Shown: piece after piece, positions 1 through 32,835 of the stretch
How the letters are laid out: the number at the start of each line of letters is the position of its first letter
How positions within the stretch are numbered: position 1 is the first letter of the stretch
Source of the DNA: Planctomycetota bacterium
Lineage (GTDB): Bacteria; Planctomycetota; Phycisphaerae; Sedimentisphaerales; Anaerohalosphaeraceae
Assembly: GCA_019456225.1 (NCBI GenBank)
Contig: VRUI01000054.1
Span: 1-32,835 of the forward strand
Length of the DNA stretch: 32,835 nucleotides
Direction of reading: 5' to 3'
Translations under genes and position numbers: made by a program
Notes under the pieces: generated by a model
Told to the model about the DNA's origin: nothing
The model's database searches: none
What the model saw: the letters and a program-made list of their open reading frames with translations, nothing else

Positions 1-71
1 TTTGATATTGCTTTTAAATATTTAAAGCCTTTAAGCTCACTGTCTTTTATTTTCTTGCGTTTTGTTCCCAT
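1..71 (-). CDS. IS4-family transposase, N-terminal fragment (cut by window edge)
   Basis: The complement of positions 69-71 is an ATG that opens a frame reading MGTKRKKIKDSEL and continuing off the left edge. It matches the N-terminus of the complete transposase at 388-1572 residue for residue apart from a few substitutions (GT for RK, K for E). The distance from this ATG to the right terminal repeat is 97 bp in both copies, so the two are collinear without indels, but the DNA differs at many positions. This is therefore a second, diverged member of the same IS group rather than an identical copy. Whether the rest of its transposase is intact cannot be seen. Confidence 0.85.
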   Translation of the reverse strand, partial: MGTKRKKIKDSELKGFKYLKAIS

Positions 72-194
72 AATTGCAATTCTAGCAGGTATTATGGATC
101 GCGCAAGTCTAAAATGCGGTTTTTTTTTAAAATAAATAAAAAATCAAAAACAGGTACAAAATGGGTTCCGAACACTATTGCTCCCGGAGCCTTT
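1..194 (-). mobile_element. Right (transposase 5') end of an upstream IS4-family element
   Basis: This segment is homologous to 1502-1694, the same end of the complete element. It holds the start of the transposase and an AT-rich leader, and ends in a terminal repeat at 168-194 beginning CCGAACACTATTGCTCCCGG. Its right end sits 28 bp from the left end of the next element, and the two elements have the same orientation. Confidence 0.8.
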
Positions 195-222
195 AATTAA
201 CACCCGGAGCCTTTAATTAACA
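183..222. repeat. Two tandem 20-bp units at the junction of the two IS elements
   Basis: The unit CCCGGAGCCTTTAATTAACA occurs at 183-202 and again at 203-222. Each unit consists of the outermost bases of the IS terminal repeat (CCCGGAGCCTT) followed by TAATTAACA, which also appears on both sides of the complete element. The same two-unit array is found at the other end, 1684-1723. It looks like a terminal-repeat fragment joined to a target duplication, repeated. Confidence 0.8.
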
Positions 223-1694
223 AAGGCTCCGGGAGCAATAGTGTTCGGCCCGGTATTTGCTCTTTTATAACTTTATATAGTGTTTTGGTTCTTGCGTTGA
301 TTATATGGTGGTTCTTCATCGCTGACAAGTTTTTATTGCGCAGCATTAATTCAAGTGCCGTTTTTCGGTAAACTGGCCTTTGATATGTTAGTTTTGAATT
401 TTTAGTTTAGCGATATGAGCTTCCAGTTCTTCCAGATCGGCCATCCCTACAAAATACCAGCAGACCATCTCATACGTCCGCAACGTGGGTTTCCTGCCGG
501 TCCACAGACTTATCAGCATACAAGCAATGATCGCCATATACATCTGTATTTCGATGCCGTTTTTGTTTTCGCTGATCAGATGACGGCAGCCGAGTATGTG
601 CTTGAAAAAACGGAAAAATATCTCTATATCCCAGCGTGCTTTGTAGATCGCACCTATTGCTTCCGCCTCAAGGTCGAAACGATCCGTAGCTATCAATATT
701 ACATCTCCCTGCTTAGGGCCGCCTCGACCGCCAGACTTGCTTGAGTGAGGTTTAGGATTGCATTTAACCGCAACAATGCGAATGTTTTTAAGCTTTGTGT
801 CTGTCGTTTCACCGCCGAGATTGACGATTCTGTCAAAGACGATTCCATCTTCTATGGCCTTGTCAGATAAGGGTTTATTTTCAAGCGTTTCATATATCGC
901 GTTGTCACGAATGCGGCATACGAATGAGCTGTCGATGTCCATCATTGCTTTCAGCAAGCTGTATTTGGCATAACCTCTGTCGGTGACATAAACCCTGTTA
1001 GACTGCAATTTTGCATCTAAAACCAGCTTTTCGTTGGCATTTGCATCGGTTACTTCAATGTCCATGGGGATACCCTTGGTCAACTCATAATGGCAGTGTA
1101 TCTTGATACCATTGCGATCAGTTCGCCATAAAGCCCACGCCATTTTCCCGGACGCTTCTATCACAGAGCCATCGACGGCAGTTAGTATATCATTTTTATT
1201 TTTAAAGCCGGGGATATGCGAAACGTCTTTGAGTTTTTTGGAAAGTTCAAGGATGATGTTCTTAAGAAGCCCGCTGTCAAATACCGTAGATGCTTCCGAG
1301 AGACTTCCCAGCGATGCGCGAGGAACGCCAAAGAATTTTTGCACTTTTTTCAGCTCGCTTACCTGCTGTATTGATCGCAGTGATCTGCAAATCGGATTGA
1401 ACATGTATAGCAGAATCAGCATGGTGTACTGATCCATGTGGAGCGTGCGGTTGCCGGCAATATCACGTGCGCATCCGGCATCATGGAGTTTTTCCAGCAA
1501 TTTTGAGATTGCCTTTAAATATTTAAAGCCTTCAAGCTCACTATCTTTAATTTTCTTGCGTTTTTTTCTCATAAGCACTAATATTACACAGAGTTATGGA
1601 TAGCGCAAGTCTAAATTGTGAATTTTTTGAAAATAAATAAAAAAACAAAAACAGGTACGAAATGGGTTCCGAACACTATTGCTCCCGGAGCCTT
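223..1694 (-). mobile_element. Complete IS4-family insertion sequence, about 1.47 kb
   Basis: The element has terminal inverted repeats of about 26 bp. The left one (223-248) ends in GCAATAGTGTTCGG and the right one (1669-1694) starts CCGAACACTATTGC; they are exact complements. The 9-bp sequence TAATTAACA lies directly outside both ends (214-222 and 1695-1703), the size expected for a target duplication in this family. The exact boundary could shift by one or two bases because the flanks repeat. One transposase gene fills most of the element, with about 140 bp on its 3' side and 97 bp on its 5' side. Confidence 0.8.
388..1572 (-). CDS. IS4-family transposase
   Basis: A DDE transposase of 394 residues that would cut and rejoin the ends of its own element. 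Visible motifs are the first Asp region (TAVDGSVIEAS), the second (YVTDRGYAKY) and the IS4-family YREK signature Y-x2-R-x3-E-x6-K in YKARWDIEIFFRFFK. The open frame could begin at a GTG two codons upstream (1578), but the ATG at 1570-1572 corresponds to the ATG of the neighbouring copy and is the better start. The N-terminal region is very rich in Lys and Arg. No internal stop or frameshift is seen, so the protein is probably intact. It lies inside matched terminal repeats. Confidence 0.9.
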   Translation of the reverse strand: MRKKRKKIKDSELEGFKYLKAISKLLEKLHDAGCARDIAGNRTLHMDQYTMLILLYMFNPICRSLRSIQQVSELKKVQKFFGVPRASLGSLSEASTVFDSGLLKNIILELSKKLKDVSHIPGFKNKNDILTAVDGSVIEASGKMAWALWRTDRNGIKIHCHYELTKGIPMDIEVTDANANEKLVLDAKLQSNRVYVTDRGYAKYSLLKAMMDIDSSFVCRIRDNAIYETLENKPLSDKAIEDGIVFDRIVNLGGETTDTKLKNIRIVAVKCNPKPHSSKSGGRGGPKQGDVILIATDRFDLEAEAIGAIYKARWDIEIFFRFFKHILGCRHLISENKNGIEIQMYMAIIACMLISLWTGRKPTLRTYEMVCWYFVGMADLEELEAHIAKLKIQN

Positions 1695-1723
1695 TAATTA
1701 ACACCCGGAGCCTTTAATTAACA
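1684..1723. repeat. Two tandem 20-bp units at the right end of the complete IS
   Basis: CCCGGAGCCTTTAATTAACA at 1684-1703 and 1704-1723, the same array as at 183-222. The first unit overlaps the terminal inverted repeat of the element; the second lies outside it and runs straight into the left arm of the 69-bp inverted repeat. Confidence 0.8.
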
Positions 1724-1790
1724 TGGTAGCGAAAAAAGAATATTGGAAATCTGAATTTTATGCTTGATTTTGATAACAGTCGCTTTAATT
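1722..1790 (+). repeat. Left arm of a 69-bp inverted repeat flanking the dockerin gene
   Basis: Positions 1722-1790 (starting CATGGTAGCGAAAAAAGAAT, ending GATAACAGTCGCTTTAATT) are the reverse complement of 4117-4185 with one mismatch. The arm starts at the edge of the IS-derived repeats and stops just before the promoter of the secreted protein gene. Confidence 0.9.
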
Positions 1791-1794
1791 CTCC

Positions 1795-1823
1795 TTGACA
1801 AAACAGTCCGTCGGGAGTATAAT
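1795..1823 (+). promoter_or_regulatory. Consensus sigma-70 promoter
   Basis: TTGACA at 1795-1800 and TATAAT at 1818-1823 are separated by exactly 17 bp. Both hexamers are perfect. The promoter points at the secreted protein gene starting at 1884 and lies 5 bp inside the left arm of the inverted repeat. Confidence 0.85.
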
Positions 1824-1883
1824 AGTGCTAAGATCGGGTGAATGCCTAATCACTTCTTACCATTTAACTAAAGGAGATGTGTT

Positions 1884-4082
1884 TTGAAAAGAATAAATGT
1901 GTTCAGCTTAATTCCCACGCCAAAAGTCGATTTCAGCATCAATAATCAGCATTTAAGCTGCAAGAAATCGATTTCAAAATTACTTTTGACCCTGGCCTCT
2001 GGCCTGTGTTTGTTGCTGTCCAGCACGGCAATCGCCACGCCTGTCGCACAATTCTGGATCCAGGACGATCCATATACAAATTATTTCATGCTCCTTTGTT
2101 CGGTCAGTCAAGGTGATAATTACGGTCTGGCAGCTTATAATATACCTTTGAACCCAGATCCCACTTCGTATTCAGACATCGCGCCCATGGGCCGTGTAGG
2201 CTTAACACCTGTCAACGGGTTTACAATTAAGAATGATTGGCAGGGAGCGATTCCTACAAATGATGCATTTGCAGGCCAGGATACTACATTGCCGGCATCC
2301 CTGATTCGAGGTATTGCTCAGGGCATTGTCGATATTACTGACCCCGGTGCGAATGAGTATGTGGGCCATCCAAACCCGCCGACAAAGACGGGAATTCAAT
2401 TAAGTAACAACACATGGGGAATCGTCGATCAACCCACTGGCCAACATGATTATGCCATTGTTCTGGCGTATGGGAACTATAATAGTACGGTACCGTCGAT
2501 CGATATTAATGGCTTGGCAAACGTATTTGAAAAAGCCAGTGGCACCTCGGCAATCGTGGCCGATGTTCAGATCCTCGCAACAACAACAGTACCACCACCC
2601 AACGACCAATGCCAAAACGCCCAACTGCTTTCCGTTCCAGGCATTGCCATTGGCTGGACAACAGATGCAACTATCGACAATGTGTCATTCTGCGGTTTCG
2701 ACAACACGGCACCGGGCATCTGGTACAAAGTGATCGGTACCGGCAACACAATGACCGCCAGTACATGTACGGAATTCATCGACTTTGACAGCATAATCAG
2801 CGTCTTTAGCGGCACCTGTCAGAGTCTAATCTGCCAGGCCGCCAGCGATGACGATTGCGCCGCGTTCTTACCTACAAGCTCGACGGCAAGCTGGTGTTCA
2901 GTTTTAGGGAAAGAGTACCTGATCCTCGTACATGGCTACCAAAGCGAAGTGGGCGGATTTATTTTGAATGTTTGGGATAACGGAGTACCCTGTTGTGAAC
3001 CTCCAGGCTTAATCAACTGCGGTGATGTTGTTGCCGGCTCTAATAGTGGCATGGTTAATAAAATTACTACATACAACTGTGTCGGCTGGGACGAGAGCGG
3101 ACCGGAAATGGTTTACCTGTTCACCACCCCCCAGGACAGCCAGGTGACCGTTACACTTTCAGATCTCACCGCTGATCTTGACTTGTTTATTTTAGGATCA
3201 CCATGCGATGCCAGCTCGTGCATCGCGTATGGTAATGACTCAGTCACTTTTGATGCCCTCACCGGTATTAGCTATTATATCGTTGTAGATGGCTATTCAG
3301 GTGCCCAGAGTTCATTTACTCTTTCTGTAGAATGCCAGGAACTTCCGCCCTGTTCACGCTGTGGATCCGGCTCTCATTGGATCGACACCTGCCTGGCAAA
3401 CCAGGCCCAAACCGCCCATCATTCAGCAGTACTTACGATTGATACAAACCTTGACTGTAATCCTGACACAATATTAAAACTCAATGCCTGCTCACCACCA
3501 ACACCCGGCAGCCTGGGAGTCATCCAGCAGTCCTCTCCGTTGGACGATTCAATACAGTTTCCCGGAACTCGTCCCATTGACGGACACTTTGATGTCATCG
3601 ATACCCAAATCGTAATGTGCCAGACAGACGGCCTTAATACAATAACTATCGGCAGCGGCCTGGGACAGGGAGGTGTCCTCCCCCCTTCATTCGGTAATAT
3701 GGCCGAACAGCCAGGCGATCCAACATTGGTCGACAGCTTCTTCGAGGTATTCTTTGAACTCAAGTTGGCATCAAACCAATTAGTCTATAATCATACCCCA
3801 CTGAGAATTTCCGCCACAGCCACCTGTTTCCCAAATCAGTCTGTTTACACCTATTCCGCCGGCTGCATACCACTCTACAATAACCCAACCCCCGGCCTGG
3901 GAACAGTCGTCGCAAACCTGATCTCCATCCAACACATGATCAATCCCGGAGGCCAACCCTACTGCCCCACCCCATTACCTGGCGATATCAATGCAGACTG
4001 CCACGTCAACCTGTTAGACTTTGCAATAATGGCCCTCGACTGGCTGGAATGCAATAATCTAATGGACCCGGAATGCTTGTAG
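1884..4082 (+). CDS. Secreted protein with PPC-like domains and C-terminal dockerin-like segment
   Basis: A 732-residue exported protein of unknown function. The start is a TTG preceded by AAGGAG seven bases upstream. A long basic N-region leads to a hydrophobic core (about residues 32-48, LLLTLASGLCLLLSS) with probable signal-peptidase cleavage near STAIA-TP. Residues about 52-230 form an unrecognised domain. Two Cys-rich beta domains follow (NDQCQNAQLL..., about 240-370, and 374-485); the second, with DLDLFILGSPCDASS and YYIVVDGYSG, resembles bacterial pre-peptidase C-terminal (PPC) domains. The end, GDINADCHVNLLDFAIMAL, is the calcium-loop half-dockerin commonly found at the C-terminus of planctomycete exoproteins and may serve in anchoring or complex assembly. 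No catalytic domain is recognised. The gene stands alone behind a strong promoter between inverted repeats. Confidence 0.85.
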   Translation: MKRINVFSLIPTPKVDFSINNQHLSCKKSISKLLLTLASGLCLLLSSTAIATPVAQFWIQDDPYTNYFMLLCSVSQGDNYGLAAYNIPLNPDPTSYSDIAPMGRVGLTPVNGFTIKNDWQGAIPTNDAFAGQDTTLPASLIRGIAQGIVDITDPGANEYVGHPNPPTKTGIQLSNNTWGIVDQPTGQHDYAIVLAYGNYNSTVPSIDINGLANVFEKASGTSAIVADVQILATTTVPPPNDQCQNAQLLSVPGIAIGWTTDATIDNVSFCGFDNTAPGIWYKVIGTGNTMTASTCTEFIDFDSIISVFSGTCQSLICQAASDDDCAAFLPTSSTASWCSVLGKEYLILVHGYQSEVGGFILNVWDNGVPCCEPPGLINCGDVVAGSNSGMVNKITTYNCVGWDESGPEMVYLFTTPQDSQVTVTLSDLTADLDLFILGSPCDASSCIAYGNDSVTFDALTGISYYIVVDGYSGAQSSFTLSVECQELPPCSRCGSGSHWIDTCLANQAQTAHHSAVLTIDTNLDCNPDTILKLNACSPPTPGSLGVIQQSSPLDDSIQFPGTRPIDGHFDVIDTQIVMCQTDGLNTITIGSGLGQGGVLPPSFGNMAEQPGDPTLVDSFFEVFFELKLASNQLVYNHTPLRISATATCFPNQSVYTYSAGCIPLYNNPTPGLGTVVANLISIQHMINPGGQPYCPTPLPGDINADCHVNLLDFAIMALDWLECNNLMDPECL

Positions 4083-4100
4083 TTACCAGGAAAATTAAAA

Positions 4101-4300
4101 ATTAACCGTTGGGGAAAATTAAAGCGACTGTTATCAAAATCAAGCATATAATTCAGATTTCCAATATTCTTTTTTCGCTACCATGACGTTTAAAATCGTC
4201 AACATTTTCCGCATGCACGCTGTTACAGCGGTCATTTTAGTTTTGCCGGCTTTGAGTAGTCGCTGGTAAAACTCTCCCTTTAATTTGCCCCCGGTTAAAA
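4101..4300. repeat. Imperfect short inverted repeat around the right arm
   Basis: Positions 4101-4124 (ATTAACCGTTGGGG...AAAG) and 4278-4300 (CTTTAATTTGCCCCCGGTTA...) are approximate reverse complements with one gap and a few mismatches. The first half overlaps the start of the 69-bp right arm. The CTTTAATT core is shared with both arms, so this may be a decayed extra copy of the arm end. Confidence 0.4.
4117..4185 (-). repeat. Right arm of the 69-bp inverted repeat
   Basis: Reverse complement of 1722-1790 with one mismatch (an A/T difference in the middle). It begins 34 bp after the stop codon of the secreted protein gene. Confidence 0.9.
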
Positions 4301-4313
4301 AACATATTTGAAC

Positions 4314-5099
4314 CTAACGTAGACCCGGTAGGCTACAGTAGACATACCAAGAACCCTGAATCACACTGGCGCCAATCTTACCCTTGCTTTGTCCATCGGC
4401 ACTTTCTATACCTTTATACCAAACTACACTTCCGTCTTCAAAAAGAAAATTGCCGCCCTCCGAGATAGGTTTTCTCGAGCCGGAATGGCTGGAAACCGGA
4501 ACACCTCCTAATTCCCACGATTCAAGAGTACCTAGCTTTCTGCTTTGCAAATTGTCAAACAGGATCGGCCCTCTTCTGTATCTGCTACCCAACTTTTTTC
4601 GAGCCGCCCAGTTCAAAATATTAGATGTCCCTATTACAACATTAGAGCCTAGATTACTCATATCATTGCCAAATAAAACCTTATATGCAGCCAAGCCTGC
4701 ATCGGCGGCACCACCGTTAGTAGCTGCATGAACGGACCTATGAAATTTATCCGTGGGGCAGAACAAAACATCATTACCATGCCCCGTGTTTTTTAGCGGA
4801 ATCAAGTAGTCCGTGAAAAATCGTATTGTGGTTGGGTGGAACCAGTCAAAGTCTTGGCTTGATCCGTTGCTGTCGTTGCCATTGAAAGGGAAGTAAACAT
4901 CATTATCCTGGGCATATAAATGGACAGCTATGCCCCACTGGCGCATATTGGTGCTGCAGATCACGATGTTGGCCTTTCTCTTGACCTTGGACAGGGACGG
5001 CAATAATATCGAAAGCAGCAGAGCAATGATCGCAATGACTACCAGAAGTTCAATTAACGTAAAAGCTTTTCGTGTCTGCAATTCTTTATACTTACTCAC
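4314..5099 (-). CDS. Pseudopilin-like protein with N-terminal methylation motif (H-X9-DG type)
   Basis: A 261-residue protein of the type II secretion/type IV pilin-like class abundant in planctomycetes. The N-terminus carries the prepilin peptidase site and hydrophobic helix: KAFTLIELLVVIAIIALLLS at about residues 11-30, with the conserved Glu at position +5 of the mature protein. The rest is a globular domain with CSTNMRQWGIAVHLYAQDN, typical of this group, and near the C-terminus NFLFEDGSVVWYKG, the region matching the H-X9-DG motif (here FEDGS). The start is GTG with AAGGAG seven bases upstream. It would be cleaved and inserted in the inner membrane. It is monocistronic, and its substrate or partner system is not visible here. 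Confidence 0.85.
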   Translation of the reverse strand: MSKYKELQTRKAFTLIELLVVIAIIALLLSILLPSLSKVKRKANIVICSTNMRQWGIAVHLYAQDNDVYFPFNGNDSNGSSQDFDWFHPTTIRFFTDYLIPLKNTGHGNDVLFCPTDKFHRSVHAATNGGAADAGLAAYKVLFGNDMSNLGSNVVIGTSNILNWAARKKLGSRYRRGPILFDNLQSRKLGTLESWELGGVPVSSHSGSRKPISEGGNFLFEDGSVVWYKGIESADGQSKGKIGASVIQGSWYVYCSLPGLR

Positions 5100-5112
5100 A
5101 AAAGCACTCCTT

Positions 5113-5582
5113 AAAAATTGTAACCGTTCACGGGCATTTTAATGGTATTGTGGGTACGGTACCTTTGCTTTAGTGATCGTCATTTTTTCCGCATAACCGC
5201 CCACTATTGAACTCCCTCAAATAATAACTATTAAAAATTCAAAGTTCCGGCAATATCGCCGAGCAAACAAATTGACTTGCCAGTCTCGCTTTTAAACACT
5301 ATCAAGTCCTGCTAAACCTAAGATACCAAAAAGCAGACTGAAATATAAGACAAATTTTCAAAAAAACAAAAAAAGTCCATGGCACCAATGGCGGTTTGTC
5401 AGGGATTATGCTTGTGGAATAATCCTCGGTTTTTGGAGATCCACAAAAAAACACTAAAACAGAAGCTCTAAGCGCCAGCGCCGGGCCAAAACCTCATAGT
5501 GACAATAGAGATTTCACAGCCAGTCGATTGGCATGTCGCTTGCGCTTCACGCTTCTGTTTTCGCGATGTTGAGTTATGCTGT
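5113..5582. other. Non-coding stretch
   Basis: No convincing gene is seen in 470 bp between the pseudopilin and lexA. Both flanking genes are on the minus strand. No clear terminator with a T-run and no consensus promoter could be recognised. Confidence 0.5.
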
Positions 5583-6233
5583 TTACCTGAAGCTATGCAG
5601 CAGGCCTATTACTATTGCTTCTATTCTGCAGTTTTGTGAGTATATTGGCTGGAAGGCTTTGTTTGCCGGTTCCAGGCGGATGTGGTCGGGTTCGAGGTAG
5701 AATTTTTTTACCGTCACCTCGTTTTCGTCCAATATCGCAACCACTATCTGTCCGTTGTGCGCGCCCACGGCCCGGCGGCAGATCACGTAGTCTCCGTCGG
5801 AAATCCCGGCGTCGATCATGCTTTCGCCGGTTACCTGCAGCGAGAAAATATCGTCCATATTGCCGAACAGATCGGCCAGGGACAGAGTGTCTCTGTTTTC
5901 GATCGCTTCGATGGCATAGCCGGCCGCCACTCTGCCAAGCAGCGGTATACCCGGCGACATTTCATGCATTGCGTTTTTCTGCTGCTTTTCGTCAAGCAGC
6001 TGTCGTCCCAGCCGGGTTATTCTCGAAGAGCGTGCCTTGCCCCTGGAATTGGTGAGCAGCTTTTTTCTTCGCAGGGCGGCGATGTGCTCGAATACGGTTG
6101 TGCGGCTTACGCTTAGCTGGCCGGCGATCTCGGCTATCGTCGCCGAATAGCATTGTCTGTCCTCGAACTCGGCGATTACGCTGAGCACCTCGAGCTGGCG
6201 GGGTGTTATCTGGTTTGGATTTTTTCGGTTCAA
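5583..6233 (-). CDS. lexA: LexA repressor (SOS regulator, self-cleaving)
   Basis: A 216-residue transcriptional repressor that cleaves itself when RecA is activated by DNA damage. The N-terminal winged helix-turn-helix (about 8-75) includes ATIAEIAGQLSVSRTTVFEH, and the C-terminal S24 peptidase domain spans about 95-216. The scissile Ala104-Gly105 lies in GRVAAGYAIEA, the catalytic Ser138 in TGESMIDAG and the catalytic Lys176 in EVTVKKF, so autocleavage should work. Length is normal. The start appears to be TTG at 6231-6233 with GGAG ten bases upstream; no ATG is available nearby in frame. An upstream reading frame overlaps the start without a stop. No classical LexA box (GAAC-N4-GTTC or CTGT-N8-ACAG) was recognised upstream, which fits the divergent boxes of non-proteobacterial LexAs. 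Confidence 0.92.
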   Translation of the reverse strand: MNRKNPNQITPRQLEVLSVIAEFEDRQCYSATIAEIAGQLSVSRTTVFEHIAALRRKKLLTNSRGKARSSRITRLGRQLLDEKQQKNAMHEMSPGIPLLGRVAAGYAIEAIENRDTLSLADLFGNMDDIFSLQVTGESMIDAGISDGDYVICRRAVGAHNGQIVVAILDENEVTVKKFYLEPDHIRLEPANKAFQPIYSQNCRIEAIVIGLLHSFR

Positions 6234-6504
6234 CTTTCAATTTCTCCATTGCGGCATTTTTGTATGCCTTGGTTTCAACGATAGCGGCGTTCTGTATCTC
6301 GGCGAGTGTTTCGCTGATGATCGTCGCGCCGATGATGTCGGCGATGGTCGACAGGACCTTTCCGATAGTAATGTCTTTGTCACGTTTTCCGGCGGCGGAC
6401 GGCAGAGACCAGTCCCTGGTAAAATCGCCCCCAGGCCCGAATTTGCATAGCGGCTGGCGCAGGTGCCTGTTGTTAAGTTCTTTTCTGTTCATTTTTTTTC
6501 TCAT
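5992..6504 (-). CDS. Possible overlapping hypothetical ORF upstream of lexA
   Basis: A 170-codon frame whose first 90 codons (6504 to about 6234) lie outside lexA and read like a plausible protein, including DITIGKVLSTIADIIGATI and a Lys-rich stretch (KLKVEPKKSKPD). The remaining 80 codons overlap lexA in another frame and become very rich in Arg and Lys, as expected of an out-of-frame shadow. No family is recognised and the ribosome-binding site is weak. It could be a real short gene read into lexA for translational coupling, an N-terminal extension of LexA separated by a frameshift at the six-A run (6220-6225), or chance. The second Met at 6490-6492 is another possible start. Confidence 0.3.
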   Translation of the reverse strand: MRKKMNRKELNNRHLRQPLCKFGPGGDFTRDWSLPSAAGKRDKDITIGKVLSTIADIIGATIISETLAEIQNAAIVETKAYKNAAMEKLKVEPKKSKPDNTPPARGAQRNRRVRGQTMLFGDDSRDRRPAKRKPHNRIRAHRRPAKKKAAHQFQGQGTLFENNPAGTTAA

Positions 6505-6970
6505 TCGAAAATTTTTTCTCGTGCTTTTTATCTCAAATAATGTATCGGCAGACAGCGGTAAAAAACCCTAACAAAAACCGAACTAAAATGCAATTTTATA
6601 AATTTTTTTTTATCCGCCCAATATCAGTATTACCTGCCCGATTCTTATCAGACGTGATGCAGAATTTCAAGAAACAGCGGTTTTAAGCTTTGTATTGTAT
6701 GTTTACTGGTGATTTCTATTGAAGCGGGTTTAAGGCTTTCGACGGGAATTTTTCGCCAATTTTTTTGCAATTTTCGTTATTGTAAAACGTCTGTATTTGA
6801 CGAAGAAATCATTATCTTAGGTCGGGCTTAGGTCAGGCATCTTTGGATTGCACTTTTAGAGGGGACTTGGAGTATTTTTTCTTGCTTTAATTGTGTGCGT
6901 TTTCTCACGGGATGCATTTTTTGTGTTAATTATAGAGAGAAGCTAAATGAATTTCGCAGATTTTACAGCA
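6505..6970. other. Non-coding divergent intergenic region
   Basis: AT-rich DNA between the divergently transcribed lexA region and the Sel1-repeat gene. It must carry promoters for both directions, but no pair of near-consensus hexamers was found. TTGACG at 6797-6802 has no acceptable -10 at the right distance. No RNA gene recognised. Confidence 0.4.
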
Positions 6971-6983
6971 GGGAGGTATTAAA

Positions 6984-8237
6984 ATGCGAAATACAGTAGT
7001 TTTAATGTCGTGTATGATTATTGTGCTTTCATGCCTTTTCGTACCTCGGCTTTATGGAGCCGAGAGTCGGACGGTTGAGCTTTTGCGTAAGTCCGCCGAA
7101 AAAGGCGACAGTGACTCGATGCTTTTCCTGGGCTTTATGTATCGAAAGGGCGACGGGGTCAGCAAGGATCTCTATAAGGCTATCGAATGGTATAAAAAGG
7201 CGGCATCTGCAGGCAATAGTGAGGCGATGAACAGTCTTGCGATGATGTATGAAAAAGGAGAAGGGGTAAAGAAGAATTTTCGCGAGGCCATAAGCTGGTA
7301 CGAGAAGGCCGCAGATGCCGGGGACAAAAATGCAATGTTTTACCTTGGCATGATCTACCATCAGGGGCATGAAGATTTACCCCGGGACATTTCCAAAGCG
7401 TTCAAATGGTACAAAAAAGCCGTAGCCGCCGGTGACAGCAGTGCGATGTACCGACTTGCCGGGATGCATGCGGCAGGAACAGGCGTTACGACAGATGAGA
7501 GAAAGGCGGCGGATTTGTATTTGAAATCTTCCAATGCAGACAACGTCTCGGCGATGTTCAAACTTGGCGAACTCTATCAGCGTGGCGGGGGTGTCCGTCA
7601 GGACGATCGCCAAGCGTTTAAATGGTTTAAAAAGGCCGCCGAAGGCGAACATGCCGATGCGATGAATGCTCTTGGTGAGATCTATCAGCAGGGCAGGGGC
7701 ATTTCCAGTAGTGAGTGGAAAGCGGCTACGTGGTACTTAAAAGCGGCAGAGGGCGGACAGGTTGATGCGATGAACAGCGTTGCCGCGATCTTCGCCGGCG
7801 GGGCGGGTTTCTCCAGAGATAGCAAGAAAGCAGTTTACTGGTATCGCAACGCCGCCGAGAACGGCAATGTCGATGCGATGTATGAGATCGGGGCAAGGCA
7901 CTACCGGGGGCAGGATGTTAGCAGAGATATGAAGACGGCCGGTAAGTGGCTGATGAATGCGGCCGAAGGGGGTAATGCAGATGCGATGGTGCTCGTATGC
8001 GAAATGATGGTTAAAGGCGATGGGCTGAGCAGGAATGCTGAAAAAGGTTTCGCATGGTGCAAAACGGCAGCCGAGGCGGAAAATGTCGATGCGATGGTAA
8101 TGCTCGCCAAAATGTACAAGGATGGGACCGGCACACGTAAGGACGAAAAGAAAGTTGCCCTGTGGTACAAAAAGGCCGCCGACGCCGGAAGCGAAGAAGC
8201 AAAAAAAGCACTCAATCCGGTTGCTAAGCCAAAGTAA
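6984..8237 (+). CDS. Secreted Sel1-repeat (TPR-like) protein
   Basis: A 417-residue exported protein built almost entirely of Sel1 repeats. The signal peptide (about residues 1-25) has the core VVLMSCMIIVLSCLFVP and likely cleavage after LYGAE or LYG. Ten full repeats of about 36 residues follow, each with the pattern AExGNxDAMxxLGxxY and a closing KAxxWYKKA, plus a partial eleventh ending in a short Lys/Pro tail. Sel1 arrays form alpha-solenoid scaffolds for protein-protein contacts; no enzymatic domain is present, so a partner cannot be named. The start ATG has GGGAGG at 6971-6976, seven bases upstream. The gene is monocistronic. The tryptophan-rich repeat ends are well conserved and there is no sign of decay. 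Confidence 0.9.
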   Translation: MRNTVVLMSCMIIVLSCLFVPRLYGAESRTVELLRKSAEKGDSDSMLFLGFMYRKGDGVSKDLYKAIEWYKKAASAGNSEAMNSLAMMYEKGEGVKKNFREAISWYEKAADAGDKNAMFYLGMIYHQGHEDLPRDISKAFKWYKKAVAAGDSSAMYRLAGMHAAGTGVTTDERKAADLYLKSSNADNVSAMFKLGELYQRGGGVRQDDRQAFKWFKKAAEGEHADAMNALGEIYQQGRGISSSEWKAATWYLKAAEGGQVDAMNSVAAIFAGGAGFSRDSKKAVYWYRNAAENGNVDAMYEIGARHYRGQDVSRDMKTAGKWLMNAAEGGNADAMVLVCEMMVKGDGLSRNAEKGFAWCKTAAEAENVDAMVMLAKMYKDGTGTRKDEKKVALWYKKAADAGSEEAKKALNPVAKPK

Positions 8238-8282
8238 CCCGTACCCGCCATTTTTTCTATCAGTGACGACATCTTTTAATAA

Positions 8283-8306
8283 CTCAAACTGACCGATAAC
8301 GGCCCG
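8283..8306. repeat. Degenerate copy of the CAAACTGACC hairpin
   Basis: CTCAAACTGACC followed by GATAACGGCCC resembles one arm of the intergenic palindrome family (copies A-E) with a decayed second arm. It lies 46 bp after the Sel1 gene. Confidence 0.35.
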
Positions 8307-8367
8307 AAAAACACCGTAAACCACTGCAATTAAAGAGTTTGCATAGCATCTGTTTTTTAATAAAATT

Positions 8368-8438
8368 GCCTTCCCCGCAAGGCCGAATCCAACCCTAACG
8401 ACTAAAGACTCTCAAACTGACCAATCGGTCATTTTGAG
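8368..8438. repeat. Intergenic palindromic repeat, copy A
   Basis: Starts with GCC...CCGCAAGGCCGAATCC, passes through a diverged spacer containing CTAAAGACT and ends in a hairpin at 8411-8438 with 12-bp arms (CTCAAACTGACC / GGTCATTTTGAG, one mismatch) and loop AATC. It shares architecture with copies C, D and E. Confidence 0.7.
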
Positions 8439-8531
8439 TAAACCCGGATTTCCCATATGAAGTCGTGCAAAAGAAATGAAATTTGTTAGAATAGAGCTTA
8501 TGGAAGGCTTTTGATTGAGTTATCATTATAC

Positions 8532-8690
8532 TAGAGCAATTTAATTTTTCGTGCTCGCTTTCTGCCTGTTGCGGCTTGGGCTGTCGGCATCAGGATTACT
8601 CGCAATATTTCAATATTGCTGCGTATCCTTCTTTGCCAGCCTTGTCCTCTCGACGGCATAAAGCGGAGCAGAAAATATTAAAGTGCTCTA
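8532..8690. mobile_element. MITE-like palindromic element, about 159 bp
   Basis: The outer arms 8532-8566 (TAGAGCAATTTAATTTTTC...) and 8655-8690 (...ATTAAAGTGCTCTA) are inverted repeats of about 35 bp with few mismatches. A perfect 8-bp palindrome with a 2-base loop (GCAATATT-TC-AATATTGC, 8602-8619) sits at the centre, and the intervening bases also pair partly (GGATTACTC against TGCGTATCC). There is no reading frame. The whole would fold into one long hairpin, the form of a non-autonomous miniature element. Confidence 0.65.
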
Positions 8691-8708
8691 AATTGCAGAA
8701 ACCAATGG

Positions 8709-10481
8709 GTGAAATTTTCGTTAAAATCAAAGATTAATATGAAACAGACAAAAACCGCAAATGATTTGCAGCCGCAAGCTATGGTCTCAGTAAATAGCCT
8801 GCCGGAGTTTCTAGTTGAGGCGAAAAATGCTGTCGAGGCCGGCGATCTGGTCAAAGTCGAAAGTATTCTTTGTGAAAACGCAGTGGAACGAGTTTGCGAT
8901 ATACAGGATGTTGGTTCAAGGGTGTTGGCGCTTTATATGCTTGCATCGCTGTTTCGTAAAATTAACCAATTAGATTTAGCCGAAAAATGGAACAAAAAAA
9001 TCCTTGAGTATGGCGAATATAGTTTTGCATATAACGAGTTGATCGGCATTTGCAAGGATAGATGTGATTTTGTAGAAGCTGTAGAATACGGAAGCAAAGC
9101 ATTGAGTTTCGATCCGGACAATCCGAAGTTGTTATCTGCCCAGGGCAACGGACTGATCTTGACCAGCAGGATAGACGAAGGTGTCGCAATGCTGCGGAGG
9201 GCAGTCGAAATTGCGCCGCAGGATGCGGGGATTGGAACATGGCTTTTGTATGGCCTGCATTATAAACCTGACATAACGCCCCAAATTCTTTTTGAAGAGC
9301 ATAAAAAGTGGGTTAAGAGACATGTACCGACGACTACGGTTGGAGCGAGTTACGGAAATTTAATCGATCCCGATAAAAAGCTTCGTATAGGGTATATTTC
9401 GCCGAATTTTCGGCGGCATTCTGTCATGTATTTCTTTGAACCTCTTCTTGAGTGCCATAACCGTGCGACAGTCGAAATTTATGGATATAGCAATTCAGAA
9501 ACAACAGATAGTCTTACTGAACGAATGAGGCCGCAGTTTGATAATTTCAGTGATATCAACGAGATGACAGATGAAAAAATCGCCAAGATGATCATTCGTG
9601 ACAAAATTGACATTCTTGTAGATTTGGCAGGTCATACCAGCAATAACAGTCTTCTTGTTATGGCAAGAAGACCAGCTCCGATACAGGTTACATATCTCGG
9701 ATATCCGGACACCACCGGACTTGAACAGATAGATTATCGGATAACAGACGAATTGGCCGATCCGCCCAAGCTTCATAAATATTACACTGAAGAACAGGTG
9801 TGTCTTCCTGATGGTTTTTTATGTTACAGACCCCCGGAATTTGCTCCGGCGCTGATAGAAAGTCCATGGATCAAAAATGGCTATATAACGTTCGGTTCGT
9901 TTAATATAAACGCAAAAGTCAACCTTGATGTTATAGCCATTTGGGCTCGGGTATTGAAGGGTACTGAGAATTCTCATCTATTGCTCAAGCTTGAAGGTGG
10001 GGATTGCGAGCAGTTGCAAGATCATTATCGCAATCTTTTTCAGCAGCTTGGAATTGAGCGAGACAGGATAGAAATATGTGGTCGAAAATCAGCGGTCAAG
10101 CATCTGGCGATGTATGGGCAGGTGGATATCAGTCTGGATTCATATCCGTATCATGGCACAACTACTACATGTGAAGCTTTATGGATGGGGGTGCCAATTA
10201 TTTCTTTGCTTGGTGACCATCATTCGTGCAGGGTGGCTCTGAGTCTGCTCAAGCGTCTTGATTTGGACTATTTCGTTGCATCGAGTCAAGAAGAATATGT
10301 GGCGAAAGCTTGTGCACTCGCGGCAAAGCCAGATGCACTTGCAAGGATACGGTCTACTATGCGAGCAAGAATGGCCGCAAGCGATCTATGCAACGGAAAA
10401 CTTATTGCCGCAAATATCGAAACCGCTTATAGAAAAATGTGGCGTAAATACTGCAAGTCACAAACAAATAATGCTTATTAA
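8709..10481 (+). CDS. TPR glycosyltransferase, GT41 (O-GlcNAc transferase/SPINDLY-like)
   Basis: A cytoplasmic protein of up to 590 residues that probably transfers a sugar from a nucleotide sugar to Ser/Thr of proteins, by family. TPR-like helices fill about residues 20-200 (AYNELIGICKDRCDFVEAVEYGSKALSFDPDN and following). The catalytic region starts at about 223 (KLRIGYISPNFRRHSVMYF) and includes DILVDLAGHTSNN, RPAPIQVTYLGYPDTTG and, at about 474-520, the nucleotide-binding stretch SLDSYPYHGTTTTCEALWMG followed by GVPIISLLGDHHSCRV. The catalytic His/Lys positions cannot be assigned without alignment. The start is unsettled: the GTG at 8709 has no ribosome site, and ATGs at 8739 and 8781 are alternatives. 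No neighbouring substrate gene is apparent. A palindromic repeat (copy B) lies downstream. Confidence 0.88.
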   Translation: MKFSLKSKINMKQTKTANDLQPQAMVSVNSLPEFLVEAKNAVEAGDLVKVESILCENAVERVCDIQDVGSRVLALYMLASLFRKINQLDLAEKWNKKILEYGEYSFAYNELIGICKDRCDFVEAVEYGSKALSFDPDNPKLLSAQGNGLILTSRIDEGVAMLRRAVEIAPQDAGIGTWLLYGLHYKPDITPQILFEEHKKWVKRHVPTTTVGASYGNLIDPDKKLRIGYISPNFRRHSVMYFFEPLLECHNRATVEIYGYSNSETTDSLTERMRPQFDNFSDINEMTDEKIAKMIIRDKIDILVDLAGHTSNNSLLVMARRPAPIQVTYLGYPDTTGLEQIDYRITDELADPPKLHKYYTEEQVCLPDGFLCYRPPEFAPALIESPWIKNGYITFGSFNINAKVNLDVIAIWARVLKGTENSHLLLKLEGGDCEQLQDHYRNLFQQLGIERDRIEICGRKSAVKHLAMYGQVDISLDSYPYHGTTTTCEALWMGVPIISLLGDHHSCRVALSLLKRLDLDYFVASSQEEYVAKACALAAKPDALARIRSTMRARMAASDLCNGKLIAANIETAYRKMWRKYCKSQTNNAY

Positions 10482-10595
10482 AAGCAATGCATTAATGCTG
10501 TAGTGTCTTATTTGTAAAACTGATTTTGTACCCTTTCTTTCTCTGGACAAGATACCCATTGCCAATATTACATTGCCCCGAAATAATCTCGCTTC

Positions 10596-10619
10596 CAAAC
10601 TGACCGATTGGCCGGTTTG
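10596..10619. repeat. Intergenic palindromic repeat, copy B (hairpin part only)
   Basis: CAAACTGACC-GATT-GGCCGGTTTG forms a 10-bp stem with one wobble and one mismatch. It lies between the convergent GT41 and PTPS-like genes. The CGGCC-spacer half of the family is not recognisable here. Confidence 0.55.
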
Positions 10620-10655
10620 TAATTACTAATTGAGGATTTGGCCTATAGTCAAGGC

Positions 10656-11021
10656 TTATTTATTGTATTTTGCCCGGCAGCCCGGCGCTTCCATTATGTC
10701 CACAGAATCCAGCATCGCTTTAGTGGGCATTTGCGGTTCGAGCTGGTCATAAATGTATTTGGCAATATTTTCAGCAGTGGCGTTAATGCCTTCAAAGCAG
10801 TCCAATTCCTCAAGTTGGGTATTGTCAAACATCGCTGCGATCTCATCGGTTTTTGCTTTAAGATAGATGAAATCGATGGCAAGTCCGTTTTCGTCAAGCT
10901 CTTCGATCTGGGCGGCGACTTTCAACTGCCAGTCGTGTTGATGGAGATCCTCTTTTTTACCGCCTGCATAGGTAAGCTGATGACCTGCCCGGAATGAACT
11001 TTCAATAGTAATAGTATACAA
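10656..11021 (-). CDS. 6-pyruvoyl-tetrahydropterin synthase / QueD family protein, Cys-less
   Basis: A 121-residue member of the PTPS/QueD (T-fold) family, which acts on dihydroneopterin triphosphate in queuosine, biopterin or folate routes. The zinc ligands His14 (FRAGHQL), His27 and His29 (LHQHDW) are present, as are TAENIAKYI and the closing EAPGCRAKY. The catalytic Cys normally found four residues before the HxH motif is replaced: the stretch reads GGKKEDLHQH. PTPS-III proteins, which bypass FolB in folate synthesis, also lack that Cys and use Glu nearby; Glu24 could play this part. Start is TTG with AAAGGA six bases upstream, 14 bp after the coaD stop, so the two are probably cotranscribed. 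The family is clear but the exact reaction is not. Confidence 0.8.
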   Translation of the reverse strand: MYTITIESSFRAGHQLTYAGGKKEDLHQHDWQLKVAAQIEELDENGLAIDFIYLKAKTDEIAAMFDNTQLEELDCFEGINATAENIAKYIYDQLEPQMPTKAMLDSVDIMEAPGCRAKYNK

Positions 11022-11035
11022 AAGTCTGTCCTTTC

Positions 11036-11536
11036 TTATTTTTGGCTAATTTCTTCGACTCGCTTTTTTACGTGTTCATATACGCTTGGAGGGATCAGTT
11101 TGCCAACATTGCCGCCAAGCATCGCAACCTCGCGAACCATTGTCGAATTTACAAAACCATACTCTTCGCTGGTCATAATAAAAACCGTCTCGATCTCGGC
11201 GACGTTTCGGTTTGTCATGGCAAGCTGAAACTCGTATTGCACATCGGTAAGGTTTCTAAGTCCCCTGAGCATAACATCGGCTTTTTTCTCGGCGGCAAAC
11301 TTCACCGTCAGGCAGTTATAACTCTCGACGGTAACACGCGGCATATCCTTAACCAGTTCCTTGACCATCGCCACGCGTTCGGCGGGAGTAAACAGTTCTT
11401 CCTTCTTGGGGTTTTGGCCTATCGCAATGATAAGGTTGTCGAAGAGCTTGTTGCCGCGGCCGATAACGTCAAGATGACCGTTTGTGATAGGGTCAAAAGA
11501 ACCCGGAAATATAGCAGTAACAGGTTTATGTTCCAT
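11036..11536 (-). CDS. coaD: Phosphopantetheine adenylyltransferase
   Basis: Catalyses the fourth step of coenzyme A synthesis, joining AMP from ATP to 4'-phosphopantetheine. At 166 residues it has the normal length of bacterial CoaD. The nucleotidyltransferase signature is at residues 10-23 (FPGSFDPITNGHLD, with the T-x-GH motif), followed by VMLRGLRNLTDVQYEFQLA for substrate binding and the NSTMVRE version of the SSTxVRE motif near the end. ATG start with GAGG seven bases upstream. It lies 75 bp after the HD-like gene and 14 bp before the PTPS-like gene on the same strand. The other CoA gene in the window, panB, is 15 kb away. Confidence 0.95.
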   Translation of the reverse strand: MEHKPVTAIFPGSFDPITNGHLDVIGRGNKLFDNLIIAIGQNPKKEELFTPAERVAMVKELVKDMPRVTVESYNCLTVKFAAEKKADVMLRGLRNLTDVQYEFQLAMTNRNVAEIETVFIMTSEEYGFVNSTMVREVAMLGGNVGKLIPPSVYEHVKKRVEEISQK

Positions 11537-11611
11537 TTTTAACCTCGGTTATAAATGTCAGGTATTAATTGTGTTTTGACGTCTGATCGGGGAGTTTGCG
11601 CTCCCGCGTTT

Positions 11612-12280
11612 TTATTCCAAAATCATCTCTTCAATATCGCGGCCGAAATTCTCATCGGCAAGGTGACTCATAAATATCTCGGCAGTTTCAAGCCGTCGTT
11701 TTGCGATTTTTCTGACCGACTCGAATGAAAAACTTTCGTCGAGCCTGGACTGCCAGTAGCGGTACTCGACCCTTCTCTTCCATCCGACAAGCGAATCGGC
11801 CGGCCCGTCGTCGTGGAAGGCGTACTTTCTAAATTCGTTAAAAACACCAACGGCACCCATATCTTCCAGCCCGCGTCCGTCAGAAAGTATCCGTGCTTCG
11901 GCGAGTTTTGAGTTGATGGTGCCAGACTCTATTATGATCTTGTTGATCTTGTCGATTTTGCTTTCGATATCCGTTTCGGCGAGCTTATCGCTGACTATCT
12001 GCGTGCTGAATTTGCGAAGATCGTTGAAGTTGAGTTCCGAAAGGACCACACCATTTGGGCATTTCCCGCTTTCGGCAAACCGGATATACCCGGCATCGGA
12101 GAAATAAGCCGCCGCGATAAGGCAAAACCGCTCTATCGGAAGGTTCGCCTCGACAACTTCACCAAGGCGGCAGATCAGTTCGCAGTTACGAACAATACGC
12201 CGGCTGCGGTCCCAAAGCCACTTGCTGCAGCCGGAAATAGTTTCTTCGGCGATCTGTTTAATCAAATCAATATCAGACAT
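11612..12280 (-). CDS. Degenerate HD-superfamily protein (YedJ-like fold), function unknown
   Basis: A 222-residue cytoplasmic protein that resembles HD phosphohydrolases of the YedJ type. The helix that normally holds the HD pair reads IAAAYFSDAGY (Ser61-Asp62 in place of His-Asp), and the upstream metal-binding His is absent (SRRIVRNCELICRLGE). The later motif EARILSDGRGLEDMGAVGVF (about 129-148) keeps the Asp and the G-A-x-G pattern of YedJ (xDADRLDAIGAIG). With metal ligands missing it is probably not a normal phosphohydrolase and could be a binding protein. ATG start with AGGGAA upstream. It is the first gene of a minus-strand cluster with coaD. The assignment rests on motif memory only. 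Confidence 0.55.
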   Translation of the reverse strand: MSDIDLIKQIAEETISGCSKWLWDRSRRIVRNCELICRLGEVVEANLPIERFCLIAAAYFSDAGYIRFAESGKCPNGVVLSELNFNDLRKFSTQIVSDKLAETDIESKIDKINKIIIESGTINSKLAEARILSDGRGLEDMGAVGVFNEFRKYAFHDDGPADSLVGWKRRVEYRYWQSRLDESFSFESVRKIAKRRLETAEIFMSHLADENFGRDIEEMILE

Positions 12281-12530
12281 AAAAATTCCCTATTATACAT
12301 TCACCCAGTTACAAATATAACACCCTTATCCCACACTTAACCCATCAAGTCAAGCCTTTTTAAATAAACCACTTAACATCGTGTGCATCAGAAAAAAGTG
12401 GAATAGGTATTTCAGGTTGATTTAAGTTAATTCGAACCGGTTACACAATATTGTCATTCCCGCGAAGGCGCCAATCCATAGCCTGCGAAACCGTGAGAGT
12501 GTCAATAGTAATGGATGTTTTTTTGTGAAA
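12281..12530. other. Non-coding stretch upstream of the HD-like gene
   Basis: No gene is seen. The segment TGTCATTCCCGCGAAGGCGCCAATCC (from about 12451) looks like a decayed small hairpin repeat (CCGCGAAGGCG). Copy C of the palindromic family follows it. Confidence 0.35.
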
Positions 12531-12614
12531 ATGCCTCGGCCGCAAGGCCGAATCATCCATTATACATTAGACAATAGACATTATTCATTTCAAACTGACC
12601 TTTTGGTCAGTTTT
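12531..12614. repeat. Intergenic palindromic repeat, copy C
   Basis: Begins ATGCCTCGGCCGCAAGGCCG (a short hairpin CGGCC-GCAA-GGCCG), continues through an AT-rich spacer with CATTATACATTAGACAATAG and ends in CAAACTGACC-TTTT-GGTCAGTTTT. The 9 bases before it are also shared with copy E. Confidence 0.8.
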
Positions 12615-12687
12615 AGTAAGTAAAGAGGGGGACAGTTAATTTGGGGGGGGCTATTTTGCCTGTTTTGAAAAAAATGTGATGTGACAT

Positions 12688-13515
12688 TTAATTTACTCTT
12701 ATCGCCTGTGCCTCTCTCAAAATATCTTCTGCCCTTTCGATACTTTTTTGGTCAGATTCTTTCCCGCTCAAGATAAGGTCGATTTCGGCCAGCAATTTTG
12801 ATTCCAGTTCTTCTAAAAGACAGTGAAAAGCTTTTGGTCCGGATTTTTCTAAAAGCGGCTCGTGGTGTGGTAGAGCTTTTTTTATTAGTTCTTTAATTGA
12901 CTCAACATCAAAAAAATTCTCGGCTAGTCCGTTTTCAATGAATTTGCATTGCGAAACCGCATAACCAATGATTACCTGGTATGCAGAATAATACGCCCAT
13001 GCAGGCTTTGATACAAAGGGTCGTATTTTGGATACCTCTGCACAGGTAGATTTATTTGCATTAAAGGTCTCGCCTATCATTTTAAACGCTTCCTTGACCT
13101 GGAAATTGACTGAAGCCTTATTAGCTGGTGCATCAACCTTTAGTTTGGATATTAATCCGGACAGTGCCCTGGCTGGAGAAATAGATACAACCGCTTCCCA
13201 TAGCCGCTCGACAGCTTCGATCTGCCGCTTATATAAGATAGCTTGCCTGTTTGCATTCCCGGACGAAGCTGCGTTTCTTAAGGTTTCGATTTGGGGTGCT
13301 TTAGGTATTAAGTCAGCCTTATACGATTCCTCGCTCTTTCTTAGTTCTGTTCGCAGACCCTCGATTTTTGTTTCATTTTCGTGTGCAACTGCATTTTTAA
13401 GCCGCGTTATTATGAGATTGCGGCACTGCCAAAGAATAATACATATAATCGCTGTGGTTAAAACAGTGGCCACTCCAACATCGATTATTGTCGCAATTAA
13501 CCCAATTTCAATCAT
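12688..13515 (-). CDS. Membrane-anchored coiled-coil protein of unknown function
   Basis: A 275-residue protein with a single N-terminal transmembrane helix (about residues 7-29, LIATIIDVGVATVLTTAIICIIL) followed by a basic patch and a Lys/Glu-rich helical segment (about 38-75) likely to be a coiled coil. The remainder is helical with QAILYKRQIEAVERLWEAV and a C-terminal EDILREAQAIRVN. The topology suggests a short periplasmic N-terminus and a large cytoplasmic domain. No family is recognised. ATG start with AAAGGGA upstream. Low GC relative to recQ and repeats on both sides make transfer possible. It stands alone. Confidence 0.7.
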   Translation of the reverse strand: MIEIGLIATIIDVGVATVLTTAIICIILWQCRNLIITRLKNAVAHENETKIEGLRTELRKSEESYKADLIPKAPQIETLRNAASSGNANRQAILYKRQIEAVERLWEAVVSISPARALSGLISKLKVDAPANKASVNFQVKEAFKMIGETFNANKSTCAEVSKIRPFVSKPAWAYYSAYQVIIGYAVSQCKFIENGLAENFFDVESIKELIKKALPHHEPLLEKSGPKAFHCLLEELESKLLAEIDLILSGKESDQKSIERAEDILREAQAIRVN

Positions 13516-13529
13516 GTCATTTTCCCTTT

Positions 13530-13840
13530 AATTTTGAAAATCCGCGTCAATCCGCAAAACTGTCTCCCGATAAAAGTTTGTAATCCCGGCCTTGAACCGG
13601 CAACCAGAATAAAATAGTATCGGGCAAACCCCGAACCGACAGCAATAATAAATATCGAACACCCCGGCTTTACGTCGTAAATCGATGTAATAAGTGCCTC
13701 CTAAGGAATTTAAGGCTTATAATATACCCCAAAAAACAAAACAACCAACAAAATAAACAAAAAATTAATAAAAAAACTAACATACACAATCAGATTCATC
13801 CGGAATGAAGTCCGGAAATTAGCCCTCTACTAATATAATA
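13530..13840. other. Non-coding stretch
   Basis: A 310-bp region between recQ and the membrane-anchored protein gene. It is AT-rich in its second half, with runs such as AACAAAACAACCAACAAAAT. No gene, promoter or terminator could be supported. Copy D of the palindromic family follows. Confidence 0.4.
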
Positions 13841-13915
13841 GCCTCGGCCGAAAGGCCGAATCATTCATTATACATTAGTCAATAATCATTATTCATTTCA
13901 AATCGGCCGGTTTGA
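13841..13915. repeat. Intergenic palindromic repeat, copy D
   Basis: Begins GCCTCGGCCGAAAGGCCGAA, then a spacer with CATTATACATTAGTCAATAA, and a shortened terminal palindrome TCAAATCGGCCGGTTTGA at 13898-13915. It ends one base before the recQ stop codon, at its 3' end. Confidence 0.75.
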
Positions 13916-15742
13916 TTAAACGTCCAAATCCAATTCCTCTTGCTCGCAATAGCGTGTTATCGCGCTTATGAAGGTTTTCCCGTAGTCTTTTCGTTTCTTC
14001 TGTCCCACTCCGTGGATTTCCAGGAATCTGTGACCTGTCGAAGGGCGTTTTCTGGCCATGTCTCTTAGCGATGCGTCGCCGAATACCACGAAGGCCGGCA
14101 CTCCTTTGCTGTCTGCGATCATTTTTCTCAGTTCGCGAAGTTCCTCGAACAGTCCGCTGTCAACGCCTTCCCATGACTGTGCTTCGGCCTTGGTCTTTGA
14201 CCTTTTGCGGGTTTCTTTCTTTTTGAGCGGTTCGAGCAGCCGCGGCTTTATATTGCCCTTTATGACCTCCCATCCCGCGGCGGTCACTGTCAAAACATTA
14301 TAGTCGCCGGTTTTTGCCAGATAACCCTGCCCGACAAGCTGCTCAACCCAGTCCCTTACGTTGCCTCTTGTAAAATCGCTAAGAATACCGTATGTGCTCA
14401 GGTTATCATGACCGTTTTCCAGGATCCGTTTGTCTTTTGAACCTATCAATACGAGCGTGGTATAATCGGCTCCGAACCTCTCATCCAGCCGGATCACGCA
14501 CGAGATCACTTTCTGGCCGGTCACGAGCGCATCTTCCATGTACTCGCCTTCGCCAAGGCAGACATCGCAGCCGCCGCAATTGCTGTTTTCCAGTGCCTGG
14601 TCGAAATATGTGAGGATGGACTTGCGGCGGCACACTCCGCTCGTGCAAAAACCGTAGATCGCATTGAGCTTGTTTAACGCGATCTGTCTGGCCTGCGGTT
14701 CCATCTCATTGGTAAAATATTTCCACGTGCCGTAATCTCTGCCCTTATGAAACAGGCAGCACTCCGCTTCCAGACCGTCACGTCCGCCGCGTCCGCTTTC
14801 CTGCTGATAGTGTTCGATGGACTTGGGCATACCGGCATGGATGACAAAGCGCACATTGGATTTGTCGATGCCCATTCCGAAAGCGACGGTGGCGACTATA
14901 ATATCGACCTTTTCGCGGATGAAGGCGTCCTGGTTGAGTTTTCTTGCCATGACATTCATACCGGCATGGTAGGGCAGCGACTTGTACCCCTTTGCTGAAA
15001 GGACCGAATGCATTTCATCGACGTCCTTGCGGCGGATACAATAGATGATGCCCGATTCGTTTTTGTGACGTTTGACAACCTGGCAGACCTGATCGTCGAG
15101 GTCGCCTGCCGGTTCTACTCTATATATAAGGTTAGGCCTGTCGAAAGAGCCAACGAGTATTTTGGGATTATCGAGTTTCAGCTGCTTGTGGATATCGGTC
15201 TGCACCTGCTTTGTCGCCGTTGCCGTGAAGGCGTGGATCGAAACACCGGGCAATTTTTGCTTGAGGCTTCCGATCTGACGGTACTCGGGGCGAAAATCGT
15301 GACCCCACATACTGATACAGTGAGCCTCGTCGATGGCTACCATCGCCAGGTTCTGGTTTTTGAGGTAATCAAGAAATCCGTTCTGCATCATACGCTCGGG
15401 TGAGACGTAGAGGAGTTTTGCAGTGCCGTCTTCGATTGCGTTGTGAGCGTACTCTCTCTCGGGGCCGGATATGCTGCTGTCAAGGCGAACGGCGTTAATT
15501 CCGCACTGCTGCATGGAGTCGACCTGGTCCTTCATCAGGGAGATTAACGGCGATATCACTACTGTAAGGCCGTCCATGGCAACGGCGGGGATCTGGAAAC
15601 AGAGGGATTTGCCTCCGCCGGTAGGGAGAACGACAATAGAGTCCCGCTTGCTCATCGCGCTGACAATGGCCTCTTCCTGAAAGGGACGAAACTCATCGTA
15701 GCCCCAGTACTGCTTCAAAATCTTCTTTGCATTTTCTAACAT
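13916..15742 (-). CDS. recQ: ATP-dependent DNA helicase RecQ
   Basis: A 608-residue 3'-5' DNA helicase for recombination and repair. Helicase motifs are all visible: Q-motif region FRPFQEEAI, Walker A at 42-46 (GGGKS), DEAH at 138-141 followed by the RecQ aromatic loop CISMWGHDFRPEY, SAT-like FTATAT and motif VI QQESGRGGRD. The zinc-binding part has four Cys in YGFCTSGVCRRKS and CGGCDVC. A winged-helix RQC domain and a C-terminal HRDC domain (about 525-600) complete the usual architecture, so it is full length. ATG start; the leader carries a heptad-like GCTAATN repeat 15 bp upstream. It is followed at once by palindromic copy D. Confidence 0.95.
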   Translation of the reverse strand: MLENAKKILKQYWGYDEFRPFQEEAIVSAMSKRDSIVVLPTGGGKSLCFQIPAVAMDGLTVVISPLISLMKDQVDSMQQCGINAVRLDSSISGPEREYAHNAIEDGTAKLLYVSPERMMQNGFLDYLKNQNLAMVAIDEAHCISMWGHDFRPEYRQIGSLKQKLPGVSIHAFTATATKQVQTDIHKQLKLDNPKILVGSFDRPNLIYRVEPAGDLDDQVCQVVKRHKNESGIIYCIRRKDVDEMHSVLSAKGYKSLPYHAGMNVMARKLNQDAFIREKVDIIVATVAFGMGIDKSNVRFVIHAGMPKSIEHYQQESGRGGRDGLEAECCLFHKGRDYGTWKYFTNEMEPQARQIALNKLNAIYGFCTSGVCRRKSILTYFDQALENSNCGGCDVCLGEGEYMEDALVTGQKVISCVIRLDERFGADYTTLVLIGSKDKRILENGHDNLSTYGILSDFTRGNVRDWVEQLVGQGYLAKTGDYNVLTVTAAGWEVIKGNIKPRLLEPLKKKETRKRSKTKAEAQSWEGVDSGLFEELRELRKMIADSKGVPAFVVFGDASLRDMARKRPSTGHRFLEIHGVGQKKRKDYGKTFISAITRYCEQEELDLDV

Positions 15743-15756
15743 TAAGATCTCTGAGT

Positions 15757-15777
15757 GATTAGCAATTAGCGATTAGC
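15757..15777. repeat. Heptad repeat GATTAGC/AATTAGC upstream of recQ
   Basis: Three 7-base units GATTAGC-AATTAGC-GATTAGC stand 15 bp before the recQ start. The same AATTAGCGATTAGC sequence occurs at 30383-30396, just upstream of the lipoprotein gene. Confidence 0.65.
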
Positions 15778-15780
15778 AGT

Positions 15781-16239
15781 CTAAACGCACTTATCAGTAT
15801 AGATAACAAAGATTTTTTTGTCAAGAGAAGAATGCCAAACCTGAAATAAAAGGCGTATCGTATTTTTACGTTGTTCATTATTGAGAAATATTTTGTTTTG
15901 CGTTGAGCTTTGCAGGCAGACACACAGGTCTGCTAATAAAGTTTTTTGGGTTCATGCTCCGATAACATTTAGATCGTGATGATGACTTTAAAATTTGTGA
16001 AAAATATTACTAACAAGGCCGCGATTATTTTAGGACCAAGAATTCGTAAGCTGATTAATAACAGACACTTAAAACTCACAGGTACTGAGTGTGTTTTTTA
16101 GAATTTTTCAAGATAGATATTTTTTTATAAATTTTCAATATTAAGCGTGTAATTGACCGATATCAATCTTAGAATCCGGTCTAACCGGATAATTAACTTA
16201 ATGATAATGCAGCATTGTACGTTCCGGGAATCTGTTTGC
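15781..16239. other. Non-coding divergent region between recQ and the amidase-like gene
   Basis: AT-rich DNA with two small hairpins, GCAGAC-ACACAG-GTCTGC (15911-15928) and TCCGGT-CTA-ACCGGA (16173-16187). The second lies within the extended upstream reading frame of the next gene and argues for the later start. No clear promoter hexamers or RNA gene. Confidence 0.35.
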
Positions 16240-16761
16240 ATGAAAGATCAGCACAGAACAGTTAGAGTAATAAGCGCTCTGGTAGTAGGCATGACGATAG
16301 GGTCGTTTGTCCTTATGTTACTGGATAACCAGTCACTTTCAGCCGGTACTTTTTCACTCGACCAACTTAGCCGATTGGCACCGGTTCGCACTGAGATCGC
16401 CAAGGGCGGCAGCACTGCCGACTGGGATGGCATCGAGGTCTATTATAATGACGGTTCAGTGTTTGATTTCGAGAAACTTGTTCGCAGCAGCAAAAGTCAG
16501 CTTCATTTCGCGATAGGTAACCCGGCCGCAGGCAAAGAGGGCGTTATCAAACAAACCGCTAAATGGAAAAATCAAAAGCCGTGCCCGCTTGATATTGAGC
16601 AGGGTCAAAAAATTATCCGCATCTGCATCATTAACGACGCTGGCAAATCTCACCCAACAAACTGCCAGGTTTCCAGAACTACCGAACTCGTTGAAACGCT
16701 TAGCAGGCTGCACAATATCTCACCGGTGAGAATAAGATACCCTGTAAACTGGCAGTTGTAG
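16240..16761 (+). CDS. Membrane-anchored amidase_2/PGRP-like protein lacking zinc ligands
   Basis: A 173-residue protein with an N-terminal membrane or signal segment (about 9-28, RVISALVVGMTIGSFVLMLL) and a domain resembling N-acetylmuramoyl-L-alanine amidase/peptidoglycan-recognition folds. The match rests on three stretches: WDGIEVYYNDGS, where active enzymes have two His at YY68-69; LHFAIGNPAAGKEGVIKQTAKW at 88-109, very close to the usual HFVIGNG...G.I..T.RW; and IRICIINDAGKSHPT (126-140). The C-terminal zinc ligand region (H-D...P) is also missing. It may bind peptidoglycan without cutting it. The frame is open from a TTG at 16153, but the ATG at 16240 directly before the membrane segment is preferred. 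Confidence 0.6.
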   Translation: MKDQHRTVRVISALVVGMTIGSFVLMLLDNQSLSAGTFSLDQLSRLAPVRTEIAKGGSTADWDGIEVYYNDGSVFDFEKLVRSSKSQLHFAIGNPAAGKEGVIKQTAKWKNQKPCPLDIEQGQKIIRICIINDAGKSHPTNCQVSRTTELVETLSRLHNISPVRIRYPVNWQL

Positions 16762-16857
16762 CGGTCAGCAATTAGGATTAATCTCACTTTTTTGTCATAC
16801 TTTAATTCCCTGTCAATAAAGGACTTAGCTCTGTTTCCCTGTTTTTTTTTAATAAAG

Positions 16858-16873
16858 TACGAATTTTTTCGTT
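16858..16873 (+). promoter_or_regulatory. Putative BlaI operator O1
   Basis: TACGAA-TTTT-TTCGTT, a 6-4-6 inverted repeat with one mismatched end base, overlapping the first two bases of the -35 hexamer. It has the geometry of O2, with its centre 21 bp away. Confidence 0.55.
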
Positions 16874-16898
16874 GACATTACGAACGAATTCGTATAAT
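16872..16898 (+). promoter_or_regulatory. Promoter of the blaI-blaR1-gloB operon
   Basis: TTGACA at 16872-16877 and TATAAT at 16893-16898, both perfect hexamers but with a short 15-bp spacer. The spacer is filled by operator O2, so repressor binding would block polymerase directly. Confidence 0.75.
16879..16894 (+). promoter_or_regulatory. Putative BlaI operator O2
   Basis: TACGAA-CGAA-TTCGTA is a perfect 6-4-6 inverted repeat between and overlapping the promoter hexamers. BlaI/MecI repressors bind such TAC/GTA dyads, and the first gene downstream encodes a BlaI-type repressor, so autoregulation is the natural reading. Confidence 0.7.
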
Positions 16899-16939
16899 CT
16901 GTTTGATATTAAATTGAACAGGGTTTTTTGGAGAATGAT

Positions 16940-17350
16940 ATGGCACGTCGTAAAGGAAATAATCCTACGGACAGGGAGCTTGAGATTTTGCGTATTTTGT
17001 GGACTTATGGGTCGTGCAGTGTTCGGCGGGTGAACGAATTCGTTTGTCAGGAGTCGGACACCGGCTATACGACGACGCTTAAGTTTATGCAGATCATGTT
17101 AGAGAAGGGGCTTGTTACTCGCGACACTTCTCAGCGGACTCATATATATAGTGCCGCTGCCGAAGAGGCGAATGTGCAAAAGGCCCTTGCCGCCGATCTT
17201 GTTGACAAGGCTTTTGGCGGGTCTGCCCAGAAGCTGGTTATGCAGGCACTACAGGAAAAGCAGGTGCCCCAGAATGAACTAATTAGGATACAGAGGATGC
17301 TCGATGAGCTGGAAGGAGAAGAAAATGATGTCACTTCAAGAAATTCTTAG
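16940..17350 (+). CDS. blaI: BlaI/MecI/CopY-family transcriptional repressor
   Basis: A repressor of 136 residues. The N-terminal winged helix-turn-helix (about 8-75) contains NNPTDRELEILRILW, characteristic of the family, and TGYTTTLKFMQIMLEKGLV as recognition helix and wing; the C-terminal part is helical and should dimerise. In related systems the repressor is cleaved after activation of the partner BlaR1 sensor. The ATG at 16940 with GGAG six bases upstream is preferred to the TTG at 16928. The gene overlaps the next one by 26 bp. It probably regulates its own operon through the palindromes in the promoter. The ligand is unknown and need not be a beta-lactam. Confidence 0.92.
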   Translation: MARRKGNNPTDRELEILRILWTYGSCSVRRVNEFVCQESDTGYTTTLKFMQIMLEKGLVTRDTSQRTHIYSAAAEEANVQKALAADLVDKAFGGSAQKLVMQALQEKQVPQNELIRIQRMLDELEGEENDVTSRNS

Positions 17351-20300
17351 CAGTCCTGTCGCCCAGAGGATCGGGTTTGCGCTTATGCACTCGCTGTGGC
17401 AATGCACTGCGATTGCGGTGTTGTTTGCTGTTGTTATGCTCGCTTTGCGGAATCGCCGGCCCCAGGTGCGCTATAATGTTGCGATCACGGCCTTGCTGCT
17501 TATGGTGATCGTTCCGGTTATTACGGTTTTTGCGGCAAGAGTTGACGACCAGACGCCGCCTGCGGCGGTTGTGGAAGAGCCTGTTGCGCCGGCGGCCCTG
17601 GTGGAACCTGCCGAGGTTGTTAAAGGAGGCGAACTGCCGGTAGTTGAAACTTCTGTAGTGTTTCCAGATGCCGATGTGGCCGATGTGGCGGTCGTTTCTG
17701 AAAAAGATGTTGCTGCTGCAAACTCTGCAAGTATTGGTGAGAGGATCGAAATTGTGCTGCCGTATCTTGCGATTGGGTGGATTGTTGGGGTTTTGATCCT
17801 TAGCGTGTGGCATCTTGGCGGTTGGGCGCAGCTTCGCAGGCTTCGGAGGGTTATGGTAAAACCTGTGGAGGAGTATGTATCGGAAAAGCTCGCACTGCTG
17901 GCACAATCGCTGGCTGTCAAGCGAACTGTAGAAATAGTCGAGTCGGCGCTGGTGACGGTGCCGACGGTTATCGGTGCGCTTAAGCCTGTGATCCTTTTGC
18001 CGGCTAGTGCGCTTACGGGGTTGTCGACCGAGCAGCTTGAAGCGATACTGGCTCACGAACTGGCGCATATCAAACGCAATGACTATCTAATGAACCTGAT
18101 CCAGACGGCTATCGACATACTCTTGTTTTATCACCCGGCTGCGTGGTATATTTCGCGGAAGATCAGGAACGAGCGAGAAAACTGCTGCGACGATATCGCC
18201 GTGCAGGTCACCGGCGACAGTCTTAAATACGCCAGGGCGCTGGCTACTATGGAGGAAATAAAAGCGGCCAGCAGGCGTCTTGCCGTTGCCGCTAGCGGAG
18301 GGAATTTGTTTGACAGGATATCGCGGATTGTATCAAAAGAAGAAAAGAAACAAAAAATACACGGCTGGCTGACTGCGGCAATAACGATAATCATAGCCGC
18401 GGCAATTACGATACCGGCAATGGTAGCTGTCTCTGCAGAAGCGAAAGATATCAAGACAAACTTAACAGTTACAGGAACAGTAACAGACGCTCAAACAGGT
18501 AAACCGATCCAGGGCGCAAAGATCTCTGATAAAACATATAATGGTGGAAACCAAGGGGCAGTTTCAGATGCGAAGGGAAAATACTCTTATCAGACCTGGT
18601 ACGAAGAGCATAGTGTAATCACAAAGGCAAAAGGTTACGAGTCTCAAACAAAAACTCTCAAAACAAAACTTGTCGGCTCAGAAAAAGAAGTGTCAATAGA
18701 TTTCCAACTACAACCGGAGAAAACCTCTATACCACCATCACCGTTCAAAGCGACTTTGGCTAATGGCGTTGAGTTGGAGCTAATTGGTCTTTGTGCCAAT
18801 CCCAGCACGGGTAAGCAATGGTGGAGGCCGGATGGTTCTGTCCTTAAAGCAAGACCGTATGATAAAACCCCGTGCACTCATGTTGGTCCTCCAGTCTATT
18901 ACGATTATGTCTGTCGTCTTACTGGTGGCGAAGATTTACAGTTAAAAAAGAACCAGGCCGGTTGTGGCCCGAGCCGCCTTAGCGAAAGAGGCGTGAATAT
19001 CAACCTCCCGGATCAGGACAGTCTTTATCATTGCACTCTTCAAGACTACAATCGCTTAAAACAGACGGATCTCACTTTGCTTGTTGGCAGCGAATCCAGC
19101 TGGAAAACTGTAACGAGCATGGATTCTCCGTCTGAGGTCGGAATGTCAACTATCGACAATGTAATAATAATGCCGCCGGTAGAAAAAAATGCTGTGACTT
19201 ATATCGACGTAGTTGCTTCCAGAGTAGATGAGCAGTTTCGTGTGATCGCGATAGATAATAATGGTAAAAAGTATGTTGGAGGAGGCATGTCCTGCGGCGG
19301 CAACCTGGGCTCGGCCAAAGTTATATCTATCAGGGCGCAATTCCCTCTACTCATTGCTAATATTAAATCGATAGAATATCAAACCCAGAAATTCATCCCG
19401 GTAACCTTCAAAAATGTCTCACTAAAACCGGGCCACAAAACCAAAGTGGAAATTGACATTGCCCCGACAAAGTCAAAAACGCCGTCGAGAAAACCTGGAA
19501 ATGCTGACATGTCTAAGGTTGGCCTTCTAGGTTATAGGTTTGCCGACAGCTCCACCGTAAGAAGTGCGCTGGAACTTGTGAGTAAGGTTGGCAAGGTAAA
19601 TATTATCCCCTCGGAGCAAGTCGATTTGACAGCTGCGCTGCCGTTTACGAGCCTTTACGATGTAACTTTCGAACAAGCCCTGCAAGCCGTTATCGGCAAA
19701 AACAAGTTCGTCAAAGAAGGCAATTTTATCAAAGTATACACCCCCGAAGAATACGCCGCGCTTTACGGTTTCGATCCGGTAAAGGCTAAGGCAAGTCTGA
19801 AGGTTGTTGAAGGTATTTACAGCTCGGTTGATGGCATTGAATTTGGAAAAGATACTGCCGATTATGCACTGAAAACAATGAAGAGTGCTTTGGAAGAACT
19901 AAAGTATCTTACAGACAACTCTAAAGGCACTCCGTTTCATCCGCTTGCTTCCGGTTTGTCGGAAAGCTGGAACAATACAATCGAACAACTCAGCAAGGGC
20001 AATTACAAAAAAGCAAAGATCTTTTTCGAGACCATAGGCGACTTTGGAAATAACGCAGGAAATGTACTTATAAAAGCGGTCGAGGAAAAGATGAAAGCCG
20101 CATCGACCCAGCCGGCGAAAATTACAAAAACTACAACTACCGCCAAAGCCGCCCCAACAGAAAACCCGCTGGATATGAAGATAGATTTCTCGTTTGTTAA
20201 AACAGACACGACTTTCGAGGAAGTTGTCAAATACATACGAAGTCAAAGAACACCGCCTCTGCAGATCGTGGTGCTCTGGTCGAGTCTGTCGGACATTGCT

Positions 20301-23300
20301 TTTGTAGATCGCGATTGCACTGTTAATATTGATGGCCTTGGCACAACAACTCTTAAGACCGGGCTGGCACTGATATTAAAAGCAATATCCAGTCCCGAGG
20401 TAGGATCGGTGGTATACGAATATCAGGATGGGATAATAGCGATATCAGCAAAGCAGCGACCTAAGTCTCCAGCCCCTGCCGCCGAAGAAAAAGCGAAATA
20501 TGCGACCTTTGTCTGTGGACCGGATGGGTTGATACTTGGCGGCAAGAAGATTGAAAATCCCGAAGAGATTCTTCCTGCTATGAAATTGATCGAGGATAGG
20601 GAAAATACGATCTTGCAGGTAGTTCCTTCTAAGGAAGGCTTAGAGTCTGATGAGTGGAATGCCAACAAAGCCACGATAATTGCCTGGAGCAAAGAGGCGG
20701 GATTTAAGGATGTTGTGTTTGTCGATCCGGATCAGGAACCGAAAAAGTCTGTTGGTCAGCCGGTTTCTGCTGTCGATAAGAATACGAAATACGCGACCTT
20801 TATTGGTACTGATGACGGTGCGTACTTGTCCGGCAAAAAGGTCAAAAGTTTCGATGATCTCTCGCCTATGATCAAGGCGCTTGACGACAAAAGCAATACC
20901 ATCCTTCAGATTGTCCTTACAAAATCAATGACGAAAAGGGATGATTGGGGAATGATCAAAAATAGTCTCATGGCCTATGCCAAAGAGTATGGCCTCAAAG
21001 GCGTCGAATTTGTTGATCCGAAAGCTGAAACAGAAACTCCAGCTCCGGTGGCCGATGAGAATACGAAATACGTTAGTTTTCTGGTGGACGAAAACGGGGC
21101 TTATTTATCCGGCAAGAAAATTGAGAGCTTCGAGGGACTTGCGCCTGCGATCAAGGCGCTTAAAGACCGGGGAAATACGATCCTGCAGGTTGTTCCGACT
21201 AAAGAAGCTTTGCAGGGAGAACACTGGAACATGATCAAAAGTTCTCTGCTGGCGTTTGGCAAAGAGTTTGGACTTAAGCAGGTTGTCTTTATTGATCCGG
21301 ACGCTGAAATCAAAAACACCGCAGCACCCGATGATAAGAATGCTAAACACGTAACACTGCTATGGGGTAGTGGAAGTGCGTCGCTAGCCGGTAAGAAGAT
21401 TGAAGACGTCAAAGAGCTCATCGAGGCCTTTAAAGAACTAAAGGACAGGGCCAATACGATCCTGCTGGTTACCCCAACAGAGGAAGTCCTTAAGGATAAA
21501 AAATGGGCTTCCATGAGACATATGGCAATAGCCTGGGGAAAGGAATTCGGATTTAAGCGAGTCGCGTTCACCAACGAAGACACTATAGACAAATCCAAAG
21601 CTGCTGAAATAATCGGCAAGTGGGCCAGGGCGTTGGAGTTTTTTGATCTTGACGTGATTGAAGGGTTGATTGCTTCCTGTAATGAACAGACACTTTCAGC
21701 GTTTTTTTTAATGAGTCCAACCGGCGGTAAGGTTCGTCCGGTACCTGAGATTAAAGGGGATCCGGTAATTCTGAAAATCACAAAAATAGGTGACGGAAGG
21801 TACAGGGTGCTTTCGCTTACTATAGATAAAGAGCTTAGCTATTACCTTGTTAATAATCTCCTTATCAAAGACGGTGCTGTTAAGGTAGACTTTGATCTCA
21901 ATGCGCAGGTGAAAAAAATGCAGGACGTTCGGACCATGTCGGCTTCAGAGTATGGCGAAAGGCTCATGAAAGAACAGTTTGCCAGCTGGAAAAACGCCGA
22001 AGGCAAAGAACTTGCTAAACTCTCAGAAGAAATGATCCAGAAAATAGATGACAGAATTATTGCAGCAGAGTATGCCGAAAAAAACAAAATAAAAATCGCA
22101 GGCGCCTCCAATACTAACACAGCCGAACTCCGGGCAGAAAAGAAAAAGCTCGAAAAGATGACGCCAGTCCAAATTCGGGATATGGTTCTAAAAGAATTCA
22201 ATGAGTTTCTCCAACAGTATTCAAATACAAAACCCGCTAAAGCACCCGATACTCCAGATGATTCGAATATGGCCCATACTAATAACAGCAGTGCCGATGA
22301 TTCCAAACCTTTGAAGTTTCTTTCCGGCATTCGGGAATTTAAAGATTTGCGGCTGAATATTACTGAGCAGGCTTTGCGCAGGCATTTACATACTTATTCG
22401 ATAGCGGCAACTTTTATCGAACTCGACGACTCTGTGGTCTATCATCTTTACACCGAGAAAGGTGAAAATGTTTTTGTTACTTTCCGCCAGGGAGAGTGTG
22501 CGGGTATTCAACGTATGCGAAAGGATCTTGGTGCCGCCGCCAAACTTCATAAACACTGGCACACCGACCGGGGAAGCGCCGGCGGTATGTATTTTGAGGC
22601 GTGTAGGTTTTACTCTGAAGGCGGCAAACGCCCGGAAGCGGTCAAGCGGTTTTTCAAGGTAGCTGATCTTTCACCGGCAACCGAGTATGGAGCAAGGGCA
22701 CGCGAGATTGCCCGGCTGCTTATTGATATGAAAGGAGAGAAAAGACCGGTGCAAAAAGTTTCCAAACATGACGTAACTATTACGCTTGAGCAGCATTTTG
22801 AGAGTTTGATATTTGATCTTCGTGATCTTTCAAGAAACGCATATACGATCCCCGGCAAATGTCGCGTACTTTTTCTTGCTGATAGTTCCAATCCCGCGAT
22901 GGGGCTAAAAAAACTTGCCGAAAACCCCGGCCCAGATGGACAACTGGTTATTAGGCGGTTAATTAATATGCTCGATGATCCGAGACCGACTCGTTCATGG
23001 GCAGGTGCAATGAATGGCGGTCACGTTTACCGCAACTGTGACGTTGCGCTCGAGATACTTTCGGTTCTCGCCGACAATACACTGCCTACGATGGAATTAT
23101 TCTTTGACAGACGCAGCGGAAGGGATTATTACCTTGGCAACGCCGACAACAAAACAAGAAAAGAGATCATTGCTAAAGTTAAAGCATGGTACGCCAAAAA
23201 TCGAGGAATTGATCCGGCAAAACCATCTGCCGGTAAAGTCTCTGATGCAAATGTCAACCATAGTAATCTCCCCGAAAAGATCACTTTCACACTTGTCGAC

Positions 23301-24578
23301 GAATCCGGCAAACCGGTCAGTGGTGCGGCAATCGGTAATCATTTTTATCCTTACGGTAAAGCGATCGGCGGAAAACCAAGGTTGATATGGGCCCGCGGAG
23401 TCCATAACACTACGGGCGTTGAGGGTAAGGTAACTGCCAGAATGATCGATATGTTTGGGAAGTATTTTCGCGATGACAGAAAGTTCGAATTGTGCGTTTA
23501 TGATGAGTCGCGAAAGCTCGGATACTGGCAGAAATTGTCCCGGTCTGAAATGACCGCTGAAATGACTCTCGAGCTAAGTCCGGTTTGCCGGGTTCGTGGA
23601 GATTTTATTTGTAAAGGTTATGACCGAAAAAACGATTGGTATTTAGATGCGAGCATGGAACTTGGCTGTAATGGTAAGCGGATCTTCAGTAATAATGCCA
23701 GGAGAGATGACTTCGATCTTCTTTTGTTTGCCGGAAAATATTACATTGATGCGACAGGCATTGTATATAACGAAGAACTCTCATTGGAAACAGGCAGGAA
23801 AAGAATCGAGTTTGAAGTTAAAGAGGGGCAGCATGAACTTGAGCTTAGAGACATCGATCTGCCTGTCAGTAAGATCGCCGGGCTTGTCGGCAAACCCGCA
23901 CCGAAACTTGGACCTGTAAAGTCATGGCATAATGGTGACGCGGTTAAGCTTTCCGTTCTTAAAGGCAAAACTGTCCTGCTTTACTTTGGCGGTGATTCGG
24001 CATCTGCAAGTGGTTTGAACAGGCTTGTGAACCTGCACAATGAGTTTGCCGAGCATGGACTTGAGATCCTTGTTGTATATAATGCTGATAACATGGCGAG
24101 TTTGCAGGAAACGTGGAAAGAAGATAACAAGCCAGCAGCTGATTTCATGAAAAGGATGGAAAAAGCTCATAAAAGCGCAGAAGAAATGCTTAAAACTTCA
24201 GGCAGAAAAATCCCAAAACGAGATGCGCCGACAAAGTACTATGGGCCAAATGAAGTTCCTTTCAGGGTTGCTATTGACAGCGGGGTGGGGAGTGTTTATG
24301 ATGGCGGCGATGTGGTCCGGCGAGATTCGACATACCAGGTATTCGGAATAGAACGCAAAACGAGTGTTGTTCTGATCGATAAGGAAGGTAAGGTCGTGGG
24401 CAATTTGAACTTAAATGACGCTGACGCTCGTGAAACAATAGCTCGTATGCTTGGTGTTGAAATTGAAAAAAAGGCTCCCAAGAGCGGACCGGGCAACGAA
24501 ATACCGCAATGGCCCAAGCCGGTTATTTACTCAATGTCGGGTACAGGCTCACGAAAGCTTGCAGCTATAAATGGATAA
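17325..24578 (+). CDS. Giant BlaR1-type M56 metallopeptidase fusion protein
   Basis: A 2417-residue membrane sensor, about four times the length of BlaR1. Transmembrane helices lie near residues 15-40, 45-70 and 140-165. The M56 peptidase has HELAH at 244-248 with the third ligand region ERENCCDD; a last helix is at about 347-370. The exterior part carries a carboxypeptidase-regulatory-like domain (about 379-464), an unknown Cys-rich domain (about 465-725), an STN/secretin-like domain (735-812), a second one (951-1044) and four tandem ExbD/TolR-like repeats starting at 1058, 1155, 1248 and 1341. After further unrecognised helical regions come another beta domain (about 1985-2130) and a thioredoxin-like domain (about 2186-2380) without CxxC. 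No penicillin-binding sensor domain is seen. ATG at 17325 with GGAAGGAG six bases upstream. It should cleave BlaI after a periplasmic signal. Confidence 0.85.
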   Translation: MMSLQEILSSPVAQRIGFALMHSLWQCTAIAVLFAVVMLALRNRRPQVRYNVAITALLLMVIVPVITVFAARVDDQTPPAAVVEEPVAPAALVEPAEVVKGGELPVVETSVVFPDADVADVAVVSEKDVAAANSASIGERIEIVLPYLAIGWIVGVLILSVWHLGGWAQLRRLRRVMVKPVEEYVSEKLALLAQSLAVKRTVEIVESALVTVPTVIGALKPVILLPASALTGLSTEQLEAILAHELAHIKRNDYLMNLIQTAIDILLFYHPAAWYISRKIRNERENCCDDIAVQVTGDSLKYARALATMEEIKAASRRLAVAASGGNLFDRISRIVSKEEKKQKIHGWLTAAITIIIAAAITIPAMVAVSAEAKDIKTNLTVTGTVTDAQTGKPIQGAKISDKTYNGGNQGAVSDAKGKYSYQTWYEEHSVITKAKGYESQTKTLKTKLVGSEKEVSIDFQLQPEKTSIPPSPFKATLANGVELELIGLCANPSTGKQWWRPDGSVLKARPYDKTPCTHVGPPVYYDYVCRLTGGEDLQLKKNQAGCGPSRLSERGVNINLPDQDSLYHCTLQDYNRLKQTDLTLLVGSESSWKTVTSMDSPSEVGMSTIDNVIIMPPVEKNAVTYIDVVASRVDEQFRVIAIDNNGKKYVGGGMSCGGNLGSAKVISIRAQFPLLIANIKSIEYQTQKFIPVTFKNVSLKPGHKTKVEIDIAPTKSKTPSRKPGNADMSKVGLLGYRFADSSTVRSALELVSKVGKVNIIPSEQVDLTAALPFTSLYDVTFEQALQAVIGKNKFVKEGNFIKVYTPEEYAALYGFDPVKAKASLKVVEGIYSSVDGIEFGKDTADYALKTMKSALEELKYLTDNSKGTPFHPLASGLSESWNNTIEQLSKGNYKKAKIFFETIGDFGNNAGNVLIKAVEEKMKAASTQPAKITKTTTTAKAAPTENPLDMKIDFSFVKTDTTFEEVVKYIRSQRTPPLQIVVLWSSLSDIAFVDRDCTVNIDGLGTTTLKTGLALILKAISSPEVGSVVYEYQDGIIAISAKQRPKSPAPAAEEKAKYATFVCGPDGLILGGKKIENPEEILPAMKLIEDRENTILQVVPSKEGLESDEWNANKATIIAWSKEAGFKDVVFVDPDQEPKKSVGQPVSAVDKNTKYATFIGTDDGAYLSGKKVKSFDDLSPMIKALDDKSNTILQIVLTKSMTKRDDWGMIKNSLMAYAKEYGLKGVEFVDPKAETETPAPVADENTKYVSFLVDENGAYLSGKKIESFEGLAPAIKALKDRGNTILQVVPTKEALQGEHWNMIKSSLLAFGKEFGLKQVVFIDPDAEIKNTAAPDDKNAKHVTLLWGSGSASLAGKKIEDVKELIEAFKELKDRANTILLVTPTEEVLKDKKWASMRHMAIAWGKEFGFKRVAFTNEDTIDKSKAAEIIGKWARALEFFDLDVIEGLIASCNEQTLSAFFLMSPTGGKVRPVPEIKGDPVILKITKIGDGRYRVLSLTIDKELSYYLVNNLLIKDGAVKVDFDLNAQVKKMQDVRTMSASEYGERLMKEQFASWKNAEGKELAKLSEEMIQKIDDRIIAAEYAEKNKIKIAGASNTNTAELRAEKKKLEKMTPVQIRDMVLKEFNEFLQQYSNTKPAKAPDTPDDSNMAHTNNSSADDSKPLKFLSGIREFKDLRLNITEQALRRHLHTYSIAATFIELDDSVVYHLYTEKGENVFVTFRQGECAGIQRMRKDLGAAAKLHKHWHTDRGSAGGMYFEACRFYSEGGKRPEAVKRFFKVADLSPATEYGARAREIARLLIDMKGEKRPVQKVSKHDVTITLEQHFESLIFDLRDLSRNAYTIPGKCRVLFLADSSNPAMGLKKLAENPGPDGQLVIRRLINMLDDPRPTRSWAGAMNGGHVYRNCDVALEILSVLADNTLPTMELFFDRRSGRDYYLGNADNKTRKEIIAKVKAWYAKNRGIDPAKPSAGKVSDANVNHSNLPEKITFTLVDESGKPVSGAAIGNHFYPYGKAIGGKPRLIWARGVHNTTGVEGKVTARMIDMFGKYFRDDRKFELCVYDESRKLGYWQKLSRSEMTAEMTLELSPVCRVRGDFICKGYDRKNDWYLDASMELGCNGKRIFSNNARRDDFDLLLFAGKYYIDATGIVYNEELSLETGRKRIEFEVKEGQHELELRDIDLPVSKIAGLVGKPAPKLGPVKSWHNGDAVKLSVLKGKTVLLYFGGDSASASGLNRLVNLHNEFAEHGLEILVVYNADNMASLQETWKEDNKPAADFMKRMEKAHKSAEEMLKTSGRKIPKRDAPTKYYGPNEVPFRVAIDSGVGSVYDGGDVVRRDSTYQVFGIERKTSVVLIDKEGKVVGNLNLNDADARETIARMLGVEIEKKAPKSGPGNEIPQWPKPVIYSMSGTGSRKLAAING
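20496..21590 (+). repeat. Four tandem coding repeats (ExbD/TolR-like) within the M56 fusion
   Basis: Units start at 20496, 20787, 21066 and 21345 (spacing 291, 279 and 279 bp). Each begins KYATF/KYVSF/KHVTL, has DGAYLSGKKI-like and NTILQVVPTK-like segments, and ends with a G-x-K-x-V-x-F-x-DP strand. This matches the strand-helix order of the periplasmic ExbD/TolR domain. Proline/alanine-rich linkers separate the units, which have diverged at the DNA level. Confidence 0.75.
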
Positions 24579-25293
24579 CGTAATTACAATTGAGGCTTTT
24601 GGGGACAATTATTTTTATTTGTTTGTCTATGACCAAACCAGCGCTGTCGCTGTTGACTGCGGTGATTGCCGTGGTATTCTTAAGGTCCTGAAGTCTCGAA
24701 ATCTCCGGCTTGACGCGGTGCTGATAACACATCATCACTATGACCACGCCGCCGGGTCCAAAAAACTCAAAAAGAAAACCGGCTGTAAAATCATAAGCCC
24801 TGACCAAAAAAGAATCGCCCAGACAGATCAGCTGGTTGCAGATGGTGACATCCTGGATTTCGGAACCGAAAAAATACGAGTCATCGCAACGCCTGGGCAC
24901 ACTGCATCGTCTGTGTGCTATTATGTCGCCCCTTCCGGCGCGAATACCGGCGGGATGCTTTTTACAGGTGATACATTATTTATCGGCGGGTGCGGGCGAA
25001 TCTTTGAGTGCGGCGCAAAAACAATGTGGCAGTCGCTGTCATCGCTTGCCGATCTGCCGGACAACACGCAGGTCTATCCCGGCCACGACTACACGCAGGA
25101 AAATTATCAGTTTGCCCTGACGATAGACCCTGAGACCGAACCTCCGAAAATGCCGTCGACAATGGCCTATGAAAAAAGATCGAACATCTTTCTGAGGTCG
25201 GACGATCCTGAGATCAAAAAAGCCTTAAAAATGCCGGGCGTCGGACCCGATGAAATATTCGGAACGCTTCGATCAAAAAAAGACAGATTCTAA
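24571..25293 (+). CDS. gloB: MBL-fold hydrolase, glyoxalase II-like (hydroxyacylglutathione hydrolase)
   Basis: A 240-residue binuclear metallo-beta-lactamase-fold hydrolase. Metal ligands are all present: HHHYDH at 54-59 (His54, His56, Asp58, His59), His110 in ATPGHTASS, Asp134 in FTGDTLFIGGCGRIFE and His172 in PGHDYT. The GGCGRxFE segment and C-terminal length are typical of glyoxalase II, which hydrolyses S-lactoylglutathione, though other thioester substrates are possible in a planctomycete that may lack glutathione. Its ATG overlaps the end of the giant gene (ATGGATAA), so the two are translationally coupled and belong to one operon. It is convergent with the GT4 gene, 46 bp away. Confidence 0.88.
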   Translation: MDNVITIEAFGDNYFYLFVYDQTSAVAVDCGDCRGILKVLKSRNLRLDAVLITHHHYDHAAGSKKLKKKTGCKIISPDQKRIAQTDQLVADGDILDFGTEKIRVIATPGHTASSVCYYVAPSGANTGGMLFTGDTLFIGGCGRIFECGAKTMWQSLSSLADLPDNTQVYPGHDYTQENYQFALTIDPETEPPKMPSTMAYEKRSNIFLRSDDPEIKKALKMPGVGPDEIFGTLRSKKDRF

Positions 25294-25339
25294 ATGATGT
25301 CGGCAATTTAAAGTGTAAGTTTGGGTGCAGCTAGATTGA

Positions 25340-26473
25340 TCAGTCTGCTGGTTCTGTTGTTTTCTGTTGTTCTTTGTGCCAATCCTGGGCCTGTTGGTAG
25401 TAATTCTTGAGGGAGGTTATCATTCCTGATACTGTGTAATTCTCTCGGAGGAACTGTTGTCCGTTTCTGGCGATCTGTTGCGAAAACTCTCTTTTGTCGA
25501 GCAGGTTGTGGAGGCATGAATATATGCTTAGTTCGTCGAAAGGATCAAAAAAGACTGTCGTTTCGTTCTCTATCAGGAGGTCCTCGGTGATGTTGTGGCA
25601 GGATGCGACGGCAAGGCCGACGCCCATTGCCTCTAAAAGTGGAGAGTTGAATTCTGGTCGTGAGTGAGGCTGAATGAAAATGTCGGCTCCGGCGAAGACG
25701 GATCGAAGAGGTTCTATTTCCGGGACAATGGTGACGACCTGAGACAGTCCCAGTTTTTTGACCATTCTATGTATATCACGTTCAGCGCTGCCCTTGCCGA
25801 TTATGGCGAGGATGAACTCGTAGCCGTCTATTGCTAAATGCCTTACCGCGTTTAAAAGCCCCTTGAAATCGTTGGCGTTTGTTAATGGCTGGGCTACGAC
25901 CATGCTTCGAACCGGTACGTTCGCCGAAAAGCAAGCACAGTCATCCTCAACAAAGGTTCCGGTGTTGAGTTGTTCGATACGCCCGTTAAAATGCTTGAAC
26001 GCCGATTCGAGGTGGGCGGCGATCGGCCTGGAAAGCGCCAGCAGTAATGCGCAGTTAGGTGAGCCGGCAACGCGAGATAACTTCCTGCTAGTCGAGGTGT
26101 CATATGTCAGCAGAAATGGGATGTTAAGGGTTTCGGCGAGAAACCGGGTGAGTTTTGCCTTGCTGGAACTGAAACAGTGCAGGACCGTGGGTTTGAATTT
26201 GTTTAGCTTTTCCAGTACGGATCGCCTGTTCTGGTTTCTAAAAAGGGGGATCTTTAGCAATGGGTGGTATATAAGCTCGACTGGAGGGCACAGTACCGAT
26301 GCGGCGCCGGCGTCCGGGGGACAGATTAGGGCGGATTGGAAGGATTGGCCGGTAAGGCCGGCAAAAAGATGCTGCAGGCATGTCTGGTAGTCCTTCAATT
26401 CCGGCTTATCGATTATTAAAGCGGGTCTGAAAGGGATTTCAGAGTCTTTAGGTTTTGTTTGTATATCTGTCAT
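25340..26473 (-). CDS. Glycosyltransferase family 4 (GT-B fold)
   Basis: A 377-residue cytoplasmic glycosyltransferase that would move a sugar from a nucleotide sugar to an unknown acceptor. The C-terminal nucleotide-binding half is clear: ILAIIGKGSAERDIHRMVKKLGL, VVTIVPEIEPLRSVFAGADIFIQPHSR and EFNSPLLEAMGVGLAVAS, the last being the family's E-x-E signature with six instead of seven residues between the glutamates. The N-terminal half has LTYDTSTSRKLSR, atypical of acceptor sites. No signal peptide. The ribosome-binding site is weak. It follows panB by 136 bp on the same strand, which may or may not mean cotranscription. No polysaccharide cluster surrounds it. Confidence 0.85.
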   Translation of the reverse strand: MTDIQTKPKDSEIPFRPALIIDKPELKDYQTCLQHLFAGLTGQSFQSALICPPDAGAASVLCPPVELIYHPLLKIPLFRNQNRRSVLEKLNKFKPTVLHCFSSSKAKLTRFLAETLNIPFLLTYDTSTSRKLSRVAGSPNCALLLALSRPIAAHLESAFKHFNGRIEQLNTGTFVEDDCACFSANVPVRSMVVAQPLTNANDFKGLLNAVRHLAIDGYEFILAIIGKGSAERDIHRMVKKLGLSQVVTIVPEIEPLRSVFAGADIFIQPHSRPEFNSPLLEAMGVGLAVASCHNITEDLLIENETTVFFDPFDELSIYSCLHNLLDKREFSQQIARNGQQFLRENYTVSGMITSLKNYYQQAQDWHKEQQKTTEPAD

Positions 26474-26609
26474 AATTGTAATATTATGCTAAATGTTTAA
26501 AAGTCACTTCTCTACCAGCTATTTCGGCTTTTAAAGATGTTAACATTTTTCTGTTAATGAAAAAAATAAATTACTTAGTAAAAAGAAAAATCCTTAAGGA
26601 AATTTGACG

Positions 26610-27464
26610 TCATTGCCTTGGTTCGAGCATGTCTTTTAGCTTTTCAATCTCCGCTGAATTTATGTGATAAGAATGTTCGTCGTCTGGAAAGGAGAGTGAC
26701 TGGACATTTTTTATATAGGCCTTTACGGCATTAATAATCGCGGTGTCTAATTCGGCGTATTTCTTTGAGAACTTCGGAAGATGGCCCTGTGAGGTGCCGA
26801 TTATGTCTGAGATAAGGAGTATCTGACCGTCGCAATGAGGCCCTGAACCGCAGCCTATGACGGGTACGTTTACGCGGTCGGTTATGATGGCGGCGACGCG
26901 GCTTGCTGTTCCTTCCAGCAGCAGTGTTGAAGCCCCTGCCAGAACCATTCTATCGGCTAGGAGTATCAGTTCGTATGCATCGGTTGCGACGGTGCCTTCG
27001 GCCTTTAGCTTGCCGGTTTTTACGATGGATTGGGGGCGCAGACCAATGTGAGCCATTACGGGTATCCCAGCGTCGCTAAGAGCTTTAATAGTATCGAGTT
27101 GCGCGGCGGAGGATTCTACCTTTATTATGTCTGCCGAGGCTTCTACTATGAATCTGCCGGCATTTCTGATCGCCTCTTCTTTGCTGACCTGGTACGACAG
27201 AAACGGCATGTCTGCGACGAGACAGACGTCGGGTGCTCCTCTTCTGACGGCGGCTGTAATTGTTACCATAAAGTCCATTGTCGCAGGCAGCGTCGAGCTG
27301 TGTCCGAGCATGATCTGGGCAGCCGAATCTCCCACCAGGATCATCTCTGTGCCGGCTTGTGCGACCAGTGCGGCGGTGGTGAAGTCATAGCAGCTTATCG
27401 CCGAAAATCGGGTACCTGAGGCCTTGAGATTCAAGAGGTCGGCTGTGGTTAATTTTTTTGGCAT
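26610..27464 (-). CDS. panB: 3-methyl-2-oxobutanoate hydroxymethyltransferase
   Basis: Ketopantoate hydroxymethyltransferase, first committed step of pantothenate synthesis, using 5,10-methylene-tetrahydrofolate. At 284 residues the protein is of normal length. Recognisable segments are ISCYDFTTAALVAQAG, EMILVGDSAAQIMLGH with the Mg-binding Asp, VVCLVADMPF-like DVCLVADMPFLSY with the second Asp, IIKVESSAAQ, GIPVMAHIGLRPQS and LLLEGTAS with the catalytic Glu. The C-terminal tail is longer and less typical. ATG start with a weak GAG-type site. It supplies pantoate upstream of the pathway that includes coaD. A + strand terminator or small RNA lies 220 bp before its start. Confidence 0.95.
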   Translation of the reverse strand: MPKKLTTADLLNLKASGTRFSAISCYDFTTAALVAQAGTEMILVGDSAAQIMLGHSSTLPATMDFMVTITAAVRRGAPDVCLVADMPFLSYQVSKEEAIRNAGRFIVEASADIIKVESSAAQLDTIKALSDAGIPVMAHIGLRPQSIVKTGKLKAEGTVATDAYELILLADRMVLAGASTLLLEGTASRVAAIITDRVNVPVIGCGSGPHCDGQILLISDIIGTSQGHLPKFSKKYAELDTAIINAVKAYIKNVQSLSFPDDEHSYHINSAEIEKLKDMLEPRQ

Positions 27465-27684
27465 AATTTGCTCATAAATTTGAAAAATAATAATATTATC
27501 CGAACAGGAGTATAGTATTAGCGTAAAGCTCTATAGTTGGCAAGGCGAAAATTTTTTTTGTTTAAGGCTGGACTTTTTTAAAATTTGTGTAATAATTTTA
27601 CTGTAAGTCAATTTTGGCTAAAGAAATTACAATCTTTTAACGATAACTAAATAGACATTAGATTTCGGAAGAAATTTTATATAA
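27465..27684. other. AT-rich leader region of panB
   Basis: About 220 bp of strongly AT-rich DNA with no gene. It must contain the panB promoter on the minus strand, but no hexamers could be assigned with confidence. Confidence 0.35.
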
Positions 27685-27746
27685 GCTTTTCATCACCCTC
27701 CTCCGAAGCCAGATTCTGCATTGCGTTGGAATCTGGCTTTTTTTTA
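27685..27746 (+). ncRNA. Possible small RNA ending in an intrinsic terminator
   Basis: The stretch CACCCTCCTCC (27694-27704) is followed by a perfect 11-bp stem, AAGCCAGATTC (27706-27716) and GAATCTGGCTT (27729-27739), and a run of eight or nine T. No + strand gene lies upstream for 2.4 kb, so the terminator needs its own short transcript. The C-rich unpaired segment is complementary to Shine-Dalgarno sequences. TATAAG at 27680 could be a -10 but the -35 is unclear. On the minus strand the same segment would place GGAGGAGGG before a short ORF (MKSLYKISSEI), the competing explanation. Confidence 0.4.
27706..27746 (+). terminator. Intrinsic terminator
   Basis: Perfect 11-bp inverted repeat with a 12-base loop followed by TTTTTTTT. 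Orientation is + because the T-run is on that strand. Confidence 0.8.
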
Positions 27747-27853
27747 TTAATTCAGGCATTACCCATTTACAGGCGTGTAAGTGTTTGTTTTGCCTTGTTT
27801 TAGGGAGAAATACCGATAAATCACATTTTTTTTGATAAAATCAGGCTTCGGCA

Positions 27854-27882
27854 TTGACATCTACCGCCAAAATGTGTATTTT
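27854..27882 (+). promoter_or_regulatory. Promoter of tRNA-Val
   Basis: TTGACA at 27854-27859, 17-bp spacer, TATTTT at 27877-27882, 10 bp before the first base of the tRNA. Confidence 0.8.
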
Positions 27883-27892
27883 ATCCCTCTTC

Positions 27893-27966
27893 GGGCGATT
27901 AGCTCAGTCGGCTAGAGCACCTGCCTTACAAGCAGGGGGTCACTGGTTCGAGTCCAGTATCGCCCA
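27893..27966 (+). tRNA. tRNA-Val (anticodon TAC)
   Basis: A 74-base cloverleaf: acceptor stem GGGCGAT/ATCGCCC, D-arm GCTC...GAGC, anticodon stem CCTGC/GCAGG with loop CTTACAA and anticodon TAC at 27927-27929, T-arm CTGG-TTCGAGT-CCAG and discriminator A. CCA is not encoded. It has its own promoter and terminator and is a single-gene unit. Confidence 0.97.
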
Positions 27967-27968
27967 TT

Positions 27969-27998
27969 AAAAAAGCCGGTGTAAAAACCGGCTTTTTT
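27969..27998 (+). terminator. Terminator of tRNA-Val
   Basis: AAAAAAGCCGG and CCGGCTTTTTT form a stem with loop TGTAAAAA immediately after the tRNA, ending in six T. Confidence 0.85.
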
Positions 27999-28004
27999 AA
28001 TAGA

Positions 28005-28026
28005 GCAAGGCTGTTCAAAGCCTTGC
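28005..28026. repeat. Small hairpin after the tRNA terminator
   Basis: GCAAGGCT-GTTCAA-AGCCTTGC, a perfect 8-bp stem. No T-run follows; a pyrimidine-rich stretch (CTACTTTCTACTCTCTACTC) does. Its role is unknown. From here to 28320 no gene or other structure was recognised. Confidence 0.6.
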
Positions 28027-28320
28027 GGTCTACTTTCTACTCTCTACTCTTCAAGTTTTAAACTACCCCAACAACAACCCCCATCATCCAGAAAACGTCC
28101 AGTTTGTTTTAGAAGGCAGTTGGGATGGAGTCGGGATTTAGAATTATTGCGAAATATTGTACTGCTAAGATTAGTTTGTGAGTATAATTAAAAAGGCTAT
28201 AAATAAAGATATCTGTGATAAACAGCCGAATTAAACATTAACTATAAATTATTACAATGCGGATTCAACTCATAAGTGCAACTGAGTCGACAATCAGCTT
28301 TTGATGAATTTTTAGCCCCC

Positions 28321-28449
28321 TCACACCACAGCTACATCGTTCAATTTTTCTGCTGCTGCTATTTTGTTTTCGTCCAGGGTTTTTACGTAGTACTCCATCG
28401 TGGTGACGATTGATGAATGCTCATCAGCATAAAGCCCCTGCGGTACAGA
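28321..28449 (-). pseudogene. Tyrosine recombinase (integrase) C-terminal remnant
   Basis: About 42 codons remain. The frame reads LYADEHSSIVTTMEYYVKTL, then DENKIAAAEKLN and a TGA stop at 28321-28323. HSSIVTTMEYYVK is the end of the catalytic domain of phage-type integrases (GHSSIATTMxYY), containing the nucleophile Tyr and the preceding His. Upstream, the frame meets TAA at 28450-28452 and the thymidylate synthase gene begins there on the same strand, so the rest of the integrase is gone. It lies 355 bp from tRNA-Val, a typical integration target, and is probably what is left of an old element. Confidence 0.65.
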
Positions 28450-28452
28450 TTA

Positions 28453-29343
28453 TCATTTGTTTGGCTTTGCGTAGCAGTCCGGGTTTTCTGATAGTTTTTG
28501 TTTTGCCTCTTGTGTCATCATCTCGAAGGCGGGGTGGGTTGTTTCCCATGAACGCTCTTTGAAGGATGTTGATTTCATCTTGGCGATCTCGACTTCTGCG
28601 TTTTCCAGCGAGGATCCGTATATATGCAGCGAGTCGCTGATGTCTACGTATCTGCCTACGCCTACCGGTTTGTCGATCTTTTTGGAGATTTCGCCGGCGA
28701 TGATTCGCTGCAGGTCGGTCAGTGCATAAGCGTTCATGTACCAGGCCCGGTAGAGGTCGCGGCTTCTCCAGTGTGTGTTCATGTTCAGCGAGAGATTTCC
28801 GTTTTCAGTTTCGACCAGTCTGCACCAGATCCGCTGGAGGCATGGAGGGTCTTCTGTTTTGGGGTCGGCTGTCGGCATCCATGTGATTGCCTGAGAGCGG
28901 CGTGTGTGGTGGCAGTCGGCTAGCGAGTCTATTATATATTGTACCTGGTCGAAGGGGACGAATGGTTTTGGTGTGTTTGCGTCGCGGATGTCCTCGACAG
29001 GGGTGTATGCAAAGAGACGTTCGTGGTAGGTGTATGTCCACTTACCTGCGGCCGGGTCTATCCAGTGGTCGTGTATGCCGGAGATCACTTCTTGGCGGTA
29101 CGATTCGAGTTCTTCCGGGCCGCCGGGGAAATTCTTGTGGATACGGGGTTCGGCGAACGGGTTTTCTACGCAGATCATGACCGTCGCGTCCTTGCTGGGT
29201 TTGGAGTCGGGCAGGTCGTACTGGGTCTTAACGTCCATGCCGTTTTCCCAGACGGCGATAACGGCTTTTTCCCATGCCTCCGGCAGATGGGTTGCTGAAA
29301 CTGAGATTACGGGAACGTTTCCGTCTGTTTTTGATGAAATCAT
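28453..29343 (-). CDS. Thymidylate synthase-fold protein, atypical
   Basis: A 296-residue protein of the ThyA/dCMP hydroxymethylase fold. Visible family elements are RRSQAITWMPTADP (Arg148-Arg149), the catalytic Cys168 in EDPPCLQ, RSRD at 193-196 for phosphate binding, Asn204 in AWYMNAYAL and DSLHIYG with His240 and Tyr242. Standard ThyA has PPCH, and the His is Leu here. The N-terminal 130 residues are diverged and rich in charged residues. Asn204 is at the position that favours dUMP over dCMP in this family, so methylation of dUMP with methylene-tetrahydrofolate is the likely reaction, but a modified-base role cannot be excluded. ATG start with AAAGGA nine bases upstream. Its 3' end abuts the integrase remnant. 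Confidence 0.75.
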   Translation of the reverse strand: MISSKTDGNVPVISVSATHLPEAWEKAVIAVWENGMDVKTQYDLPDSKPSKDATVMICVENPFAEPRIHKNFPGGPEELESYRQEVISGIHDHWIDPAAGKWTYTYHERLFAYTPVEDIRDANTPKPFVPFDQVQYIIDSLADCHHTRRSQAITWMPTADPKTEDPPCLQRIWCRLVETENGNLSLNMNTHWRSRDLYRAWYMNAYALTDLQRIIAGEISKKIDKPVGVGRYVDISDSLHIYGSSLENAEVEIAKMKSTSFKERSWETTHPAFEMMTQEAKQKLSENPDCYAKPNK

Positions 29344-29555
29344 CGATATTAGTCCTTTAATAATACACCCAATAAACCACCTGAGACCTGCATCATGCTT
29401 TGGTCTCCCGAAGCAATTGCGATAATAACCGAAGGCGGGAGGGATTTCAATATTATTTATCCGTGGATTACGCAGATTATTATTTTTTTCGTTGCCGTAA
29501 ACAAGAATTGTCTTGTCTTTTGCAGGGTGATAGGTGCGGCTTGTTACAACAGGTC

Positions 29556-29592
29556 AATTCCGGTGAGGGTTTGTGCTCACCGGAATTTTTTT
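29556..29592 (+). terminator. Orphan intrinsic terminator on the + strand
   Basis: AATTCCGGTGAG (29556-29567) and CTCACCGGAATT (29576-29587) form a perfect 12-bp stem with loop GGTTTGTG, followed by seven T. The genes on both sides are on the minus strand, so no annotated transcript needs it. A hairpin ACAAGA-ATTG-TCTTGT lies just upstream (about 29502-29517). Confidence 0.8.
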
Positions 29593-29668
29593 GCCCGTTT
29601 TGGTTATAAGCTAGATCCGTTTCATCAATGGATCAACTGTTCTTTAGTTCGGCAGTTTGTTTATAAAA

Positions 29669-29755
29669 ATGCCTCGGCCGTAAGGCCGTTTCCTTCATTA
29701 TACATTAGAGAATAGACATTATACATTCTCAAACTGACCGAAAGGTCAGTTTGAG
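29669..29755. repeat. Intergenic palindromic repeat, copy E
   Basis: Begins ATGCCTCGGCCGTAAGGCCG, then a spacer with CATTATACATTAGAGAATAG, and ends at 29728-29755 in a perfect 12-bp stem CTCAAACTGACC / GGTCAGTTTGAG with a GAAA tetraloop. This is the best preserved copy. The stop codon of the next gene lies inside it. Confidence 0.85.
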
Positions 29756-30360
29756 CTATGTGCTTCGTCGACGCGTTTTCGCAGTTGCCCGGACCATTTG
29801 TCGATGACGGCTTTTACGTCGCCCCATCTGCTTAGACCGTCAAACGAAAACCTGCTTCCGCTTTGGGTCTCTACGATCGCCCTGAGCTGTTGGCCGGACT
29901 GGGAGTCTATGATCTCTGCTTCCATTGATGCCGAACCAAGACCGGTGCCGGAGAGTTTGGCTGCGGGCAAGATATTTCTGATGACTTTTGATGTTTTAAG
30001 GTCGGTCAGCGCGACCCTGATCCTTGCGACATCGTCGCCGGAGCTGTAGACGATCTCGTACCGTTCCGAAAGGGCATTAACCATCGATTGTCGCATGTAG
30101 TTTTGCAGTTTTCTTATGTCTTCGGGTTTGATCTTCGATTTTTGGGCTCTGGAACCTGCATAGAAACGGACCTGGACAGGGTCGATGATGAACCTGGAAT
30201 AGTTGCCAAGTCTTTCGGGCGTAGAAGCATACCTGAAGCTTGTCGAAGATCGCTGCGTCAGTCTTGAGTAGTCGCTTAGAAAACCGGTCTGTTGCTGTTT
30301 GGTGCCTCCGCAGCCGTATAGTCCAAGCAGAAAGGCAGATAACAAAATACATTTCCTCAT
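29746..30360 (-). CDS. Lipoprotein, DUF3313-like
   Basis: A 204-residue outer-membrane-type lipoprotein of unknown function. The signal peptide MRKCILLSAFLLGLYGCGG has a lipobox LYGC with acylated Cys at about 17. The mature part (GFLSDYSRL, RFIIDPVQVRFYAG, VARIRVALTDLKTSKVIRNI, GSASMEAEIIDSQSGQQLRAI) resembles the DUF3313 family. ATG at 30358-30360 with GAGGAG upstream is preferred; an in-frame ATG eight codons earlier overlaps this site. The last residues and the stop codon come from palindromic repeat copy E. The leader shares a GCTAATC repeat with recQ. Confidence 0.75.
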   Translation of the reverse strand: MRKCILLSAFLLGLYGCGGTKQQQTGFLSDYSRLTQRSSTSFRYASTPERLGNYSRFIIDPVQVRFYAGSRAQKSKIKPEDIRKLQNYMRQSMVNALSERYEIVYSSGDDVARIRVALTDLKTSKVIRNILPAAKLSGTGLGSASMEAEIIDSQSGQQLRAIVETQSGSRFSFDGLSRWGDVKAVIDKWSGQLRKRVDEAHSSN

Positions 30361-30372
30361 TATTTTCTCCTC

Positions 30373-30396
30373 GATTAATAGCAATTAGCGATTAGC
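30373..30396. repeat. Heptad repeat upstream of the lipoprotein gene
   Basis: GATTAATAGCAATTAGCGAT followed by TAGC, sharing AATTAGCGATTAGC with the recQ leader at 15763-15776. It lies 12 bp before the start codon of the gene. Confidence 0.6.
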
Positions 30397-30577
30397 TTCT
30401 TGCTTCTTTCTTGATGAGTCCCCCTTTTGGTGTATTTCCCCATTATGCACCAGTTCGGATTATCCGGCTTGGTGATTTACTTATCGGAGATGCAGGGGAG
30501 GGGCTTAATGAAAATATATATTGAAAGATATTCCATGACGCGGCCGGGGCTTTTGTAATTTGTTTATTTAGGCGTTA

Positions 30578-31816
30578 TTATCCCTGTGCTGGCGCTTCGG
30601 GCTTTTGTTTGGGTTGGTAGTTTTTTTGCGTATTTTTGGTTGCGCCCCTTGCCGGTTTGAGGGTTTTTTCGAATTTTCCGAATACCATTCTGCCCGCCGA
30701 TGTCTGCAGCGAGCTTGTGATGGAAATCTGCACCCCTTCGCCGATCTTGTCGCGGGCGCCCTCTACAACTACCATTGTTCCGTCGTCCATGAATCCGATA
30801 CCCTGATTCGCTTCGTCGCCGGCGCGGATAATCTTGAGATCCATCATTTCGCCTGGCAGTGTGATGGTCTTCATGGCGTTTGCCAGGTCGTTGATATTCA
30901 GGACATCTACACCTCGCAGCTGGGCGACTTTGTTTAGGTTGTAATCGTTGGTTACCATCCTTCCGTCGCAGTTCTTTGCGAACGCAACCAGCTTCTGGTC
31001 GACAGGTGCGTTTGCCTCTACACCCGGCGGTGGAGTGTCGTCGATCTCTACATCTACCAGCGAGTTTGACTGCAGCTTGTTTAGCATGTCCAGGCCGCGT
31101 CTGCCGCGGTTGCGTTTCATTTTGTCCGGGGAGTCGCTGATTAGCTGAAGCTCGTTGAGGATGAATCGCGGAACGATGAGAGTGCTGTCGAAAAGCTTGG
31201 TGTCGCAAATATCGAGTATGCGGCCGTCGATGATGACCGATGTGTCCAGTACCAGCGGGCGAAGGCCCTTGGTCTGGCGTGAAAATTCGACATAGGGGAT
31301 CACAAAGCGTACATCGTCCTTGGTCTGGATGACCATGCTTATTACCAGGTAGCATATGCATATTCCCATGATCCACTTGCCCATCTGCAGGGCATATGGG
31401 ATCTGGTGGAAGTATAGCGTGTTCATCATTTCCAGGACGGGCGACATCGCCCAGCTTATCAGAACCCCGACAAGAAGGCCGAAGAATATACCGGCGAGGG
31501 CATTGATCGACTTTTTCGGGGTCAGCCAGTCGATGGTGATGACGATGATAGCGGCACACAAACCAACGATGAAAATGTTCAATACTCCCTGGCCCTCGAT
31601 TTTCGGGCCTTTTTCGGCTTGTATGGCTTGGTGGGCTTGGCGGTATAGTTCGCTGGCTTTCTGGAAATTTCCTTTCTCTTCATAGTCTATTCCGTTCTCA
31701 TAGAGCTCCTGGGCCTTGGGAGGGGGGTTCTGCCCCTCCTGATAGGAGTTAATTCCGACGAAAAGGAACGCCGCGATAGTGATTAGAAAAATAAAGCGGA
31801 TGACGTAAAGCAGCAT
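30578..31816 (-). CDS. PIN-TRAM domain membrane protein (YacL-like)
   Basis: A 412-residue protein with four membrane helices (about residues 2-22, 78-98, 104-124 and 145-165). A single TPR-like hairpin (AQELYENGIDYEEKGNFQKA, then SELYRQAHQ) sits between the first two. A PIN nuclease-like domain follows (about 186-310) with acidic residues Asp191 (LVLDTSVIIDGR), Glu222, Asp273 and Asp291 (VTNDYNLN), and a TRAM domain at about 323-382. This order (helices-PIN-TRAM) is that of YacL proteins, thought to act on RNA. The extra TPR piece between helices is unusual. The start is ATG at 31814-31816 with GGAG eight bases upstream; the open frame extends further but lacks support. Confidence 0.85.
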   Translation of the reverse strand: MLLYVIRFIFLITIAAFLFVGINSYQEGQNPPPKAQELYENGIDYEEKGNFQKASELYRQAHQAIQAEKGPKIEGQGVLNIFIVGLCAAIIVITIDWLTPKKSINALAGIFFGLLVGVLISWAMSPVLEMMNTLYFHQIPYALQMGKWIMGICICYLVISMVIQTKDDVRFVIPYVEFSRQTKGLRPLVLDTSVIIDGRILDICDTKLFDSTLIVPRFILNELQLISDSPDKMKRNRGRRGLDMLNKLQSNSLVDVEIDDTPPPGVEANAPVDQKLVAFAKNCDGRMVTNDYNLNKVAQLRGVDVLNINDLANAMKTITLPGEMMDLKIIRAGDEANQGIGFMDDGTMVVVEGARDKIGEGVQISITSSLQTSAGRMVFGKFEKTLKPARGATKNTQKNYQPKQKPEAPAQG

Positions 31817-31992
31817 AATAGATACTCCATGTATAATATTATTTATGATTCCATTGAGACAAATTATGTATAAGTATGTATTTATATCGAACCTTTTGGG
31901 TATATGGCAAGATAAAATAATGGCGTCAGGGGATTTTTTGAGCATTAACCCGGTAAAAGTTTGTTTAGTGGGCTTAAATCGGCAAAAAACGC

Positions 31993-32020
31993 TTGACTGG
32001 CGGGCGTAAAACTGTAGTAT
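31993..32020 (+). promoter_or_regulatory. Promoter of tRNA-Leu
   Basis: TTGACT at 31993-31998, 16-bp spacer, TAGTAT at 32015-32020, 13 bp before the tRNA. Confidence 0.6.
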
Positions 32021-32033
32021 TGGCTTTTCCGTT

Positions 32034-32118
32034 GCGGATGTGGCGGAATTGGCAGACGCGCTGGCTTCAGGTGCCAGTGGGGGTTAACCCCGTGGAGGTT
32101 CGAATCCTCTCATCCGCA
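32034..32118 (+). tRNA. tRNA-Leu (anticodon CAG)
   Basis: An 85-base class II tRNA. Acceptor stem GCGGATG/CATCCGC, D-arm with GGCAGACGC, anticodon stem CTGGC/GCCAG with loop TTCAGGT and anticodon CAG at 32068-32070, long variable arm with GGGGG-TTAA-CCCCG-type stem, T-arm GAGG-TTCGAAT-CCTC, discriminator A. CCA is not encoded. Confidence 0.97.
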
Positions 32119-32575
32119 CATTTCTTTTTTCTTCGGAAAAACCCCATAACTCGTTTCAAGGCAACGACTTATGGCATCTCTTTTTGCCGTATAATTTGTG
32201 CTGTTTTTTGAGAACTATCCTAATTTTAGGATAAATACGTTTTTTAGCCCAATATCGCATACTTATTTATCCTATTTTTTGCTTTTATGCTCTTCGTATG
32301 AGCCTAAATAAAGCAATTTTATAGACTAAATTATAGGCAAATTCCAAAGAATATTATGCGAATATAAGAGCAAGTCTTGCGGATTTGGATAGCAAATTAT
32401 CTTGAACAAATAATAATTAGCAGAGATAAATTTCATCAAATGTAACATCCCGTTACATTTCTCATCACAAACACCACCCCTCACCATCTCCCAAATCGAC
32501 ATATGAGGAACAAACCACAGCTTTACCCTTTTATTATGATTTAATATATGCCTACTTTGCCTCAAAATATATACA
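32119..32575. other. AT-rich non-coding region with palindromes after tRNA-Leu
   Basis: No credible gene is seen. It contains a perfect 8-2-8 palindrome TATCCTAA-TT-TTAGGATA (32216-32233), a further ATTTATCCTA at 32265-32274 that is the inverse of 32227-32236, and a perfect 9-5-9 palindrome AAATGTAAC-ATCCC-GTTACATTT (32438-32460). A 79-codon minus-strand frame (32326-32565) has no ribosome site and is not called. The base composition is markedly AT-richer than the rest of the window. Confidence 0.5.
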
Positions 32576-32604
32576 TTGCATTATAGAATCAAAGTGGGTA
32601 TATA
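32576..32604 (+). promoter_or_regulatory. Weak candidate promoter
   Basis: TTGCAT at 32576-32581 and TATATA at 32599-32604 with a 17-bp spacer, 38 bp before the start of the last gene. Confidence 0.4.
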
Positions 32605-32642
32605 TAATACATATCAATTGTATTGTTTTAGAGGAGCATTAT

Positions 32643-32835
32643 ATGGCAGAGAGTAAAGAAACAACTGTAATAGATTTTTCAGATAATCCTAAAAATGCGG
32701 CATTGTTTTTTGATTATGTTATTCCGTATAGTATAAATTTTTTGCATAACGAAATCATTGGTAATAAACCTTGGATTACTGTCCTTCCATTGCTAATGCA
32801 AAGTGAAGACCCTAGACTTGCATATCTTGAACTAA
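32643..32835 (+). CDS. Unidentified gene, 5' part only
   Basis: An open frame of 64 codons running off the window, starting MAESKETTVIDFSDNP and continuing ALFFDYVIPYSINFLHNE. It has a strong ribosome site (GAGGAG at 32631-32636, six bases before ATG), and its codons are much richer in A and T than those of the conserved genes. No family is recognised from the N-terminus, which has no signal peptide. Its place behind a tRNA and an AT-rich palindromic stretch fits an island gene. Confidence 0.75.
   Translation, partial: MAESKETTVIDFSDNPKNAALFFDYVIPYSINFLHNEIIGNKPWITVLPLLMQSEDPRLAYLEL

Follow-up and report, generated by a model that had tools for sequence, protein, structure and literature searches.

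A 2417-residue BlaR1-type protease of a planctomycete, paired with BlaI: a probable surface receptor for a cue that is not penicillin

A gene for a BlaR1-type M56 protease of 2417 amino acids (17325..24578, +) was analysed in a window of 32,835 nucleotides, the whole stretch studied of contig VRUI01000054.1 of a bacterium of the phylum Planctomycetota. Together with the preceding blaI gene, it is a complete BlaI/BlaR1-type pair, and its product, here called the receptor, probably senses at the cell surface a cue other than penicillin. BlaR1 is a drug-resistance receptor which senses penicillin in staphylococci. With the BlaR1/MecR1 and BlaI/MecI systems of Staphylococcus and Bacillus the receptor shares the M56 core, including those catalytic residues that were tested, a neighbouring BlaI-type repressor gene, promoter dyads and a long, predicted exterior C-terminal part. 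It differs from them in about 2,000 exterior residues of other modules with no penicillin-binding sensor found, in a locus with a glyoxalase-II-like gene in place of a recognised beta-lactamase or PBP target, and in a BlaI without the conserved cleavage residues. The word sensor is the best reading given that a BlaI gene lies alongside, that the catalytic residues are invariant and that one module recurs in other receptor classes.

The receptor is encoded by a single open frame with an ATG at 17304, a further ATG at 17325 and the stop at 24578. When the window was shuffled 50 times by mononucleotide, the longest stop-free run was 220 codons. Codon usage of eight 302-residue blocks was compared with that of seven other genes of the window, and the receptor frame was the best fit in 8/8 (0.355 in the first, membrane block and 0.578-0.706 in the remaining blocks; antisense at most 0.441). 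The BlaR1-type protease with about 2,000 exterior residues proposed in the first-pass annotation is thus one open frame with coding signal throughout. Fusion of separate genes by assembly or annotation, a possibility that the first-pass annotation had raised for assembly, is extremely improbable: the codon signal was in frame in every block, no support for joined genes was found in the coding statistics, and 69 further M56 frames with HEXXH (921-4128 aa), six of them from the receptor's own genome, were collected.

In total, 71 M56 frames were used, seven from the own genome, four from other loci and 60 from fetched regions, and counts drawn from them are not rates since the set was chosen as giants. 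Apart from G012, the 60 regions were chosen among the rows listed because they hold open frames of about 1,120 aa or more; rows of similar size left out of the M56 set were G070:C1:558064, G077:C27:7608 and G121:C310. One 452-aa M56 fragment without HEXXH (L055) belongs to the 71 and not to the 70 M56 proteins with HEXXH.

The M56 core (17685..18272, +) matched Pfam PF05569 (E 2.3e-32), with HELAH at residues 244-248 (18054-18068). The best solved relative was S. aureus BlaR1 (E 2.7e-8), the alignment spanning the HEXXH and ExxxD core. Residues H244, E245, H248, R251, D253, E285, D289, Y302 and R331 were invariant in 70/70 M56 proteins with HEXXH. The BlaR1 cryo-EM paper (PMC9834060) names HEXXH, ExxxD, Asp210, Tyr261 and Arg294 as catalytic or active-site residues; HEXXH, ExxxD and Asp210 together with one Tyr and one Arg were among the residues invariant in all 70, and this Tyr and Arg plausibly match Tyr261 and Arg294 of that paper. 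By hydropathy, membrane-helix-like stretches were located at residues 23-41, 52-70, 143-161 and 351-369, at plausible places for a BlaR1-type topology, with a fifth, additional hydrophobic stretch at 207-225. No such stretch was found by hydropathy past residue 369 of the receptor or past residue 480 in any of the 70 M56 proteins, an observation in favour of the BlaR1-type reading. The family match and the BlaR1 match agree with the HELAH protease first described, whose membrane helices are predicted from hydropathy. Likewise, no penicillin-binding or transpeptidase family was found in the receptor with Pfam at E<=1, as had been claimed for its exterior. The claim of a BlaR1-type protease with a replaced exterior sensor, and not of a recognisable beta-lactam receptor, is supported.

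The repressor gene of BlaI/MecI type (Penicillinase_R, PF03965, E 2.5e-24; 16940..17350, +; solved relatives MecI and BlaI) overlaps the M56 gene. Upstream of it, the promoter/operator region (16859..16893, +) contains two palindromes, ACGAATTTTTTCGT at 16859-16872 and ACGAACGAATTCGT at 16880-16893, which are perfect ACGAA-N4-TTCGT sites and overlap TTGACA (16872-16877) and TATAAT (16893-16898), with a short spacer of 15 bp. Downstream, the ATG of a glyoxalase-II-like gene of metallo-beta-lactamase fold (gloB; 24571..25293, +; PF00753, PF16123) lies within the last bases of the M56 gene, the two genes sharing 8 nt, and co-regulation with the receptor is possible from this arrangement. Neither blaI, its palindromes nor gloB was mentioned in the first-pass annotation, nor was the WWRPDG module described below. 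A third palindrome with one mismatch is located inside blaI at 17034-17047.

An adjacent BlaI was present for 7/7 M56 genes found in the own genome, and dyads likewise occur at the remaining six blaI promoters. Among all frames collected, the M56 frame was preceded on its own strand by BlaI at no more than 600 nt in 65/71; L021, one of the six missed by this count, does have BlaI. Identities of BlaI and M56 cores were correlated at 0.937 (65 pairs; 0/2000 permutations as high), and the two are inherited together. A TACA-N2-TGTA dyad was found in 41/69 BlaI upstream regions, no 4-base dyad exceeding 5 in the shuffle control (one per region); A/T-tract dyads also beat shuffles, in up to 20/69 regions. 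The own operator half-site (ACGAA) is unlike the TACA type commonest among the relatives; this, the short promoter spacer and the A/T-tract dyads count against the explanation preferred below. A wider BlaI regulon via ACGAA-N4-TTCGT was unsupported, the genome-wide count being 6 against 7 for the reversed control; the four other perfect sites of the genome all lie inside open frames, and mismatched sites were searched in the window only, where 2/5 sites lie away from blaI. The cleavage residues Asn101-Phe102 of S. aureus BlaI are replaced by Gln-Ala at the aligned place in the own BlaI, so that the cut site is only putative. The putative autocleavage loop of the receptor and the BlaI segment at the presumed cut agree class-wise, strikingly by eye (66 pairs); this agreement was not counted as a sign of specificity because co-inheritance of BlaI and M56 accounts for it.

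The exterior begins with a carboxypeptidase-regulatory-like domain (CarboxypepD_reg; residues 381-462; 18465..18710, +), confirmed by Pfam at E 7.5e-11. It is followed by an unnamed, predicted all-beta domain (residues 470-722; 18732..19490, +), which was recognised from copies in relatives and a model and for which the name WWRPDG module was coined here. The pattern LPNGVTVELVG..WWRPDG..QTRPYxWVxFKNVSLKPG is conserved and present in the receptor. Among the 71 M56 frames, 45 copies were found in 32 and none in 39; the counts of 32/71 and 41/54 are not independent because the 52-locus WWRPDG set partly overlaps the M56 regions (some contigs, such as L121 and L056, are in both). None of the 30 copies scanned matched a Pfam or NCBIfam family. 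The module also stands behind a membrane-helix-like stretch, as in the receptor, in three Ser/Thr kinases (L159, L166, L171) and three ECF sigma frames (L168 twice, L170), in which the output domain differs. Of 13 non-M56 WWRPDG frames, nine were scanned with Pfam, leaving out L155, L162, L158 and the second L147 frame. On the WWRPDG tree, the three kinase copies require three changes of label across branches with good support, the pattern to be expected if an input domain is passed from one output to another. The M56 label changes are inflated because some frames labelled as other are cut off where their contig stops and may be incomplete M56 proteins. These data suggest that the module behaves as a swappable input module.

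By its model, built from an alignment leaving out one copy (L133, second) that failed a translation check, the WWRPDG module is a confidently predicted, defined domain. No whole-domain relative was present among the Foldseek and VIA-align matches listed to solved structures, and for this reason binding by the module is suggested from its context. The best Foldseek TM by query was 0.24 among the 50 matches listed; the immunoglobulin-like half (model residues 141-219) alone matched, with Z at most 7.1, within the tool's stated noise range. The lack of a listed relative is no proof of a new fold.

Two domains described at first as STN-like come next. The first (residues 734-810; 19524..19754, +) is 45.6% identical to residues 73-149 of the own-genome secretin L052 and is also found in L057 among the 71 M56 frames. 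The second (residues 947-1044; 20163..20456, +) is 39% identical to part of the own-genome secretin-family protein L053, which carries PF00263. Their homology to N-terminal regions of secretin-family proteins stood, while the Pfam STN model gave no match to 19497-20099 or 20157-20579 with E up to 10 allowed. The receptor differs from secretins in that the secretin ring domain was not found with Pfam.

The following array (20496..21581, +) consists of four tandem repeats of 79 aa each at 20496-20732, 20787-21023, 21066-21302 and 21345-21581, delimited by alignment and model, with 47-56% identity to the reference repeat and 19 invariant columns. The repeat model (pLDDT 89.5) had ExbD as the best four matches in Foldseek (TM 0.66-0.68, E 0.023-0.045); Z was 8.2-9.3 for ExbD, 7.7-8.1 for pantothenate kinase chains and 7.7 for TolR (5by4). 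The four ExbD-like folds come closest to periplasmic domains of ExbD whose structures were determined together with TonB or D-box peptide. No match to Pfam ExbD (PF02472) was obtained for the repeats tested individually with E up to 10 allowed, hhalign against the two own ExbD proteins gave a probability of 0.1 with a weak two-row profile, and a repeat profile against PDB sequences gave no ExbD among 18 matches (best UvrA, E 0.0011, 32 residues). Because these sequence comparisons failed, the assignment derives from the model: the repeats are predicted to be ExbD/TolR folds. The four ExbD/TolR-like domains of the first-pass annotation were thus retained as predicted folds, and a sequence match was given by none of the sequence tests run. 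Unlike ExbD/TolR proteins, the receptor carries four such units in one chain, and an ExbD-type N-terminal membrane helix with proton-relay Asp was not found by hydropathy. Among 294 genomes of the phylum sample, the array was found in the own genome only.

The cue had been proposed to be the state of TonB/secretin machinery, and modules of both kinds are indeed present. In an elaborated form of this proposal, the receptor's secretin-type N-domains and its ExbD-like repeats would compete for partners of secretins or TonB/Tol and so read load or damage of the machinery. The resemblance of both STN-like domains to own-genome secretin-family proteins (46% and 39% identity), the nearness of the repeats to partner-bound ExbD domains, and matches to Secretin PF00263 (3/21 M56 giants and L022), SecDF_P1_head (3/21 and 3/34) and BamE (L022), among the 25 commonest families listed per sample, are in its favour. 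It is nevertheless regarded as unlikely, as ExbD identity is by fold only and lacks the membrane helix, the same receptor contains unrelated modules, and other M56 exteriors differ widely. Among the 25 commonest families listed per sample, PD40 propellers were found in 13/34 and 2/15 giants and carboxypeptidase-regulatory domains in 11/21, 8/34 and 3/15; other exteriors carry ankyrin repeats, LamG, LRR or thioredoxin domains. Parts of envelope machines are therefore just one of several kinds of exterior. TolR binds peptidoglycan, and the TolR match of the repeat model would also fit binding of peptidoglycan or its fragments by the array or another module, with wall damage sensed as BlaR1 senses wall-active drugs. 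This is very unlikely, since the repeat model is slightly closer to ExbD chains than to TolR and no other feature of the receptor points to peptidoglycan.

Beyond the array, an unnamed module (about residues 1421-1626; 21585..22202, +) is common to L055 and L098, and another (about 1656-1760; 22290..22604, +) to the giant L059. The thioredoxin/AhpC-like end (about 2189-2359; 23889..24401, +), annotated at first as a thioredoxin-like domain, gave weak Pfam matches below the cut-off; residues 2180-2417 contain no cysteine and hence no redox-active CxxC.

In none of the other genomes searched, by a loose first screen, did the receptor's domain order recur; this comparison had been asked for when the order was first noted. 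At most 22% of its exterior was covered by any one of 64 other giants and 34% by all combined; over 65 exteriors, cover by the best other giant was below 0.3 in eight and above 0.8 in 20. Giant M56 proteins of the same taxonomic order (e.g. L059, L056, L087) have the same core, a BlaI partner in most and, in part, the WWRPDG module as in the receptor, but their exterior order differs. Within the host's order, giant M56 fusions are common and vary in their exteriors. No description of giant M56 proteins of Planctomycetota or of the WWRPDG module was found among titles and abstract beginnings of the open PMC literature, where the motif itself is unsearchable.

Exteriors are often not common to giants while BlaI and M56 cores co-inherit; this, the recurrence of the WWRPDG module and the cysteine-free end would fit an exterior made mostly of spacers or adhesive display, with sensing confined to the membrane-proximal carboxypeptidase-regulatory domain and WWRPDG module. 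Such an arrangement is rather improbable, as the conservation of the repeats suggests selection on the array too and more than half of the M56 frames lack a detected WWRPDG module.

The explanation preferred as a whole, and considered likely, is a BlaR1-type signal-transducing protease with an envelope cue at its exterior. One operon would make BlaI and the receptor, and BlaI would repress at the two promoter palindromes. An envelope cue would bind the exterior of about 2,000 residues, where the WWRPDG module near the membrane would probably act in relay or input. With the cue bound, the exterior would shift the last membrane helices and free the M56 active site, on the cytoplasmic side, from the receptor's inhibitory loop; the freed site would cut the BlaI partner, and derepression of the blaI-receptor-gloB operon would follow. 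The protease residues, the BlaI pairing, the dyads and the domain composition in this scheme are seen in sequence or model.

It is a tentative and rather unlikely extension that BlaI/BlaR1 of Planctomycetota is a general modular sensor platform with WWRPDG as a common, undescribed input that kinases and sigma factors use as well, in which the receptor reads secretin and Ton/Tol machines via copied partner-binding domains. The loci suggest that the BlaR1 core is a proteolytic switch into which many exteriors can be plugged, each passed on together with a repressor of its own. The WWRPDG module, still without a family name and common to three kinds of transmembrane signalling protein, provides a concrete handle for ligand work.

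The receptor gene (17325-24578, plus strand; alternative start 17304) was stop-free over 2417 residues; the longest stop-free run in 50 mononucleotide shuffles of the window was 220 codons. Codon usage was assessed in eight 302-residue blocks; in each, the receptor frame agreed with that of seven further window genes more closely than did the other forward frames or the antisense strand (fit 0.355 in the first, membrane block and 0.578-0.706 in the remaining blocks). Judged from all eight blocks, the coding signal was unbroken along the whole frame. Third-position GC was 0.57 over the first 300 residues and 0.42-0.49 thereafter. The large single-frame M56 fusion proposed in the first-pass annotation was borne out as real and functional-looking. 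The window is the entire contig C107 of a 4.45-Mb genome (152 contigs, 95.8% complete).

The protein was matched to M56 by Pfam (E 2.3e-32), and its best solved relative was S. aureus BlaR1 (E 2.7e-8), with HELAH aligned on His201-His205, Asp253 on Asp210 and ExxxD on Glu242-Asp246. Active-site residues named for BlaR1 in the structure paper (PMC9834060) were conserved in the M56 proteins. H244, E245, H248, R251, D253, E285, D289, Y302 and R331 were each invariant in all 70 M56 proteins with HEXXH, as were P271 and W274; R284 was kept in only 60 of the 70. From order and spacing, Y302 and R331 are inferred to be the counterparts of BlaR1 Tyr261 and Arg294. Hydropathy analysis yielded four hydrophobic stretches at the expected helix places and a fifth at 207-225. 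Since none of the 70 proteins had a membrane-helix-like stretch after residue 480, the remainder should lie on one side of the membrane, and would be exterior if the BlaR1 topology holds. Its core and partner place the protein in the M56/BlaR1 protease family. BlaR1 is a beta-lactam sensor, whereas here, as the earlier annotation had stated, no penicillin-binding sensor was found (Pfam, E<=1), and the protein was classed as not a BlaR1 beta-lactam receptor.

The 3' end of the BlaI/MecI-type repressor gene (16940-17350, plus strand; PF03965, E 2.5e-24; closest solved relative MecI) overlaps the first codons of the receptor gene. A genome search found seven M56 and seven BlaI genes, every one in an adjacent pair. 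In 65 of the 71 collected M56 frames, a same-strand BlaI gene preceded the frame by no more than 600 nt; L021, a locus among the six misses, nonetheless has BlaI. Core identities of BlaI and M56 correlated at 0.937 over 65 pairs, a value reached in none of 2000 permutations; the cores are co-inherited.

Before blaI, the palindromes ACGAATTTTTTCGT and ACGAACGAATTCGT overlap TTGACA and TATAAT, spaced 15 bp. ACGAA-N4-TTCGT sites with at most one mismatch occurred five times in the window versus 1.3 expected (0 of 100 shuffles had as many), three of them at or within blaI. Six of the seven blaI promoters of this genome carried TAC...GTA-type dyads with 6-base arms by script; the remaining promoter (L024) shows, by eye, an ACGAC-N4-GTCGT dyad. 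Half-sites differed among most of these pairs (TACGAA in the window; TACGAC at both L023 and L024). A TACA-N2-TGTA dyad was present in 41 of 69 BlaI upstream regions, where any 4-base dyad reached at most five in one shuffle per region; A/T-tract dyads also exceeded the shuffle level, in up to 20 of 69. Since the other four perfect ACGAA-N4-TTCGT sites of the genome all lie within open frames, the evident target of BlaI would be its own operon, perhaps including the glyoxalase-II-like gene of the metallo-beta-lactamase fold (24571-25293, plus strand; PF00753, PF16123). The ATG of the latter overlaps the receptor gene end by 8 nt; it is possibly translationally coupled with the receptor in the same operon.

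By analogy with BlaR1, as described in its structure paper (PMC9834060), an exterior cue would release the autoinhibited M56 protease, and BlaI would then be cut. In the alignment, the cut-site Asn-Phe of S. aureus BlaI is replaced by Gln-Ala, so receptor and repressor may hold their own matched specificity. By eye, the putative self-cleavage loop of the receptor covaried with the stretch of BlaI round the presumed cut, in a few classes over 66 pairs; this agrees with matched specificity, and co-inheritance alone could yield the same pattern.

The exterior was annotated module by module. Both STN-like domains claimed earlier resembled secretin-family proteins of the same genome: residues 734-810 shared 45.6% identity with residues 73-149 of a 588-residue secretin, and residues 947-1044 shared 39% with residues 825-924 of a 1453-residue protein. 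Four 79-residue repeats (52, 56 and 47% identity to the reference repeat) had been called ExbD/TolR-like. For the repeat model (pLDDT 89.5), the best four of 575 Foldseek matches were the ExbD periplasmic domain (TM 0.66-0.68; E only 0.023-0.045), and VIA-align placed ExbD on top (Z 8.2-9.3), with TolR at 7.7 and pantothenate kinase chains at 7.7-8.1. The assignment stood for the predicted fold, which is ExbD-like, but none of the sequence methods used saw ExbD in the four repeats. Of 294 genomes sampled across the phylum, this genome alone yielded the array. Two unnamed stretches (residues 1421-1626 and 1656-1760) recur in the M56 loci L098 and L059, the former also in a frame adjacent to L055's M56 fragment. 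The thioredoxin-like domain was retained as a weak match at the receptor end and has no cysteines; a motif scan found WCxxC in three other giants. The parts list allows a machine-mimicry reading, and with it the proposed sensor of envelope or transport state, but does not favour it over other envelope ligands.

M56 matches (E<=0.001) were found in 126 of 159 genomes of the order, with 114 over the cut-off, and open frames reached at least 4134 residues among the matches listed. The largest receptors gathered, at L087 (4128 residues) and L097 (3357 residues), have HEXXH intact and BlaI 54-58 nt upstream. Exteriors of 70 giants were scanned in three sets (21, 34 and 15 members). Among the 25 commonest families listed per set were carboxypeptidase-regulatory domains (11/21, 8/34, 3/15), PD40 propellers (13/34, 2/15), AhpC-TSA (5/21), HEAT (4/21), LamG (3/21), Secretin (3/21, and L022), SecDF-head (3/21, 3/34), ankyrin (1/21, 3/34, 1/15) and TPR (2/15). 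A separate gene of the window (8709-10481, plus strand) codes for a TPR protein that also matches glycosyltransferase family 41. The M56 receptors L022 (G000:C94, 2727-6155, minus strand) and L057 (1821-6932, minus strand) match the secretin domain PF00263 at the C-terminal end; L022 additionally matches BamE. Another M56 protein of this genome (L023, 2463-5228, plus strand; 921 residues) has a lysine/alanine-rich exterior with long aspartate runs at its end. The linker SDTLNSRSEEK and variants recur between exterior modules, within and between the giants L025, L024 and L026 of this genome, as if modules had been exchanged there. Since the best single giant of 64 covered 22% of the receptor exterior and all combined 34%, this combination is private as far as searched, its kind being common in the lineage.

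The carboxypeptidase-regulatory-like domain (residues 381-462) is followed by a module of about 250 residues (470-722), named WWRPDG for its motif; 32 of the 71 M56 frames carry it, in 45 copies altogether. No Pfam or NCBIfam model matched any of 30 copies at E<=0.01. The AlphaFold model was all-beta (pLDDT 90.4, confident); no whole-domain PDB match was among those listed, and the immunoglobulin-like half alone matched at noise level. A scan with a 13-row alignment recovered 52 loci from public species genomes; the named relatives were mostly Phycisphaerae, Sedimentisphaerales and other Planctomycetota. An M56 copy labelled Anaerolineae (L128) groups among Planctomycetota copies and may be a binning error. 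At L055 (1-7748), an M56 fragment of 452 residues without HEXXH is overlapped in another frame by a 2160-residue frame bearing WWRPDG modules; the locus may represent a giant that was broken or frameshifted. In an even phylum sample the module was found (E<=1e-6) in 8 of 294 genomes and is therefore not widespread in the phylum.

Of 54 frames bearing the module in the species genomes, 41 were M56. Nine of the 13 others were scanned with Pfam and comprised three Ser/Thr kinases, three ECF sigma proteins, one thioredoxin-like protein, one ankyrin protein and one without a Pfam hit; all six kinase and sigma frames had a membrane-helix-like stretch ahead of the module. In a 64-row tree the three ECF copies formed one clade, well-supported branches forced three label changes for the three kinase copies, and at least six changes were forced for the M56 label, a figure inflated by truncated frames labelled 'other'. 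Since it is an exterior module combined with outputs of three kinds, an input domain is the best reading, and this unnamed WWRPDG module, as a putative input module, is the most transferable finding.
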